From NCBI RefSeq assembly GCF_030813715.1, contig NZ_JAUSUZ010000001.1, forward strand, positions 2,604,001 to 2,668,000: 64,000 bases of DNA, written 5' to 3'. This stretch comes from Catenuloplanes indicus. Lineage in GTDB: Bacteria > Actinomycetota > Actinomycetes > Mycobacteriales > Micromonosporaceae. Positions 1-64,000 of the stretch are shown here, piece after piece. The stretch's first letter is position 1; the number at the start of each line of letters is the position of its first letter. The notes beneath the pieces are model-generated. The model was given only the letters and a program-made list of their open reading frames with translations. It did no database searches and had not been told where the DNA came from. The position numbers were made by a program, and so were the translations under genes.

Positions 1-1337
1 CGGGGCTGCGGCTTCCGCGGCGCGGGGGCCGTGCGGGCGGGCGGCGGCTCGTCGGCGGCCGCGCTGTCGGCCCCCGCCGCGCTGTCGGCCCCCGCCGCGC
101 TGTCGGCCGGGGCATGGCGGGAATCGTCGTCCGGCCGGTCACCACCGGAGACACCGTGGCCCTCCGAGTCGCGGCCACCGACACCTGCGACACCCCGATC
201 GCCGCCGGAATCGCGGTCACCGCCACGCTCCCGGTCATCGACAGCACCGCGCTCGTCGCCGCCCCGGGAAGGCGCGACGGCCTCGGCGTCCGGCCTTCCG
301 TCCGCCGCACGCCACGCGTCGCCGGGCCGGACGCCGCCCGACCGGCCGTCGTCCCACCCCGCATCGTCGTCGGGCCGCTGGTCACGCTCGTCCCCGTCCC
401 GATCGCCCCGGGCCCCGGCCGCACGATCGTCGTCGGAGCGAACCCCCGCGCCGAACGCGTCGACCTCGTCCAGGCCCGCGCGTGCCCGCTCACCGGTCAC
501 CACCGGCACCGGGGCTGAACGGCGGACCGACTGCACCGACCAGCCGTTGCCGAGCGCCTGGAAGATCAGCTCGTCCGCGTACTTCGCGACGATCTCCAGC
601 GTCACCACCGCGTCGTCGCGGCGCGCATCGAGCACGCCGGGCAGCCGCCACCAGTCCGGCTCGGGCGCGTCCAGCGCCGCGTCGACCAGCTCCACGAACG
701 CGAGCGTCTCGCCGGGCGGTGCGGTGGAGAGCCGGCCGCTCGCGATCCGGTAGATCACCGACGCGCTGGCCGAGACGACTGCCTCGCGGTGGTCGGTGAA
801 CACCACGGCGCCGCCCTCGCGCGCGGTCTCCGCGATCAGCTCGGCCAGTACCTCGTGCGCGGCCGCGTCCAGCCCGGACCACGGCTCGTCCAGCACCAGC
901 AGCTGCGGCGGGACCATCAGCGCCTGCGCGACCGCGACCTTCTGCGCGTTGCCCTTGGACAGCCGGCGCAGCTCCGCGTTCGCGCCGCCGACCAGCGCGA
1001 GCCGGGTGAGCAGCTCGTCCGCCCGGGCCACCGCGGCGCGCGTGCTCAGGCCCCGGATCCGGCCGATGTGCTTCAGGTAGGAGCGCGCCGAGATGCGCGC
1101 CTGGGTGGGGAACCGCTCGGGCACGTAGCCGACCACCCGTGGCCGGGCGATCACCGCGCCGGACGAGACCGGCGAGAGCCCGGCGACGATGCGCAGCAGC
1201 GTCGACTTGCCGGAACCGTTGCCGCCGACCACACCGACGACCTCGCCCGGATAGATCACCAGGTCGATGTCGTCCAGCACGGTGCGTGATCGATCGTATC
1301 GCTTGCCGACGCCGCGCAGCTCGACGAGGCCAGCCAT
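1..1337 (-). CDS. ABC transporter ATP-binding protein with long disordered tail (3' end outside window)
   Basis: Energises an ABC exporter at the inner face of the membrane. Translation from ATG at 1337, behind a GGAGG-type ribosome site, gives a Walker A loop GGNGSGKST (residues 38-46), an atypical signature LSKGN, a Walker B LLVLDEPW and a switch histidine in FTDHRE. The ATPase part ends near residue 270. It is followed by about 175 residues very rich in Asp, Arg and Gly with an ADSAAG repeat, still open at the window edge, so the C-terminus is not seen. ABC ATPases of this size rarely carry such a tail. It lies 117 bp after the permease gene 1455-2834 and points the same way, so it may be a second ATPase of the same exporter. 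The substrate is unknown. Confidence 0.85.
   Translation of the reverse strand, partial: MAGLVELRGVGKRYDRSRTVLDDIDLVIYPGEVVGVVGGNGSGKSTLLRIVAGLSPVSSGAVIARPRVVGYVPERFPTQARISARSYLKHIGRIRGLSTRAAVARADELLTRLALVGGANAELRRLSKGNAQKVAVAQALMVPPQLLVLDEPWSGLDAAAHEVLAELIAETAREGGAVVFTDHREAVVSASASVIYRIASGRLSTAPPGETLAFVELVDAALDAPEPDWWRLPGVLDARRDDAVVTLEIVAKYADELIFQALGNGWSVQSVRRSAPVPVVTGERARAGLDEVDAFGAGVRSDDDRAAGARGDRDGDERDQRPDDDAGWDDGRSGGVRPGDAWRAADGRPDAEAVAPSRGGDERGAVDDRERGGDRDSGGDRGVAGVGGRDSEGHGVSGGDRPDDDSRHAPADSAAGADSAAGADSAAADEPPPARTAPAPRKPQP
58..108. repeat. 18-bp tandem repeat, about 2.9 copies, inside a coding tail
   Basis: The unit gccgcgctgtcggccccc occurs at 58-75, 76-93 and (partly) 94-108 without mismatch in the shared part. 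It encodes the repeated ADSAAG segment of the disordered tail of the ABC ATPase on the minus strand. The units are identical in DNA, which suggests recent slippage. Confidence 0.85.
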
Positions 1338-1454
1338 GACACCTCCATATTCGCAGGCATCCGCCCGTCGCCCGGCCCAGCATACAAACCGAGGAGCATT
1401 CGCGGGGGTACGGGAAAGCGCCGTCACCCACCCGAAGACGATTACTCGCAGTGA

Positions 1455-2834
1455 TCATCTCGTCGCGATCAGATCCACCACGATGAGCAGCGCGACCACG
1501 TCCCACCCTCGCCAGAGCTGCCGCAGCAGGTCGATCGGGAGCAGCCCGAACGGCGTCTCCACGACCGGCCCGTCGTAGACCAGCGACGGCCGGGTGCCCG
1601 AGCGGTACACCGCGCCGCCCACGCCGAGCAGCAGCACCACGGCCAGCCACGGCGGCCGCTCCCCCGCGACCGGCGCGGTGACCATGAAGAACAGTGCGGC
1701 GGCGAGCACCGGCACGGCCAGGTGCGCCACCTTCAGCTCGGTGTCGCCGCCGCCGAGCGCGCGCCGCAGCCCGGGCGACCGGGTGATCGCGCGCAGCCCG
1801 CCGGCCAGCCGGTCCCCGGCCAGGAACGCGGTGAGCACCAGCGCCGGGCCGGCCAGCCCCGGGACCGCGAGCGCGACCGCGTACTGCACCAGCACCAGCG
1901 CGGCCCAGCCGAGCAGCGCGGCCCGCCGCCGGACGGCCCGGCGCAGCTCCGCCTGGGTCAGCGCCCACCAGCGCGGACCGGCCCGGAACCGGCGGCTGCG
2001 CACCCGGCCGAGCGCACGCCAGCGGCGCACCTCCAGCAGGTCCGCGATCAGCGTCGGGTCCAGCATCACCGCGGCCGCGGCGGCGCTGCTCGCGAACTGC
2101 GCGCCGGTCGTGGTGGTGGACCGGTCCAGCCTCCGCAGCGCCCGGATCGCGAGAACCACGGCTGTTCCGGCCACCACGAACACGGGCGGCGAGACGAGCG
2201 GGTGCATCGCGCCGGACGGGCGTGGCAGCGCCGTGCTCAGAAAGTGCAGCGCCACCACCGTGGCCGCGACCAGCGCACCGGCGGCGAGCAACACCCGGCC
2301 CGGCAGCTCCGCCACCCACCGCGCCCGCCGCGCGCCCTGCGCCACCACCGCACCGGCGCCGGCCAGCAGCCCGGTCGCGGCGCCGAGCAGCGGCACATGC
2401 ACGGTGCTCTCGCCGGACAGCGCGCCGAACAGGAACCCGAGCAGCGCCACCGTCGCGGTCGCACCGGCCAGCAGGCCGGCGAACCGGGGCAGCAGCAGCG
2501 CCCGCCGGTCGACCGGCGCGCTCGCCACCCAGGACTGCAGCGCCGGCCCGACGAAGACCGGGCCGAGCGCACGCAGCCCGGCCCAGCCGAACCCGGCCGC
2601 GGTCAGCACCGCCGCGATCACCAGCCACCGCTGCTCGGCCGGGTCACCCGCGTCGACCAGCGTGGACCCGAGGAAGTCGCGGCCCATGTCGACGAACGCC
2701 CAGCCGTAGAGCGCCGCCAGCAGCGCCAGCAGGTAGAGGTCGGTGAGGAAGTCGCCGAACGACGTGCTGTGGTGCCGCCGTCGCAGCCGCCGCATCCGCG
2801 CCCGCACCTCGCGGGCACCGGCCGGACCGCTCAC
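1455..2834 (-). CDS. ABC exporter membrane protein (permease)
   Basis: A 459-residue integral membrane protein with about ten hydrophobic segments in two blocks, separated by a basic cytoplasmic loop near residues 270-310. It is probably the transmembrane partner of the ATPase encoded just upstream (2831-3445). The GTG start at 2834 overlaps the stop of that gene in a GTGA quartet, which implies translational coupling. The sequence resembles actinobacterial ABC-2-like membrane proteins of unknown substrate; no finer family can be assigned by eye. A start further upstream is formally open but would lie inside the ATPase gene. Confidence 0.75.
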   Translation of the reverse strand: MSGPAGAREVRARMRRLRRRHHSTSFGDFLTDLYLLALLAALYGWAFVDMGRDFLGSTLVDAGDPAEQRWLVIAAVLTAAGFGWAGLRALGPVFVGPALQSWVASAPVDRRALLLPRFAGLLAGATATVALLGFLFGALSGESTVHVPLLGAATGLLAGAGAVVAQGARRARWVAELPGRVLLAAGALVAATVVALHFLSTALPRPSGAMHPLVSPPVFVVAGTAVVLAIRALRRLDRSTTTTGAQFASSAAAAAVMLDPTLIADLLEVRRWRALGRVRSRRFRAGPRWWALTQAELRRAVRRRAALLGWAALVLVQYAVALAVPGLAGPALVLTAFLAGDRLAGGLRAITRSPGLRRALGGGDTELKVAHLAVPVLAAALFFMVTAPVAGERPPWLAVVLLLGVGGAVYRSGTRPSLVYDGPVVETPFGLLPIDLLRQLWRGWDVVALLIVVDLIATR

Positions 2835-3445
2835 GCGCCGATCTCGATCCGCACGTCCGCGACCGCCGCGATCAGCTCCTCGTCGTGCGAGGCCAGCAGC
2901 ACCGCCACCCCGGCCGCCTTCTCGCGCAGCAGCCGCTCGGCCAGCCACGCCCGCCCGCACACGTCCAGCCGCTGCTCCGGCTCGTCCAGGATCAGCAGCC
3001 GCCGCGGTCGCACGAAGCAGGAGGCCAGCGCGAGGCGCCGCCGCTGTCCACTGGAGAGCGTGGCCGGCAGCTGGTCACGCGCCCGGTCCAGCCCCAACTC
3101 GGCCAGCACCCCGTCGACCGGGTCACCGCCGCCGTGCGCGGCCGCGAGCAGCTCCAGATGCTCCACCACGGACAGGTCCGCGAAGAAGTCGATGTCGTCC
3201 AGCGCCGCCGCCATGATCGACCGCGTCCACGGATCGGCCTCGTCCAGCCGCCGCCCCTCGGACCGCACCTCGCCGTCGTCCGGCCGCTCCGCCCCCACCA
3301 CGCAGCGCAGCAGCGTCGTCTTCCCCGACCCGTTGGGCCCGGTCACCACCCCGGCCTGCCCCGCCGCCACCTCGAAACTCACGTCGTCGAGCACCAGCAG
3401 TTCCCCGAAGCTCCGCCGCAGCCCCCGCACCTCCAGCGCCACCAT
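2831..3445 (-). CDS. ABC transporter ATP-binding protein
   Basis: A compact 204-residue ATPase. Visible motifs are Walker A GPNGSGKTT, signature LSSGQ, Walker B LLILDEPE and a switch histidine in ASHDEE. The start is ATG at 3445, just before the typical opening VALEVRGLRRSF; longer starts add a non-conserved Arg/Gly-rich stretch. The stop overlaps the permease start by four bases, so the two genes form a coupled pair. It is probably the main motor of the exporter whose membrane part is encoded at 1455-2834. Substrate unknown. Confidence 0.85.
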   Translation of the reverse strand: MVALEVRGLRRSFGELLVLDDVSFEVAAGQAGVVTGPNGSGKTTLLRCVVGAERPDDGEVRSEGRRLDEADPWTRSIMAAALDDIDFFADLSVVEHLELLAAAHGGGDPVDGVLAELGLDRARDQLPATLSSGQRRRLALASCFVRPRRLLILDEPEQRLDVCGRAWLAERLLREKAAGVAVLLASHDEELIAAVADVRIEIGA

Positions 3446-3814
3446 GGCGCCAACTCTGTCAGATCTGCCGACGACGCCGCGATCGCCCCACCGGCCGCAA
3501 CGGCCCACCGAAGATAGACAACCTGCAATAAAAATAGATCAAAAAATGAGTGAATGCGATGTTCATCTGATCAATATTGAGAACCACTGGAAGTGTTCGG
3601 CGGACCTCCGAACCGGCTACTTGCCTCACCATTAACGACCATGCGAAACTCTTGCCCTGGAGGCGAGGGTCAATTCTCCACGGCGCCATGCATACGATCC
3701 GCCAGGGCGAACACACGTTCCATAAATCCCGGCCGCCGAACGTCATATCACTCTCACAGTGTCACGTTCGCGACACCGACACCTGTCGCACAATGCCCGC
3801 ACCCAGGGGGAACA
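3446..3814. other. AT-rich intergenic region between divergent operons
   Basis: These 369 bp separate the minus-strand ABC operon from the plus-strand ParA cassette. The part 3515-3590 is clearly richer in A and T than anything nearby, with runs such as aataaaaatagatc. That is unusual for this genome and fits a transfer boundary or a promoter region. A 29-codon reading frame (3546-3635) has no ribosome site and is not called. The right end holds clustered inverted repeats, listed separately. Confidence 0.6.
3756..3791. promoter_or_regulatory. clustered inverted repeats upstream of the ParA gene (possible operator)
   Basis: Two adjacent dyads share the half-site GTGTC/GACAC or its variant: GTGTC (3759-3763) with GACAC (3772-3776), and CGACA (3777-3781) with TGTCG (3784-3788). 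They lie 25-60 bp before the ParA start. Such iterated half-sites suit binding by a dimeric regulator and could be an autoregulatory operator or a centromere-like ParB-type site. This is inference from symmetry and position only. Confidence 0.4.
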
Positions 3815-4750
3815 ATGAGCATTGTCGCCGTCATGAATTACAAAGGTGGCGTCGGCAAGACCACCTTGACCGCGAACCTCGGCGGCGAGGTCGCCAAGCG
3901 CGGGCATCGAGTTCTTCTGATCGACCTCGATCCACAGGCAAACCTGACCTTCTCGTTCTACAGCCTTCCGCAGTGGCACGAAGGACTCGACCAACGCACG
4001 ATCAAGCAGTGGTACGAGGGCGACATCCCCGGCCGGGAGGTGCCGCTCTCCGAACTCATCGTCACGCCCGAACAGGCCAATGACGCCATCAGTGACAACG
4101 GCGGCCGGCTGGATCTGATCTCTTCCCACCTCGGCCTGATTGACATAGACCTTCATCTGGCCTCGAAGCTCGGCGGCACGACGCTACAGGAGTCGAAGAG
4201 GCGTTACCTCACACTCCACGGCTGCCTGAGGCGCGCACTGCAGGACAAGTCGTTCGATGACTACGACCTGGTCCTCATCGACTGCGCCCCCAATTTCGGC
4301 CTGGTCACCAAGACCGCAATCGTCGCGAGCGACCACGTTCTCGTACCGGCCAAAGCCGACTACCTTTCCACCCTGGGAATCAGCTATCTGGCGGGCAGCT
4401 GCGACAAACTGGTCGAGGAATACAACGACTACGTCGGGCACGGCCCCAATGACGGCACCTCGAAAATCAATCCACGGTTCTTGGGCATCGTCTTCACGAT
4501 GGTCAAGATCTACGCAGCGCGCCCCATCGGCACCCAGCAGAACTACATCGAAGAGGTTCGCGCGAACGCCGGGCTCCCCGTCCTCTCCACCGTCATGCGC
4601 GACAGCCCCCGGCATTACGGGGACGCCGGCGCACGCGGCATTCCGGCGATGCTGACCGCACCGATGAGCGACGACGTGGCGACCGAGTTCCGGCACCTCG
4701 CCGAGGAAATCATGCAGCAGATCTCCCTTGAAAAGGGCGGGCAACGATGA
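3815..4750 (+). CDS. ParA/MinD-like P-loop ATPase
   Basis: A 311-residue ParA-family ATPase. The deviant Walker A box KGGVGKTT occupies residues 10-17, with the signature lysine. Walker A' is LLIDLDPQ and Walker B lies in LVLIDCAPNFG. The ATG at 3815 follows a purine-rich AGGGGGAAC; upstream codons in frame are not conserved in type. Family members use ATP-driven dimerisation to position DNA or protein cargo, and some act as switches in other complexes. The gene overlaps the next one by ATGA, and the cassette continues with a SAP-like protein and a RAMA-CBS-HEPN protein rather than a ParB. It is therefore unlikely to be a plain chromosome or plasmid partition gene. Confidence 0.9.
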   Translation: MSIVAVMNYKGGVGKTTLTANLGGEVAKRGHRVLLIDLDPQANLTFSFYSLPQWHEGLDQRTIKQWYEGDIPGREVPLSELIVTPEQANDAISDNGGRLDLISSHLGLIDIDLHLASKLGGTTLQESKRRYLTLHGCLRRALQDKSFDDYDLVLIDCAPNFGLVTKTAIVASDHVLVPAKADYLSTLGISYLAGSCDKLVEEYNDYVGHGPNDGTSKINPRFLGIVFTMVKIYAARPIGTQQNYIEEVRANAGLPVLSTVMRDSPRHYGDAGARGIPAMLTAPMSDDVATEFRHLAEEIMQQISLEKGGQR

Positions 4751-5229
4751 CCGACCTCGCATCGCTGGTCGTCCAAGTGCAGCGTCGCTTCGCCGACTTC
4801 CTGGCGACGCTGTCGAATGACGACATGCTCGCTCTCGCCGAAGGCCGCGCAGGTCTGTCACTCACCGATCCGGCCGGGATCGCCAGAACCGCCACGCCGG
4901 TCGACGCGCCCGCCGCGCCGGCCACCAAGCCGAGAGCCGCCCGAAAAGCCACGGGAAGATCCGCGCCCAAGACGACCGGCCCCAAGCGAGGCACGCCCTC
5001 CCCGCACATCGACCATGCGGACGTAGCGAACCGGCTTCGGCAGATGGACAGCATCGACGACGGCTCGGCGCTGCTCACCGAGCTGAAACCGAAAGTCGAC
5101 GACTTGAAGCTCATCGCCGAGCACCTGAGCACGCGAACGACCGGCACCAAGACTGAACTGACCAATCGGATTCTGACGCAGGCCATCGGCGCCCGGCTCA
5201 AGTTCGCCGGGCTTCGGACGTGGGATTGA
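4747..5229 (+). CDS. small protein with SAP-like C-terminal domain
   Basis: A 160-residue protein overlapping the ParA gene by ATGA. Residues 1-40 look helical (VQVQRRFADFLATL). Residues 45-90 form a basic, Ala/Pro/Lys-rich linker. The C-terminus, roughly 114-148, fits the SAP pattern: DLKLIAEHLS, then G-T-K, then ELTNRIL. SAP modules are short helix-turn-helix folds that usually bind DNA. A SAP-like module plus a basic linker suggests a DNA-binding adaptor that might take the place of ParB beside the ParA ATPase. The SAP assignment rests on the pattern only. No other family is recognised. Confidence 0.75.
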   Translation: MTDLASLVVQVQRRFADFLATLSNDDMLALAEGRAGLSLTDPAGIARTATPVDAPAAPATKPRAARKATGRSAPKTTGPKRGTPSPHIDHADVANRLRQMDSIDDGSALLTELKPKVDDLKLIAEHLSTRTTGTKTELTNRILTQAIGARLKFAGLRTWD

Positions 5230-5243
5230 GCCAGGGAGCGGGC

Positions 5244-6608
5244 GTGGTCGACATCGGGGAACCCACCAGAGTCATGCACCTCCACGGCGGGCGCCGGGTG
5301 ACGGTCCGGGACCTGGTCGACGCACACTTGCTGACACCGGGTACCGCACTTCGTTTCGTACGTCGTCGCGTCGGCACGCAGCACGACGCCACGGTCACCG
5401 AGGACGGGCGCATCAAACTCGCCGACGGCGGTCATGAGGTGCCGTCGCCGTCACAGGCCGCACGTCTCGCCTCCGGCGCACGGGCGGTCGACGGGTGGCG
5501 GGTGTGGACGATTCTCGAGACCGGGAGGCCACTCGACGCGTTGCGTCAGGAGTTTCTGGACAACGCCGTTCGCACCGCGGGTGCCCTGGAGACGAAACAA
5601 CTGGAACAGCGGGTGCACGAGCGTCTCCGGCAGGCGAGGGAACGGGCCGACGCCGATCAACCGGTCGAGTTCTCCGTCCGCGAACTGCTCGCGCTCTGGG
5701 GCGCCAAAGACCGAGGCGATCAGATCAGCCGGATCGAGGCCGACCTGGCGAACCATGGTCTGGTCACCTCTCCCAGCTTCCGTGCGGTCACACTCGACGC
5801 CTCGGTGCGTCTCGTCACGGCCCCCGCCGAGCCGGAAGAACCCGCACCCGAGGTCCGGGGTGACGACCCGGACCCTACCGACGACGAGCTCTCACCCACG
5901 AATGTCGGACTGACGGTGGGCAACCTCCCGTCCGCCCTCGGCGGAGTCGCCTTCGTGGCCCCGGACGCCGGTTTCGACTCGGCGATCACACTGATGCTGC
6001 TCAACGACTTCTCGCAACTCGCGGTCTTCAGCAATCCACACAAACTCAGAGGCGCCGTGACCTGGGAGTCCATCGCCAGAGCCCGGCATGCGAACTCTGC
6101 TGCCCACTTCACCAGCGGGATCGTGGAGGAAGCTCCAGTGGTCCGGTACGACAAGGAACTGATCGACGTACTGCCGATGCTGCAGCAGTTGGGCTTCGTG
6201 TTCGTGAAGAACGAGAAGAACGCCGTGGCGGGGATCGTCACCACCGCGGACGTCGTTTCGGCCTACGGCCAGATGGCCGGGCCGTTCTTCGAGATCGGGG
6301 AACTGGATCAGACGCTGCGCCGCATCATCGCACGCAATCTGGAGGTCGACGAGGTCTCCTCGCTCTGCGGCAAGACGTTCCGCTCCTTCGACGAGATGTC
6401 CATGGGTGATTACCAACGGGTTCTCAGCAACAACGACGTCTGGTCCCGCCTCGGCTGGCCGCTCGACCGGGTGATGATCACCAGACACCTCGATGCGACT
6501 CGCCGCATCCGCAATGCGGTGATGCACTTCAACCCGGACCCGCTACCGGCAGACGCGATGGCCAAGCTGCGAAAACTCAGTGCCCTTCTGAAGCAGTACA
6601 GCGACTGA
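5244..6608 (+). CDS. RAMA - winged helix - CBS pair - HEPN fusion protein
   Basis: A 454-residue multidomain protein. The start is taken as GTG 5244, with AGGGAG five bases before it; an alternative GTG at 5220 overlaps the preceding gene. Residues 18-92 match a RAMA domain: VTVRDLVDAHLLTPGT, then ATVTEDGRI, then SPSQAA and VDGWRVW. Residues 140-180 resemble a winged helix (VRELLALWGAK, then ANHGLVTSPSF). After an acidic linker come two CBS motifs, about 224-283 and 290-345, which usually bind adenine nucleotides. The end, about 370-454, looks like a Swt1-type HEPN domain with R423-N424-xxx-H428, the form seen in active HEPN RNases. One reading is that RAMA senses modified DNA, CBS senses a nucleotide and HEPN is an effector. 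That is inference, and no function is known. Confidence 0.8.
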   Translation: MVDIGEPTRVMHLHGGRRVTVRDLVDAHLLTPGTALRFVRRRVGTQHDATVTEDGRIKLADGGHEVPSPSQAARLASGARAVDGWRVWTILETGRPLDALRQEFLDNAVRTAGALETKQLEQRVHERLRQARERADADQPVEFSVRELLALWGAKDRGDQISRIEADLANHGLVTSPSFRAVTLDASVRLVTAPAEPEEPAPEVRGDDPDPTDDELSPTNVGLTVGNLPSALGGVAFVAPDAGFDSAITLMLLNDFSQLAVFSNPHKLRGAVTWESIARARHANSAAHFTSGIVEEAPVVRYDKELIDVLPMLQQLGFVFVKNEKNAVAGIVTTADVVSAYGQMAGPFFEIGELDQTLRRIIARNLEVDEVSSLCGKTFRSFDEMSMGDYQRVLSNNDVWSRLGWPLDRVMITRHLDATRRIRNAVMHFNPDPLPADAMAKLRKLSALLKQYSD

Positions 6609-6637
6609 GAGCCCGAATCGGTCATGGCCGACGACGC

Positions 6638-7045
6638 TCAGAGCGGGAGCACGAAGTCCAGAATGGTGGTCTGGCCGGCTTCGACGGTCGCCTCCGAAGG
6701 CTCGCCGACCAGGCTGGCCCCGTACCGGACGCGGAACTCGTAGCGGCCCGGGCTGAGGCCGGGCCAGCGGTATGCCCCAGTGCCGTCGGTGGCGATCACC
6801 TCCTCGCGGATGTCCGCGCCGCCGGGGACGTCCAGCGCGCGCGGCAGCAGGGCGGCGCCGGCCAGTGGGGTGCCGTCGGCGGTGGTGACCGTCCCGGCCA
6901 CGACGCCGGTGTCGCCGGCGTTCGCGGGCGGCGGCGTCATCGAGCTGTCCACCGGCGTGTCCGGCCCGGAGCCGGGTGCGGCATCGCCGCCGCACCCGGC
7001 CGTGAGCAGTGCCGTCATCAGGATGATCACTATTCCGTGGCGCAT
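6638..7045 (-). CDS. secreted lipoprotein with carboxypeptidase-regulatory-like beta domain
   Basis: A 135-residue lipoprotein. The signal peptide ends in the lipobox LLTAGC, so it should be anchored to the outer face of the membrane. A Pro/Ser/Gly linker follows. The rest reads like a carboxypeptidase-regulatory or prealbumin-type beta sandwich: VAGTVTTADGTPLAGA, then DGTGAYRWPGLSPGRYEFRV. ATG 7045 has a GGAGGGACG ribosome site directly upstream. It ends 29 bp from the stop of the convergent RAMA-HEPN gene and follows the secreted protease gene by 50 bp, so both may be co-expressed. Such domains usually serve as structural or binding modules; no enzyme is evident. Confidence 0.8.
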   Translation of the reverse strand: MRHGIVIILMTALLTAGCGGDAAPGSGPDTPVDSSMTPPPANAGDTGVVAGTVTTADGTPLAGAALLPRALDVPGGADIREEVIATDGTGAYRWPGLSPGRYEFRVRYGASLVGEPSEATVEAGQTTILDFVLPL

Positions 7046-7095
7046 CGTCCCTCCATGATGGAACCCGCGGTCCAGGACGCCACGGTCGCCGGTCC

Positions 7096-8055
7096 CTACA
7101 GACCGTTCCAGTACTGGAAGTTGGTGAACACGGCCTCGGTGATGCGGGTGCCGCGGTTGTGGTTGGAGAACGGCGGCGAGCCGCCGGTCCGCAGCCCGTA
7201 CGCGTGGACGGCCAGCCCGCACGGGCCGCAGTCGTCACGATACGTGTAGATCGGGCTGCCGCTCTGCCCGCCCACGGTGTCGTTGTGGTAGAACAGCTCC
7301 CGGTCCTGGCTCACCCGGATCTGGTCGTAGCTGGCCCACTGCTCACCGTCCGGCTTGTCCCCGGGGTATCCGCGGGTCGACGTGCCGGTGCCGTTCAGGC
7401 TCGCGCTCTGCCAGCGGAACCCATACGTGCCCACCGTGTTGCCGACCGTGCAGTCCAGCTTGATCGCGCCGTAGTCGTACTGCGAGTTCCGGTCGTTGAT
7501 CCAGCCGTTGACCGAGTGCATGCTGATCGACGCGCACGAGCCGTACGGCGCGGCGGTGCCGTTGCGGCCCGGCCAGGCGCGGACGCCCTGCCCGGTCCGC
7601 CAGCCACCGTTGTCGTGGCTGAAGACGCAGTGGCCCGCGGTGATCACCGTGTTCGGGCCGATCAGCCAGCCGGTGCAGTAGAAGATCGTCGCGCCGTTCG
7701 CGACCCGGGTGAGCTGGACCGTGGCGCTCGCCGGCCACCAGGTGGTGTCCGTCTCGCGGATGCGGTCGTCCGTGCCGATGACGCTCTGCGCGCCCATCAG
7801 GTTCTCCGGCCGGCCGGAGAGGTCCGCGGTGTGCGATGCGCCGTCCGAGCCGGTCACGCCGGTGCCTCGGGTCGCCGGGACCATCGTCACGTCCGGCATC
7901 GCGTCGAGCGCGGCCGCGCTCACGGTGGTGCCGTCGCTGGAGACCGGTGTGCTGGGATCCTTCTCGGCTGCGGTGACGGGCGCGGCCGTGACCAGCAGCA
8001 TCCCGCCGATCGCGGCGCCGGTCAGCGCCAGCCGTGCGCGGTGAGTGAGGTTCAT
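7096..8055 (-). CDS. secreted trypsin/V8-like serine protease
   Basis: A 319-residue exported serine endopeptidase of the chymotrypsin/V8 fold. A basic N-terminus and hydrophobic core up to about residue 29 (ending in VTAA) form a signal peptide. A propeptide-like stretch of about 90 residues follows. The catalytic triad is visible as H142 in TAGHC, D194 in QYDYGAIK and S265 in GGQSGSP. Several cysteines, including the TAGHC cysteine and a pair in DDCGPCG, suggest disulphides. The ATG at 8055 has GGAGGAAG upstream. The downstream lipoprotein gene is in the same direction. Specificity cannot be read from the sequence. Confidence 0.88.
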   Translation of the reverse strand: MNLTHRARLALTGAAIGGMLLVTAAPVTAAEKDPSTPVSSDGTTVSAAALDAMPDVTMVPATRGTGVTGSDGASHTADLSGRPENLMGAQSVIGTDDRIRETDTTWWPASATVQLTRVANGATIFYCTGWLIGPNTVITAGHCVFSHDNGGWRTGQGVRAWPGRNGTAAPYGSCASISMHSVNGWINDRNSQYDYGAIKLDCTVGNTVGTYGFRWQSASLNGTGTSTRGYPGDKPDGEQWASYDQIRVSQDRELFYHNDTVGGQSGSPIYTYRDDCGPCGLAVHAYGLRTGGSPPFSNHNRGTRITEAVFTNFQYWNGL

Positions 8056-8198
8056 GGTGCGACTTCCTCCTCCGTAACGGTGGGAGGGCAGGACGAAGCG
8101 CCCGGAGGCCCCCGTCAGCGGCCGTGTGCCGGCCGCTCACCCCGCAGCGAAACGTATCGGAGAAGTTCGATAAAGAGTAGCCGATCAACGACACTGCG

Positions 8199-9422
8199 TC
8201 AGGCGGGCACCTTGGTGGCCGCGACCATGCGAGCCGACCAGCGCCAGCCGTTTACGTAGGCGCGGACCAGGTCGGTGCCGTGGGCGGAGGGGGCGACCGC
8301 GTCCAGGTCGCCGCGGGAGAACGCGTCGACGGTGCGGAGGACGTCGCCGAGGGCGCCGGTGCCGTCGATGAGCGCGTTGGCCACGTCGTCGGCGAGCGGG
8401 AGGCGATCGGCGAGCATGGCGGGGGTGAGGCTGAGGACCTCGGCGACGCCGCTGATCAGGCCGGCGGTGAACGCGGCGTCCGGTGCGGCACGCATGCCCT
8501 CGGCCAGGCTCTCGCAGAATCGGGCACGCAGCAGCGCGGTGGTGAGCTGCTCGTCGGTGGCCTCGACCGCGTCGCCGAGCGCCATGATCATCGCCCACTG
8601 GCGGATCTGGGTGAGGCCGAGCAGCACCACGGCCTGGCGGACCGAGGAGACCTTGTACGCCGCACCGGCGGCCGCGGAGTTGCTGGCCCGCAGCACGCGC
8701 AGCGCCAGCGCCGGGTCGCTGACGATCGTGCTGATCACCCGGTCCATGTCCGCCGCCCCGATCGCGGGCACCAGCTGCAGCCGGACCAGCCGGGACGGGG
8801 ACAGACTGGTCGCGGTCATCACCCGGGGGCGGCTCAGCGCGTAGCCCTGGCGCAGCTCGAAGCCGTACCGGTCGGCCAGCGCGATGTGCTCCGCGGTCTC
8901 CAGGCGCTCGGCCACGATCTGGATGCCCGGGTACTCCCGGCAGACCTCGGCCACCTCGTCGAACCGGACGACATCGCTGTCCAGCATGTCGAGCTTCAGG
9001 TAGGACGCGAGCGGCAGCAGGCGCTCGTGCCCGGAGCCGTGCACGTAGTCGTCCAGCGCGATCTTGTAGCCGGCCTCGACCAGCGCGGTCACGCCGGCCA
9101 CCACCTCGTCGTCCGGGTCGACCGTCTCCAGGATCTCCAGCACCACGTTCTCCGGCCCGAACGGCAGCGGCACCCGGCCGACGATGAACTCGCGGGTCAG
9201 GTTGATGAAGCAGAGCCGGTCGCCGGCCACCTCCGCGATGCCGAACTCGGTGAACACGTTGAGAATCACCTGACTGGTGGCGTATGCGTCCCGGGCGGAC
9301 GCGTGCACCGCCTCCATGCTGCCGCGGAACAGCAGCTCATACGCCACGACCGTGCCGCGCGAATCGAAGATCGGCTGACGGCCGACGTGCACGCGCTGGG
9401 TGATCGACGGCATAGGGTTCAC
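8199..9422 (-). CDS. EAL and HDOD domain signalling protein
   Basis: A 407-residue regulator of the YuxH/CdgJ type. Residues 10-200 form an EAL domain: VGRQPIFD opens it, the EAL box reads YELLFRG, followed by NLTRE, LEILE, LDDYVHG, LKLD, AERLET and QGYALSRP. Several metal-binding residues of active phosphodiesterases are kept, but the signature boxes are altered, so it may bind cyclic di-GMP without cleaving it. Residues 205-400 form an HDOD domain without an HD metal site. Proteins of this layout usually act as regulatory scaffolds in motility or stress control. The palindrome GGAATATTCC (9457-9466) lies 35 bp upstream of the start. No operon partner is evident. Confidence 0.85.
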   Translation of the reverse strand: MNPMPSITQRVHVGRQPIFDSRGTVVAYELLFRGSMEAVHASARDAYATSQVILNVFTEFGIAEVAGDRLCFINLTREFIVGRVPLPFGPENVVLEILETVDPDDEVVAGVTALVEAGYKIALDDYVHGSGHERLLPLASYLKLDMLDSDVVRFDEVAEVCREYPGIQIVAERLETAEHIALADRYGFELRQGYALSRPRVMTATSLSPSRLVRLQLVPAIGAADMDRVISTIVSDPALALRVLRASNSAAAGAAYKVSSVRQAVVLLGLTQIRQWAMIMALGDAVEATDEQLTTALLRARFCESLAEGMRAAPDAAFTAGLISGVAEVLSLTPAMLADRLPLADDVANALIDGTGALGDVLRTVDAFSRGDLDAVAPSAHGTDLVRAYVNGWRWSARMVAATKVPA

Positions 9423-9488
9423 GCGCCGACGATCGGTGCCGCCGGGTTGCTCCTGAGGAATATTCCGGAGTGAGCAGCGGCACAGGCG

Positions 9489-10505
9489 CTAGACCAGTTC
9501 CGCGGCCGAGAGCGGCGGGGCCGACGGGTGGTAGCGGGCGGTGTGCCGCTGCCAGTCGTAGTTGCCGCGGATCAGCGTGTGCAGCGCAAGCCGGACGTAG
9601 CGGTCGACCGTGGCGCGCTCGGCCGCGGTCAGCCCGATCGCGGCCGCCGCGTCCGGCAGCAGCCGCTCCAGGCCGTCCAGCTCCGCGATCATGGCGTGGA
9701 CCAGCGCGACCGTCTCGCCGACCGCGGCGGACCGGTGCAGGCCCGCGGTGTCCTCGAGCACCAGCACCGCGTTGCGCCGGGTGCCGCGGCGTGCCTCCTT
9801 CTCCACCGAGGCGACGTCGTTGCAGAGGCCGGCGACGTCCGCGGCGATCGTGCGCAGCCGGTGCAGCAGCGGCGTGTGGAACACGACGTCCGGCAGTTCG
9901 CAGCCCTGCACCCGCTCGGCCAGGTCGAGCACCGGGTACGCGCCCACGGTGGGCCGCCGCAGGCTCAGGTGCTCCGCGACCGTGGTGGGCGGCGCGAGCA
10001 CCGGCGGCTGCGCCTCGACCAGCACCCCGGCCAGGTATCCGGCCCAGTCCTGCGCGGCCCGGGCCCGCCACGCCGCGGTCATCCCGGCGCAGCCGCGCGC
10101 CCACACGTCCACCCAGGCCCGGGTGGCCGGCACGTCGTGCCGCGGCCGGGTGCCGGGCGGTTCGTGCAGCAGCCGCAGCAGTTCCCGGGCGGCGGCGACC
10201 GCGGCCGCGCGCGGCCCGCCGGGCGCGTCGTCGAACTGGTCGTCGAAGAGGAACAGGAAGCACTGCAGGTTCGCGGCGAGCAGCAGGTCGTCGCCGCGCG
10301 CGGCCGGGTTGAAGCGGGCGGCCAGCTCGGTCAGCCGCCAGCCGGTGAGCCGCTCCGCGGCCGCGGCGCTACGGACCAGGCCGAGGTCGCACGCCCAGTC
10401 GAGGGTGGCGTCGGCGGCCTTGTCGATCTCCGCGGCCGTGAGCACGGCTGCCGGGTACGGAATGTCGAAGGCGACGCCCTGTGGCACGGAAACTCCCGGA
10501 AACAT
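9489..10505 (-). CDS. class I terpene synthase (bacterial terpene cyclase)
   Basis: A 338-residue terpene cyclase that should ionise a prenyl diphosphate, most likely farnesyl or geranylgeranyl, and cyclise it in a Mg-dependent reaction. The first metal motif is DDQFDD (residues 88-93). The second is the NSE triad N229-D230, S233, E237 in NDVASVEKE. A basic RY-type end, HTARYHP, closes the active site. ATG 10505 is chosen because GAAGGAA precedes it; a GTG at 10526 would add seven residues. Length is normal for the family. There is no prenyltransferase, P450 or methyltransferase beside it, so it works as a stand-alone volatile terpene gene. The product cannot be predicted. Confidence 0.88.
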   Translation of the reverse strand: MFPGVSVPQGVAFDIPYPAAVLTAAEIDKAADATLDWACDLGLVRSAAAAERLTGWRLTELAARFNPAARGDDLLLAANLQCFLFLFDDQFDDAPGGPRAAAVAAARELLRLLHEPPGTRPRHDVPATRAWVDVWARGCAGMTAAWRARAAQDWAGYLAGVLVEAQPPVLAPPTTVAEHLSLRRPTVGAYPVLDLAERVQGCELPDVVFHTPLLHRLRTIAADVAGLCNDVASVEKEARRGTRRNAVLVLEDTAGLHRSAAVGETVALVHAMIAELDGLERLLPDAAAAIGLTAAERATVDRYVRLALHTLIRGNYDWQRHTARYHPSAPPLSAAELV

Positions 10506-10544
10506 CGATTTCCTTCGTCCTATCACAGCGCGGTCGAGTTCACC

Positions 10545-11378
10545 TTACTCAGCGTTGAGCCGGGTGCGCCGGATCAACCCGGCGACCAGCAGGAGAAGCA
10601 ACAACACGCCGAAGACGACTGTGAGCGGAAGCACACCGAGCCGCTCCACGCCGGACACCAGCGTCTCCTGCACGCCGAGCGCGGCCTCCACCACCGGGTC
10701 CGCGCCGGCCCACCGGGCGTCGTACTGGACGCGCAGCTCATACCAGCCGTAGTAGGTGACGTAGAGCCCGGCGGCCGCGAGCAGCACGCCCCCGGCCCGC
10801 GGCGCGATCGCGCTCACCCGGCGCACCCGGGACAGCAGCGACGTGCGGACCAGCGCCACCGCGAGCGCGGTCACGCCGACGACCAGGCCCATCCCGGCCG
10901 CGTACGCGCCGAACAGCGCGAGCGGGTCACCGTTCGCGGACGCCCCCACGATCGCCAGGAACGGCGCGATCGTGCAGCTCACCGACGCGAGCGCGTACGC
11001 GACGCCGAACAGCGCCATGGACGGCACCGACCGGGTGAGCGCGGGCGCGCGCCGGACCGGCGGCAGCGCGGGCAGCCGGCGGCCGGTCGCGAGCAGCACG
11101 CCGAGCGCGGCCAGCACGATCCCGGACGCGAGCGTGAGCCACGGCAGCCGGGGTTGCAGCCAGGTCATCACGGGCGCGAGCACGAACCCGAGCGTGCCGA
11201 AGACGGCCACGAAGCCGGCGGTCATCGCGAGCGCGGAGGTGAGCGCGCGCCCCACCGGGGCCCAGCGCCCGCCGGGTGCGTCCGCGGCGACCAGCACGGA
11301 CAGGTACGCGGGCAGCATCGCGAAGCCGCACGGGTTGAGCGCGGCCAGCATGCCCGCGGTGAGCGCGTAGAGCAGCAC
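10545..11378 (-). CDS. ccdA: CcdA/DsbD-type thiol-disulphide transmembrane protein
   Basis: A 277-residue membrane protein that passes reducing equivalents from the cytoplasm to exported thioredoxin-like proteins. The paired cysteines of the family are visible: one in LNPCGFAMLPAY near the N-terminus and one in VSCTIAPF about 150 residues later. At least six hydrophobic segments are present. Translation probably begins with GTG 11378, four bases after the stop of the TlpA-like gene, so the two are coupled. The pairing of a CcdA with a membrane-anchored TlpA fits cytochrome c maturation or repair of exported disulphides. No cytochrome genes lie in the window. Confidence 0.85.
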   Translation of the reverse strand: MLLYALTAGMLAALNPCGFAMLPAYLSVLVAADAPGGRWAPVGRALTSALAMTAGFVAVFGTLGFVLAPVMTWLQPRLPWLTLASGIVLAALGVLLATGRRLPALPPVRRAPALTRSVPSMALFGVAYALASVSCTIAPFLAIVGASANGDPLALFGAYAAGMGLVVGVTALAVALVRTSLLSRVRRVSAIAPRAGGVLLAAAGLYVTYYGWYELRVQYDARWAGADPVVEAALGVQETLVSGVERLGVLPLTVVFGVLLLLLLVAGLIRRTRLNAE

Positions 11379-11382
11379 GGGT

Positions 11383-11958
11383 TCAGGCCGCCAGCCGGTC
11401 GAGCCAGCTGACCAGGTCCTGATCGTCGAGCCAGCCCTTGTGCACGACCGTGCCGCTCGCGTCCAGCATCACGTAGTAGGACTGCCGGGTGACCTCGAAC
11501 CGGGTCCACAGCTCACCGGCGCCGTCGTTGATCTGCGGCACGCCGCCGACCTCGTAGTCCGCGACGAACTTGTTCATCGCCGCGGTGTCCGTGCTGAGCC
11601 CGGCCACGCCGATGATCGGCACCCGGCCCGCGTACCGCGGCGCCTCCTTGGCGACGGTCCAGCCCTGGCTGGCGCAGGTGGCGCACCACGGCGCCCAGAA
11701 CCACAGCACGGCCGGCCGGTGCGCCAGCGTCGTACCGTCGAAGGACTTCCCGTCCAGCGTGGTGCCGGTGAACTTGAGCAGATCCGGCACCGGGCCGGAG
11801 GGCTCGGGACTCTCCGAGGTCGCCACCACCGGGGGCGCGGCCGGCGGAGGGGCCGACGGCGCGGCGGCCTCGACCCAGGACTCCGGTGGTGACACGCACG
11901 CGCTCAGCGCCAGCAGCGCGGCTCCCATGACCAACGCCGTCAACCGCCGTGCCCGCAT
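11383..11958 (-). CDS. TlpA/ResA-like thioredoxin-fold lipoprotein
   Basis: A 191-residue exported thioredoxin-like protein. The signal peptide ends with the lipobox LSAC, followed by a Pro/Ala-rich linker and the redoxin fold: FTGTTLDGKSF, then LWFWAPWCATCASQ with the CxxC active site, then VPIIGVAGL and the cis-Pro loop VGGVPQIND. It should reduce or exchange disulphides outside the membrane, drawing electrons from the CcdA encoded immediately downstream. ATG 11958 follows a GGGGGCGG ribosome site; in-frame codons further up carry no signal peptide. The gene lies 119 bp downstream of the conservon and may be transcribed separately. Confidence 0.87.
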   Translation of the reverse strand: MRARRLTALVMGAALLALSACVSPPESWVEAAAPSAPPPAAPPVVATSESPEPSGPVPDLLKFTGTTLDGKSFDGTTLAHRPAVLWFWAPWCATCASQGWTVAKEAPRYAGRVPIIGVAGLSTDTAAMNKFVADYEVGGVPQINDGAGELWTRFEVTRQSYYVMLDASGTVVHKGWLDDQDLVSWLDRLAA

Positions 11959-12077
11959 GCCGCCCCCAGATGGTCGTCCGTGAAGAACCCCGTTCGACCT
12001 GAGGTACGGCACGCACCGGCACAACGGTTCAGAGGCCGGCGCGCGTACGCACGCCGGCCTCCGAGGGGAGACACCCG

Positions 12078-12671
12078 TTACCGGGTCGCCATCGCCCGGC
12101 CGTGGCCGAGCCGGGCCGCGAGGACCTGCTCGATCAGCGACACCAGGATGCTCTTGACCGACTCGCGGTTCCGGGCGTCGCACTCGACGACCGGCACGTA
12201 GTCCGCGACGCCGAGCGCCTCCCGGACCTCCTGGAGGTCGAACCGGTTGATCGAGTCGAACACGTTCACCCCGAGCAGGAACGGGATGTTGTGTTCCTCG
12301 AAGTAGTCCAGCGCGGGGAAGCAGTCCTCGATCCGGCGCGTGTCGACCAGCACCACGGCGCCGAGCGCGCCGTCGACCAGGTCGTCCCAGAGGAACGCGA
12401 ACCGGTCCTGTCCGGGCGTGCCGAACAGGTACAGGACCAGGGACTCGTCGAGGGTGATGCGGCCGAAGTCCAGCGCCACCGTGGTGGTGGTCTTGGCGGC
12501 TACCTGCGACGTGTCGTCGATGCCGATGGACCGTTCGGTCATCTCGGCTTCGGTGACCAGAGGCTCGATCTCGGAAATCGCACTCACGAAAGTGGTCTTT
12601 CCGACGCCGAACCCACCGCTCACCACGATTTTCACCGAAATCGGTGCTGGGCGGCTAGAGGGCGCGTACAC
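12078..12671 (-). CDS. cvnD: conservon GTPase, CvnD-like (MglA/Ras-like)
   Basis: A 197-residue small GTPase of the conservon type. It shows G1 GGFGVGKTT, the switch element TTTVALDFG, G3 as GTPGQDRF and an LGVNVFDS segment in place of a classical NKxD. GTG 12671 gives VYAPSSRPAPISVKIVV, close to the usual CvnD opening, and overlaps the end of the DUF742 gene by 17 bases. In Streptomyces the four Cvn proteins form a membrane-associated complex in which the DUF742 and roadblock proteins link the kinase-like sensor to the GTPase. It ends the operon. Confidence 0.9.
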   Translation of the reverse strand: MYAPSSRPAPISVKIVVSGGFGVGKTTFVSAISEIEPLVTEAEMTERSIGIDDTSQVAAKTTTTVALDFGRITLDESLVLYLFGTPGQDRFAFLWDDLVDGALGAVVLVDTRRIEDCFPALDYFEEHNIPFLLGVNVFDSINRFDLQEVREALGVADYVPVVECDARNRESVKSILVSLIEQVLAARLGHGRAMATR

Positions 12672-13122
12672 GATCCCGAATCCTCTCGATCAGTTCGATG
12701 GAAAGCTCGTTCGTCTGTTCGGACACCTGTAGGTACTTCTCGGCTATCAGGTCCCCGACCAGCACCCGCGTCACGCCGAGGGGCGTGCGCAGCGCGGCGG
12801 CGAGGTCCGCGAGGGACATCGGCGCCTGGCAGAGCTGCACGATCCGCTCCGCTTCGAAGCGCAGCGGCGCGGAGAGCGCGGCCGGCTGTGCGAAGAACAG
12901 CGTCTCGATGCGGATGTTGTCGGCCAGCGGCCGGGTCCGGCCACCGGTGACCAGGAACGGCCGGACGACCGGGTCCTCCCCCTCGGAGGAGGACCCGCTC
13001 GGGGCACGGTGTCCGCCGACGTGCTCGTCCGTCCGCTCCCGGTCCGGCCGCGTCTCCGGCTGCCATTTCGGGAACATCCGCGGATCCGGCATCCGCAGAC
13101 CGGACTCGGGGTCGGTGCTCAC
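12655..13122 (-). CDS. cvnC: conservon DUF742 protein, CvnC-like
   Basis: A 155-residue DUF742 protein. The N-terminal 55 residues are charged and disordered. The conserved core begins at VVRPFLVTGGRTRP and continues through FEAERIVQLCQ and LADLAAALRTPLGVTRVLVGDL to a C-terminal helix rich in Glu and Arg. The core reads like a winged helix. GTG 13122 overlaps the stop of the roadblock gene in a GTGA quartet. By analogy with Streptomyces conservons it bridges the sensor and the GTPase. Nothing is unusual in the sequence. Confidence 0.9.
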   Translation of the reverse strand: MSTDPESGLRMPDPRMFPKWQPETRPDRERTDEHVGGHRAPSGSSSEGEDPVVRPFLVTGGRTRPLADNIRIETLFFAQPAALSAPLRFEAERIVQLCQAPMSLADLAAALRTPLGVTRVLVGDLIAEKYLQVSEQTNELSIELIERIRDRVRAL

Positions 13123-13544
13123 AGGCCCAGGTGACGTCGGGACTCCGCGATCAGCGCCGGCGTGAGCAGCGATCCGAACCGCTCGGTCAGCGTGGAGATC
13201 TCGTACCCGATCAGGCCGAGATCGCTGTCGCCGGTGGCGACCACGCCGAGCACGCTGCCGCCGGTGATGACGGAGACCAGCAGGAAGCCCCGCTTCATCT
13301 CGATCATGATCAGCTTCAGGCCCTCGAACTCGTACTTCTTCGAGGCGCTGCGGGCCAGGCTGGCCATGCTGGAGACGATCGCCGCCAGGTGGTCGGCCTC
13401 GGTCCGGTTCAGTCCGTCCGAGGCGGCGATGAGCAGGCCGTCGGAGGAGACCGCCACGGCGTCCTTGACCCCGTCGGTCTGGTGCACGAAGTTGCCGAGC
13501 AGCCAGTTGAACTGGTGCCGATCCGTCTGAGTGTCGACGCTCAT
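13119..13544 (-). CDS. cvnB: conservon roadblock/LC7 protein, CvnB-like
   Basis: A 141-residue roadblock/LC7 domain protein. The typical run is present: NWLLGNFVHQTDGVKDAVAV, then SSDGLLIAASDGL, then ADHLAAIVSSMASLA. Roadblock proteins act as dimeric partners and regulators of small GTPases, here most likely the CvnD product of the same operon. The ATG at 13544 overlaps the stop of cvnA as ATGA, and its own stop overlaps cvnC as GTGA, so all members are translationally coupled. A short C-terminal tail (ALIAESRRHLGL) replaces the longer tails seen in some relatives. Confidence 0.92.
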   Translation of the reverse strand: MSVDTQTDRHQFNWLLGNFVHQTDGVKDAVAVSSDGLLIAASDGLNRTEADHLAAIVSSMASLARSASKKYEFEGLKLIMIEMKRGFLLVSVITGGSVLGVVATGDSDLGLIGYEISTLTERFGSLLTPALIAESRRHLGL

Positions 13545-16111
13545 GCGCTGGTACCTCCGTCTTCGGTGCCGTACGGGTTGGATCGAACATCGGTGTTGGC
13601 GCGCTGCATGCCCGCGCGCAGCGCCGTGAGCCGGTTGCGCACCTCGGCCGGCGAGGAGTCGACCATCGCGGCCCGGGTCTCCGGCGCGCTCGGCGCCGGT
13701 GCGGCCTCGGCCTCCGGCCGGCTGGTCCGCGGGGCCCGCTTGCGCAGCCCGTTGCGGGTGCGCTCGACCTCCCCGGTCTCGATCGTCCGGGGACGCGGCG
13801 AGACCTGCTCCGCGACCGCCTCGGCGGCGGCCTCCGCGGCCACCACCTCGGGCGACGGCGGCACCGTCAGGTACTCGACCACCCCCGGCTTGACCCGGCC
13901 ACCGATCGCCAGGTACGGCGCGTCCGGTGCCTGGGTCGGCGCGCCGGAGCTGACCAGAGGCCGGGCGACCTCCGGAGCCGGGGGCGCGGGCGGGGCCGGC
14001 GGAGCCGGGGGCGCCGCCATCACCGGGGTGAACGGCGCGGGCGGGATGACCGGCATGGCCGGACGCTCGTCGACGATCTCGCCGTCCCGGATCACGGCCG
14101 GCGACGACGAGTTCGCCATCACCGACGCGGGCAGCAGCACGCGGGCGGTGACGCCGGTGACCGGCGAGGACGCCAGCTTCACCTCCGCGCCCATGTCCCG
14201 CGCCAGCTGACCGACCACGTAGTGGCCGAGGTAGCGAGCCGGCGCCGTGATGAAGTCGCCCTCACCGCGCAGACGCGCGTTCGCGGCCTCGATCTCGACG
14301 TCGTTCATGCCGACGCCCTGGTCCACGATCGCGATCAGGTACTGGTCGCCGACGCGGCGGCCCTGGATCTCCACGTCCGAGTCCGGCGGGGAGAACGTCA
14401 GGCCGTTCTCGATCAGTTCGGCGAGCAGGTGCGCCACGCCGCTGACCACGGCACCGGTGATGTTCGCCTCGTCGATCCGGCGGAACGACACCCGGCGGTA
14501 CTCCTCGACCTCGGAGACCGCGGCCCGGATCACGTCCGCGATCGGGAGCGGTGCCGACCACTGCCGCTGGCTCTGCGAGCCGACGAGCACCAGGAGGCTC
14601 TCCGCGTTCCGTCGCATACGGGTGGCCAGGTGGTCCAGCTCGAACAGGTTGGCGAGCGCGGACGGGTCCGTCTCCTCCCGCTCCAGCGTGGTGATGAAGC
14701 CCAGCTGGCGGCGGAGCAGGTTCTGGTTGCGGCGGCCGAGGTTGGCCAGCGACTCGGTGGTCGACTTCCGTAGCAGCGCCTGCTCGGTGGCGAGCGCGTA
14801 CGCGGTGGCCTGGATGTGGTCGAACGCGTCGGCCACGGCCTGCATCTCGGCGGACGCGCCGCGAGCCAGGCGGATCGGGGTCAGCTTCGGCCGCTCCTCG
14901 TCCGGCGACAGCTCCTGGGCGAGCGCCACCGCCTGCGGCAGCCGCACCTCGGCGATGTGGTCGGCCTCGGCGGACAGCGCCGCCAGCGGCCGGGTGATCG
15001 ACCGGGACGCGTAGAAGAGCAGCACGACCGCGGCCGCGATGGAGGCGGCCACGATGACGACCAGGATCAGGATCGCGTTGAGCGCGTCCGTCTGGAGCTG
15101 GGAGGCCCGATCCTTGATCTGGTCGGCGACGGTCTCCTGGAGACCCGTGACGCCGTTCAGGTACTGGATCATCGCGTTCGAGTAGAGCCCGGTGTCCGCG
15201 AAGATCTCCCGGCCGTCCGCGGACTCGTCCGCGATCTCCCGGAAGCGATCCACGGTACGGGCCGAGCCGGTGTCCAGCACGCGGGCGAACTCGTCGCGCT
15301 GCGCCTGGGTCGCGGCGCCGGCGAACGCGGTGAACGCCGCGTCCTGCGTCGCGATGAAACCGGCGTAGTCGACGTACTGGTTCACGCCGTCCACCTCGAA
15401 CGTGCCGCGCAGGAACACCTCGTTCAGGCGGACGCTCTCCAGCGAGGCGCCCTCCTTGACGGTGTTCAGCGACTCCAGCACGGTCACCATCCGGCGCAGC
15501 GCCTGGTCGTCGAGCCGGTCCAGCTCGAAGTCGATGGTGTTGAACGCGGTGATCCGGTCCGTGAAGAACACGACCGAGCTGTTCAGGCTGACGGCACGCT
15601 GGTCGACCTGACCGCGGAAGTTCGCCAGCGCGTCCAGCGAGTTCAGCGTGGACTGGGTCCGCGCGTCGAGCTCGTGGCCCGCGTCGTCGTCCCCGGTGAT
15701 CAGGCCGGCGACGGCCTGCCGCTGCTGGTCGACGGCCTGGCGGGACTCGTCCAGCCGGGCGGCGACCAGCTCGTTACCGGTGAGCAGACCGGCGGTGGCG
15801 CCGCGCTCGTCCTGCAGCGCCTGGACCAGGCGTTGCACGCTGAGCGCGAGCGTGATGTCGTGGGTGGTGGCCCGGGCGTTGTTGAACGCCACGACCAGGA
15901 CCAGCACGACGAGACTCAGAAGAGCAAGAACAGCGGCGAGCGGGACCGCCAGTAGAGCGGCCAGGCGCTGGCGGATCGGGCGGCCCTGCCGGGGCTTCCG
16001 CCCCGACGTGGTAGCGCCCGATCCGCGCCCAAGCCTCAGGATCCCGCTCAGCCGCGACTTGCGGTGCACGGCTGCACTCAACACCGACCTCCAAATAGCA
16101 GATGCGGACAT
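13541..16111 (-). CDS. cvnA: conservon sensor histidine kinase-like protein with NIT domain, CvnA-like
   Basis: An 856-residue membrane sensor. A basic N-terminus and first membrane helix (LAVPLAAVLALLSLVVLV) precede an extracellular nitrate/nitrite-sensing type helical domain of about 250 residues (QALQDERGATAGLLTG is typical). A second helix near residue 355 leads into a HAMP-like linker. The dimerisation helix carries LFELDHLATRMRRNAESL. The ATPase domain shows the N box ELIENGLTFSPP, then VDQGVGM, and a short G2 region. The last 200 residues are Pro/Ala-rich and disordered, ending in a conserved NRLTALRAGMQR motif. ATG 16111 follows GAGGGG. No response regulator is present; output probably goes to the downstream Cvn proteins. 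Confidence 0.9.
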   Translation of the reverse strand: MSASAIWRSVLSAAVHRKSRLSGILRLGRGSGATTSGRKPRQGRPIRQRLAALLAVPLAAVLALLSLVVLVLVVAFNNARATTHDITLALSVQRLVQALQDERGATAGLLTGNELVAARLDESRQAVDQQRQAVAGLITGDDDAGHELDARTQSTLNSLDALANFRGQVDQRAVSLNSSVVFFTDRITAFNTIDFELDRLDDQALRRMVTVLESLNTVKEGASLESVRLNEVFLRGTFEVDGVNQYVDYAGFIATQDAAFTAFAGAATQAQRDEFARVLDTGSARTVDRFREIADESADGREIFADTGLYSNAMIQYLNGVTGLQETVADQIKDRASQLQTDALNAILILVVIVAASIAAAVVLLFYASRSITRPLAALSAEADHIAEVRLPQAVALAQELSPDEERPKLTPIRLARGASAEMQAVADAFDHIQATAYALATEQALLRKSTTESLANLGRRNQNLLRRQLGFITTLEREETDPSALANLFELDHLATRMRRNAESLLVLVGSQSQRQWSAPLPIADVIRAAVSEVEEYRRVSFRRIDEANITGAVVSGVAHLLAELIENGLTFSPPDSDVEIQGRRVGDQYLIAIVDQGVGMNDVEIEAANARLRGEGDFITAPARYLGHYVVGQLARDMGAEVKLASSPVTGVTARVLLPASVMANSSSPAVIRDGEIVDERPAMPVIPPAPFTPVMAAPPAPPAPPAPPAPEVARPLVSSGAPTQAPDAPYLAIGGRVKPGVVEYLTVPPSPEVVAAEAAAEAVAEQVSPRPRTIETGEVERTRNGLRKRAPRTSRPEAEAAPAPSAPETRAAMVDSSPAEVRNRLTALRAGMQRANTDVRSNPYGTEDGGTSA

Positions 16112-16119
16112 CGGCCCCT

Positions 16120-16136
16120 CCCGGTCAGTGACCGGG
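16120..16136. promoter_or_regulatory. perfect inverted repeat abutting the cvnA ribosome site
   Basis: The 17-base sequence cccggtcagtgaccggg has 8-bp arms around one central base. It ends three bases before the GAGGGG ribosome site of cvnA. As RNA it could form a GC-rich hairpin next to the site and influence translation, or as DNA it could be an operator half-covering the promoter. Only symmetry and position support this. Confidence 0.4.
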
Positions 16137-16210
16137 CCGCATCAGCTGTGGCGGTCTAGGTGGCCTGGGTTGCAGTTCGACCGGAATCGCGCATCTCTTA
16201 GGCGATTACG

Positions 16211-17338
16211 TCAGTGCGCCCCGGAACCACCGGTGAGCCGGCGCTCCACCCACTCGTGGAACTCCGTGATGTGGTGCTCGCTCGGCACGAGCACGCCGCC
16301 CCGGGCGTACGCGCGGGACGACATGGCCGGCTGGCACCGCTCGCACGCGTCGAAGTCCTGCCGGTTGACCCGGTCGAACAGCTCCACCGAGCGGCTCACG
16401 TCCCGGCCCTCCGCCACCACCCGCGGCAGGTAGAGCCAGTCGCACTCGACGATCGTCCGGTCCACGGCGAGCGGGAACATCCGGTGCAGGATTACATGAT
16501 CCGGCACCAGGTTGATGAACACCTGCGGTTTGACGGTAATCGCGAAATACCGCCGGTCCTGGTCCTCGTCCACCGTCGGGATCCGGTCCAGCCCGGCGCT
16601 GCCGTCGACCGTGAAGCCCTCGATCCGCGGGCCGAACTCGGCGCCGTGCCCGACCGAGGACTGCGCGGCGTACCCCCGGGAGAACTCCGGCAGCACGTCG
16701 ACCAGCTCCGGGTGGATGGTCGCGCAGTGGTAGCACTCCATGAAGTTCTCGATGATCAACTTCCAGTTCGCGCGTACGTCGTAGCGGATCCGGCGGCCGA
16801 CCGCGAGGTCCGCGATCTGGTAGTTGCCGATCTTCTCTGCGTCGCCGAGCCGCTCGGTGCACGCGCCGACCACGTCCTCCTCGAACGACGGCGGCTCGCC
16901 GGCCAGGCACACCCAGACGTACCCGAGCCACTCCCGGACCGCGACCGGGACCAGCCCGTACTCCGTGCGGTCCACGTCCGGCATCCGCGCCAGGTTGGGC
17001 GCGGCCGCGAGGCGGCCGTCAAGATCATAGGACCAGGCGTGGTACGGGCACCGGAACGTCCGTTTCACCTCGCCGGACTCGTCCGTGCACAGCGTCGCGC
17101 CGCGGTGCCGGCACACGTTCAGGAACGCGCGCGCCACACCGTCCCGGTCCCGGGTGACCAGCACGCTCTCCCGGCCCACGGTCACCGTCCGGAACCGGCC
17201 GGGCCGGTCGACGTCGGCGGACCGCACCGCGCAGAACCACATCGCCTCGAAGACGTCCCGCTGCTCCCGGGCGAAGATCTCCGGATCCGCGTAGAGCCGC
17301 CCGGGCAGCGTCGGCCGAAGGCTGGCCGGCCCGCTCAT
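16211..17338 (-). CDS. Rieske-type glycine betaine (quaternary ammonium) monooxygenase, oxygenase subunit
   Basis: A 375-residue Rieske oxygenase. The 2Fe-2S ligands are C76 and H78 in CRHRG and C97 and H100 in CPYHAW. The mononuclear iron site has H204 and H209 in ENFMECYHCATIHPE. Given its neighbours, the likely reaction is O2-dependent N-demethylation of glycine betaine to dimethylglycine plus formaldehyde (GbcA/BmoA type). Carnitine or stachydrine oxygenases look similar and are not excluded. ATG 17338 shares one base with the stop of the sarcosine oxidase gene (TGATG). It is the last gene of the operon. The ferredoxin-type reductase such an enzyme needs is not in the window. Confidence 0.85.
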   Translation of the reverse strand: MSGPASLRPTLPGRLYADPEIFAREQRDVFEAMWFCAVRSADVDRPGRFRTVTVGRESVLVTRDRDGVARAFLNVCRHRGATLCTDESGEVKRTFRCPYHAWSYDLDGRLAAAPNLARMPDVDRTEYGLVPVAVREWLGYVWVCLAGEPPSFEEDVVGACTERLGDAEKIGNYQIADLAVGRRIRYDVRANWKLIIENFMECYHCATIHPELVDVLPEFSRGYAAQSSVGHGAEFGPRIEGFTVDGSAGLDRIPTVDEDQDRRYFAITVKPQVFINLVPDHVILHRMFPLAVDRTIVECDWLYLPRVVAEGRDVSRSVELFDRVNRQDFDACERCQPAMSSRAYARGGVLVPSEHHITEFHEWVERRLTGGSGAH

Positions 17339-18474
17339 CAGAAGCTCCGCTTCGGGTCGAACAGCGCGATCGGGTGCGCGGTGCCGCCGGTGGTGGCCAG
17401 GTCGGCCAGGATCTCGCCGACCACCGGCACGAACTTGAAGCCGTGGCCGGAGAACCCGCACGCCACCGTGACGGTCGCGTGTTCCGGGTGCGCCGCGATC
17501 ACGAAGTGCTCGTCCGGCGTGTTCGTGTACATACAGGTCTTCGCGCGCAGGAACGACCCGGCCGCGCCGGGCAGCACCCGGCCGAGGTGCGCGCCGATCG
17601 CCTCGATCTCGGCCGGGTGCACGTCCCGGTCGATCGTCTCCGGCGTGCAGACCACGCCGCGGCGGAAGAACGCGACCTTCACGCCGCCGTCCGGCCCGTC
17701 CAGCGCCGGGAAGCCGTAGATCTGGGTGCCGTCCGGGTCCTCCCAGATCCAGATCGGGTGCCGGTCCGGCGCGAAGTCCGCGATCGGTGCGCGCGGCGCG
17801 AACCAGTACTGCACCTGCCGTTCCACCACCAGCGGCACGCCCAGATCGGCGAGCATGCGCGGCGCCCACGCGCCGGGCGCCACCACCAGGTGCCCGGCCG
17901 AGTGGACGCCGGACTCCGTGGTCACCTCGACGCCGCTCGCGGTGGCCTTCCACTCGACCGCGGGCTCGCCGAAGCGCAGCTCCGCGCCGGCCGCCGCGGC
18001 GAGCCGAAGGTGAGCGGCGACCGTCGCCTCCGGCCGGACCAGCCCGGCCTTGGCCTCGAACAGCGCCACGTCGTCCGGCCGCGGGTGCAGCGTCGGGAAG
18101 CGGCGGCGCAGCTCGGCCGCGTCCAGCATCTCGTGCGGCAGGCCCCACTGCTCCGCGCTGCGCCGCGACCCGGCCACGGTGCGGCTGCCCGCCGGGCCGA
18201 TCATCAGGCCACCGCACAGCGTCATCACGTCCGCACCGGAGTCCGCCGCCAGCCGGTCCCACAGTTCATAGGCCCTGAGCAGCAACGGTACGTACGCCGG
18301 GTCCTCGAAGTACGACTGCCGGGTGATCCGGGAGCCACCGTGGCTGGCCCCCTGGTCGTGCGCCGGGCCGAACCGTTCCAGCCCGAGTACCCGCTGGCCG
18401 CGCGCGGCCAGGTGGTACGCCGCGGCACTCCCCATTCCACCGAGGCCAAGCACGATCACGTCATAGGCCGGCAT
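17338..18474 (-). CDS. monomeric sarcosine oxidase (SoxA/SolA family)
   Basis: A 378-residue flavoenzyme. The dinucleotide fold is [16 protein letters not shown] near the N-terminus, followed by [14 protein letters not shown], a family hallmark. C314 in [10 protein letters not shown] is at the position of the cysteine that binds FAD covalently in monomeric sarcosine oxidases. Near the end [16 protein letters not shown] is also characteristic. The enzyme should oxidise sarcosine to glycine, formaldehyde and H2O2; N-methyltryptophan oxidase is a close alternative. ATG 18474 is preferred over an upstream ATG because the GGGAGGA ribosome site lies between them. It follows the dimethylglycine enzyme gene by 18 bp. 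Confidence 0.88.
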
Positions 18475-18492
18475 GGCACGTCCTCCCATCGA

Positions 18493-20856
18493 TCAGTCCC
18501 GGAGACGGGAACCCTTCGGGTCGAAGAGTGGTTCGGCCGTGACCGTGGCCGGCACCCGGGTGCCGAAGTAGCCGATCTCCACGGGCGTGCCGGGCGCGGC
18601 CAGTGCGGTGGGCAGCCAGGCGTAGGCGATCGACCGGCCGATCGTGTAGCCCCAGGCCGCGCTGGTCACGTAGCCGGCGACGGCACCGCCCGCGAGCACC
18701 GGCTCCTTGCCCATCACGACCTGGTCGCCGTCGATCAGCAGGCAGGTCAGCCGCCGTACCGGCGCCTTCTTGCCGCTTATCGCGGCATGGCCGACATAGT
18801 CGCCGGGTTTGACCGCGAAACCGAGCCCGGCCTCGTACGGATCGTGCTCGGTGGTCATGTCCACGCCCCACGCCCGGTAGCCCTTCTCCAGGCGCAGGCT
18901 GGTGAACGCGCTGCGCCCGGCCGCGACCAGCCCGTACCGCACGCCGGCCCGCCACAGCACGTCCCACAGCCGCAGCCCGAGGTCCGCGCCGGTGTAGAGC
19001 TCCCAGCCCGGCTCGCCGACGTAGGAGACGCGCAGCATCGTGACCGGCACCCCGCCCAGGTGCGCACGCCGCGCCCGGAAGTAGCCGAAGCCCAGGTCGT
19101 CGCCGGTGATCGAGGCGGCCAGCTCGCGCGCCCGCGGTCCCCACAGGCCCAGGCAGCAGGTGCCGGGCGTGAGGTCGGCCACCTGCACGCCCGGCGGCGC
19201 GTGCCGGGCCAGGTGGTCGAGGTCCAGGTTGCCGTTCGCGCCGACCTGGAACCGGTCCTCGGCCAGCCGCGCCACGGTCAGGTCGCTGCGGATGCCACCG
19301 GCCGTGTCCAGCAGCAGCGTGTACGTGACCGTGCCGACCGGCCGGTCCACGTCGTTGCTGGTCATCGCGTTGAGGTAGGCGGCGGCGCCGGGGCCGGTGA
19401 CCGCGAGCCGCTTCAGCGAGGTCATGTCGAACAGCGCCACGCCCTCCCGGGCCGCGCGCGCCTCACCGGCCGCGATCGGCGACCAGAACCGCGCGGACCA
19501 CTCGTCGCGCGCCGGCAGCTCCGGGCGAGGCAGGCCGGCGTTCGCCTCGTACCAGAGCGGGCGCTCCCAGCCGGACGCCTCGCCGAACACCGCGCCCAGC
19601 TCGCGTTGCCGCTGGTGGAACGGGCTGACCCGGAGCGGGCGGGCGACCGCGGGCGGGTCGAGCGGGTGGATGACGTCGTACACCTCGACGAAGCTGCGGG
19701 CGCTGCGCTCGGCCACGAAGTCCGGCGCGAGCTGCGGCTCCTCGAAGCGTTGCAGGTCTGCCTCGTGCAGGTCCACACCGGGCCGGCCGTCGACCAGCCA
19801 CTCCGCGACCGCGCGGGCCGCACCGGCCGAGTGGGTCACCCAGATCGCCTCGGCCAGCCAGAACCCGCGCAGCTCCCGGGACTCGCCGAGCAGCGGGAAG
19901 CCGTCCGCGGTGAACGAGAAGACGCCGTTGAAGCCGTGCGCGATGCCGGGCAGTCCCGGCAGCAGCGCCCGGGCGTCGGCGAACGCGGGTGCGAAGTCGT
20001 CCGGCGTGAACGGCAGCATCGACGGCATCGGCCCGGTCGTGGTCTCGGTCTGCGCGAGCGTGACCGGCATCGGGCGATGGCTGTACGAGCCGATCCCGAG
20101 GTGGTCGTCGTACCCGCGGACGTAAAGGTCCCGATCCTGATGCCGGAGAATCGGCAGGCGGCCCTCCAGGTGGAGCGGCCCGGTCCGCGCGTACTGGTGG
20201 GCCATCGGCAGCAGCGGGACCGGCTGACCAGCCAGCGCTCCGATCGCCGGTCCCCAGAAACCGGCGCAGGAGACCACGACGTCGGCCGGCCACGCGGTGC
20301 CGTCCTCGGTGCGCACCCCGGTCACCCGGCCACCCGCCTGATCAATGGCGACAACCCGCTGCCGGGGTACGAACCGGGCGCCGCGGTCGACGGCCAGCCG
20401 GGCCTGCGCCTCGCCGGCCGCGACCGCGTGCACCAGGCCGTCGCCGGGCGTGTGCAGCGCACCCAGCACCGTCTCCCGGTCGAGCGGCGGGAACAGGTCC
20501 GCCGCACGCTCGCCCGTGACCAGCTGCGCCTCGATGCCGCACGCGGTGGCGAAGCCGTGCCGGCGCCGGATCTCCCCCAGGCGTTCCGGCGTGGTGGCCA
20601 CCTCCAGCCCGCCGACGCGGTCGAAAACCCCCAGATCCGAATATTTGCGGACCGTGTACGCCGCCAGCGCGGCCATCGTCCGCGACGGGTTCGTCTGGAA
20701 GACCAGACCGGGCGCGTGCGAGCTGGAGCCACCGGCCGCGAACAGCGGGCCGCGCTCCAGCACGGTCACGTCCGTCCAGCCGCGCCGGGTCAGCTCCTCG
20801 GCCAGCGCGCAGCCGACGATCCCGGCCCCGATGATCACCACCCGCGGCGTGCTCAT
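18493..20856 (-). CDS. dimethylglycine/sarcosine dehydrogenase-like FAD enzyme with folate-binding (GcvT-like) domain
   Basis: A 787-residue fusion of an FAD-dependent amine oxidase (residues 1-380), an FAO_M spacer (about 380-440) and GcvT-type aminomethyltransferase domains (440-787). The FAD loop is IIGAGIVGCALAEEL. H47 in SSSHAPGL aligns with the histidine that carries covalent FAD in dimethylglycine dehydrogenase. The folate part shows FDMTSLKRLAVTGPGA, LTPGTCCLGLWGPRAR and YVGEPGWELYTG. The predicted reaction is dimethylglycine to sarcosine, with the one-carbon unit passed to tetrahydrofolate. ATG 20856 overlaps the betaine-binding protein gene as ATGA. Sarcosine dehydrogenase activity is possible too. 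Confidence 0.88.
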   Translation of the reverse strand: MSTPRVVIIGAGIVGCALAEELTRRGWTDVTVLERGPLFAAGGSSSHAPGLVFQTNPSRTMAALAAYTVRKYSDLGVFDRVGGLEVATTPERLGEIRRRHGFATACGIEAQLVTGERAADLFPPLDRETVLGALHTPGDGLVHAVAAGEAQARLAVDRGARFVPRQRVVAIDQAGGRVTGVRTEDGTAWPADVVVSCAGFWGPAIGALAGQPVPLLPMAHQYARTGPLHLEGRLPILRHQDRDLYVRGYDDHLGIGSYSHRPMPVTLAQTETTTGPMPSMLPFTPDDFAPAFADARALLPGLPGIAHGFNGVFSFTADGFPLLGESRELRGFWLAEAIWVTHSAGAARAVAEWLVDGRPGVDLHEADLQRFEEPQLAPDFVAERSARSFVEVYDVIHPLDPPAVARPLRVSPFHQRQRELGAVFGEASGWERPLWYEANAGLPRPELPARDEWSARFWSPIAAGEARAAREGVALFDMTSLKRLAVTGPGAAAYLNAMTSNDVDRPVGTVTYTLLLDTAGGIRSDLTVARLAEDRFQVGANGNLDLDHLARHAPPGVQVADLTPGTCCLGLWGPRARELAASITGDDLGFGYFRARRAHLGGVPVTMLRVSYVGEPGWELYTGADLGLRLWDVLWRAGVRYGLVAAGRSAFTSLRLEKGYRAWGVDMTTEHDPYEAGLGFAVKPGDYVGHAAISGKKAPVRRLTCLLIDGDQVVMGKEPVLAGGAVAGYVTSAAWGYTIGRSIAYAWLPTALAAPGTPVEIGYFGTRVPATVTAEPLFDPKGSRLRD

Positions 20857-21785
20857 GCGGCCGGGATCCACGGCTTCCAGACCGACTCGTGCTCGGCGAC
20901 CCACTTCGCGGCCGCGTCGTCCGCGCTCATCCCCTGGTTCGTGATGTAGTCCGCGACCAGGTTCTGGTCCTCGTTCGTCCAGGAGAAGTTCTTGACCAGC
21001 GTGTACGCGTCGCCGCCGGTGTCCTGGAACTTCTTCGACGCGATCTTGTCGAGCACGTAGTCCGGGTAGTCGCAGGCGACCTTGGCCGGGTCCGCGTCGC
21101 AGCCCTCGGTCCAGGCCGGCAGCTTCACCCGCACGTACGACTCCTGGGAGAACAGCCACTGCGGCTCGTAGAAGTAGAACAGCAGCGGCTTCCGTTGCGC
21201 CGTGGCCGCCTGCGCCGCCTTGATCAGCGCGGCCTCGCTGCCGGAGTAGACCACCTTGTAGTCCAGCTTGAGGTTCGTGACCAGCGCCTCGTCGTTCGTG
21301 ACGAACGACGGGTCGCCGTCCAGCAGCTGGCCCTTGTCGCCGGACTCGGACGTCTTGAACAGGTCCGCGTACTTGTTCAGGTTGTTCCAGTCCGTGATGT
21401 CCGGGTACTGCTCGGCCATCCACTGCGGGACGTACCAGCCGATCACGCCCTGGTTGCCGGTCGGCCCGACCTCGACCGCGACCTTCTTCTCCTCGATGTA
21501 GGTCTTCTTCAGGTCCTCGTGGCCCCAGTTCTCCACGATCACGTCCACCTCGCCGGTCTCGAAACCCTGCCAGGCGACCTCCTCCTTGAGGGTCTTCTCC
21601 TCGACCTGGTAGCCCATCTCCTCCTCGAGCAGGTGCTTGATCACCGCGGCGTTCGCCTCGTAACCGACCCAGGCGTTGATCGCGATGTTCACCGGCCCCT
21701 TGTCCGGATCGTCACCGGCGCCCGATGTGACGCCGCCACATCCAGCGAGCGTGAGCGTGAGCAGTGCCGCCGTATACCTCTTCAT
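20853..21785 (-). CDS. glycine betaine/choline ABC transporter substrate-binding lipoprotein
   Basis: A 310-residue binding protein of the OpuAC/ProX type. The lipobox is LTLAGC, so it is a membrane-tethered lipoprotein. The mature part opens with VNIAINAWVGYEANAAVI and contains the aromatic-rich segments typical of quaternary ammonium binding (IVENWGHE, IGWYVPQWM, FYFYEPQWLFSQE), where Trp and Tyr form a cage around the cation. ATG 21785 overlaps the permease stop by ATGA, and its stop overlaps the dimethylglycine enzyme start likewise. Together with the permease and ATPase it should import betaine or choline as substrate for the oxidases in the same operon. Confidence 0.9.
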   Translation of the reverse strand: MKRYTAALLTLTLAGCGGVTSGAGDDPDKGPVNIAINAWVGYEANAAVIKHLLEEEMGYQVEEKTLKEEVAWQGFETGEVDVIVENWGHEDLKKTYIEEKKVAVEVGPTGNQGVIGWYVPQWMAEQYPDITDWNNLNKYADLFKTSESGDKGQLLDGDPSFVTNDEALVTNLKLDYKVVYSGSEAALIKAAQAATAQRKPLLFYFYEPQWLFSQESYVRVKLPAWTEGCDADPAKVACDYPDYVLDKIASKKFQDTGGDAYTLVKNFSWTNEDQNLVADYITNQGMSADDAAAKWVAEHESVWKPWIPAA

Positions 21786-23809
21786 GCGGATTTCCTCTCT
21801 GTGCCGGCCCCTTGGGTGAGGCGGTCGAGGAGCACGCCGAGCAGCACGATCGCCAGCCCGGCCGCGAAACCCCGGCCGAAGTCGGAGCGCTGTGCGAAGC
21901 CCGCGACCACGTCGTATCCGAGCGCGCCGGCGCCGACCAGGCCGCCGACCACCACCATGGCGAGGACCATCACGATCCCCTGGTTCGCGGCCAGCAGGAG
22001 GGCCGGGCGGGCCACCGGCAACCGCACCTTCCACAACAGCTGGGTACGGGTGGAGCCGGCCGACAGCGCGGCCTCGACCACGGTGCCCGGCACGTCCCGG
22101 AGCCCGCGCTCGACCAGCCGGGCCACCGGCGGCACCGCGTAGATCACCGAGGCCGCGATCGCGGTGAACCGGCTCGCGCCGAACAGCGCGACCGCGGGCA
22201 GCAGGTAGACGAACGACGGCATGGTCTGCGCCGCGTCCAGCACCGGCCGCAGGCCTCGGCTGGCCAGATCCGATCCCGCGGTGAGGACGCCGAGTGCGAC
22301 GCCGGCCAGCAGCGTCAGCACGGTGGCCAGCAGGACCGTCGCGAGCGTCTCCATCGCGTGCTGCCAGAGCCCGAGCGCCGCGATCCCGGCCAGCGCGCCG
22401 GCACCGGCCAGCGCGGCGCGCACGCCGCTGACCACGACGCCGAGCCCGAGGACGGCTGCCAGGACGAGCCAGAACGGCGACGTGGTCAGCACGGCCTGGA
22501 GCGGGTTCAGCACACCGGCGGTGAGCACGTTCTTGACCGCGTCGGTCACCGGGTACAGCGTCAGCTCGATCCAGCGCACCACGTCGTTCACCACCGGCGC
22601 GAACGACCACCGCACCGCCTCGGGAAACTCCGGCCCACCGTTGACCAGCGCACCCACCACCACGGCCAGCACCGCACCGGCCCACGACAGCCGGCGCCGC
22701 ACGCCCGCCGGCCACGGCCGCCGCCACAGCCGCGGCCACCGCGTGCCGGCACCCGCGTCACCGGGCACCTGGCCGGTCGCCTCCGCGCCGGACGGTGGGC
22801 GGCGCGCGGCATCCGCGCCGGACGGTGGGTGGTGGGTGGTGCGGTCGGCGCGGTCGGCCGCGCGGGAGGTGAGGCGGTCCAGCACGATCGCCATCACCAC
22901 GATCGCGACGCCCGCGTCGAACGCCAGGCCGACGTTGACCCGCTCCAGCGCGCGGATGATCACCTGGCCCAGGCCCGGCGCGTCGATCAGCGCGGTGATC
23001 ACCACCATGGAGAGCGCCATCATGATCGTCTGGTTGACCGCGAGCACGATCGCTCGCCGGGCCATCGGCAGCCGCACGCCGCACAGCAGCTGCCGGCGCG
23101 TCGCGCCGGCGGACGTGGCCGCCTCGACCGTGGTCGCGGAGACGCCGCGGATGCCGAGCGCGCTGATCCGGATCGCGGGCGGGATCGCGTAGATCAGCGT
23201 GGCCAGCACGGACGCCGGCTCGCCGATCAGGAACAGCAGCGTCATCGGCGCCAGATAGGCGAACGCCGGCATGATCTGCATGACGTCCAGCACCGGGTCG
23301 AGCACGGCCCGGACCCGGTCGCTGCGCGCGGCCAGCACGCCGAGCGGCAGCCCGATCGCCACCGCCAGCAGCACGGCCGAGACGGTCAGCGCCAGCGTGT
23401 CGACGCTGGCCGCCCACAGCCCGAGCACGCCGAACGAGAGGAACCCGGCCACGGTCAGCACCGCGATCCGCCACCCCGCCAGCACCGCGGCGAGCGCACC
23501 GGCGGTCACCGTCAGCCCGGCCCAGCCGAGCCCGGAGAGCAGCGCCTGCACGCTGCCGACCAGCAGCGCCACGCCCAGCCGCAGGTAGTTGACCACGAAC
23601 AGGAAGACCGGGTTGACGTCCCGGTTCGCGTCCACCCAGTCGCGCAGATCGGTGAACATCCGGAATGCGGCCGCGTCGTTGTCGTGCGGCAGCGTCGCCC
23701 GGCCGCGCAGCAGCAGATATCCGCCGGCCACCACGACGACCAGCACGGCCACCAGCGTCCCCCGCCCGGGCCGCCACCCGCCCCGCAGCGCGGCCGTCGC
23801 CGCGGTCAC
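21782..23809 (-). CDS. glycine betaine/choline ABC transporter permease, two permease domains fused
   Basis: A 675-residue membrane protein with two binding-protein-dependent permease domains in one chain. The first (about 1-330) carries an EAA-type loop [19 protein letters not shown]. The second (about 370-675) carries [20 protein letters not shown] hydrophilic linker rich in Arg, Ala and Pro joins them. Related OpuAB/ProW proteins are mostly about 280-350 residues and homodimerise, so this fused form would supply both halves at once. GTG 23809 overlaps the ATPase stop by GTGA. It is the channel of the betaine uptake system. Confidence 0.88.
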
Positions 23810-24936
23810 GCCCGCACCTCCGCCGGAGCATCCCCGGCCCGCGCACCGCCGGCCCCGATGGCTCCGGCGCCGGTGGACCGCGGCGTGCCGGTCCCGGCGG
23901 TGGATGCGCCGCGACCGGCCGGGCCGGCGCCGGTCAGGACCGGCAGCACGGCGTCGCGGTCGATCACGCCGAGGAGTGTGTCGCCGTCCATCACCCGGAT
24001 CGGCCGGTCTGCGCGCAGCACGGTCTCCACCGCGTTCCTGATCACGGTCGTGGCGCTGACCGGTGGGCCGTCCAGCGGGTCGGACGCGGTGGGCAGGCGG
24101 GTGATCCAGCGGCAGGTGAGTACGTCCGCGCGGGGCACGTCGCGGACGAAGTCGGTCACGTAGTCGTCCGCGGGCGCCCCGACCAGTTCCTCCGGCGTGC
24201 CGACCTGCACCAGCGCGCCGTCGCGGAGAACCGCGATCCGGTCGCCGAGCTTCAGCGCCTCGGAGAGGTCGTGCGTGATGAAGAGCATGGTCTTGCCGAC
24301 CTCGGCGTGCAGGCGGGTCACCTCGGCCTGCATGTCCCGCCGGATCAGCGGGTCGAGCGCGCTGAACGGCTCGTCGAACAGCAGCACGCCGGGGTCGGCC
24401 GCGAGCGCGCGGGCCAGGCCCACGCGCTGCTGCATGCCGCCGGAGAGCTGGTCGGGGTAGCTGTCCGCGTAGCCGTCCAGCCCGACCAGGCTCAGCATCT
24501 CGCCGGCCCGGCGGTGCCGCTCGGCCCGGCCGACGCCCTGGATCTCCAGGCCGTACCCGATGTTGTCGATCACGCGCCGGTGCGGCAGCAGCCCGAAGTG
24601 CTGGAACACCATGGCGACCCGGTGCCGGCGCAGGTCGAGCAGCGCGCGGCGGCCCATTCCGGTGACCGACTCGCCGTCGATGCGCACCTCGCCGCGGGTC
24701 GGCTCGATCAGCCGGGTGAGGCAACGGACCAGCGTGGACTTGCCGCTGCCGGATAGCCCCATGACCACGAAGACCTCACCGGGCGCGACCGTGAAGCCGA
24801 CGTCGCGCACCGCCACCAGGCAGCCGTAGCGTGCGCGGATCTCGGCCCGGGACAGCGCGCTGCCGACGTGCCGGCCGGCCTTCGGGCCGAAGATCTTCCA
24901 CAGATGCTGTACGGATATCGCCGCGTCGCCGGTCAT
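23806..24936 (-). CDS. glycine betaine/choline ABC transporter ATPase (ProV/OpuAA type)
   Basis: A 376-residue ATPase. It has Walker [10 protein letters not shown], the Q-loop [11 protein letters not shown], signature LSGGMQQR, Walker B VLLFDEPF and switch FITHDLSE. The N-terminal extension [11 protein letters not shown] and the LVAVRDVGF entry are typical of the ProV/OpuAA branch. A C-terminal CBS-like segment (about 285-345, ending [12 protein letters not shown]) may sense ionic strength or nucleotides, as proposed for OpuA. The last 30 residues are Gly/Ala-rich. It starts 10 bp after the GMC oxidoreductase gene and overlaps the permease, so it is in the middle of the operon. Confidence 0.92.
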
Positions 24937-24946
24937 CCAAGCTCCT

Positions 24947-26476
24947 CTACGAGCGGATCAGGTCGGCCGCGCGCTCGCCGGCCAGCAGCACCATGACCAT
25001 CGGGTTGACGCTGGTCATGGCCGGGAAGATCGAGGCGTCCGCGACGCGTACGTTGCCGGTGCCGCGCAGCCGCAGGTCCGGGCCGACCACCGCGAGCGGG
25101 TCGTCCGGGGCGCCCATCCGGCAGGTGCCGGCCGGGTGGTAGACGGTGTGGTGCACGGCCCGGCCGTACGCGGACAGCTCCTCGTCCGTGGTCAGCGCCG
25201 GGCCCGGTGCGATCTCCCGGGCGATCCACTCCTTGAGCGGGCCGGTCGCGGCGACCTCGCGGGCCAGCCGCAGCCCGTCCACGATCGTCCGCTCGTCATG
25301 GCCGTCCGGGTCGGTGAAGTAGCGGAAGTCCAGCGCGGGTGCGGTGGCCGGGTCCGCGTCGCGCAGCCACAGCCGCCCCGCCGAGCGCGGGCGCGGCACG
25401 TTCGGCGTCATCCCGAAGCCGTGCGCGGGCACGTCGTACCCGAGGCGCTCGGTGTGCAGCGTGAACGGGATCTGGTAGAGGTGGAACATCAGGTCGGGCC
25501 GGTCCTCGGCGGGGTCGCGGCGGATGAACAGGCCCGCGTCCGCGTCCATCGCGCTGTTCGGCGGCACCGGACGGGACGCCTCCCAGAGGATCAGCGACTC
25601 CGGGTGGTCGAGCAGGTGCTCGCCGACGCCGGGCAGGTCGATCGTCACGTCGATGCCCAGCCTTCGCAGGTCGGCCGCGGGACCGACGCCGGAGAGCAGC
25701 AGCAGCCGGGGCGTGTCGATCGCGCCGGCGGCCAGCACGTACTCACGCGTCGCCCGGATCAGGCCGGTCGTGCCGTCGGCGTGGCGTACCCGTACCCCGG
25801 TGGCGTTGTGATCGTGAATTTCGATCTTGTAAGCCCACGTGGAGGTGCGGATCGTGAGATTGGGACGGTCCAGATACGGGTGCAGGTAGGCGACGGAGGC
25901 GGAGCTGCGCAGCCCGGTGGCCGGGTGGTAGCCGACCGGGAAGAAGCCGGCGCCGTCCGCGAACGGCGCCGCGTTGAGGTCGTCGTGCACCGGTACGCCG
26001 GTCGCGATCGCGGCCGACTCGACGAACGCGCGGCTGAGGTCGTTGCGGTCGGCCTCGGCGACCGGCTCCACGTGGATCGCCAGGCGCCGCCAGTAGGGCA
26101 GCATCTCCGGGTAGCCCCAGCCGGCCGCACCGGCCGCGACCCAGTCGGCGAAGTCGGCCGGTGGCGGCAGCAGGCTGATCATGGTGTTGTGCGAGGAGCA
26201 ACCGCCGAGCACCTTCGCGCGCGCGTGCCGGATGTGCGAGTTGCCGCGCGGCTGCGGGACCGTGCGGTAGTCGTAGTCGAACTCGGACTCGAGCAGGTTG
26301 ATCCAGTTCCGCAGGCGCAGGATGCGCGCGTCGCCGACGTCGCTGGGGCCGCCCTCGATCAGGCACACCCGCAGGTCCGGGTCCTCGCTGAGCCGCCCGG
26401 CGAGCACGGACCCGGCCGTGCCACCGCCCACGATGACGATGTCGTATATGTCGGATGAGTCGTCGGAACCGGCCAC
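24947..26476 (-). CDS. GMC oxidoreductase, choline dehydrogenase-like
   Basis: A 509-residue FAD enzyme of the glucose-methanol-choline family. It has [19 protein letters not shown] (FAD loop), the second GMC signature in [30 protein letters not shown] and the catalytic histidine in [14 protein letters not shown] 26476 is preceded by GAGGTG. In this operon it most likely oxidises choline to betaine aldehyde and, as some BetA enzymes do, on to glycine betaine; no betaine aldehyde dehydrogenase gene is present. It is about 50 residues shorter than typical BetA and could act on another alcohol. It opens the seven-gene operon. Confidence 0.83.
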
Positions 26477-26603
26477 AAAACACCTCGATCCGAGAGGGTG
26501 TCTGTTGCTGATCGCACAACGTCATGCTTCTGTCGCAACAGCTTCGAGGCGCACGGCCGGGAACGTCAACACATATCGACGACTTTTACCGCCTTGAAAC
26601 GAG

Positions 26604-26635
26604 GCGACCCCGCGACCGGACGGTCGCGGGGTCGC
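26604..26635 (-). terminator. GC-rich hairpin after the multidrug pump gene
   Basis: A perfect 14-bp stem (gcgaccccgcgacc and its complement) with a four-base loop begins 15 bp after the stop of the pump gene at 26650. No clear T-tract follows on the minus strand. Strong GC hairpins without a U-tail commonly end transcripts in actinobacteria. Confidence 0.65.
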
Positions 26636-26649
26636 ACACGCGGCAGGTC

Positions 26650-28233
26650 CTAGCTGTTGACTTTGACGGCCTCGGCCGCCGCGGGCACCTCGAGCTTCTC
26701 GCCCAGGTCGAGGCTGGAGCGGAGCTTGGTGGGCCGGAGGAAGATCGCGGCCAGGATGCCGACCACGCCGATCCCGGCCGAGATCAGGAAGATGTGACCG
26801 GTCGCGTCGCCGTACGCGGCACGCACGATGTTCTGCACCGCCTCGGGCAGCGCGGCCAGGTTCAGCGCGCTGGTGCCGGAGTCGCCGCCACCGGCCGGGA
26901 TGCCGGCCGCGGTCAGGTCCCGGGTGATCGAGTCGTTGACCCGGCGGGCCAGCACCGCGCCGAGCACCGAGACGCCGATCGTGCCGCCGAGCGAGCGGAA
27001 GAACGTGACCGTGGCGCTGGCCGCGCCGATGTCCTTCAGCGGCACGTCGTTCTGCACGGCCAGGATCAGGTTCTGCATGGAGAGGCCGACACCGGCGCCG
27101 ACCAGCAGCATCGCGCCACCGACCAGGTAGAGCGACGTCTCGTGGTCGATCGTGGAGAGCACCAGGAAACCGAGGACCAGCACGACCGTACCGGTGAGGA
27201 TGTAGGGCTTGACGTTGCCGCTCTTCGTGATCATCCGGCCCGCGACGATCGAGGAGATCAGCACGCCGGCCATCATCGGGATGGTCAGCAGGCCGGCCTC
27301 GGTCGGGCTGTAGCCGCGGCCGATCTGGAAGTACTGGCCGAGGAAGACCGCGCCGCCGAACATCGCCATGCCGACCGCGAGGCTGGCCAGGATGGAGAGC
27401 GCCGGGGTCCGCTGCCGCACGATGTTCAGCGGGACGATCGGCTCCTTCACCCGCGACTCGACCCAGACCGCGATCGCGAGCAGCAGCACGCCGCCGCCGA
27501 CCATCGCACCGGTCTGCCAGGAGAGCCAGGCGAACGAGTCGTCGACGAACGAGATCCAGATCAGGATGACGCTCACCCCGGCCGCGATCAGCGACGCACC
27601 CAGGTAGTCGATCTTCACGTCGTCCCGCTTGACCACCGGCAGCTTCAGCGTCGCCTGCAACAGGAACAGCGAGATCAGCGCGAACGGGATGCCGATGAAG
27701 AAGCACCAGCGCCAGCCGAGCCAGTCGGTGTCCACGATCACGCCGCCGATCAGCGGGCCGGCCACCGTGGCCAGTGCCATCACGCCACCGAGGTAGCCGT
27801 TGTACCGGCCGCGCTCCCGCGGCGGGATCATCGCGGCGATCGCCACCTGGACCAGCGCCTGGAGGCCGCCGACGCCGATGCCCATGAACGCGCGGGCCGC
27901 GATCAGCTGCGGCGTGTCCTGCGCGAAGCCGCTCACCAGCGAGCCGAGCAGGAAGATCACGATGGAGACCTGGATCAGCGTCTTCTTGCTGACCAGGTCG
28001 GCGAGCTTGCCCCAGATCGGGGTGGTCACGGTGGAGGTCAGCAGCGTGGCGGTGACGACCCAGGTGTACTGGGTCTGCGACCCGTTCAGCGAGCCGATGA
28101 TCTGCGGCAGCGCGTTCGAGACGATCGTCGCGCTGAGCATCGACACGAAGAGCGCCAGCAGCAGCCCGCTGAGCGCTTCCAGGATCTGGCGGTGACTCAT
28201 CGTTTCCGCCGATGGTGCGGTGGTGGCACTCAT
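26650..28233 (-). CDS. MFS multidrug efflux transporter, DHA2 (EmrB/QacA) family
   Basis: A 527-residue proton-driven exporter with 14 predicted membrane helices. It shows family features: DHA2 motif C-like VMALATVAGPLIGGVIVD, the loop GKLADLVSKKTLIQ, and LSATIVSNALPQIIGSL in helix 1. It should export hydrophobic drugs or dyes. ATG 28233 overlaps the stop of the MarR gene by ATGA, so pump and regulator are translated together, the usual arrangement for self-regulated efflux. A hairpin follows the stop. Confidence 0.92.
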   Translation of the reverse strand: MSATTAPSAETMSHRQILEALSGLLLALFVSMLSATIVSNALPQIIGSLNGSQTQYTWVVTATLLTSTVTTPIWGKLADLVSKKTLIQVSIVIFLLGSLVSGFAQDTPQLIAARAFMGIGVGGLQALVQVAIAAMIPPRERGRYNGYLGGVMALATVAGPLIGGVIVDTDWLGWRWCFFIGIPFALISLFLLQATLKLPVVKRDDVKIDYLGASLIAAGVSVILIWISFVDDSFAWLSWQTGAMVGGGVLLLAIAVWVESRVKEPIVPLNIVRQRTPALSILASLAVGMAMFGGAVFLGQYFQIGRGYSPTEAGLLTIPMMAGVLISSIVAGRMITKSGNVKPYILTGTVVLVLGFLVLSTIDHETSLYLVGGAMLLVGAGVGLSMQNLILAVQNDVPLKDIGAASATVTFFRSLGGTIGVSVLGAVLARRVNDSITRDLTAAGIPAGGGDSGTSALNLAALPEAVQNIVRAAYGDATGHIFLISAGIGVVGILAAIFLRPTKLRSSLDLGEKLEVPAAAEAVKVNS

Positions 28234-28673
28234 CGTGCTTCCTCCTTGGACAGGTACGTGGTCATGTCCCGCGAGAAGCGGGCGAGCATGCGGGTGAAGT
28301 CGTCGAGTTCCATGGGGGTCCAGCTCTCCAGCGCCTCGGCGGCGACGGTGCCGTACCAGTCGTGCATCTCCGCGATGGCCGCGCGCCCCTTCGGCGTCAC
28401 GCTGAGCACGCTGGCACGCCGGTCCTCCGGGTCCGGCGTGCGCGCGACGAACCCGAGCGTGACCAGGTGCGCGACCGCGCGGCTGACCGTGGACGGGTCT
28501 AGGTAGGTGTGCGCCGCGAGTTCCTTCACGTGGCACTCCTGGCCGCTGAGCCGATCAAGCTCCGCGAGCAGACCCACCAGTCCCGGCGGTACGCCGTCGG
28601 CCCGCCGGGCCTGCTTGGCCAGGCGCAGCGCCCGCTGCTGTTCCTGTAGCCGGTGGATCAGTTCGGTCTCCAT
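28230..28673 (-). CDS. MarR family transcriptional regulator
   Basis: A 147-residue MarR-type winged-helix repressor. The recognition helix region is YLDPSTVSRAVAHLVTLGFV and the wing is RTPDPEDRRASVLSVTPKG, both typical. It is cotranscribed with the DHA2 pump gene, whose start overlaps its stop. The dyad AACTTGC/GCAAGTT about 45 bp upstream is its likely operator. Ligands are probably substrates of the pump. ATG 28673 is the first in-frame start. Confidence 0.92.
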   Translation of the reverse strand: METELIHRLQEQQRALRLAKQARRADGVPPGLVGLLAELDRLSGQECHVKELAAHTYLDPSTVSRAVAHLVTLGFVARTPDPEDRRASVLSVTPKGRAAIAEMHDWYGTVAAEALESWTPMELDDFTRMLARFSRDMTTYLSKEEAR

Positions 28674-28716
28674 CTCAGATGCCCCTCATGTGGTTGGCAC
28701 ATGCAAGCATCCTCTC

Positions 28717-28737
28717 AACTTGCCCACTGTGCAAGTT
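28717..28737. promoter_or_regulatory. inverted repeat in the MarR/TetR divergent promoter region
   Basis: AACTTGC (28717-28723) and GCAAGTT (28731-28737) are perfect 7-bp arms separated by 7 bp. They sit between the divergent starts at 28673 and 28781. Size and spacing suit MarR dimers, which favour short AT-containing palindromes; the TetR protein on the other side could also bind. The region is less GC-rich than its surroundings, as expected of a promoter. Confidence 0.6.
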
Positions 28738-28780
28738 TGCTCATTGGGAAGCGGGTCACACAGGCCGTACCCTTCAGCCC

Positions 28781-29371
28781 ATGGATTCGCGGGCGATCGG
28801 ACTCCGGGAGCGCAAGAAGGCCGCCACCCGGCTCGCGCTGCACGAGGCCGCACTACGACTGGTGCTCCGCGACGGCCTGGCCGGCGTGACGGTCGAGGCG
28901 ATCGCGGACGCGGCCGACGTCTCCCGGCGTACGTTCTCGAACTACTTCTCCGGCAAGGAGGAGGCGCTGCTCTACGGCGACCAGGTGCGGATAGGCACGT
29001 TCCTGGACACGATCCGGGCCCGGCCGGCCGGGGAGACGCCGTGGACCGCGCTGCGCGAGACCATCGCGTCACTGCGCGACACGTTCGGGTCGCGCGGCCC
29101 CGGCGTCGCCGCCCAGCTGCGCCTGCTCCGCAAACAACCCGCGCTGGTCACCCGTCAGGCCGCGATCTACGCCGAGGTGGAGCAGGAACTCGCCGCCGAG
29201 TTCACCGCGCGCGGCGCCGCACCCGGCCTCCCGGCCCGCCTGCTCGCCGCGACCAGCATGGCCGCGGTCCGCGTCGCCACCAGCCAGTGGATCGAGGAGG
29301 ACGGCGCGACCCCGCTGACCGACCTGGTCGACGCGGCACTGCTCGTGGTCCGCCCCGCGTTCCCCGACTAA
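28781..29371 (+). CDS. TetR family transcriptional regulator
   Basis: A 196-residue TetR-type repressor. The N-terminal helix-turn-helix reads VTVEAIADAADVSRRTFSNYF, followed by SGKEEALLYGD; the rest is an all-helical ligand domain. ATG 28781 is the natural start of the MDSRAIGLRERKKAATR opening. It is divergent from the MarR/DHA2 operon and shares the 107-bp promoter region, so it may also influence the pump. The next gene encodes a second TetR-type protein 11 bp downstream. Confidence 0.9.
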   Translation: MDSRAIGLRERKKAATRLALHEAALRLVLRDGLAGVTVEAIADAADVSRRTFSNYFSGKEEALLYGDQVRIGTFLDTIRARPAGETPWTALRETIASLRDTFGSRGPGVAAQLRLLRKQPALVTRQAAIYAEVEQELAAEFTARGAAPGLPARLLAATSMAAVRVATSQWIEEDGATPLTDLVDAALLVVRPAFPD

Positions 29372-29382
29372 GATCTCCCGCT

Positions 29383-30441
29383 GTGGCGCGGATGACCCGG
29401 GCGGAGATGCAGGAGCACAACCGCCGCAAAGTGATCGCCGCCGCGCGCGCCGAATTCCTCACCCGCGGCTTCCGCGAGGCCAAGATCGACGACATCGCGG
29501 AACGGGCCGAACTGACCCGCGGCGCGGTCTACTCAAACTTCCCCAGCAAGCGTGCGCTCTACTTCACGGTGCTCGCCCAGGACGCGGCCTCGGCCACGCT
29601 CCCGCCGGCCACCGACATGCCCGCCACGGCCGCCGACGCGCTCGCCGCCTTCGCCCGCGCCTGGACCGGGCGGCTCCCGCTGAGCACCGACACCCCCCGG
29701 CTGGACGCCGAACTGCTGCCGGAGATCGTCGTCGCCAGATCACTGCACGAGCCGTTCGCCCAGCTCACCAGCCTGGCCGCGATCACACTCGGGATGACCC
29801 TGGAACTGCTGGAGGACGCCCGCGACCGCATGGTTCGCACCGCGGAGGTCGCGCTCACCACGCTGTACGGCGCCACCCAGCTGAGCACCGCGGCCCCGCT
29901 CTTCACCGACCCGTTCGCGATCGCGGCCTCGGTCGCCCACCTCAGCCGGCTCGACCTCGGCGACGGCTGGCCACCGCCGCACCTGCCGTTCACCACACCG
30001 GCGGTCGCCGCGGACGAGCCGTGGGCAGCTCCCCCGGCGACCGACGCGCTCCGCGGCGAGGCGGTGCCGTGGCAGGAGGACGGGATCGTGGCGATCCTGG
30101 GACTGCACCGACTCGCCGCGGTCGAGGAGGCACTGCGGGCGGCCGGTGGGCGCCCGGTCACGCTGGCGCTGGTCACCGGCGACCCCGCGGAACTCGGGCC
30201 GCTGGCCCGGCTCTGCGTCGCCGACCTGGCCGTGTGCCTGCGGGCCGCGGTTCCGCCGGCGGGCCTGCCCGGGTTGCGAGTGGTTCACGACGAGGACGGG
30301 GTGGTCGCGGAGGCGGCGCGGGTCTCGGCGGTCAGCGACGGCACGGAGGTCGCGCTCCGCCTGACGGCCGGACGTGTCACGGCACGCGCGACGGGCTACG
30401 GGGCGTGCCATGCGGCAGCTTCACTCGCGGGGCCGGGCTGA
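29383..30441 (+). CDS. TetR family regulator with long C-terminal extension
   Basis: A 352-residue protein. Residues 1-60 form a standard TetR helix-turn-helix (AKIDDIAERAELTRGAVYSNFPSKRALY). Residues 60-185 look like the usual helical ligand domain. The last 165 residues exceed the family norm of about 200 and are not recognised; segments such as AVEEALRAAGGRPVTLALVTGDPAELGPLARL and LRVVHDEDGVVAEA suggest a small alpha/beta fold. GTG 29383 or ATG 29392 could be the start; neither has a clear ribosome site. It probably shares a transcript with the preceding TetR gene. The added domain could sense a different signal. Confidence 0.75.
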   Translation: MARMTRAEMQEHNRRKVIAAARAEFLTRGFREAKIDDIAERAELTRGAVYSNFPSKRALYFTVLAQDAASATLPPATDMPATAADALAAFARAWTGRLPLSTDTPRLDAELLPEIVVARSLHEPFAQLTSLAAITLGMTLELLEDARDRMVRTAEVALTTLYGATQLSTAAPLFTDPFAIAASVAHLSRLDLGDGWPPPHLPFTTPAVAADEPWAAPPATDALRGEAVPWQEDGIVAILGLHRLAAVEEALRAAGGRPVTLALVTGDPAELGPLARLCVADLAVCLRAAVPPAGLPGLRVVHDEDGVVAEAARVSAVSDGTEVALRLTAGRVTARATGYGACHAAASLAGPG

Positions 30442-30944
30442 CGCGGCCCGGCTCGGCCGACCGGCGAGACCCAGCCGACCAGGACCGGCTGGCCCGCGAG
30501 GCAAGGCTGACCACGGGGCCCAGCCGACCAGCGGAACCCGGCCGACCGGCGGCACCTGTCGGCGCACGGCTTCCGGTGCACACTCAGGTCTGCCAGATCC
30601 GTAGAGGCCAACACGGGTAGCACTCGGGACCGCTGCGACGCCGGCTGCTCCGAAGACACACGTCCGCCACTCACGATGAGTAATCGGCGGCGCCGGCTGC
30701 CGCCCGGACCGCGGCAGATCAGCGCACGCGGTACGTCGGCGACCTCATTAACTCTGCGACGTGGCCGGTGATTGTCGTACCCTGTGGCGGTCCTCGCCCA
30801 AGGTGTGCTGGCTCCGGATGACCGCACCCGCAGTTGGAGAGGGTGGCAGCCCGTTCAGGCCGGGCCGAGTCCGGGGGTCGCTCTACGGAGCGACCCCAAG
30901 CCTGCATCGCGGCTACCATGAGAGCGCGTCGGCGAGCGGGTGAA
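30442..30944. other. intergenic region without recognised gene; hairpin at 30874-30897
   Basis: About 500 bp at the left border of the accessory island. The first 130 bp carry short degenerate repeats of the type cagccgaccag and cggccgaccggc. No reading frame has plausible codon use or a recognised product. At 30874-30897 a perfect 10-bp stem is closed by TACG, giving the very stable C(UACG)G tetraloop; it lies 47 bp after the barstar stop and may end that transcript on the minus strand. No RNA gene is seen. Confidence 0.6.
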
Positions 30945-31235
30945 TCATGCGAGTTCGTACGTGAAGCGCTCCTTCAGCTTCCAGGCGGCGTCCTGCTCGA
31001 CGGTCTCCTGAAGGATCCGTTCGACGCGCTCGAACGACTGGGGGCCCATCGCGGCCCGGCTGGTCCCGGATTCCGTCCACAGAAGATGCACCGGCCGCTC
31101 GACGTCGGTACTCAGCCGATCCCACAAAGCATCCAGGTTCGCACTGTAGAAGGGGCCGAAGTCCAGCAGCCTCGCGAGCTCCCGATGCAGATCGGCTTCC
31201 GAGCTCACCCGACGACCATCAAGGACTACCCGCAC
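30945..31235 (-). CDS. barstar-like RNase inhibitor family protein
   Basis: A 96-residue protein that fits the barstar family: VVLDGRRVSSEADLHRELARLLDFG, then YSANLDALWDRLSTDVERPVHLLW, then a helical end. The family's best known member inhibits the extracellular RNase barnase by covering its active site; many bacterial relatives inhibit RNase toxins of polymorphic or contact systems. GTG 31235 is the only sensible start. No RNase gene lies beside it; the next gene upstream is the plus-strand frame broken by an IS701 element. It may be an orphan immunity gene. Confidence 0.82.
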   Translation of the reverse strand: MRVVLDGRRVSSEADLHRELARLLDFGPFYSANLDALWDRLSTDVERPVHLLWTESGTSRAAMGPQSFERVERILQETVEQDAAWKLKERFTYELA

Positions 31236-31511
31236 CCCGCGATGCTATCGGGCACACGTCAATGACTCACTACGCCCACCATGTTCGCGGCAGAATAGTA
31301 CGTCGCCCGTCGCGATGTGCTCTACTCTCCAGAATGACGGGACAGTCCGCAGACCAAGTTCACTGGCAGGGCGAGGTGTACGACGTGACTGCCGTCGACG
31401 GAAACGGCCTGTTCGCGGCGGTAGGGGCCAAAGCGATCAGTACGGCGTGCTACCGGGGCTATGTAGCCTCGTACAGGGTTGACGACGACCATCTGGTTCT
31501 CGCCGAACTAG

Positions 31512-32940
31512 TACTCCAGCAGGAGATCCGTTTTACGGTTCTGTGAGTGCTTGTCTGGCGTAGTGGCTGATTTTGGCTGAGTCCTGGTGGCGGCGTCTGA
31601 AGATGGACCAAGCGATGACGTCGGTGTTGCGTCGTGCGGGGTCGAGGATCAGGGCGTGGAACAGTCGGCGGAGTTCGTTGACGGTGATGTCGATCAGCCC
31701 GTCCGGGCTCGCTGTGCTGACTGCTGCGGCTGCGGCGAGGAAGGCGTGGGCGGCGATGACCAGGGTGGTCCAGCGGTGCCATGCTTTCCAGCGGCGGTGC
31801 TGGTGTTGGTCGAGTCCGAGGCCGGTTTTGGTGGCCTGGAACGATTCCTCGATGCTCCAGCGGCGGCCGGCGACGGTGACAAGTTGGCGCAGGGCAACAC
31901 GTTCAGGGCTCCAACAGCGGTAGAAGGCCAGCTCACCGGTAGTGCGGTTGCGGCGGATCAGCAGCCAGTGGTGACCTGCGTGCTGGTCAGCGGCAAGGGG
32001 CAGCGTGATGAACGCCCAGTCGTAGTAGCGCTGTCCTTTCGCGCCCGAGCCGCCGGAGATCCGCTGCCAAGCGTGTCTCGGCAGGCCGGTGGCGATCTGA
32101 TCGGTGCGGTAGGTGCCGAGGCCGGTGGGGACCCGGTGCGAGCAGGCAACGGCGAGGACATAGCCGATCCGCAGGCCGCGTAACGCCGTGGCGAGGTTCG
32201 GGTCGCTGCCGTAGGCTTCGTCGCCGGCAACCCACCGGCAGGGCAGTCCACCAGCCACCGCCGAGGCGACCAGCCGACGCGCCAACTGCGGCTTCGTGGC
32301 GAAGCCGACGGTGTCCGGCACGCCCGCTTCGAGGCGCCGCGCGGGGTCTTCGGTCCAGGACCTCGGCAAGTAGAGAGCGACATCGACCAACGTGTGCCCG
32401 AACGGTGAGGCGTAGGACAGGTGCACCGCGAGCTGACAGTTCTCGATCTTCCCCGCGGTGCCGGAATACTGCCGCTGGACACCGACGGTGTGGGTGCCCT
32501 TCTTCAGATCCCCGGTCTCGTCGATCACCAGGATCCCGTCGGGATGCCCGAGCCGGGCCGCGACGAAATCACGGACGTCGGCACGCACCAGAGCGTCGTC
32601 CCAGCTGGCTCGACCGATCAAATCCTGCATACCGCCCGGCCCGGCGTCCCCGGCGTGTTCCGCGATCGTCCAGCAGTTCTTAACCGGCAACGGCGCGAGT
32701 AGCCCGGCCACGAAGTCGCGGACCCGGCGTCGCGGTTCCGGCCGGACGAAGCGGGTCTCGATCGTGTCCATCAACGTCTCGAACAGCTCCGACCAACGCC
32801 GGGCGTCTACTCTGTAGGCGGCAGCCACCGCCGTGTTCTCAGTAGTCCACACAACCGCTGAGCCTCGACGGTGGCTGCTTGCCGTACACGGACAAAACCA
32901 CACCAGTCACCCAGCTCAGAACGGATCTCCTGCTGGAGTA
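31512..32940 (-). mobile_element. IS701-family insertion sequence, complete
   Basis: A 1429-bp element. The outer 21 bp at 31512-31532 and 32920-32940 are perfect inverted repeats (the left begins tactccagcagg). It is flanked by CTAG at 31508-31511 and 32941-32944, the 4-bp duplication expected for IS701 elements, which prefer YTAR targets. Because CTAG is its own complement, the repeats look like 25 bp. It carries one transposase gene on the minus strand. Ends and gene are intact, so it may still be active, and the insertion looks recent. Confidence 0.93.
31533..32852 (-). CDS. IS701-family DDE transposase
   Basis: A 439-residue transposase with GTG 32852 as start; an upstream GTG at 32903 would give 456. 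DDE residues can be placed in ILVIDETGDLKKG, in AGDEAYGSD and in RRWSIEESFQATKTGLG, the YREK-like end region. It opens with a helical N-terminal domain (RWSELFETLMDTIETRF). Its stop codon abuts the inner edge of the left terminal repeat. The frame is uninterrupted, so the protein should be functional. Confidence 0.9.
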   Translation of the reverse strand: MWTTENTAVAAAYRVDARRWSELFETLMDTIETRFVRPEPRRRVRDFVAGLLAPLPVKNCWTIAEHAGDAGPGGMQDLIGRASWDDALVRADVRDFVAARLGHPDGILVIDETGDLKKGTHTVGVQRQYSGTAGKIENCQLAVHLSYASPFGHTLVDVALYLPRSWTEDPARRLEAGVPDTVGFATKPQLARRLVASAVAGGLPCRWVAGDEAYGSDPNLATALRGLRIGYVLAVACSHRVPTGLGTYRTDQIATGLPRHAWQRISGGSGAKGQRYYDWAFITLPLAADQHAGHHWLLIRRNRTTGELAFYRCWSPERVALRQLVTVAGRRWSIEESFQATKTGLGLDQHQHRRWKAWHRWTTLVIAAHAFLAAAAAVSTASPDGLIDITVNELRRLFHALILDPARRNTDVIAWSIFRRRHQDSAKISHYARQALTEP

Positions 32941-33511
32941 CTAGAGACTGATCCTGGCTATGACGGCACGCATGTGGGGGTATCGCCGGTGCGCAGCCGC
33001 GGTGTGAAAGTGTATCGAGGGCTGGGCGTGCCGGTCCCGTTCAGCGGCAGGCTACTGATCGGCGCCGGCTACGCAGACATCGACTACCTTCATATGGGTT
33101 TTCGTCCCGCTTACGGCTTTCAGCGAGTCTGGGAGTTGGTTTTCGACGTCGGTCGGTTGACGGACGTCAGCGAACGCTCCGCCGAACTTGCCGCGGTGCG
33201 CGAACGCTTCGCAGGTGTCCGGCCCGGGCCCGTTGGCGGTGAGACGACCAGCGACTGGATCGACAGAACCTTCTCACTGTCATTCTCCTACAGCTGGCCG
33301 CAGTTTCCGGGAACCGGATGATCGCGTCAGCGCCAGAGCCTCTGCGACACACTCAACTCGGCACGAGCGCGCGCCAGCCCATCCCCGGTCGCGTCACGCG
33401 GCGTGACTGCTCGCCGCTCCTGCCGCGCACGCTTGGCGGCAGAAGCGGACATGCGATCAGGGTGCATGATCATGGTCGGCAACCGGGTAAGCCACTCTGG
33501 GTGATGCTGCC

Positions 33512-34009
33512 CTACTGGGCACGAGCGGCGCGAAGTTGCGTTTCGGTGGATACGGTGTCGGGGTGGTCGTCGCCGAGCACCCGCCGGGAGTCGGTGAGGA
33601 CCTGCTCGTACAGGGTGATGGCCTCGGCCACCCGCCCCGCCGCCTGGTAGGCGTAGGCGAGGTTGTGGCGGGAGGTCAGGGTGTTGGGGTGCTCGTCGCC
33701 GAGCACCCGCCGGTAGTCGGTGAGGACCTGCTCGAACAGGGTGATGGCCTCGGCCACCCGCCCCGCCGCTCGGTAGGCGCCGGCGAGATCGTTGCGGGAG
33801 GTCAGGGTGTTGGGGTGCTCGTCGCCGAGCACCCGCCGGTAGTCGGTGAGGACCTGCTCGAACAGGGTGATGGCCTCGGCCACCCGCCCCGCCGCCTGGT
33901 AGGCGCCGGCGAGGTTGTGGCGGGAGCTCAGGGTGTTGGGGTGCTCGTCGCCGAGCACCCGTCGCCGGTCGGCGAGGACCTGCTCAAACAGGCTGATCGC
34001 CGGTGCGAG
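33512..34009 (-). repeat. 126-bp tandem repeats encoding TPR units
   Basis: Four units with a 126-bp (42-residue) period: 33884-34009, 33758-33883, 33632-33757 and a shorter last one, 33512-33631. The middle copies are nearly identical in DNA, for instance gggtgatggcctcggccacc recurs at 33613, 33739 and 33865. Each encodes a TPR of the type VAEAITLFEQVL, then RRVLGDEHPNTL. Such high internal identity indicates recent expansion or conversion. Confidence 0.92.
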
Positions 34010-35214
34010 CTGGCCCTGGAACTGGCGATAGGTGGCCGCACGATCACCGAGGTAGAGCAAGTCGGGGTTGTCGTGGCCGGGACCGATGTGCGCGGTGACC
34101 GCGTCGATATGCGGCAACAGCGCGTTCCAGCGGGGCCAGCCCGCGACGTTAGCAATCGGGTCGTCCGGAATCGCGTCCATCAGAAGCGCGACCGCTTGGT
34201 CAGCGGCATGCGTATCACCGTCTGCCGCCCGCGCTAAGGTGTTCTCGCGGGTGACCGCCTGGACCAGCCGATGCACACTCACCGCCCCGCCCTCACGGGC
34301 GACCATGTGGTAGGAGCCCAGCAGCGCCAGCGCTTCCCCGAGTTCCAGGTCATCGTCGGCCAGCGGCGTCAGCAGGTCCTCGGGGAGCCGGTCCGGGGCC
34401 AGCCACGCCAGTACGCCCAGTACCCGCTCCGCCAACAGCGACCGCCTGGTGATCGCGTCCATCGTGACCTGCCAGATCCCGGCGACCGCCTGGCCCGCCG
34501 CACCGCCCTCACCCACATGGCCCGCGACCCGGGCGAAGCTGTCCCGCAGCAGCCGCAGGTAGGCGTCGAAGCTCATACCGGCGTGCTGGCTGACGTACGC
34601 TGCTGCCTGCTCCAACGCTAGAGGGAGATCACCCAGCTCGGCCGCCAGCCGGCCCGCACCCTCCCGATCGGCGGAACCGGTCAGCCGCACCAGCAGGTCC
34701 ACACTCGCCTCCCGCTCCAGTACCTCCAGCCGCAACGGCGCCAAACCCAGCCGCGCCCACCGCGCACTACCGAGATTCCGGCGGGTCGTGACCACCACCG
34801 CACCACGACCGGTCACCTGCCCCAGCAGCGGCGCGATATCGGCGACGTCCTCCACGTTGTCCAAGACCAGCAGCCACCGATCATGTGACTGCAACCAGCC
34901 CAGCGCCCACTCGGTTGCATCCGCCAGCCCCGCCGCCGGATGCAACCGGCGTGTCAACCCCACCAAACCAAGAGCGATAGCCTCCGGCGAGTCCGCGGTG
35001 ATCCACCACACCACCCGGAACTGATCCCGGTACTCCCGCGCGAAATGCAGCGCCAGCTCGGTCTTACCGATACCACCCAGACCGTGCACCGCCGCCTGCC
35101 CGATCACCACACCACGCGCTGTCACCTCGGCCTGAAGTACATCCGCCAGCAACGCCACATCCTGTCCCGCCCCGGGTTTGATGGAGACATCCAAACCTGG
35201 GAGATCATTTAGTT

Positions 35215-35532
35215 ATGCCGGCACCGAAGAAGTACAACGATGAGCTGCGTGAGCGGGCGACCCGATTGGCGGTCGAGGCCCGCCGGGACCCGGCGTCCGC
35301 GGTCGGTGCGATCCGGCGGATCGCTGGATCGCTCGGGGTTCATCCGGAGGCGTTGCGGACCTGGGTGAAGAAGGCCGAGACCGACGCCGGTGACCGGCCG
35401 GGCACCACCAGCAGCGACGCCGACCGTATCGCCGCTCTCGAACGGGAGAATCGTGAGTTGCGGCGGGCGAACCAGATCTTGAAGTCCGCGGCGAGTTTCT
35501 TCGCGGCGGAGCTGGACCGTCCGTCGCGATGA
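35215..35532 (+). CDS. IS3-family transposase OrfA
   Basis: A 105-residue protein with a helix-turn-helix (RRIAGSLGVHPEALRTWVKKAE) for binding the element ends, and a leucine-zipper-like helix (IAALERENRELRRANQILKS) for multimerisation. The end overlaps orfB by ATGA. In the IS3 family a frameshift near this overlap normally makes the OrfAB transposase, while free OrfA acts as a regulator. The start ATG lies 28 bp inside the left terminal repeat. Confidence 0.92.
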   Translation: MPAPKKYNDELRERATRLAVEARRDPASAVGAIRRIAGSLGVHPEALRTWVKKAETDAGDRPGTTSSDADRIAALERENRELRRANQILKSAASFFAAELDRPSR

Positions 35533-36449
35533 AGGTCGACTTCGTCGACTCCCACCAGGCCGAATACGGTGTCCAGCCGGTCCTGCAGGCTCTTGAAGAT
35601 ACGCCGGCACAGATCGCATCGTCGACCTACTACGCTGCCAAGGCCCGTCCCGCCAGCGCCCGATCACGCCGCGACGCCGAACTGACCGCGATGATCAAGA
35701 AGATCCACGCGGAGAACTACGGTGTCTACGGCGCCCGCAAGATCTGGCACGAACTGCTGCGCCGTGGTGTGCGGGTGGCCCGGTGCACGGTCGAGCGGCT
35801 GATGCGTGAGGCTGGGTTACGCGGGCTGCTGCGCGACAAGTCACCACGGACCACCAAGCCCGCGGCTGAGACCGACCGGCCTCGCGACCTGGTCAAACGT
35901 GATTTCACCGCGGCCGGACCGAACCAGTTGTGGGTCGCCGATCTGACCTACGTGCGCACCGCCGTGGGCTGGGTGTACGCCGCGTTCGTCCTGGACGTGT
36001 ACTCCCGGATGATCGTCGGCTGGCAGGTGGCCACGAGCCTCTACACCGACCTCGCCCTCGACGCGCTGAAGATGGCGATCTGGCGGCGTCAGAATCAAGG
36101 CGCTGACCTGGGCGGACTCGTCCATCACTCGGACCGCGGAGTCCAATATCGAGCCATTCGTTACAGCCAGCGGCTCGCCGAAGCCGGCGCCGTCGCGTCG
36201 GTCGGATCTAAGGGCGACTCGTTCGACAACGCGATGGCCGAGGCGTTCAACTCCCTCTACAAGGCCGAACTCGTCCGCAACAAGAACCCGTGGCGAGGCT
36301 TGGACGACCTGGAGATGGCCACCGTCGAGTACATCGACTGGTACAACAACCGACGCCTGCACGGCGAACTCGGATACGTCCCACCCGCCGAACACGAGGC
36401 ACTACACGCGATGACCCGAGCGGTCACCGTACCCCTGAAAACCAGCTAA
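35529..36449 (+). CDS. IS3-family transposase OrfB (rve integrase catalytic domain)
   Basis: A 306-residue catalytic subunit. It opens with an HTH_21-type segment (YGVYGARKIWHELLRRG) and then the retroviral integrase-like core, with the DDE acids in LWVADLTYV, in VHHSDRGVQY and in NAMAEAFNSLYKAEL. It ends with the DWYNNRRLHGELGY signature of the family. The ATG at 35529 overlaps the orfA stop, so translation may start by reinitiation, or the fused OrfAB may form by frameshifting. The stop is 6 bp before the right terminal repeat. Confidence 0.94.
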   Translation: MKVDFVDSHQAEYGVQPVLQALEDTPAQIASSTYYAAKARPASARSRRDAELTAMIKKIHAENYGVYGARKIWHELLRRGVRVARCTVERLMREAGLRGLLRDKSPRTTKPAAETDRPRDLVKRDFTAAGPNQLWVADLTYVRTAVGWVYAAFVLDVYSRMIVGWQVATSLYTDLALDALKMAIWRRQNQGADLGGLVHHSDRGVQYRAIRYSQRLAEAGAVASVGSKGDSFDNAMAEAFNSLYKAELVRNKNPWRGLDDLEMATVEYIDWYNNRRLHGELGYVPPAEHEALHAMTRAVTVPLKTS

Positions 36450-36874
36450 CCAGCTCTCCATCAAACCCGGGGCTTGACATCCCGGCCCACGAACACTCGC
36501 GATGCGGTAGGCAGGTTGTCCACCGCCGCCGCATCCACCACGCCTGGCGGCGGCATCACCGGGAGGGCCACCGTGGTGTTGTTGATCTGCACGTTGTGGT
36601 CACCGGCCTGCACCCCAGGCGACGCCGACACCGATGTGTGATGGACGCTTCCACCCACTCCCGCCACGGCCCCAGCGCCGCTGGTCTCGCGCTGGCGCCA
36701 CCGATCAACCAGCGACGGAACAAACGCACCGACCACCGCCGCAACCGACGCGGCCACCACCGTCCACCCCTGCTTGTCATCCGCGACCGCTGCCCACGCC
36801 CCAGCACCAGCCACAATCGCGGCACCCACCGCCCACACCAGAGCGGGCCAGACAACGTGCCAAGACCGCGACAT

Positions 36875-37909
36875 CACGCCCACACCGTACTCACCGTGAT
36901 CGACCCCACACACCGACGATCATCCACAGCAGCATCCGCAATTCGGCAGATCCGGACGCCGACAAGGAGAGGGCACCCATCACGGCGTATAGCCGATGAA
37001 CTTCTGCCTGCCGGCCGCCTGCTCAGCGGGCGCACCGACGATGAGCATGTGGAACTCGATGGCCGTCGTGTACTCGGTGGCGTACGTGGCTCTGCACTAC
37101 AAGGGCCGTACGCCGACAGCACCCAGCCGGCCGGAGCGAGCCAGCCGATCTGGACGCACTTCGCCGATCAGCGAGCGCCGACCAATCGGCGGCACCGGGC
37201 CGGCCCGGGAGCATTCAGCTGTTCAGCAAATACCAATGAGCCGATGAGCCCTTACCGACCAGCAGCATCCGGCTGGTGAGGCGCCGCTGACCTGCGGGTG
37301 CCCGGCTCGGCAGGATCTACCCGACGATCCAAACGGTCGGCGGGTCCAGGGGTGGGCATTCCGCTGGCAGTTCAGCGATCGGGCACTGCGCGCCCGATAT
37401 TCGGCTTATTGGCGGCGGTAGCATGGTGGGTTGCGTTGCAGGGCGCCGCCTCCGGCGGGTCTCGGGACTCCGGTGCATGGCGGGGCTTCCAGCGGGTGCG
37501 GGGTCCGTGGGGCCGGCTGTTTTCTCGTGGGTGGCATGGGTTGCGCCTGCGGGCGCCGCTCTCGTGCTGGCGCACGAAAGCGAAAAACGAAAACCGACAC
37601 CGCCGCAATTTCGGCGAGATGTGTGCTGTTCGGTAGTCGCATCCAAGTGGTGAGCTGGCACCGCTGGAAATTCCTGCCGAGGCGGGAGGATATCGTATCG
37701 CACATTGTGCACAACAGCGTACAGGCCTGCTAGAACGCATGGAAAGGCGGCAATTCCGGCCCTATGGGTAATCTTTCGCCTCGGCTGATCGGCGGTGAAT
37801 CGTGACCGTATTCGAAGGCATCGAGCACCAACGTGCCCGTCTTCTGCCATCAGCGAAACCGGGACCTGAATAGCGACACGGCGTTCCTCGCGCATCGGTG
37901 ATGATGACG
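36875..37909. other. intergenic region of about 1 kb with no recognisable gene
   Basis: The right border of the accessory island. Several short frames exist on both strands (for example 36996-37247 and 37423-37653), but none has a ribosome site with convincing codon use or a recognised product. The G+C content falls in places (37565-37620 and 37680-37760), unlike coding DNA here. A small palindrome gcacattgtgc lies near 37702. It may hold decayed remnants of mobile DNA. No tRNA, integrase or attachment site could be identified. Confidence 0.55.
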
Positions 37910-38677
37910 TCAGCCGAGGTGACCGAGGCGGGTGCTGATCTCGCGGGCGGTGGTGAGGACGTGGCTGGCTATGGAGGGGAAGTCGGCGGTGGTCAGGCGG
38001 TAGGAGGGGCCGGAGGTGCTGATCGCGGCGACGACCGTGCCCTCGTGGTCGCGGACGGGGGCGGCGACGGCATTGAGGCCGAGTTCGAGTTCCTCGGCGG
38101 TGGCGGCCCAGCCGGTGCGGCGGATGTCGGCCAGGGCCGAGGCCAGTTCGGCGGCGGTGGTGAGCGTGTACGGGGTGAAGCGTTCCAGCGGGGTGGCGAG
38201 TGCGCGGTCGCGGGCCTCGGGCGGCTGGAATGCGAGAAGCACCTTGCCGCTGGACGTGGCGTGGGCGGGGGTGCGCTGCCCGACCCAGTTGTAGCTGGAG
38301 ACGGCCGCGCGGCCGCGGACCTGGCTGATGTTGATCGCGTAGCCGTCGGTGAGGACGGCGACGTTGACCGTCTCGCCGAGGTGGTCGGCGAGCTTCTCGC
38401 AGGCGGCGCGGCTGGAGACGGTCAGGTCGAGGCGGGCGGCCGCGGCGCCGGCCAGGCGGACCATGCCGAGGCCGAGCCGGTACTTGCCGCGATCGCTGAG
38501 CTGGTCGACGAGACCGCGCTGTTCCAGCGCGCCGACCAGGCGGAACGCGGTGGACTTGTGCACGCCCAGTTCACCGGCGATCTCCGTGACGCCGGCCTCG
38601 CCGCGCCGGGCGAGGATCTCCAGCACCGTCACGGCACGGTCGACGGACTGGACGAGCGCCGGACCGCTGTTGCTCAT
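37910..38677 (-). CDS. IclR family transcriptional regulator
   Basis: A 255-residue IclR-type regulator. The N-terminal winged helix is VDRAVTVLEILARRGEAGVTEIAGELGVHKSTAFRLV. The C-terminal effector domain shows TDGYAINISQVRG and HATSSGKVLLA, the family core, and ends with a GAF-like fold for a small carbon-source ligand. ATG 38677 follows the deaminase stop by 28 bp, so it is probably the last gene of the reductase-deaminase-IclR unit. IclR proteins often control catabolism of organic acids or aromatics, but the target here is not evident. Confidence 0.9.
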   Translation of the reverse strand: MSNSGPALVQSVDRAVTVLEILARRGEAGVTEIAGELGVHKSTAFRLVGALEQRGLVDQLSDRGKYRLGLGMVRLAGAAAARLDLTVSSRAACEKLADHLGETVNVAVLTDGYAINISQVRGRAAVSSYNWVGQRTPAHATSSGKVLLAFQPPEARDRALATPLERFTPYTLTTAAELASALADIRRTGWAATAEELELGLNAVAAPVRDHEGTVVAAISTSGPSYRLTTADFPSIASHVLTTAREISTRLGHLG

Positions 38678-38705
38678 CGCGCAACTGTAGCGAAGGACGC
38701 AACGC

Positions 38706-39149
38706 CTAGTGCAGCGTCAACACATGGGCGTTTATCCTCCGCACCTCGTCGGCGAGGTCGTCCAGATGGACCACCTGGACGCCGCAGGCGGACAGCAGCG
38801 CGGCGCCGTCGCCCTCCACGAAGACCGGCGGCTCGCGCAGCGCGTAGACCACCCGGGGAATGCCGGCCTCCAGGATCAACTCGGCGCAGGTCCGCGGGTG
38901 GGACGCCCGGCGGCTGCACGGTTCCAGCGAACTGTAGATGGTCGCGCCGGTCAGGTCGGCGCCGCGGAGTTTGCGCAGCGCGGTCTCCTCCGCGTGATCG
39001 CGCGGGCCGGTCTCCCGGGAGTAGCCGGTCGCCAGTTCGCGGCCGTCCGCGCCGACCACGACCGCGCCCACGGCGAACGCGGTCTCCGAGACCGGGCACA
39101 GCCGGGACAGCTCCACCGCGCGGCGCAGCCACAGCAGGTCCGGCGTCAC
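38706..39149 (-). CDS. RibD-like deaminase domain protein
   Basis: A 147-residue zinc deaminase of the cytidine/RibD type. The zinc and catalytic residues are in DHAEETALRKL and in LEPCSRRASHPRTC. It resembles the N-terminal half of bifunctional RibD, which deaminates the diaminohydroxypyrimidine intermediate of riboflavin synthesis. Here it is a separate protein encoded with a RibD C-terminal-like reductase, the start GTG 39149 overlapping that gene's stop as GTGA. No other rib genes are nearby, so the pair may serve a pathway other than riboflavin. Confidence 0.83.
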   Translation of the reverse strand: MTPDLLWLRRAVELSRLCPVSETAFAVGAVVVGADGRELATGYSRETGPRDHAEETALRKLRGADLTGATIYSSLEPCSRRASHPRTCAELILEAGIPRVVYALREPPVFVEGDGAALLSACGVQVVHLDDLADEVRRINAHVLTLH

Positions 39150-39844
39150 ACCGGCACCTCGAAGCGGTCGGTGAGCAGGTAGCGAAGCAGCACCACGTCG
39201 TCGATCTTGCGGACCTCGGCGACGGTCATCCGCCGGTCGGACGGCCAGGGCAGCGCGCCGCCACCGGCGAACCGGGGGGCGGCCGGGTCGCCGACCAGGA
39301 ACGGCGCGACGACCAGTTGCAGCTCGTCGACGAGCCCGGCGGTGAGGAACTCCGCGTGCACGGCCGCGCCACCCTCGACCATCAGCCGGTGGACGCCGCG
39401 GGCGGACAGGTCGGTGAGCACCCAGTCGAGCGCCACGTCGGGGCCGGCGTCGATCACGGTGGCCAGGCCGTCCAGCGACACGGACAGGGCGGCGAACGCG
39501 GGCGAGGCGGTGTAGACCAGCTTCGCCGCGTCACCTGCGGTGAAGAAGTGCGAGGCCGGGTCGAGCACGCCGGAGCGGGTCAGCGTGACCTTGACCGGGG
39601 ACGGCGGCTGGCTGCGCGCCACCCGGTCGCCGCGGCGGGCCTGGGAGCGAACCACGAGCCGCGGGTTGTCCCGCCGGACCGTGCTGGCGCCGACCAGGAT
39701 CGCGTCGCAGGTGGCGCGGATCGTGTCGACACGGTCCAGGTCGGCGTCGTTGGAGAGGATCAGGCGCTCGGCGGACGCGTCGTCGATGTAGCCGTCGACC
39801 GACATCGCGCAGCTGAGCAACGTGTAGGGACGCTGCGACCCCAT
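39146..39844 (-). CDS. RibD C-terminal/dihydrofolate reductase-like reductase
   Basis: A 232-residue NADPH-dependent reductase of the RibD C-terminal type. The family run PYTLLSCAMSVDGYIDDAS opens it, followed by DAILVGASTVRRDNPRL and MVEGGAAVHAEFLTAGLVDEL. In riboflavin synthesis this domain reduces the ribosyl side chain. It is encoded ahead of the deaminase with a four-base overlap, so the two halves of RibD are split into a coupled pair. ATG 39844 is used because it directly precedes the conserved opening. Relatives also occur in biosynthesis of deazapurines and antibiotics. Confidence 0.85.
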   Translation of the reverse strand: MGSQRPYTLLSCAMSVDGYIDDASAERLILSNDADLDRVDTIRATCDAILVGASTVRRDNPRLVVRSQARRGDRVARSQPPSPVKVTLTRSGVLDPASHFFTAGDAAKLVYTASPAFAALSVSLDGLATVIDAGPDVALDWVLTDLSARGVHRLMVEGGAAVHAEFLTAGLVDELQLVVAPFLVGDPAAPRFAGGGALPWPSDRRMTVAEVRKIDDVVLLRYLLTDRFEVPV

Positions 39845-39925
39845 GGCACAACCCCCCGGCGCCGGACGAACTCGACAGCGCAAGCGTAGTGGCCCGGCCG
39901 GGGCGAAAAAGCGCTTATGCCCACG

Positions 39926-39937
39926 TGACGCGCGTCA
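39926..39937. promoter_or_regulatory. 12-bp palindrome TGACGCGCGTCA upstream of the reductase gene
   Basis: A perfect dyad 82 bp before the start of the reductase-deaminase-IclR unit and 19 bp after the stop of the GGDEF-EAL gene. Its position suits an operator, for instance for the IclR protein of the same unit. A short A-run follows on the plus strand. Only symmetry and location support this. Confidence 0.35.
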
Positions 39938-39955
39938 AAAAGCTCGCCGGAGGGC

Positions 39956-42304
39956 TCAGAACGCGTCGACGGCGAACCGGTCCGCCGCCAGCAGGCGCTC
40001 CACCGCGTCCGCGGTGATCGGCCGGGAGAAGTGGTAGCCCTGGCCGAGCTGGCAGCCGAGGGTCCGCAGCAGCCGCGCCTGCTCCGCGGTCTCCACGCCC
40101 TCGACCACGGTGCCGAGCGCGAGGCTGCGGGCCAGGTCGATGATCGCCCGGATCAGCGAGACCTGCTGCAGGCCCTCGGGCCCGGCCACCGGCACGAACG
40201 CCTTGTCGATCTTGATGCTGTCGATCGGCAGGTGCTGCAGATACGCCAGCGAGGAGTAGCCGGTGCCGAAGTCGTCGACCGCCACCTTCACGCCCATCTT
40301 GCGCAGCGACGTGAGGTGCGCGATCGCCGCACCGCCGCCGTCCGCGACCAGCACGCTCTCGGTGATCTCCAGGGTGAGCGCGTGCGCGGGCAGCCCGGAG
40401 TCCGTCAGCGCCTCGCGGACCACCTGCTCGAAGTCCGGTTCGCGGAGCTGCCGCACGGAGACGTTGACGGAGAGCCGCACGCCGTACCGGTGATGCCAGG
40501 CGACCGCGTCCAGGCAGGCGCGGCGCAGCACCCACGCGCCGAGCGGCACGATCAGCCCGGAGTCCTCCGCGACCGAGATGAACTGGTCCGGCGGGATCGG
40601 CTTGCCGTCGCTCGGCGTCCAGCGGACCAGCGCCTCGACCGACACGGTGTGCTCGTCGCCCAGGTCGACCAGCGGCTGGTAGTGCACGGCGAAGTCGGCG
40701 CGGTCGATCGCGGCGCGCAGGCCGTCGACCGTGCGGGTCCGGTGCAGCTGGTCGGCGCGCAGCCGCTCGTCGAAGCTGACCACCCGGTCCTTGCCGGCCG
40801 CCTTCGCCGCGTAGAGCGCGAGGTCCACGTCGCGGAGCATCTCCGACGTGCTGAGCCGGGAATCGAGCGTGCGCAGGCCGACGCTGGCCGTGGTGTGCAG
40901 CCGGTGGTCGCCGACCTCGACCGGCTGCCGGACCAGCTGGACCAGCTTCTCGCCGATGGTGACCGCGTCCAGGTCGACCACGTCCTCCAGCAGCACCGCG
41001 AACTCGTCACCGCCCAGCCGGGCGAGCGTGTCGCCGGAGCGCAGGCCGGCCTGCAACCGCTCCGCGATCACGGTCAGCAGCGCGTCGCCGGTCGGGTGCC
41101 CGAACCGGTCGTTGATGTCCTTGAACCCGTCCAGGTCCAGCATGATCAGCGTGGCCGGCGCCGGTCCGCTCAGCGCGGCCTCGACGCGCTGGCGCAGCAG
41201 CAGCCGGTTCGGCAGGGCGGTCAGCGGGTCGTGCAGCGCCTGGTGGCTCAGCTCGTCCTGCAGCGACTCCTGCCGGGCGAGCGCGCGCTCCAGCGCGGCA
41301 CCGCGGCGGTCCAGCGCACGGGCCCGTGACTCGGCCAGGCTGGCGATCTGCGTCAGCCGCGTCACCAGCAGCAGCAGCGTCACGGCGGTGGCGGCCATCG
41401 GCACCACCACGTCGTGGCCGTCGATCGAGCGGGAACGCAGCTCGGTCAGCAGCGAGACCGTGGTGGCGGCCGGCACGATCAGCACCAGCGCGAGGTAACT
41501 GGCGAACATCCAGTGCGGGTGGGTGCGGCGCACGTCGGAGAGCCGGCCGCCCGCGGCCATCGCCGGGTGCAGCGCGGCCGCGCCGACCAGCACGGCCGCG
41601 GCCAGCCAGCACAGCGACGCGGGCAGCAGGTCGAGCCACCCGTCGCCGCCGTCCACGACGTGGATGAGGACCATGGTGTCGCCGAGCGTCTGCGCGACCG
41701 CGGCGCCGACCGCGAGCAGGCTCCAGCCCGGGCGCCCGCTGCCGACGACCGCGAGCCGCGCCGCGCCGCAGAGGATCAGAAGATCCATCAGCGGGTACGA
41801 CAGGGAGAACAGCCCGGCCGGGGTCAGCCGCGCGTCGTGGCTGTTCAGCAGCGGGTCGACCAGCAGCGTCCAGTAGAGCACCGCGCCCGCGCAGGCGAAG
41901 ATGCCGGTCTCCAGCATCCCGGTCCGCCAGACGCCACGGCCGCCGCGCTCCGGCAGCGCCACCATGCCCAGGAACAGCAGCGGGTACATCAGGAAGTAGA
42001 ACCAGTCGAGCGGGCCCGGGTACGCCGGCTGCATCCCGGCCGCGACCAGGGCGAGCCAGCCGAGGTTCGCGATCAGCGGCACCGAGACGCCGGCCAGGAT
42101 GCACCACCAGGGCAGCATCCGGCGCGGCCGGTGCAGCCGGATCCCGGCCGCGACCGCCAGCACCGCGACGACCTCGCCGCCGAGCAGCGCGAACGGCCGC
42201 GCCGCCGGCAGGGCCACGGCCACGGCGGCGAGGGCGCTGCTGCCGAACACGAACCACAGCCACAGATACGGCCGGGTCCGCGCCGGGCGCTCCGCAATCG
42301 TCAC
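39956..42304 (-). CDS. membrane-bound diguanylate cyclase/phosphodiesterase (GGDEF-EAL)
   Basis: A 782-residue cyclic di-GMP protein. Residues 1-330 contain about nine or ten hydrophobic segments forming an unknown membrane sensor module. A helical linker leads to a GGDEF domain (about 365-525) with intact ARLGGDEFAVLLED, then an EAL domain (about 535-780) with intact SVEALVRW, LEITESVL and VDDFGTGYSSL, and the end QGYHFSRPI. Both active sites look complete, so it may make and break cyclic di-GMP. GTG 42304 has GGAGG five bases upstream. The gene diverges from the riboswitch-controlled transporter gene. Confidence 0.9.
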   Translation of the reverse strand: MTIAERPARTRPYLWLWFVFGSSALAAVAVALPAARPFALLGGEVVAVLAVAAGIRLHRPRRMLPWWCILAGVSVPLIANLGWLALVAAGMQPAYPGPLDWFYFLMYPLLFLGMVALPERGGRGVWRTGMLETGIFACAGAVLYWTLLVDPLLNSHDARLTPAGLFSLSYPLMDLLILCGAARLAVVGSGRPGWSLLAVGAAVAQTLGDTMVLIHVVDGGDGWLDLLPASLCWLAAAVLVGAAALHPAMAAGGRLSDVRRTHPHWMFASYLALVLIVPAATTVSLLTELRSRSIDGHDVVVPMAATAVTLLLLVTRLTQIASLAESRARALDRRGAALERALARQESLQDELSHQALHDPLTALPNRLLLRQRVEAALSGPAPATLIMLDLDGFKDINDRFGHPTGDALLTVIAERLQAGLRSGDTLARLGGDEFAVLLEDVVDLDAVTIGEKLVQLVRQPVEVGDHRLHTTASVGLRTLDSRLSTSEMLRDVDLALYAAKAAGKDRVVSFDERLRADQLHRTRTVDGLRAAIDRADFAVHYQPLVDLGDEHTVSVEALVRWTPSDGKPIPPDQFISVAEDSGLIVPLGAWVLRRACLDAVAWHHRYGVRLSVNVSVRQLREPDFEQVVREALTDSGLPAHALTLEITESVLVADGGGAAIAHLTSLRKMGVKVAVDDFGTGYSSLAYLQHLPIDSIKIDKAFVPVAGPEGLQQVSLIRAIIDLARSLALGTVVEGVETAEQARLLRTLGCQLGQGYHFSRPITADAVERLLAADRFAVDAF

Positions 42305-42407
42305 ACCGTCCTCCGGTCCATCAGGTCTGCGCTTCCGGCAGCCACCATCGGTCATTGCGCGGGCGACATATGCGGTTTTCCGGAAAGGGTCGTGGGGTCC
42401 GTCACGC

Positions 42408-42436
42408 TTGGTCACCATGGCCGGGCCCGCTATAGT
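42408..42436 (+). promoter_or_regulatory. sigma70-type promoter of the riboswitch/Gdt1-type gene
   Basis: TTGGTC (42408-42413) and TATAGT (42431-42436) are separated by 17 bp. Transcription would start near 42443, a few bases ahead of the conserved 5' part of the yybP-ykoY motif. Spacing, sequence and position agree well. Confidence 0.7.
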
Positions 42437-42440
42437 CGGA

Positions 42441-42560
42441 GGTCGCGAAGGGGAGTAGCTCCCAATGTCGTGGTCGACATACTGACGTCGTCTCTCGCAG
42501 ACGGTGTCCGGCCACGCGGCCTCGGTCCTCACCGGCCGGGGCGGGCGAGACCTTCGACTC
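42441..42560 (+). promoter_or_regulatory. yybP-ykoY manganese riboswitch
   Basis: The leader shows the hallmark ends of the yybP-ykoY family: GAAGGGGAGTAGC at 42446-42458 and GCGAGACCTTCG near 42544-42556. GAAGG and CCTTC can close the basal helix. The internal part gtcgacatactgacgtcg has the expected loop character. Members bind Mn2+ and turn on manganese exporters. A following stem pairs GGCTGT (42562-42567) with ACAGCC (42590-42595) and may be part of the expression platform. The regulated gene starts at 42650 and encodes a UPF0016-type transporter, a known target class. Confidence 0.87.
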
Positions 42561-42649
42561 TGGCTGTCGCACGCCTGTGCGCAGGACACACAGCCGGGTC
42601 GAGGTCGCCCGTGCCCTCCGATCCGGCTTGGAAAGACCGGAAGGGCTTC

Positions 42650-43237
42650 ATGGAAGGCTTCGTAGTCGCATTCCTCGTCAGCTTCGGCGTCATCTTCGTC
42701 GCGGAACTGGGCGACAAGTCGCAGCTGATGGCGATGACGTTCGCGCTGCGCTACCGTGCGTGGCCGGTGCTGCTCGGCATCACGATCGCCACCGCGGTGG
42801 TGCACCTGGCCTCCGTCGGCATCGGCTACGGCCTCGGCGCCGCGCTGCCGACCGGCTGGATCGCGCTGATCTCCGGCATCGCGTTCATCTTCTTCGGTGC
42901 CTGGACGCTGCGCGGCGACGCGCTCACCGAGGACGAGAAGACGAAGGCGGAGCGCTCGACCGGTTCCGCGGTGCTGGCGGTCGGCGTCGCGTTCTTCGTC
43001 GCGGAGCTGGGCGACAAGACCATGCTGGCCACGATCACGCTGGCCACCCAGTACGGCTGGTTCGGCACCTGGCTCGGCTCCACGCTGGGTATGGTGGCCG
43101 CGGACGCGCTGGCGATCGTGGTCGGCCGCCTGCTCGGCCGGCACCTGCCGGAGAAGGCCATCAAGATCGGCGCGGCCGTGCTGTTCGCGCTGTTCGGCGT
43201 CTGGATGATCGCGGAGGCGATCGCCGAACTCACCTGA
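42650..43237 (+). CDS. UPF0016/Gdt1-type Mn2+ (Ca2+) exporter
   Basis: A 195-residue membrane protein with six predicted helices in two homologous halves. Each half carries the family motif E-x-G-D-K-(S/T): VAELGDKSQ (E19) and VAELGDKTM (E119). UPF0016 proteins (Gdt1, MneA, Mnx) move Mn2+ or Ca2+ out of the cytoplasm in exchange for protons. The ATG at 42650 is preceded by GGAAGG. The gene lies behind a Mn-sensing riboswitch, so expression should rise with manganese. It is convergent with the glycosyltransferase gene, with a 23-bp gap holding a run of five T. Confidence 0.92.
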   Translation: MEGFVVAFLVSFGVIFVAELGDKSQLMAMTFALRYRAWPVLLGITIATAVVHLASVGIGYGLGAALPTGWIALISGIAFIFFGAWTLRGDALTEDEKTKAERSTGSAVLAVGVAFFVAELGDKTMLATITLATQYGWFGTWLGSTLGMVAADALAIVVGRLLGRHLPEKAIKIGAAVLFALFGVWMIAEAIAELT

Positions 43238-43260
43238 CCCATGGCGACCTGGCCGTTTTT

Positions 43261-44325
43261 CTACCGGAACCGGCTGTAGAACGCGGCCAGGTCGTCGCGC
43301 AGCCCGTCGAGCGAGTAGCGGTCCCGGATGTGGTGGTACGCCAGGCGCCCCATCGCCCGTACCCCCGCGGGATCCTGTTCGTAGGTCTGCAACGCCTGCT
43401 CGGCGCGCTTGGCGAAGGCGAGCACGTCGTCCTCCGGTACCGGCACGCTGAACATCTCGTCGAAGAACTCGCGCCCGGCCAGCCCGGTGAAGCCGACCAC
43501 GTACGCGCCGCTGGCCATCGCCTCGGCCGGCGGCAGCCCGAAGCCCTCGCGCTCGCTGAAGCTCAGGAAGACCGGGCAGCCGCGCAGCAGCTCCGCGACC
43601 CGTGCCTCCGGCGCACCGTCGATCGGCACCAGTTCCCAGCCGGTGAGCGCGCCGCGCGCCCGCAGCAGGTGCAGGACCTGTTCAGCGTCGGCCCGGCGGC
43701 GGCGCGGCAGGTACGCCAGGCGCCGCGGCGGGATCTCGTCGCGGTCGCCGGGGAAGAACAGCTCGGTGTCCACCACCACGCGCGCCCGCCCGACCGGCAG
43801 GTGCGGGAACGCGTACCGGAGGAACTCCTCGTTGTCCTCGGAGACCGCGAGCAGCGCCAGCACGTTCGCCACGTCGGCCAGCGGCGCACCCGCCGGCGTG
43901 CTCTCGAACGGCTGCTGGTCGAACGTCCGGTACGCGTTCTGGTTGAAGATCACCTTGCGCAGCTCCGCGGGCAGCCGGCCCAGCGCCGGCCCGTACCACT
44001 CGGCCACCACCAGCAGGTCGTCCGGTGTGAGCACGGTGTCCGCCGCGGACTCCACGCGCGTGCGGTGCGGGAACCAGTCGCACCGGAACCCGCGCTCGTG
44101 GTGCAGCACCGCGGCCGGCGTACCGGATGCGTTGAGCAGGTCCACGTGCCGGTAGATCTGCCGTAGCCCGCCGCTCGGCCGCGGGTTGTCCGGCGTCAGG
44201 TAGTAGACGGTCGGTGGCCGGTCACCGGCGGCCGGGGCGGTGCGCAGCGCGGGCGGCTGCCGCACCTTCAGGTCGGACGCGCGCTGCACCGCGTGCGCCA
44301 CCCGCCGAGCCGCGCCCATCACCAT
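43261..44325 (-). CDS. glycosyltransferase, GT-B fold (family 1-like)
   Basis: A 354-residue glycosyltransferase. The donor-binding motif of GT-B enzymes is visible as FLSFSEREGFGLPPAEAMASGAYVVGFTG. The N-terminal half has VYYLTPDNPRPSGGLRQIYRHVDLL, a glycine-rich acceptor-side loop. It probably transfers a sugar from a nucleotide sugar in cell-wall or exopolysaccharide assembly; donor and acceptor are unknown. ATG 44325 begins a short basic stretch. The gene begins 12 bp after the glucosaminidase gene, so the two may be cotranscribed. Confidence 0.83.
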   Translation of the reverse strand: MVMGAARRVAHAVQRASDLKVRQPPALRTAPAAGDRPPTVYYLTPDNPRPSGGLRQIYRHVDLLNASGTPAAVLHHERGFRCDWFPHRTRVESAADTVLTPDDLLVVAEWYGPALGRLPAELRKVIFNQNAYRTFDQQPFESTPAGAPLADVANVLALLAVSEDNEEFLRYAFPHLPVGRARVVVDTELFFPGDRDEIPPRRLAYLPRRRRADAEQVLHLLRARGALTGWELVPIDGAPEARVAELLRGCPVFLSFSEREGFGLPPAEAMASGAYVVGFTGLAGREFFDEMFSVPVPEDDVLAFAKRAEQALQTYEQDPAGVRAMGRLAYHHIRDRYSLDGLRDDLAAFYSRFR

Positions 44326-44337
44326 GCCGCCACCCCG

Positions 44338-45507
44338 TTATCGAAGGTCGAACCGGGTGAGATCGTAGCGGCGCATGATGCCGATGAGGTTGTCCGCGTA
44401 CGTCGGTGAGGTGGCGTACCCGGCCTTGTGGATCGCCCGGGCGAACCGTTCCGGCGCGTAGTCCCACTGGAACGCCGGCGCGTACCGCGGGTTCACGGTC
44501 AGGAAGCGGCCGTGGTCGACCATAGAGCCGGATGCGTTGCGGTACGCCCGGAACGACGCCCGCGTCCGGAAACAGCCCTTCTTGTTGCACTCGCTGGTCT
44601 CGTACGACCGGCAACCGACCGCGATCCCGGCGGGCGAGCCGAAGCACTTGATCCCGAAGTAGTTGTGATCGCGCCTGGTCAGTCCGCTGCCGCCCCACCC
44701 GGACTCCAGGATCGCCTGCGCGATCGTCACCGACGCGGGCACGTTGTACCGCCGCATGCCCTCCTGCGCCGGGCCGGCGACGCGCGTGATGAATGCCTCC
44801 GGCGTGGCCGGTGGCACGGTCGGCGGCGCCTGCCCGCACCACGGCAGCGTCGGCGAGGACGGCCAGACCACGTTCGCGTCCGCCACGTACCCGCCCTCGG
44901 CCAGCTTGTTCCAGGCCGCGCTCCGGCGCTGGGTGCCGGACACCGACTCGCCCCAGTCCTGGCAGACCACGTGCAGCGGCTCGCCGTTCTTGATCTTCCG
45001 GAGTTCGCGGCCGCCGGTGTTCGAGACGGACCGGACGTTCAGCCCGGGCGCGTCGCCGGGCCGTGCGATCGGCACGGTCGCGGCGGTCGGGCCGCACCAG
45101 GCGACGTGCGGCCGCTCCGGTCTCCACCGCACGTAGGCGTCGGAGACGTAGCCGCCGCCGGCCAGGCGCAGCCAGTACGGGCTGTTCCGGACGCCGCCCG
45201 CGACCTGCTGGCCGAAGACCTGGCAGCTGACGGTGATCGCGGCGCCGTCGGCGAGTTCGCCGACCTTCTTGTGCACGCTCGACCCGCCGGAGCGGACGTT
45301 GAGCGGCGTGCCCGGACTCTGCACGGTGCTGCTGACCGTGGCGCCCAGCGCCTCGACCGGCGCGCCGCCGAGCGCGGCCACCGTACCGGCCACGGCCAGT
45401 GCGACCGGGCCGAACGTGCGTATGCTCGCCGCGTTCCGGGCCCGCGCCTTCCTCCGATGCCGCCCGCCACCCGTTCGCAGGTGGCGTGCCGCGGAACCGT
45501 TGCGCAT
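44338..45507 (-). CDS. exported N-acetylglucosaminidase with SH3-like repeats
   Basis: A 389-residue secreted wall hydrolase. A long basic N-terminus and hydrophobic core (about 30-55) form the signal peptide. Two SH3-like units follow (about 60-130 and 145-220), with repeated elements LNVRS and GGYVSDAYVRW / GGYVADANVVW. The C-terminal glucosaminidase domain (about 230-385) has ITIAQAILESGWGGSGL-type sequence with the catalytic Glu, then NYFGIKC, and ends with YATSPTYADNLIGIMRRY, as in FlgJ and related autolysins. It should cleave peptidoglycan glycan strands during growth or division. Confidence 0.88.
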   Translation of the reverse strand: MRNGSAARHLRTGGGRHRRKARARNAASIRTFGPVALAVAGTVAALGGAPVEALGATVSSTVQSPGTPLNVRSGGSSVHKKVGELADGAAITVSCQVFGQQVAGGVRNSPYWLRLAGGGYVSDAYVRWRPERPHVAWCGPTAATVPIARPGDAPGLNVRSVSNTGGRELRKIKNGEPLHVVCQDWGESVSGTQRRSAAWNKLAEGGYVADANVVWPSSPTLPWCGQAPPTVPPATPEAFITRVAGPAQEGMRRYNVPASVTIAQAILESGWGGSGLTRRDHNYFGIKCFGSPAGIAVGCRSYETSECNKKGCFRTRASFRAYRNASGSMVDHGRFLTVNPRYAPAFQWDYAPERFARAIHKAGYATSPTYADNLIGIMRRYDLTRFDLR

Positions 45508-45591
45508 GCCGGTTCCCCCCTTCCCGACATAGACGAATCCGCCACCGAGCGTAAGCGCCTATTCGGGTGACATGAGAGGAAATTCCGGAAA

Positions 45592-47226
45592 TCAGCTCTG
45601 GATCTCGACGGGCAGATACACCGCGGACCGGCGTGCCGCATCGTGGAAGATCTCGCGCTCCGTGGCCCGCAGCGTGACCGCGGCGCCCAACGGCTCGCCG
45701 GTGCCCGGATTACGTGACCAGCGCGGATGCGCACCGCCGCTGACCTGCACACGCAGCCGGTGCCCGGCGCGGAACACGTGCCCGATCGGCCACAGCGGCA
45801 CGGTCACCCGGGTCACCCCGTCCGCGTCCTCGTCGAAGCGGCCCGGCGCGACCCGGACCAGCCCGTCGCAGACGTTCCGGGACACGCCCGCGCCGTCGAC
45901 CTCACAGACCCTGACGAACACATCACGGTACGGACCGGAGCTGCGTTCCCAGATCTCCGCGTACACCGGCCCGATCGCGGTCAGGTCGTGCTCCAGCGGC
46001 GCACTGGTGTACGTGAGCACGTCCGGGCGTGCCTCCAGCGGCGCGTTGTCCACCGGACCGGACCGGTGCGCCACCAGCACCGGCCCGCCGATCGACGGCG
46101 TCGGGGCGGCCGGATCGTAGGTGAACGTGTCCGGCGCACTCTCCCCCACCGGCGCCGCGCCCAGCCCTTGATCCGGCCGCAGGTACCAGGCGGTGGCACG
46201 GCCGGCCGGCGGCCAGCTGTCCCGGTGCCCGCCGCGGCCGGTCAGCGTGACGTCGACGGTCCCGGCGGCCGGCGGCGTGCCGGTGCCGGTCAGGTGCCCG
46301 GTCAGGAACGACACGCCGACCCGCACCGTGGCCGCGAACAGGCCCGGGCTGCCGTGCGTCCACGGCCCGATCGTGAGGCTCGGCCGGTGCCCGGCCTCGT
46401 GCAGCACCGCGAAGTCGTCCAGCTGGGCCGGCAGGAAGATGTCGTGCCAGCCGGCCACCATCATCACCGGCGCGTCGACCTCGGCCAGCCGCTCGCCGAA
46501 CACCCGGTCCCGCCAGTACTCCGCGCCGGTCGCGTGCTCGGCCAGCCACTGCTGGAAGAACGGCACCGTGCCGCCGGTCGCCACCCGGTCCGCCTCGGCC
46601 AGCGGCAGGTGCGCGAACCCGGCGGTCAGACGCGGTTGGCCCCGGCGCAACTCGATCAGCCGGGTCAGCCACGGCTCGGTCTGCGACTCCAGCAGCTCGG
46701 TCCAGGTCAGCACCGTGTCCAGCGAGAACGCCTCGCCGGCGTAGGTCAGGTCGCGCATCGCGGCCGTGGTCACCACCGCGACCACGGCGGCCAGGTCCGG
46801 CGCCGCGTCGGCCGCGATCGCCCAGTGCGCCGCGCCCTGGTAGCTGACGCCGATCAGGCCGAGGCGGCCCGCGTACCACGGCTGGCGGCGCAGCCAGGCG
46901 AGCGTGTCCAGGCCGTCGTCGCGTTCGTGGATCAGCGGCTCGAACCGGCCGCCCGATCCGTACGTGCCGCGGCAGGACTGGACCACCGCGTGCACGCCAC
47001 GTTCGGCCAGCAGCCGGCCCAGCAGCGCCACCACGGTGCCCCGGCCGTACGGCGAGCGGATCAGCACGGCGGGCCCGTCGTGACCGGGCGAGTAGTGGTC
47101 GGTGCGCAGGATGACTCCGTCCCGGGCCCGTACCGACAGATCGCGTTTGACAGTAATTCTGGTTTTTGTCGCTTTCGGCAGGCCCAGTCCCGCCCCCAGC
47201 ACCGCCGTCGCCACCGACCCGATCAC
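45592..47226 (-). CDS. CocE/NonD-type alpha/beta hydrolase (X-Pro dipeptidyl-peptidase-like)
   Basis: A 544-residue serine hydrolase. The nucleophile elbow is GVSYQGA; the N-terminal core has VRARDGVILRTDHYSP and LIRSPYGRG, and a C-terminal jelly-roll domain begins near residue 340 (VTLTGRGGH, then PWTHGSP before it). The family includes cocaine esterase, cephalosporin acylases and X-Pro dipeptidases. GTG 47226 has CGGAGG six bases upstream and begins a weakly hydrophobic stretch that could be an uncleaved anchor. The substrate is unknown. It is a single gene between the wall hydrolase and the DedA gene. Confidence 0.85.
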   Translation of the reverse strand: MIGSVATAVLGAGLGLPKATKTRITVKRDLSVRARDGVILRTDHYSPGHDGPAVLIRSPYGRGTVVALLGRLLAERGVHAVVQSCRGTYGSGGRFEPLIHERDDGLDTLAWLRRQPWYAGRLGLIGVSYQGAAHWAIAADAAPDLAAVVAVVTTAAMRDLTYAGEAFSLDTVLTWTELLESQTEPWLTRLIELRRGQPRLTAGFAHLPLAEADRVATGGTVPFFQQWLAEHATGAEYWRDRVFGERLAEVDAPVMMVAGWHDIFLPAQLDDFAVLHEAGHRPSLTIGPWTHGSPGLFAATVRVGVSFLTGHLTGTGTPPAAGTVDVTLTGRGGHRDSWPPAGRATAWYLRPDQGLGAAPVGESAPDTFTYDPAAPTPSIGGPVLVAHRSGPVDNAPLEARPDVLTYTSAPLEHDLTAIGPVYAEIWERSSGPYRDVFVRVCEVDGAGVSRNVCDGLVRVAPGRFDEDADGVTRVTVPLWPIGHVFRAGHRLRVQVSGGAHPRWSRNPGTGEPLGAAVTLRATEREIFHDAARRSAVYLPVEIQS

Positions 47227-47257
47227 ACCGAACCTCCGCTCGTCCCTCAGCGGTCGT

Positions 47258-47893
47258 TTACCCCGCCAGGTCGGTTTTCCCCACCCGGGCACGCCGACGC
47301 GGCGTCCGCACGATCAGCACCAGCGCCACCGCGATCCCGATCAGGACCAGCACCGCGCCGGTCGCACCGCCGAGGACCACGGACATCCGGCGGTACGACT
47401 CCCCCGCCAGATAGCCGGCCACGATCGAGACGCCGACCCAGCTGGCCACGCCCGCGAGATTCCAGGGCAGGAAGCGGCGGTACGGCACGCCGCTGCTGCC
47501 GGCCAGCCGCGGCGCGAGCGTGCGCACGAACGCCACCCAGCGCACCGGCAGCATCGCCCGCGCGCCGTACCGGGTCATCAGCGCGTCCGCGCGTGCCCAC
47601 CGCGCCGCGCCGACCCGCCGGCCCAGCGCGCTCGCCCGCAGCCGCGGCCCGTACCGGCGCCCGGACCGAAACGCCAGCGAGTCACCGGTCGCGGCCGCCG
47701 TGATCATCACCACCAGCGCGACGCCGAGGTGCAGCCGGCCCTGGAACGCCAGAAACCCGACGAGCAGCAGCGTCGCCTCGGCCGGCACGGTCAGGCCGAT
47801 CAACGACGCGGTCTCCAGCAGCACCAGCCCGGCGGCGACCAGGTAGATCAGCGTGGACGGCAGCCCGGTCAGCTGCTCTACCAGGCCTTCCAT
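47258..47893 (-). CDS. DedA family membrane protein
   Basis: A 211-residue membrane protein of the DedA/VTT fold. Family features are LLETASLIGLTVPAEATLLL (the re-entrant E-x-x-x-P-x-P-like loop), TAAATGDSLAFRSGRRYGPRLR and RWVAFVRTLAPRLAGSSGVPYRRFLPWN with the conserved arginines. DedA proteins move phospholipids or undecaprenyl phosphate across the membrane. ATG 47893 has GGGGGTG upstream. It is divergent from typA. Confidence 0.88.
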   Translation of the reverse strand: MEGLVEQLTGLPSTLIYLVAAGLVLLETASLIGLTVPAEATLLLVGFLAFQGRLHLGVALVVMITAAATGDSLAFRSGRRYGPRLRASALGRRVGAARWARADALMTRYGARAMLPVRWVAFVRTLAPRLAGSSGVPYRRFLPWNLAGVASWVGVSIVAGYLAGESYRRMSVVLGGATGAVLVLIGIAVALVLIVRTPRRRARVGKTDLAG

Positions 47894-48001
47894 GACACCC
47901 CCGAGGTCATCCGGACAGCATCGCAAGGCTCACCCGTCACACTCGCATCGGGATGGACCCCCGATTAGGCAAATAGATCGCAGGTTCGGGACACTAAAGG
48001 T

Positions 48002-49867
<1,866 letters not shown>

Positions 49868-49878
49868 TCCAGCACGTC

Positions 49879-49915
49879 AAAAGCCCCGCTCGCCGGAACG
49901 GCGAGCGGGGCTTTT
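49879..49915 (+). terminator. intrinsic terminator after typA
   Basis: A perfect stem of aaaagccccgctcgcc with its complement, loop ggaac, ending in ctttt. It has symmetrical A and T tracts, so it could also stop transcripts from the minus strand. Located 12 bp after the typA stop. Confidence 0.92.
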
Positions 49916-49922
49916 CGCTCTG

Positions 49923-50010
49923 CGGTGACCACCTCGGGACGTGCAGGGAGGCCCCTCGGGCCGACCGGTGCCCACGGGAGCATGCCGGCCGGACCACGCC
50001 GGAAGCGGGT
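49923..50010. repeat. dispersed intergenic repeat, copy 1
   Basis: This stretch shares blocks with 57441-57530: ggtgacc, then cgggacgtgcagggagg, then gaccggtgccc, then cgggagcatgc, and a weaker tail ending gccggaagcggg or gccgggagcggg. The order and spacing of the blocks are the same. It lies between convergent typA and terC and ends 38 bp from the terC stop. It is not part of any gene. Confidence 0.75.
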
Positions 50011-50047
50011 ATATATCCGCCTCTTAGGGCTTTCGGCCCGGTTGCCT

Positions 50048-51079
50048 TCAGGCCTTGAGGACCGGCTCCTCGGTGCCCTCGGCGGCCTTGCGACGGGCCT
50101 CCTTGCGGTCGTCGGCCGCGGTCTTGATCAGGCTGGCGACGGTGGCGATGACCAGCGTGCCGAGGATGACCACCAGCGACAGCCAGATCGGGATCGTCGG
50201 GGCCCACTCGATGTGCTCGCCGCCGTTGAGGAACGGCAGGTTGTTCTCGTGCAGCGCCTCGAGGATCAGCTTGACGCCGATGAACCCGAGGATGATCGCC
50301 AGGCCCTTGGAGAGGTAGACCAGGCGCTCGATCAGGTTGCCGAGCAGGAAGTACAGCTGGACCAGGCCCATCAGCGCGAACACGTTCGCGGTGAAGACCA
50401 GGTAGGGCTCCTGCGTGATGCCGAAGATCGCCGGGATCGAGTCGAGCGCGAAGATCAGGTCGGTGGTGCCGATCGCGATCATGACGATCAGCATCGGCGT
50501 GAACATCCGCCGGCCGGCGTGCACCGTGGTCAGCCGCGCGCCGTCGAAGCTCGGCGAGATCGGCAGCGCACGGCGGCTCCACCGGATCAGCACGTTCTCC
50601 TTGAAGTCCTCGGCCTCCTCCTCGAGCCCCTCCCGCGCGAAGTTGATCGCGGTGTAGATGAGGAACGCGCCGAAGATGTAGAACACCCAGGAGAACTGCG
50701 TGATCAGCGCGGCGCCGGCGGCGATGAACGCGCCGCGCATCACCAGCGCCAGGATGATGCCGACGAGCAGCACGGTCTGCTGGTACTGCCGGGGCACCGC
50801 GAAGCGGCCCATGATGACCACGAAGACGAACAGGTTGTCCGCGGACAGGCTGTATTCGGTCAGCCAGCCGGTGTAGAACTGCCCGGCGTAGGTGGGACCG
50901 GCGAAGAGCCAGACGCCGACGCCGAAGAGCAGCGCGAGGCCGACGTAGATGCTGACCCAGATCCCGGACTCGCGGGGGGAGGGTTCGTGCGGGCGGCGCC
51001 CGATGATGACGAGGTCGACGATCAGCACGACGGCCATCGCGGCCAGCGTGACGGCCCAGACCCAGGCGGGTACGTTCAA
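50048..51079 (-). CDS. TerC family membrane protein, probable Mn2+ transporter
   Basis: A 343-residue TerC-type protein with about eight membrane helices. It contains LTEYSLSADNLFVFVVIMGRF and ATIGTTDLIFALDSIPAIFG-type motifs, whose Asp residues probably bind a metal. TerC proteins such as MeeF/MeeY of Bacillus export Mn2+, including for metallation of secreted enzymes. The likely start is TTG 51079 with GGAGG six bases upstream. A yybP-ykoY riboswitch precedes it by about 100 bp, strongly supporting a manganese role. The C-terminus is charged and cytoplasmic. Confidence 0.9.
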   Translation of the reverse strand: MNVPAWVWAVTLAAMAVVLIVDLVIIGRRPHEPSPRESGIWVSIYVGLALLFGVGVWLFAGPTYAGQFYTGWLTEYSLSADNLFVFVVIMGRFAVPRQYQQTVLLVGIILALVMRGAFIAAGAALITQFSWVFYIFGAFLIYTAINFAREGLEEEAEDFKENVLIRWSRRALPISPSFDGARLTTVHAGRRMFTPMLIVMIAIGTTDLIFALDSIPAIFGITQEPYLVFTANVFALMGLVQLYFLLGNLIERLVYLSKGLAIILGFIGVKLILEALHENNLPFLNGGEHIEWAPTIPIWLSLVVILGTLVIATVASLIKTAADDRKEARRKAAEGTEEPVLKA

Positions 51080-51181
51080 CGGAATCCTCCGGCAGACACA
51101 GCACTTCGCCGCAGCGGCCTACCCTTACGCGAAGTAAGAAGGTACCCACTCACGGCTACGTGCACTCGTATGTGACTGTCC

Positions 51182-51296
51182 GGAGGTCTCTTCCGCCACG
51201 GCATGACACGATCCGTGACCGACGGCGCCGGGAGTCCACCCGTGTCCGGGTTTTCGCCGTGCTGACGACACCGCCGTAAGGGGAATACTCCCCTCC
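51182..51296 (-). promoter_or_regulatory. yybP-ykoY manganese riboswitch upstream of terC
   Basis: Read on the minus strand, the element begins GGAGGGGAGTATTCCCC (from 51296) and ends GCGGAAGAGACCTCC (to 51182). GGAGG and CCTCC form the basal helix, and the conserved GGGGAGTA and AGACCT segments take their standard places. The middle has GTGTCGTCAGCACGG. It is the second copy of this riboswitch class in the window. About 100 nt separate it from the terC start; the expression platform in that stretch is not resolved by eye. Confidence 0.85.
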
Positions 51297-51431
51297 TTCG
51301 CGCGCAATTGTGCCTCATTCCGGCGACGCCCGGAACGGGACCCCGCAGTGCCGCTCGACACGCTCCTTGCCCGCGGCGCCTAGTTCTTCCTAGGAGGCTA
51401 GGTGAATTCCCTCCGTGCGAGACTGCCGGAC

Positions 51432-51725
51432 ATGGTTCTTGAGGTTGCGTTGATCGACGTGGTGCCGGGTCACGAGGACGAGTTCGCGGCGGCGTACGCG
51501 AAAGGGCACCCGATCCTGGCCGGCACGCCCGGCTGCCGCTCGGTGCGGATGACCCGCGGCATCGAGACGCCGGACCGGTTCGTCCTGCTCGTCGAGTGGG
51601 ACTCGGTGGCCGCACACGAGGAGAACTTCCGGGCCACCGAGCGCTTCGCCCAGTGGCGCGCGCTGATCGGCCCGTTCTTCGCCGGCCCGCCGCGGGTCGA
51701 GCACTTCACCGACGTCCCCGCCTGA
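51432..51725 (+). CDS. ABM-domain (antibiotic biosynthesis monooxygenase-like) protein
   Basis: A 97-residue ferredoxin-like alpha/beta barrel subunit: VLEVALIDVVPGHEDEFAAAY, then PGCRSVRMTRGIETPDRFVLLVEWDS, then HEENFRATERFAQWRALIGPF. Members include small quinone-forming monooxygenases and heme-degrading enzymes, and many have unknown function. ATG 51432 fits the family start. A GTG at 51402 has a perfect AGGAGG only four bases away and would add ten residues, so that start is possible. The gene stands alone. Confidence 0.82.
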   Translation: MVLEVALIDVVPGHEDEFAAAYAKGHPILAGTPGCRSVRMTRGIETPDRFVLLVEWDSVAAHEENFRATERFAQWRALIGPFFAGPPRVEHFTDVPA

Positions 51726-51809
51726 CCCGCCGGCCGTCTCGCGGGCGGCCGGGCCGGATGCGGAGAGAGCCGGTCCCCCTGCCAGGGGCCCGGCTCTCCG
51801 CTGTGCTGG

Positions 51810-51986
51810 TCAGCCCTTGACACGCTGCACGAACGCCCGCCAGGCCGCTCCCGCGAACCGGAGCCGGGGCCCGGGGTCCTTGGAGTCCCGGACCGCGATC
51901 GTCCCCGCGTCCGCCGCGACCTCGACACAGTTGCCGTTCGCGTGGCTACGGCTGCTCTTCACCCAGCCAGTTCGACGTGCTCCCAT
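51810..51986 (-). CDS. DUF397 small protein
   Basis: A 58-residue protein reading MGARRTGWVKSSRSHANGNC at its start and containing VEVAADAGTIAVRDSKDP and WRAFVQRVKG, the clear DUF397 pattern. It begins 11 bp after the stop of an XRE/DUF5753-type regulator gene. In Streptomyces and relatives these two are almost always paired and act together in development and antibiotic control (WhiJ-type); in some pairs the small protein behaves like the regulated partner of the DNA-binding one. Confidence 0.92.
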   Translation of the reverse strand: MGARRTGWVKSSRSHANGNCVEVAADAGTIAVRDSKDPGPRLRFAGAAWRAFVQRVKG

Positions 51987-51997
51987 CGCCCTCCGTA

Positions 51998-52912
51998 TCA
52001 GCCACCACCGTTGACCCCGCGCTGAGCGGGGATCGCCCGCGCCTGCTCCGACCGGACGTCGGCCGCCCGGGCCAGGTAGGCGCGCGTCTCCTCCTCCGGC
52101 AGCGCCGCCGCCCGCAGCCAGTCCGCGACCAGCAGGTAGCGCGCCACCTCCTCGTCGTCCGTGAGGTGCACGTCCTCGCTCATCGTCTCCAGCACCACCG
52201 TGCGCGGGTCGGCCGGATCCGGGAACGAGTAGACGGAGAACGCGGTGTGCGGCACGTACGCGTCCTGCAGCGGCGCGCGGAACGGCAGCATCCGGATCGC
52301 CACGTTCGGCAGGTCCGCCATGGCGAGCAGGTGCCGCAGCTGGCCGCGCATCACCTCGGGCGGCGCGACCTGCCGGTGGAACGCGGACTCGTCGATGATC
52401 GCCTCGTACCGCGGTGGCTGCTCACGGCGCAGGACCACGTGCCGGGCCGCGCGGGCGCGACTGTCCGCGTCCATGTCCAGGCCCGGGTAGAGCGCGCGAC
52501 CGGAGCGGACCCGGACCCGGGCGTACTCCGGCGTCTGCAGCAGGCCGGGCACGACGTACTGGTGGAACTCGAAAATGTCAGCGGCGCCGGTTTCCAGCTC
52601 CGCATATCTCCGCTGGCGCGGTCCCATGTCACCGAGCGCCTTCCACCAGCCGCGCGCCGCGGCCGCGTCCCGGGCGATGACGATGAGTTTGTCCCGGTTC
52701 GGACCGTCCACCTGATAGATGTCCAACAGGTCCATGATGTCGGCCAGATCGGGACGGCTCTGCCCCAGCTCGATCCGGGACAGCTTCGAGGTCGAGGCCC
52801 AGCCGAGCCGGTCACAGACCTGCTCCAAGGTGAGGGTCGCGCTGCGCCGCAGCTGTCGCAACTCGGTGCCCAGCCGCAACCGGCGGACCGTAGGACTTTT
52901 GGGGGGTGGCAT
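51998..52912 (-). CDS. XRE family regulator with DUF5753 domain (WhiJ-like)
   Basis: A 304-residue protein. The N-terminal helix-turn-helix is LRQLRRSATLTLEQVCDRLG followed by SKLSRIELGQSRP. The remaining 200 residues fit DUF5753, with VVPGLLQTPEYARV, RREQPPRYEAIIDESAFHR and VAIRMLPF. ATG 52912 follows GGGAGAACC directly. Together with the downstream DUF397 gene it forms a common actinobacterial pair. The long upstream region contains several palindromes that may be control sites. Confidence 0.92.
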   Translation of the reverse strand: MPPPKSPTVRRLRLGTELRQLRRSATLTLEQVCDRLGWASTSKLSRIELGQSRPDLADIMDLLDIYQVDGPNRDKLIVIARDAAAARGWWKALGDMGPRQRRYAELETGAADIFEFHQYVVPGLLQTPEYARVRVRSGRALYPGLDMDADSRARAARHVVLRREQPPRYEAIIDESAFHRQVAPPEVMRGQLRHLLAMADLPNVAIRMLPFRAPLQDAYVPHTAFSVYSFPDPADPRTVVLETMSEDVHLTDDEEVARYLLVADWLRAAALPEEETRAYLARAADVRSEQARAIPAQRGVNGGG

Positions 52913-53395
52913 TGGTTCTCCCGGTGCCGACGTTCGTGGCGACAAGGAGATTACAGGCAGCAACGTTGCGGTAGCCATCCGCAATTGGACAGTGCAATTC
53001 GCATGTTTACCGTTGCGCACATCCCGGCGCGGCACTTCGCGGGCCCGTGCGATCACCACTGCGCGCGACGCCCACCCCGCGCCCGACCTGCGACGTTAAG
53101 CATCGATGAACGCCGCGGACGGGCCGCGCGGGTACGTCACGGAGCGACTCCGCACCCGGCCGGACCGGGCACGGAAAGTTGTTGATCCACATAGTCCGCG
53201 CGAAACGGCGAATCGGCGTTAATGACCGTAAACCTAACCACTATCACCCCGCGGGGTGACCTGCGCAAACAAAGTGTCCATCAAGGAATCTGCATTGTCA
53301 CCTGCGCATGCAGACCCTCCTGCACGTGCAGGAACAGATCCCCGCAAAAAGGACCGGCACCACTGCGCTGAGTGACGCCGGTCCGCTACCCTCGG
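52913..53395. other. intergenic region with palindromes and the uvrB terminator
   Basis: About 480 bp upstream of the XRE regulator and downstream of uvrB, both on the minus strand. No gene is seen. Perfect dyads are GCAACGTTGC (52960-52969), TCACCCCGCGGGGTGA (53244-53259) and CCTGCACGTGCAGG (53319-53332). The first lies close to the regulator start and is the best operator candidate. The section 53170-53300 is richer in A and T than its surroundings. Confidence 0.55.
53346..53384 (-). terminator. intrinsic terminator after uvrB
   Basis: Read on the minus strand, GGACCGGC pairs with GCCGGTCC, with a short inner CACT/AGTG stem, and the hairpin is followed by five T. It begins 12 bp after the uvrB stop. 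Confidence 0.9.
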
Positions 53396-55501
53396 TTACT
53401 TCACGCCTGCGGCGTCCATGCCCCGCAGCTCCTTCTTCAACTCGTTGATCTCGTCGCGGATCCGCGCGGCCAGCTCGAACTGCAACTCGCGCGCGGCGCC
53501 GAGCATCTGCTCGTTCAGGTTCTGGATCAGCTCGGCCAGCTCGGCCCGGGCCATCCCGGCGCGGGCCGGCGTGCTCGTGCCCTTGCCGCCCTTCGACCGG
53601 GTCTCCGGGACCGGGGCCTTGCCGCGCGACATCTGCCGCCCGGCACCGCCGACGATCGCCTCGGTGTCCTCCGCCTCACGGTAGATGTCGTCCAGAATGT
53701 CGTGGATCTTCTTGCGCAGCGGCTGCGGCGAGAGCCCGTGCTCGGTGTTGTACGCCACCTGCTTCGCCCGGCGACGGTCGGTCTCGTCGATCGCCTGCCG
53801 CATCGACGGGGTGATCTTGTCCGCGTACATGTGGACCTGGCCGGAGACGTTACGCGCGGCACGGCCGATCGTCTGGATCAACGAGGTGCCGCTGCGCAGG
53901 AAGCCCTCCTTGTCCGCGTCAAGGATCGCGACCAGCGACACCTCGGGCAGGTCGAGGCCCTCGCGCAGCAGATTGATGCCGACCAGCACGTCGTAGTCGC
54001 CCTTGCGCAGCTCGCTCAGCAGCTCCACCCGGCGCAGCGTGTCCACCTCGGAGTGCAGGTACCGCACCCGGATGCCGTGCTCCAGCAGGTAGTCGGTCAG
54101 GTCCTCGGCCATCTTCTTGGTCAGCGTGGTGACCAGGACCCGCTCGTCCCGCTCGGTGCGCAGCTTGATCTCGTGCATCAGGTCGTCGATCTGGCCCTTG
54201 GTCGGCTTGATCACGACCTCCGGGTCGACCAGACCGGTCGGGCGGATCACCTGCTCGACGAACTCCCCGCCGGTCTGCTCCAGCTCCCAGTTGCCCGGGG
54301 TGGCGGAGAGGAACACCATCTGGCCGACCCGCTCCAGGAACTCGTCGAAGCGCAGCGGCCGGTTGTCCGCCGCGGACGGCAGCCGGAAGCCGTGGTCGAT
54401 CAGCATGCGCTTGCGCGACGCGTCACCCTCGAACATGCCGCCGATCTGCGGGATCGTCTGGTGCGACTCGTCGATGACGGTGACGAAGTCGTCCGGGAAG
54501 TAGTCGAGCAGGCAGTGCGGCGGACTGCCGGGCAGCCGGCCGTCGATGTGCATCGAGTAGTTCTCGATGCCGTTGCAGAAGCCGACCTGTTTCATCATCT
54601 CCAGGTCGTACGTGGTGCGCATGCGCAACCGCTGCGCCTCGAGCAGCTTGTTCTGCCGCTCCAGCTCGTCGAGCCGCTCGGCCAGCTCCACCTCGATGTC
54701 GCCGATCGCCCGCTCCATCCGCTCCTGGCCGGTGGCGTAGTGGCTGGCCGGGAAGATCAGTGCGGTCGGCACCTCACGCACCACGTCGCCGGTGAGCGGG
54801 TGCAGATAGGAGATCTTCTCCACCTCGTCACCGAACAGCTCGATCCGCAGCGCGAGCTCCTCGTACGCCGGGATGATCTCCAGCGTGTCGCCGCGCACCC
54901 GGAACGTGCCGCGCTGGAACGCCATGTCGTTCCGGGTGTACTGAATCTCGACCAGGCGGCGCAGCAGCTTGTCGCGGTCGATCTCCTGGCCGACCGTCAC
55001 CCGGGCGGCGCGTTCGAGGTACTCCTGCGGCGTGCCGAGGCCGTAGATGGCGGAGACGGTCGCCACCACGATCACGTCGCGGCGGGTGAGCAGCGACATG
55101 GTTGCGGAGTGCCGCAGCCGCTCCACCTCCTCGTTGACCGAGGAGTCCTTCTCGATGTAGGTGTCCGTCTGCGGGATGTACGCCTCGGGCTGGTAGTAGT
55201 CGTAGTACGACACGAAGTATTCGACCGCGTTGTTCGGCAGCAGCTCGCGGAACTCCTTGGCGAGCTGCGCGCAGAGCGTCTTGTTGTGCGCGAGCACCAG
55301 CGTGGGCCGCTGCAGGCGCTCCACCAGCCACGCCGTGGTCGCGCTCTTGCCGGTGCCGGTCGCGCCGAGCAGCACGCTGTGGCGCTCACCGTCACGGACG
55401 CGGCGCTCCAGCGCGTCGATCGCCGCCGGCTGGTCACCGGAGGGCTTGAAGTCGCTGATGACCTGGAACCGGTTGTCGATCCGGGGAATGTCGAGCGCCA
55501 T
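53396..55501 (-). CDS. uvrB: excinuclease ABC subunit B
   Basis: A 701-residue UvrB helicase-like protein of nucleotide excision repair; it receives damaged DNA from UvrA and presents it to UvrC. Visible are GATGTGKS (motif I), the beta-hairpin [26 protein letters not shown] (motif II), QTIGRAARN (motif VI) and a C-terminal UVR coiled-coil segment ([24 protein letters not shown]). ATG 55501 is preceded by GTGGGGGAC and begins the conserved [15 protein letters not shown] terminator follows. Confidence 0.97.
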
Positions 55502-55792
55502 GTCCCCCACGGTACGCCCGGGGTCCGACAAGTTTCCCGGTCACGGGCAGTGCATGATCGCCTTCGATATTACGATTGTGCGGCCGGGCCCCCCGCCGTA
55601 CCGTTGACGGGTAGGCCGCTCGCGGCGGCCGTCCGGCACCGACGCGGCCCCCACACCGGCCGCTCGACCGGCGCACGGCGGGTTGCAGCCCCGGGCTCAT
55701 CACCCGGTGAGCGCGCCCCGTGCGGTGGCGCCAACGGCGCAGACCGGTCGCCGCGAGCGCGCCCAGAGCCTGCGTCGCTCGTTTCAACCTCC

Positions 55793-57271
55793 GTGACTTC
55801 CAGCAAACGGCGTGCGATCGCGCTCGCGTCCCTGATCGGCCTGCTCGGCAGCGCCGCGGCCGGGCTCCTCGGTGGCCTCGGCTCGTGCGCGCCCACCGGC
55901 GACGGCCCGGCCGCGCGGCCGCTGTCCGCGGCGGAGGCGGATCGGCTGGCCGGCATGCGGGTACGCAACCACACGGACGGCGCGTCCGCGGTGACCGCCA
56001 CGATCGGCGGCGACCAGCTGCGCGCCGAGGGCTGGGTCGACTGGCGCCGGCAGCTGGCCTACCTGCGGGTCACCCGCCCGGGCGCCGCGTCCGCGCTGGT
56101 CCAGGGTGTACCCGGGCTGGTCGCCACGATGACCGAGCCGGGTAGCACCAGCGCGGCCGCGGACCCGGGCGGGGCCTCCGCCGGGCCGCCGCCGACCGAC
56201 CCGCCGTCCGGTGACTGGCGGGTCCGCGCCGCGGCCGCCGGCACGACCGGCAACTCGGCCGCCACGTCCGTGGACGCGCTGCTCACGCTCCTGTTCGGAG
56301 CGTCCGCGACCCGGCCCGACTCGGCGGACACGCTGCGCGACAGCGACTCGCGCTGGCTCAGCACCGACACCGTCGGCGGCGACGTGGTCGACGTGTTCCT
56401 CGGCCCCGCGGTCCCGCCCCCGCCACCGTCCACCGCCCCCGCCTCCACCCGCCTCGCCGACATGGGCGGCGCCGTCCGCTACTGGCTCGGCCGCGACGGT
56501 GACCTGCGCCGAATGGCGGCCACGCTGCCCGGCAACCTGCCCCTGGAGATCGACCTGCGACGTGGCGGGACGCCCGCGTTCGGTGCCGTGGCCGCGTTCG
56601 GCGGCGCGCCGATCGCCCCGCGCGAGGTGACCGCGGACGAGGCACGCCTACTCGCCGGCCTGCGCGTGGCCGACCTGCGCGCCGTCGGCGGCCGGATCTC
56701 GGTCACGCTCCCGTCCCTGGACGGTGCGCTCCGCCGCGGCGAGGGCTGGCTCGACTGGACCCGCACCCGTGCCTACCTGCTGCTCCGCACACCCGGCGGC
56801 GAGGTACCGGACGAACTGATGATCGCCACCTCGGACGCGGTCGCCACCCGCCCGGTCCCCACCGAGGCCGCCGGCTGGCAGCTGCCGCCGCTGCGGGCAC
56901 CGCGCGGCGAGTGGACGTCGACGCCCTGGTCCGAACGCTCCGACGAAATGGGCGGCTTCGACCTCGACCTGCTGCTCACCGAGGCGATGGCACTCGGCGG
57001 CCCCGGCCGCGGCAAACCCGCCGCGATCCGTGACTCCGCCCGGCACCTGCGCGACGACACCGTGAACGGCGAGGCCGTCGGCGTCTTCGAGATTCCCAAG
57101 GCGGCCGAGGGTGACGTGGCCCCGGGCTACGCGCGCATGCGCTACTGGATCGGCACCGACGGCGTCCTGCGCCGCGTCGAACTGCTGACCCGCGCGGCCG
57201 GCTACGCCCAACTCGACCTCACCCCGGACGAGAACATCCCCGCTCTGCCGCGCGTGCCGAGATCCGGGTAG
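55793..57271 (+). CDS. putative lipoprotein with two similar tandem domains
   Basis: A 492-residue exported protein. GTG 55793 begins a basic start and hydrophobic segment ending LLGGLGSC, a lipobox-like site. Two homologous units follow: one from AAEADRLAGMRVRN and GWVDWRRQLAYLRV, the second from ADEARLLAGLRVADL and GWLDWTRTRAYLLL. Each later has a D(T/S)V(G/N)G segment and an (R/M)YW(L/I)G(R/T)DG motif (residues about 225 and 460). The fold may be an LppX/LprG-like or beta-rich lipoprotein type, but no family is assigned. It stands alone and is convergent with coaE. Confidence 0.75.
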   Translation: MTSSKRRAIALASLIGLLGSAAAGLLGGLGSCAPTGDGPAARPLSAAEADRLAGMRVRNHTDGASAVTATIGGDQLRAEGWVDWRRQLAYLRVTRPGAASALVQGVPGLVATMTEPGSTSAAADPGGASAGPPPTDPPSGDWRVRAAAAGTTGNSAATSVDALLTLLFGASATRPDSADTLRDSDSRWLSTDTVGGDVVDVFLGPAVPPPPPSTAPASTRLADMGGAVRYWLGRDGDLRRMAATLPGNLPLEIDLRRGGTPAFGAVAAFGGAPIAPREVTADEARLLAGLRVADLRAVGGRISVTLPSLDGALRRGEGWLDWTRTRAYLLLRTPGGEVPDELMIATSDAVATRPVPTEAAGWQLPPLRAPRGEWTSTPWSERSDEMGGFDLDLLLTEAMALGGPGRGKPAAIRDSARHLRDDTVNGEAVGVFEIPKAAEGDVAPGYARMRYWIGTDGVLRRVELLTRAAGYAQLDLTPDENIPALPRVPRSG

Positions 57272-57580
57272 CCGTCTCCGAGGTCTCGATCTTCGGTGTT
57301 TTCGGCGTGGTGCGGTCCGCATGCTCGGAGTGGGGAAAGCCCGCCGGGTGCTCGGACCTCGCCGGCGCTCCGTTCCGCACGCGGCGCACCATCCGATCGG
57401 GTGGATGGACGCATCGCGGGGTGAGGTGCCGCGGGGGTTGTGGTGACCGGCGGCGGGACGTGCAGGGAGGAGCGCCAGCGACGACCGGTGCCCGCGGGAG
57501 CATGCGGAACGCCACCGCGCCGGGAGCGGGAAGAAGAACTCCAAGCTTTTGATCTTTGCCTGGCGAAGCCGGGCAGGACG
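57272..57580. other. intergenic region between convergent genes; contains repeat copy 2
   Basis: About 310 bp with no gene. The right two thirds hold the dispersed repeat listed at 57441-57530. No clear terminator hairpin with T-tract is seen for either gene. Confidence 0.55.
57441..57530. repeat. dispersed intergenic repeat, copy 2
   Basis: Matches 49923-50010 in ordered blocks: ggtgacc, cgggacgtgcagggagg, gaccggtgccc, cgggagcatgc and a tail ending in agcggg. It lies between convergent genes and ends 51 bp from the coaE stop, the same relation as copy 1 to terC. Confidence 0.75.
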
Positions 57581-58177
57581 TCAGCCGCGCTGCCGCAGAA
57601 GGCGTTCCCACAGCGCGTCGACCGCGGAGATCAGTTCCGCGTGGGTGCCGGCGTTGCTGAGTACGACGTCGGCGACCTCGCGGCGCTGGGCGTCGGTGGC
57701 CTGGGCGGCGATGCGGGCACGGGCTGCGTCCTCGGTCATGCCGCGGTCGCGGGTGAGGCGGGCGATCCGGATCGGCTCGGGCGTCTCGACCACGACGACC
57801 AGCTGGTAGAGCGGCGCGAGGCCGGACTCGACCAGCAACGGGACGTCGTGCACCACGATCGCGTCGTCCGGGGCTGCCTCGGCCAGTTCGGTGCTGCGGG
57901 CGCGGACCCGGGGATGGATGATCGACTCGAGGCGGCGGCGGGCGGTGTCGTCGCCGAAGACCAGGGCGCCGAGGGCGGGGCGGTCGAGCGTGCCGTCCGC
58001 GGTCAGGATGCCGTCGCCGAACGTGGCGACCAGCTCGGCCAGTCCGTCGGTGCCGGGTGCGACGACCTCGCGGGCCAGCACGTCGGAGTCGATGACGATC
58101 GCGCCGAGTTCGGCGAGGCGGGCGGAGACGGCGGACTTGCCCGCCCCGATGCCGCCGGTCAGACCCACGGAGAGCAT
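57581..58177 (-). CDS. coaE: dephospho-CoA kinase
   Basis: A 198-residue kinase that phosphorylates dephospho-CoA, the last step of coenzyme A synthesis. P-loop [11 protein letters not shown] opens it, [10 protein letters not shown] and HPRVR follow, and [24 protein letters not shown] is characteristic. ATG 58177 is conserved. It lies just downstream of rpsA on the same strand, the usual actinobacterial order. The last residues match the short actinobacterial form without the C-terminal UPF0157 fusion found in mycobacteria. Confidence 0.96.
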
Positions 58178-58202
58178 GGCCGCGATCTTAGCCGGGAATG
58201 CG

Positions 58203-58238
58203 GGAAGCCCCGGTCACGCGTCCGCGACCGGGGCTTCC
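58203..58238 (-). terminator. hairpin between rpsA and coaE
   Basis: Perfect 13-bp arms ggaagccccggtc (58203-58215) and its complement (58226-58238), 10-base loop, 18 bp after the rpsA stop. No T-tract follows on the minus strand, so it may be a terminator or attenuate read-through into coaE. Confidence 0.75.
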
Positions 58239-58256
58239 TACTGCCTTACCTGCGGC

Positions 58257-59771
58257 TTACTTGCCGCCGGCGAGCTTCTCGCGCAGAGCGGCGAGCGCCT
58301 CGTCGGTGGCCAGCGTGCCGGCCGGCTCCTCGGCCTGACGCGGCGAGGACGAGGAGGACGACGACGAGCTGGTCGCGCCGCCGGCCGCCGGGGTGGAGGT
58401 GCTGACGCCGGCAGCCGCGTTCGCGGCGGCCTCGGTGTCGGCGGTGCGGGCGGCCACGACCTGCTTGGTGTGGGCCTCCCAGCGCTGCCGCGCCTCGGCG
58501 TACTGCGTCTCCCAGGTCTCGCGCTGCTTGTCGAAACCCTCCATCCACTCGCCGGTCTCCGGGTCGAAGCCCTCCGGGTAGATGTAGTTGCCCTCGTTGT
58601 CGTACGTGGCAGCCATGCCGTAGAGGGTCGGGTCGAAGTGCTCCTCGCCCTCGACGAAGCCCTCGTTGGCCTGCTTCAGCGACAGCGAGATGCGGCGACG
58701 CTCGAGGTCGATGTCGATGACCTTGACCATGACGTCCGAGCCGACCTGCACGACCTGCTCCGGGATCTCCACGTGGCGCTCGGCCAGCTCGGAGATGTGG
58801 ACCAGGCCCTCGATGCCGTCGTCGACGCGCACGAACGCACCGAACGGCACGAGCTTGGTGACCTTACCCGGCACGATCTGCTGGATCGCGTGGGTGCGGG
58901 CGAACTGACGCCACGGGTCCTCCTGCGTCGCCTTCAGCGACAGGGAGACACGCTCGCGGTCCAGATCGACGTCCAGGACCTCGACCTCGACCTCCTGGCC
59001 GACCTCGACGACCTCGGACGGGTGGTCGATGTGCTTCCAGGACAGCTCCGAGACGTGCACCAGGCCGTCGACGCCACCCAGGTCCACGAAGGCACCGAAG
59101 TTGACGATCGAGGAGACGACGCCCTTGCGGACCTGTCCCTTCTGCAGCTTGTTGAGGAACTCGGTGCGCACCTCGGACTGGGTCTGCTCGAGCCAGGCGC
59201 GGCGGGAAAGAACCACGTTGTTGCGGTTCTTGTCCAGCTCTATGATCTTCGCTTCCAGCTCGCGGCCCACGTAGGGCTGGAGGTCACGGACGCGCCGCAT
59301 CTCGACGAGCGAGGCCGGGAGGAAGCCCCGGAGCCCGATGTCGAGGATCAGGCCGCCCTTGACCACCTCGATGACGGAGCCGCGAACGACACCGTCCTCG
59401 TCCTTGATCTTCTCGATGGTGCCCCAGGCGCGCTCGTACTGCGCCCGCTTCTTCGAGAGGATCAGACGACCCTCCTTGTCCTCCTTCTGGAGAACGAGGG
59501 CCTCGATGTGGTCACCGACCGACACCACTTCCGCGGGGTCCACGTCGTGCTTGATCGACAGCTCGCGCGAGGGGATGACGCCCTCGGTCTTGTAGCCGAT
59601 GTCGAGCAGGACTTCATCCCGGTCGACCTTAACGACGGTGCCTTCGACAATGTCGCCGTCGTTGAAGTACTTGATGGTCTCATCGATCGCGGCGAGGAAT
59701 GCCTCCTCGCTGCCGAGGTCGTCGATGGTGACCTTGTTGGCGCTCGAGGTGGCCTCGATGCTGCTCGTCAT
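58257..59771 (-). CDS. rpsA: 30S ribosomal protein S1
   Basis: A 504-residue S1 protein with four S1 RNA-binding domains at about 35-103, 120-187, 205-275 and 292-361, opening with VEGTVVKVDRDEVLLDIGYK. It helps mRNA binding on the 30S subunit. The actinobacterial form has four domains rather than the six of Escherichia coli. A charged tail with NEGNYIYPEGFDPETGEW and a run of nine Ser completes it. ATG 59771 begins the conserved MTSSIEATSS. A hairpin and coaE follow. Confidence 0.96.
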   Translation of the reverse strand: MTSSIEATSSANKVTIDDLGSEEAFLAAIDETIKYFNDGDIVEGTVVKVDRDEVLLDIGYKTEGVIPSRELSIKHDVDPAEVVSVGDHIEALVLQKEDKEGRLILSKKRAQYERAWGTIEKIKDEDGVVRGSVIEVVKGGLILDIGLRGFLPASLVEMRRVRDLQPYVGRELEAKIIELDKNRNNVVLSRRAWLEQTQSEVRTEFLNKLQKGQVRKGVVSSIVNFGAFVDLGGVDGLVHVSELSWKHIDHPSEVVEVGQEVEVEVLDVDLDRERVSLSLKATQEDPWRQFARTHAIQQIVPGKVTKLVPFGAFVRVDDGIEGLVHISELAERHVEIPEQVVQVGSDVMVKVIDIDLERRRISLSLKQANEGFVEGEEHFDPTLYGMAATYDNEGNYIYPEGFDPETGEWMEGFDKQRETWETQYAEARQRWEAHTKQVVAARTADTEAAANAAAGVSTSTPAAGGATSSSSSSSSSPRQAEEPAGTLATDEALAALREKLAGGK

Positions 59772-60099
59772 GTGGACAGTTGCTCCGAACGGATGGTGTC
59801 GCGACTGGTGCTTGCGCCCACGGCCTGTCGGCGGGCACAGTCTCAACACCCGAGGAGTCATGGTCATGCCGAGTAGTCATGGACATGCTGCAGCGGGGCG
59901 ACTGAATCAAGCCGACCGCGGACCTGCTCCCTGCCGAGGCACACGATCCGCGAGCGCATCGACTAGCTTACCCTGTGCATTACCACAGCGTGCAAGGCCT
60001 CCCGGCAGGTCAACCGAGATGGGCCGGGATTTGGTCGTCAAACGCCCTAGTTGGTCCCGGATGTCACCCCCGTCACAGTCCCCCGGTAGCCTCCCGCAG

Positions 60100-60930
60100 G
60101 TGAGCGAACCCATGGACGGCGTCGAGATCGGCACCGAGGTCACCCGCCGGGACGTGACCGACGACGAGAGCCGCCGGGCCAGCCGCCACTGGTGGGACAT
60201 CGATGCCGACGACTACCAGGCCGAACACGGGGAGTTCCTGGGCGACGCCGACTTCGTCTGGTGCCCGGAGGGTCTGCGCGAGGCCGACGCCCGGCTGCTC
60301 GGTGACGTGACCGGCCGCCGCGTTCTGGAACTCGGCGCCGGTGCCGCCGCCGGTGCGCGGTGGCTCGCCGCGCAGGGCGCGTCCGCGGTCGCGCTCGACC
60401 TCTCCGCCGGCATGCTGCGGCACGCCGCCGCCGGGAACGCGCGCACCGGGATCGACGTGCCGCTGGTCCAGGCGGACGCGCTCGCGCTGCCGTTCGCGGA
60501 CGCCACGTTCGACGTGGTGTGCACCGCGTTCGGCGCGATCCCGTTCGTCGCCGACTCCGCGGCCGCGCACCGCGAGGTGTTCCGGGTGCTCCGCCCCGGC
60601 GGCCGCTGGGTCTTCAGCGTCACCCATCCGATGCGCTGGATCTTCCTCGACGATCCGGGCGAGGGCGGTCTGCGCGCGGTCCACTCGTACTTCGACCGCC
60701 GCCCGTACGTGGAGGAGAACGTCGACGGCGAGCCCACCTACGTCGAGCAGCACCGTACGCTCGGCGACCGGATCCGCGAGCTGGTCGCGGCCGGCTTCGT
60801 CCTCCGCGACCTGATCGAGCCGGAGTGGCCGGACGGGCACGAGGGCATCTGGGGCCAGTGGTCCCCGCTGCGCGGCCGGCTCTTCCCCGGCACCGCCATC
60901 TTCGTGACCGGCAAACCGGGGACCACATGA
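60100..60930 (+). CDS. class I SAM-dependent methyltransferase
   Basis: A 276-residue methyltransferase. Motif I is VLELGAGAAAGARWLA, followed by ALDLSAGMLRHA, VQADALALPFADATFDVV and VLRPGGRWVFSVTHPMRW. The typical actinobacterial neighbour of rpsA has this layout, including the N-terminal SRHWWDIDADDYQAEHGEFL; the substrate is unknown. GTG 60100 or ATG 60112 could be the start. It is divergent from rpsA. Confidence 0.9.
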   Translation: MSEPMDGVEIGTEVTRRDVTDDESRRASRHWWDIDADDYQAEHGEFLGDADFVWCPEGLREADARLLGDVTGRRVLELGAGAAAGARWLAAQGASAVALDLSAGMLRHAAAGNARTGIDVPLVQADALALPFADATFDVVCTAFGAIPFVADSAAAHREVFRVLRPGGRWVFSVTHPMRWIFLDDPGEGGLRAVHSYFDRRPYVEENVDGEPTYVEQHRTLGDRIRELVAAGFVLRDLIEPEWPDGHEGIWGQWSPLRGRLFPGTAIFVTGKPGTT

Positions 60931-60958
60931 TCTAGCCGGTACGCCGTAGGCTTTCCGG

Positions 60959-61588
60959 GTGAGCGCTGAGCCGATCGGACCCGAGGCCGCCGTGTGGCAG
61001 CCGGACCCCGTGCGTCAGGCACTTGCCAACTACACGCTCCAAGACCTGCTCAACCTCCCCCCGGACGCACCGCGCGTGGAGCTCGTTGACGGAGTCATCC
61101 ACGTGGTCCCCTCAGCCAACACCGGACACCAGACCATCGCCACGATGCTGTGCAACTGGTTCTACGCCCACGCGCCGGAGGAGTTCTTCGCTTATCAGGA
61201 CGTCGGCGTGGCCCTGGGCCCCGGCCACACCCGGCAGCCGGACGTCCTCGTCTGCTACGACGACGTCGTCGGCGACAACGAGCACTACGTGTTGCCGGCC
61301 GACGTGGTCCTCGCCGTGGAGGTGGTGTCGCCGAGCACCAAGACCACGGACCGGTTCGCCAAGCCCGGTGAGTACGCGGCGGCCGGCATCCCCTGCTACT
61401 GGCGCATCGAGCGGGACCCGCTGCACGTCTTCGCCTACCAGCTCCGCGAGCCGACGCGCCCGTCCGGCCTGCGGGAGTACGAACTCGTGGCGGACAGCGA
61501 CACGCTGATCAAGGTCGAGCAGCCCTTCCCGATCGAGTTCCCGCTCTCGGAGATCGTGCGCCGCCCCCGCCCCCGCCCTCGGCGTTAG
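60959..61588 (+). CDS. Uma2 family (DUF820) putative endonuclease
   Basis: A 209-residue Uma2 protein with a restriction-endonuclease-like fold. The pattern RVELVDGVIHVVPSAN, then QPDVLVCYDD, then VVLAVEVVSPSTKTTDRFAKPGEYAAAGIPCYWRIE gives the D-x-E-x-S type catalytic core. Such genes are very numerous in actinobacteria and cyanobacteria and have no settled role. GTG 60959 is the likely start. The C-terminus is a basic RPRPRPRR tail. It follows the methyltransferase by 28 bp. Confidence 0.9.
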   Translation: MSAEPIGPEAAVWQPDPVRQALANYTLQDLLNLPPDAPRVELVDGVIHVVPSANTGHQTIATMLCNWFYAHAPEEFFAYQDVGVALGPGHTRQPDVLVCYDDVVGDNEHYVLPADVVLAVEVVSPSTKTTDRFAKPGEYAAAGIPCYWRIERDPLHVFAYQLREPTRPSGLREYELVADSDTLIKVEQPFPIEFPLSEIVRRPRPRPRR

Positions 61589-61617
61589 GCACCGCCCCGG
61601 CCGGGTAATGCCTGGTC

Positions 61618-61830
61618 ATGGCTGGGAAGAGTTTGCGCAAGGGCCGGAAGGTCAGCTGGAAGAGCCACGGTGAGACCGTGCACGGCACCGTCCGGGAGAA
61701 GATCACCTCCCGGACGACGACCGCGGGCCGCACGGTGGCCGCGTCGAAGGACGAGCCGCAGTACCGGGTGACCAGTGACAAGACCGGTAAGGACGCCGTG
61801 CACAAGCCCGGCGCCCTGCACCCCGAATAA
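61618..61830 (+). CDS. DUF2945 / HVA1 Tudor-like small protein
   Basis: A 70-residue basic protein reading KGRKVSWKSHGETVHGTVRE and then AASKDEPQYRVTSDKTGKDAVHKPGAL. This fits the DUF2945 (hypervirulence-associated, Tudor-like) family of small beta-barrel proteins of unknown function. It lies between the Uma2 gene and the end of polA, convergent with the latter, leaving only a three-base gap. Confidence 0.88.
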   Translation: MAGKSLRKGRKVSWKSHGETVHGTVREKITSRTTTAGRTVAASKDEPQYRVTSDKTGKDAVHKPGALHPE

Positions 61831-61833
61831 GGG

Positions 61834-64000
61834 CTAGTGGTCGGCGGTGTGCCAGTCTCGGCCGGCGCCGACCGAGACCTCCAGCGGCACCGAGAGCGCG
61901 TGGGCGTTGCCCATCTCGCGGCGGACCAGCGCCTCCAGCTGCTCCCGCTCCCCCTCGGCCGCCTCCAGGACCAGTTCGTCGTGCACCTGGAGCAGCATGC
62001 GGGAGCGCAGCCCGGCCTCGCGCAGCGCGGTGTCGACGTGCAGCATCGCGACCTTGATGATGTCCGCGGCGGAACCCTGGATGGGGGCGTTGAGCGCCAT
62101 TCGCTCGGCCATCTCGCGGCGTTGCCGGTTGTCGCTGACCAGGTCGGGCAGGTAGCGGCGGCGGCCCAGGATGGTCTCGGTGTAGCCCTGCTGGCGTGCC
62201 TCGGCGACCACCGAATTGAGGTAGTCGCGGACGCCGCCGAACCGGGAGAAGTACTCGTCCATCAGCCCGCGCGCCTCCTCGGTGGAGATGCTGAGCTGGT
62301 TGGACAGGCCGAACGCGCTCAGCCCGTACGCCAGGCCGTAGTTCATCGCCTTGATCTTGCGACGCTGGTCGGCGGTGACCTCGGTTATCGGGACGCCGAA
62401 GACGTTCGACGCGGTGGCCGCGTGGAAGTCGGCGCCGGAGTTGAACGCGTCGATCAGCGCCTGGTCGCCGGAGAGATGCGCCATGATGCGCATCTCGATC
62501 TGGCTGTAGTCCGCGGTCAGCAGCGTGTCGAAGCCGGCGCCGACCACGAACGCGCGCCGGATCCGGCGGCCCTCCTCGGTGCGGATCGGGATGTTCTGCA
62601 GGTTCGGGTCGGTGGACGACAGGCGGCCGGTCGCGGCCACGGTCTGGAAGTACGTCGTGTGGATGCGCCCGTCGTCGGAGACGGACTTGAGCAGGCCGTC
62701 CACGGTCGTCTTCAGCTTCGCCACGTCCCGGTGCCGCAGCAGGTGGGCCAGCAGCGGGTGCTCGGTCTGCGCGTACAGGCTCTGCAGCGCGTCCGCGTCC
62801 GTGGTGTAGCCGGTCTTGATCTTCTTGGTCTTCGGCAGGTTCAGCTCGCCGAACAGGATCTCCTGGAGCTGCTTGGGCGAGCCCAGGTTGAACTCCCGGC
62901 CGATCACCTCGTACGCCGCCTGAGCCGCGCCCTTCACCCCGGCCGCGAACTCCGACTCCAGCTCCGACAGGTAGTCGGTGTCGGCCGCGATGCCGGTGCG
63001 CTCCATCGTCGCCAGCACCTCGGCCAGCGGCAGCTCCACCTCGGCCAGCAGCCGGCGGGACGGGCCCTCGCCGGACGCGGCGTCCCGGTCGAGCTCGGAG
63101 TCGAGCGCGGCGGCCAGATCGAGCGTGGCCCGGGCGCGGAGCATCAGGTTCTGCTCGATCGCGGGCTCCTCCGCGCCGAGCCCGTCCAGCGTCAGCTGAC
63201 CGGACTCCGGCGCGTCCACCCGCAGCTCCCGCTGGAGGTAGCGCACGGCCAGGTCGGCCAGGTCGTAGGAGCGCTGGTCCGGCCGGGCCAGGTAGGCGGC
63301 GAGCGCGGTGTCGTGCGACACGCCGGCCAGCGTCCAGCCGTGCTGGGCGAACGCGAGCCGGGCCGGCTTGCTGTCGTGCAGCACCTTGCGCCGCGCCGGG
63401 TCGGCCAGCCACGCCGCGACCGCGGTCTCGTCCGCCGCGTCGAGCCCGGCCGGGTCGAACCAGGCGGCCGGCCCGTCCGCGGTGGCCAGCGCGACGCCGG
63501 TCAGCGCGCCGGTGCCGCGGCCGAACGTGCCGGCGACCGCCACGCCCACCTCGGCGCCGTTGGTGTGCGCGGCCAGCCAGGGCGCGACCGCGCCGGTGCC
63601 GAGCACCGCGCCGTCCAGGTCGAACCCGGCCTCGGCCTCCGGCTCGACCGCGTCCAGGTACTGGTAGAGCCGGTCGCGGAGCACCCGGAACTGGAGCGCG
63701 TCGAAGACCTGGTGAACCGCCTCCCGGTCCCACCCGTGCCAGCGGGCACCCTCCGGCGTGAGCTCGATCTCCAGGTCGCAGACCAGCTTGTTGACGTCAT
63801 AGTTGCGGATCACGTCGGAGAGGCGCTCGCGCAGGCTGTCGCCGGCCTTGCCCTTGATCGCGTCGGCGTGCGCGATCACGCCGTCCAGCCCGCCGTACTG
63901 CGTGATCCACTTGGCGGCCGTCTTCGGGCCGACGCCGGGGATGCCGGGCAGGTTGTCGCTGCTGTCCCCGACCAGCGCGGCCAGGTGCCGGTACTGCTCC
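61834..64000 (-). CDS. polA: DNA polymerase I (N-terminal part outside window)
   Basis: The gene enters from the right edge. The first residues in view belong to the 5'-nuclease helix-hairpin-helix region (LVGDSSDNLPGIPGVGPKTA). A 3'-5' exonuclease-like domain follows, lacking the DxE metal residues (VGVAVAGTFGRGTGALTGVAL), so proofreading is probably absent, as in other actinobacteria. The polymerase domain shows motif A TADYSQIEMRIMAHLSGD, motif B RRKIKAMNYGLAYGLSAFG and motif C LLQVHDELVLEA. About 722 codons are in the window of a usual 890-900. It fills Okazaki and repair gaps. Confidence 0.96.
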   Translation of the reverse strand, partial: EQYRHLAALVGDSSDNLPGIPGVGPKTAAKWITQYGGLDGVIAHADAIKGKAGDSLRERLSDVIRNYDVNKLVCDLEIELTPEGARWHGWDREAVHQVFDALQFRVLRDRLYQYLDAVEPEAEAGFDLDGAVLGTGAVAPWLAAHTNGAEVGVAVAGTFGRGTGALTGVALATADGPAAWFDPAGLDAADETAVAAWLADPARRKVLHDSKPARLAFAQHGWTLAGVSHDTALAAYLARPDQRSYDLADLAVRYLQRELRVDAPESGQLTLDGLGAEEPAIEQNLMLRARATLDLAAALDSELDRDAASGEGPSRRLLAEVELPLAEVLATMERTGIAADTDYLSELESEFAAGVKGAAQAAYEVIGREFNLGSPKQLQEILFGELNLPKTKKIKTGYTTDADALQSLYAQTEHPLLAHLLRHRDVAKLKTTVDGLLKSVSDDGRIHTTYFQTVAATGRLSSTDPNLQNIPIRTEEGRRIRRAFVVGAGFDTLLTADYSQIEMRIMAHLSGDQALIDAFNSGADFHAATASNVFGVPITEVTADQRRKIKAMNYGLAYGLSAFGLSNQLSISTEEARGLMDEYFSRFGGVRDYLNSVVAEARQQGYTETILGRRRYLPDLVSDNRQRREMAERMALNAPIQGSAADIIKVAMLHVDTALREAGLRSRMLLQVHDELVLEAAEGEREQLEALVRREMGNAHALSVPLEVSVGAGRDWHTADH

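Follow-up and report, generated by a model that had tools for sequence, protein, structure and literature searches.

The yybP-ykoY motif is counted among those present in more than 75% of the taxonomic groups surveyed in one study (PMC3766115). In the Mn2+ riboswitches of L. lactis and X. oryzae, the metal is contacted by N7 of an adenosine (A41 and A48, respectively), and Mn2+ binding is described as stabilising helix P1.1 in X. oryzae (PMC6754395). In E. coli, alx and mntP are presented as Mn-responsive members of the family (PMC9603457), and the alx gene is annotated as encoding the Mn2+ exporter Alx. For actinobacteria, the leader of C. glutamicum terC (cg2157) is listed as yybP-ykoY with 49 bits under a 2013 Rfam model, and a transcript start was seen there by RNA-seq (PMC3890552). 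In V. parahaemolyticus, mneA (VP0023, TMEM165 family) and terC (VPA0856) are each reported to be under a yybP-ykoY element, and both are Mn-induced (PMC13274385).

The locus characterized here is the leader of a terC gene of Catenuloplanes indicus, contained in a stretch of 64,000 nt (the window) of a 9.2-Mb assembly in two contigs; Catenuloplanes japonicus is the nearest relative among the named genomes searched, with 91% identity over terC. The leader shares the docking loops L1 and L3 and the invariant adenosine with the L. lactis and X. oryzae riboswitches, but the crystal structures of the latter are described as four-way junctions (PMC6754395), whereas the form in the window lacks the arm P2. 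The likeness to E. coli alx comprises P1.1, the L1 motif GGAGTA, P1.2, P3.1, an L3 of TCGTCATTAC with CGG, P4 and the absence of P2, the differences being the lower GC content and longer P4 of alx, for which, moreover, a pH response is known (PMC9603457). The C. glutamicum leader, which can be likened by its description, also belongs to an actinobacterial terC gene, whereas the window's form is missed by Rfam 15. V. parahaemolyticus shares the placement of both transporter families under a single riboswitch class but belongs to another phylum and has two such genes versus six copies here; because that arrangement has been published, it is not new. What is new is the form that the Mn2+ riboswitch takes in actinobacteria, which is largely missed by Rfam 15, the set of six copies and the association with a Gre-like factor. 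The terC leader is very probably a yybP-ykoY (Mn2+) riboswitch that switches translation on, and one of six in its genome.

Architecture of the terC leader

The original prediction held that the terC leader carries the same hallmark ends as a second leader in the window. Both ends were located on the minus strand in the 220 nt upstream of terC, GGGGAGTA at 51293-51286 and GAGACCTCC at 51190-51182. When the element is read as RNA (Table 1), L1 is formed by GGAGUA with GAGA, P1.2 by UUCC with GGAA, and L3 by UCGUCAGCAC with CGG. The loops typical of the family are thus present, namely L1 GGGGAGUA with GAGACC on its 3' side and an L3 that carries the invariant adenosine; the A at 51263 is the counterpart of A41 and A48, and all 95 aligned matches share this L3 adenosine.

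Three alignments were used for the analysis of base pairing: A1, with 38 terC leaders (37 retained from 65 locus sequences, and that of the window), A2, with 27 of 30 GDT1 loci, and A3, with 95 class-wide matches obtained when the covariance model R1 (see below) was run on 94 sources with similar ones excluded. Changes on both sides were found for 11 of 26 pairs in A1 (5.2 in shuffles) and for 14 of 27 pairs in A2 (5.5 in shuffles), in each case with 0 of 500 shuffles reaching the count, the structures of A1 and A2 having been derived from the same sequences that were then counted. When the partners in A1 were slid by one to three columns, the fraction of paired cells fell from 93.7% to 36.6-64.3%. 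In A3, two-sided changes affected 22 of 26 pairs, a count that 0 of 500 shuffles reached, and 95.4% of the cells paired, in an alignment that was fitted to the structure and thus leans towards it. Conservation in A3 is also somewhat favoured, because its matches were picked by R1. The GGAGG/CCUCC pairing of P1.1 is present and invariant in all 38 sequences of A1, the pairs of P1.2 exchange among UA, CG and GC across the class (A3), and two-sided changes affect six of the seven P3.1 pairs in A1 and all seven in A3.

According to the pair counts, the legs P1.1/L1/P1.2 and P3.1/L3/P3.2 meet at a junction with P4, and their docking is predicted. The crystallised members have a four-way junction with P2, which is absent from all 95 aligned matches: P1.2 and P3.1 are joined by a linker of only 4 to 8 nt in 94 matches and of 10 nt in the remaining one. 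P2 was not treated as defining because the E. coli alx leader also reads without it, and for the same reason the possibility of a new junction type was rejected.

A hexamer like the possible -10 box CACAAT precedes all 14 other terC elements that were inspected by eye; a scan for sigma-70-type promoters in 51050-51450 found none. Farther upstream, a palindrome-like CCTAGCCTCCTAGG motif is located at 51389-51402 (minus strand), and the same or a similar motif also precedes terC in relatives without the switch; it may serve the divergent gene as promoter or operator.

Table 1. Positions of the features in the window, of further copies in the genome (G000) and of elements in the loci of relatives
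Feature	Position	Strand	Evidence or remark
terC, TerC family membrane protein, 343 aa, TTG start at 51079	50048..51079	-	PF03741 E 3e-51
Predicted yybP-ykoY-type Mn2+ aptamer, three-way junction form without P2	51181..51299	-	R1, R2, covariation
Possible -10 box CACAAT, 7 nt upstream of aptamer	51307..51312	-	inferred
P1.1 5' strand GGAGG, Shine-Dalgarno look-alike	51292..51296	-	pairs with 51182-51186
L1 5' strand GGAGTA	51286..51291	-	each position identical in 94 or 95 of 95
P1.2 5' strand TTCC	51282..51285	-	pairs with GGAA 51191-51194
P3.1 5' strand, 7 pairs	51269..51275	-	pair counts
L3 5' strand TCGTCAGCAC	51259..51268	-	both letters of CA conserved in all 95 matches
P3.2 and variable hairpin	51231..51258	-	alignment A1; GG/CC pairs at base
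L3 3' strand CGG	51228..51230	-	92 to 95 of 95 identical per position
P3.1 3' strand	51221..51227	-	pair counts in A1
P4 hairpin	51195..51219	-	two-sided changes in 5 of 8 pairs in A1, 8 of 8 in A3
L1 3' strand GAGA and P1.1 3' strand CCTCC	51182..51190	-	pair counts, conservation
CCTCCGG, anti-Shine-Dalgarno strand, overlaps P1.1 3' strand	51180..51186	-	minimum-energy fold, shuffle test
CCGGAGG, Shine-Dalgarno region of terC	51086..51092	-	sequence
Second predicted aptamer, upstream of GDT1/UPF0016 gene	42444..42556	+	R1 58.7 bits, E 5.9e-10 (not in R1); covariation A2
GDT1 family divalent cation/proton antiporter gene (UPF0016/TMEM165)	42650..43237	+	PF01169 E 1.9e-44
Copy L217, ahead of TerC gene	G000:C1:343500-343603	+	R2
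Copy L218, ahead of TerC gene	G000:C1:7816068-7816175	+	R2
Copy L220, ahead of TerC gene	G000:C1:6052290-6052391	-	R2
Copy L219, orphan	G000:C1:1993624-1993724	-	R2
Switch ahead of gre, no terC between	L223 2022-2128	-	R2
Switch ahead of gre, no terC between	L224 2060-2164	-	R2
Switch ahead of gre, no terC between	L225 1249-1366	+	R2
Switch ahead of gre, no terC between	L228 1049-1152	+	R2
Switch ahead of gre, no terC between	L229 1053-1149	+	R2
Order switch-terC-gre	L227 3111-3215	-	R2
Order switch-terC-gre	L231 3017-3111	-	R2
terC loci without aptamer (Micromonospora/Verrucosispora)	L010, L037, L046, L047, L050, L054, L060, L061, L063, L064, L065, L068, L069

Assignment to the yybP-ykoY family

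At the gathering threshold, Rfam 15 gave no match for either leader in the window; with E-values up to 10, it gave no yybP-ykoY match on the two leaders, and RF00080 found nothing on the whole genome. The leaders therefore stay below the RF00080 gathering score. It should be noted that in a control with two E. coli loci RF00080 scored mntP at 41.6 bits, with the cut-off at 45, and missed alx at E 0.01; because these known members fail as well, the silence of Rfam is read as low sensitivity and not as exclusion.

Two models built from relatives behaved differently. R1 was made from 38 terC leaders only and R2 is a broader model; the E-values of both are rough. R1 scored the terC aptamer with 99.1 bits (E 1.6e-18) and R2 with E 1.2e-18, this aptamer being included in both models. 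The terC and GDT1 leaders were the sole two matches of R1 in the window at E 1e-5, and R1 also recovered all six GDT1 leaders supplied to it (E 5e-11 to 8e-9), none of which is in the model. It placed E. coli alx correctly (E 0.0028 over 28 kb); mntP was not found by R1 at E up to 1. With R2, alx (E 2.6e-9) and mntP (E 1e-4), both outside the model, were recognised, the next best match in 71 kb having E 0.096. Models built from these sequences thus also recognise known members of the family, alx with R1 and R2 and mntP with R2. The covariance-model check that had been proposed for the terC leader accordingly fails with Rfam 15, whereas the leader does score as a riboswitch with models from relatives. 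In addition, the aptamers precede genes of the TerC and GDT1 families of Mn2+ transport or metalation, an assignment by family in which the metal role of the proteins is predicted. Judged from the sequence, the terC leader is almost certainly a Mn2+-sensing switch of the yybP-ykoY family.

The second leader, ahead of GDT1

The two aptamers in the window are 8.6 kb apart. That the GDT1 and terC leaders are two copies of the same class, as originally predicted, is borne out by the detection of the former at E 5.9e-10 with R1, which was built from terC leaders alone, and two transporter families, TerC (PF03741) and GDT1 (PF01169), are indeed found under one riboswitch class. The proposal that the aptamers have different internal arms holds for the sequences; the topology is the same. 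The distinct thresholds or kinetics that had been suggested for the two copies gained no support. Their L3 loops do differ, UCAGCAC at terC and ACAUACU at GDT1, but similar loops of both kinds are present in the solved Mn2+-bound structures, UCA41AUUC in L. lactis and ACA48UACU in X. oryzae (PMC6754395). A P2 hairpin considered for the GDT1 leader was rejected, as relatives show that the letters in question are P3.1 and L3. The element was found in all 30 GDT1 loci examined, in 27 by pattern, in L102 by R1 and in L094 and L095 by R2.

The region following the GDT1 aptamer differs from that of terC in that the P1 3' strand GACCTTCGAC can form a hairpin with a downstream GTCGAGGTC (42549-42600 and beyond, plus strand); the long GACCTTCGAC/GTCGAGGTC hairpin is present in relatives, too.

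The distance between the terC and GDT1 leaders is about 12 kb in another genome of the genus (G006) and 1.1 Mb in G045; in G003 they are 5.3 Mb apart along the contig, or about 1.7 Mb the shorter way if it is circular. A conserved neighbourhood was rejected on the basis of the large distances in G003 and G045, and the common neighbourhood noted in the original prediction is probably incidental.

Copies in the genome and in relatives

The search of the genome with R2 yielded six matches at E 4.4e-8 or better, the next having E 2. TerC-family genes follow four of them and GDT1 a fifth, and the sixth is an orphan, so that the small regulon that had been suggested is a regulon, but a larger one than claimed. 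Taken together, the original observation is confirmed and its interpretation is partly supported. TerC is represented in the genome by six full-length matches and a partial one. A switch precedes four of the six; upstream of the other two full-length genes there was no R2 match better than E 0.2. The region downstream of the orphan, compared with three of the TerC proteins of the genome, gave no credible match (best E 0.35). Compact anti-Shine-Dalgarno hairpins were seen by eye in the three additional TerC copies (L217, L218, L220).

Among 80 homologous terC loci, 65 bear the element within 450 nt upstream, as judged by a letter pattern. The 15 others comprise 13 loci of Micromonospora/Verrucosispora, one of Isoptericola (L077) and one of Serinicoccus (L079). 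In L077, R2 detected an element at 1851-1961 (plus strand, E 5.4e-14) about 1 kb upstream of the matched terC gene; by eye, it apparently precedes a second, tandem terC gene. On the other 14 loci, R2 gave no match below E 0.019 within the stretches searched. The 13 Micromonospora/Verrucosispora loci have a GGAGG-like Shine-Dalgarno motif before terC and no aptamer, and it looks as if the switch has been lost in some lineages of this group.

At E 1e-5, 37 of 39 genomes of the family carry one to six copies, and copies are present in 12 of 41 genomes spread over the phylum, that of the window included. With stricter filters, the R1 element was found in 157 of 296 genomes of the class (E 0.01), and RF00080 had a match in 11, none of them above the cut-off. 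All these are undercounts, because whole-genome searches score limited candidates: the R1 genome search missed the GDT1 leader of the window, yet R1 scores the same leader well when applied to it directly.

Genes downstream of the element

Among the best class matches, the 30 loci obtained (29 and that of the window) all have the element ahead of TerC genes. A further 60 matches, which were picked to include second copies and weak ones, precede TerC in 49 cases, GDT1 in two and something else in eight, and one is on a stretch that is too short. Three of the eight exceptions are followed by a gene whose product has the GreA/GreB C-terminal domain (PF01272), L170 precedes a PGPGW membrane protein (PF09656), and L165 and L192 precede proteins of about 300 aa that are similar to one another by eye, the one that was scanned having no Pfam match. 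L215 is followed by a long frame in which Pfam recognised nothing over the first 251 aa, and one match has no clear downstream gene.

A search with one of the Gre-like proteins led to 21 loci, and R2 detected a switch (E 1e-8 or better) in seven, all of which are among the ten loci with at least 44% identity. In five of these seven there is no terC between switch and gre, and two have the order switch-terC-gre (Table 1); two of the other three close loci have terC upstream. Gre-like loci behind a switch occur in several actinobacterial families, and PF01272 was found in the three proteins that were scanned. The independent support for the link is smaller than seven loci, because three of them had prompted the question. 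In the genome of the window, no Gre-like protein was found at E 1e-6, and a literature search for riboswitch and Gre factor together returned only papers unrelated by title.

The predicted expression platform

The 3' strand of P1.1 has two potential partners. CCUCCGG (51186-51180) is complementary to CCGGAGG (51092-51086), about 90 nt downstream in the Shine-Dalgarno region of terC. In the free leader, the fold of lowest energy (-113.9 kcal/mol) has the Shine-Dalgarno motif hidden; when the aptamer is enforced (-96.3 kcal/mol), GGAGG leaves CCUCC. The gap of 17.6 kcal/mol omits Mn2+, tertiary docking and co-transcriptional folding and is not a working balance. In the aptamer-enforced fold the Shine-Dalgarno motif is partly free: its GGA is contained in a 3-bp hairpin with UCC (pair probabilities of 0.94, 0.94 and 0.61), and the last two G are mostly free (0.27 and 0.28). 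In the minimum-energy fold, moreover, L1 and the greater part of the P1 5' strand are masked by a hairpin that the 5' strand forms with itself, GAGGGGA(GUAU)UCCCCUU (51278-51295, minus strand).

The complementarity is also found in relatives. The mean stem between the anti-Shine-Dalgarno strand and its own Shine-Dalgarno region was 6.54, versus 5.67 with shuffled partners, and 0 of 2000 shuffles reached this value; the test covered 48 non-redundant leaders out of 70 (80% identity filter), and the shuffling ignores relatedness. The stem was at least 6 in 32 of the 48 leaders and shorter than 6 in 16, and some of the short stems perhaps result from misplaced starts. Both strands have changed together to CCUCCA/UGGAGG in L173, L183 and L203, to CCUUCG/CGAAGG in L125, L190 and L205, to CCUUCC/GGAAGG in L171 and to CCUUGU/ACAAGG in L162; L204, with CCUCCA and without the partner, is an exception.

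Discussion

The proposed mechanism is that without Mn2+ the P1.1 3' strand CCUCCGG would pair with CCGGAGG and mask the Shine-Dalgarno motif of terC. Mn2+ bound between L1 and L3 would stabilise P1.1 (GGAGG with CCUCC), and the occupation of CCUCC by P1.1 would release the Shine-Dalgarno motif, so that TerC, with a presumed role in Mn2+ export or metalation, would be made under Mn2+ excess. As P1.1 and the anti-Shine-Dalgarno helix share one strand and P1.1 is stabilised by Mn2+ in X. oryzae, the ribosome site should open upon binding.

The same aptamer could instead act mainly on transcription, with an alternative helix that favours early termination, either intrinsic or by Rho. There are precedents, as the L. 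lactis and X. oryzae riboswitches are described as working by antitermination with P1.1 competing against a terminator (PMC6754395, PMC11087558) and Rho has been studied with the mntP riboswitch (PMC11647493). In the leaders compared, however, it is with the Shine-Dalgarno region that the P1.1 3' strand keeps its complementarity, and a scan for terminator-like sites in 51050-51450 found none, so that control at this level appears unlikely. A variant aptamer tuned to a different divalent metal, or additionally to pH, is likewise improbable. Variants of yybP whose metal specificity has changed are anticipated in a review (PMC7266159), alx is reported to respond to alkaline pH besides Mn (PMC9603457), and the terC leader is like alx in its L3, in the absence of P2 and in the family of its target gene. 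But the window shows no change in L1 or in the discriminator adenosine, and across the 95 aligned matches their conservation is complete or nearly so; no alteration of the binding site therefore points to another metal. The notion of a conserved leader that does not sense metal at all, for example a structure that binds ribosomes or a protein, could draw on the lack of an Rfam match; it is very hard to reconcile with models that recover known Mn2+ riboswitches and with the position of five of the six genomic copies ahead of TerC or GDT1 genes, both Mn-linked families. The translational ON switch for Mn2+ is thus the reading that is preferred for the terC leader.

One function of the switch might be to run a programme against Mn overload that is broader than efflux and comprises TerC paralogs, GDT1 and, in some lineages, a GreA/GreB-like factor of the RNA polymerase secondary channel. 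This proposal is tentative and is regarded as somewhat doubtful. Gfh1, a related factor, is affected by Mn2+. If the proposal is true, Mn2+ excess would alter the behaviour of RNA polymerase besides metal handling.

With the R1 element in 157 and an RF00080 match in 11 of 296 genomes, Mn2+ control in actinomycetes looks under-annotated, and six copies in a single genome, of which four precede TerC genes, are a natural set for asking about tuning of one class to different Mn2+ levels, as the original prediction did.
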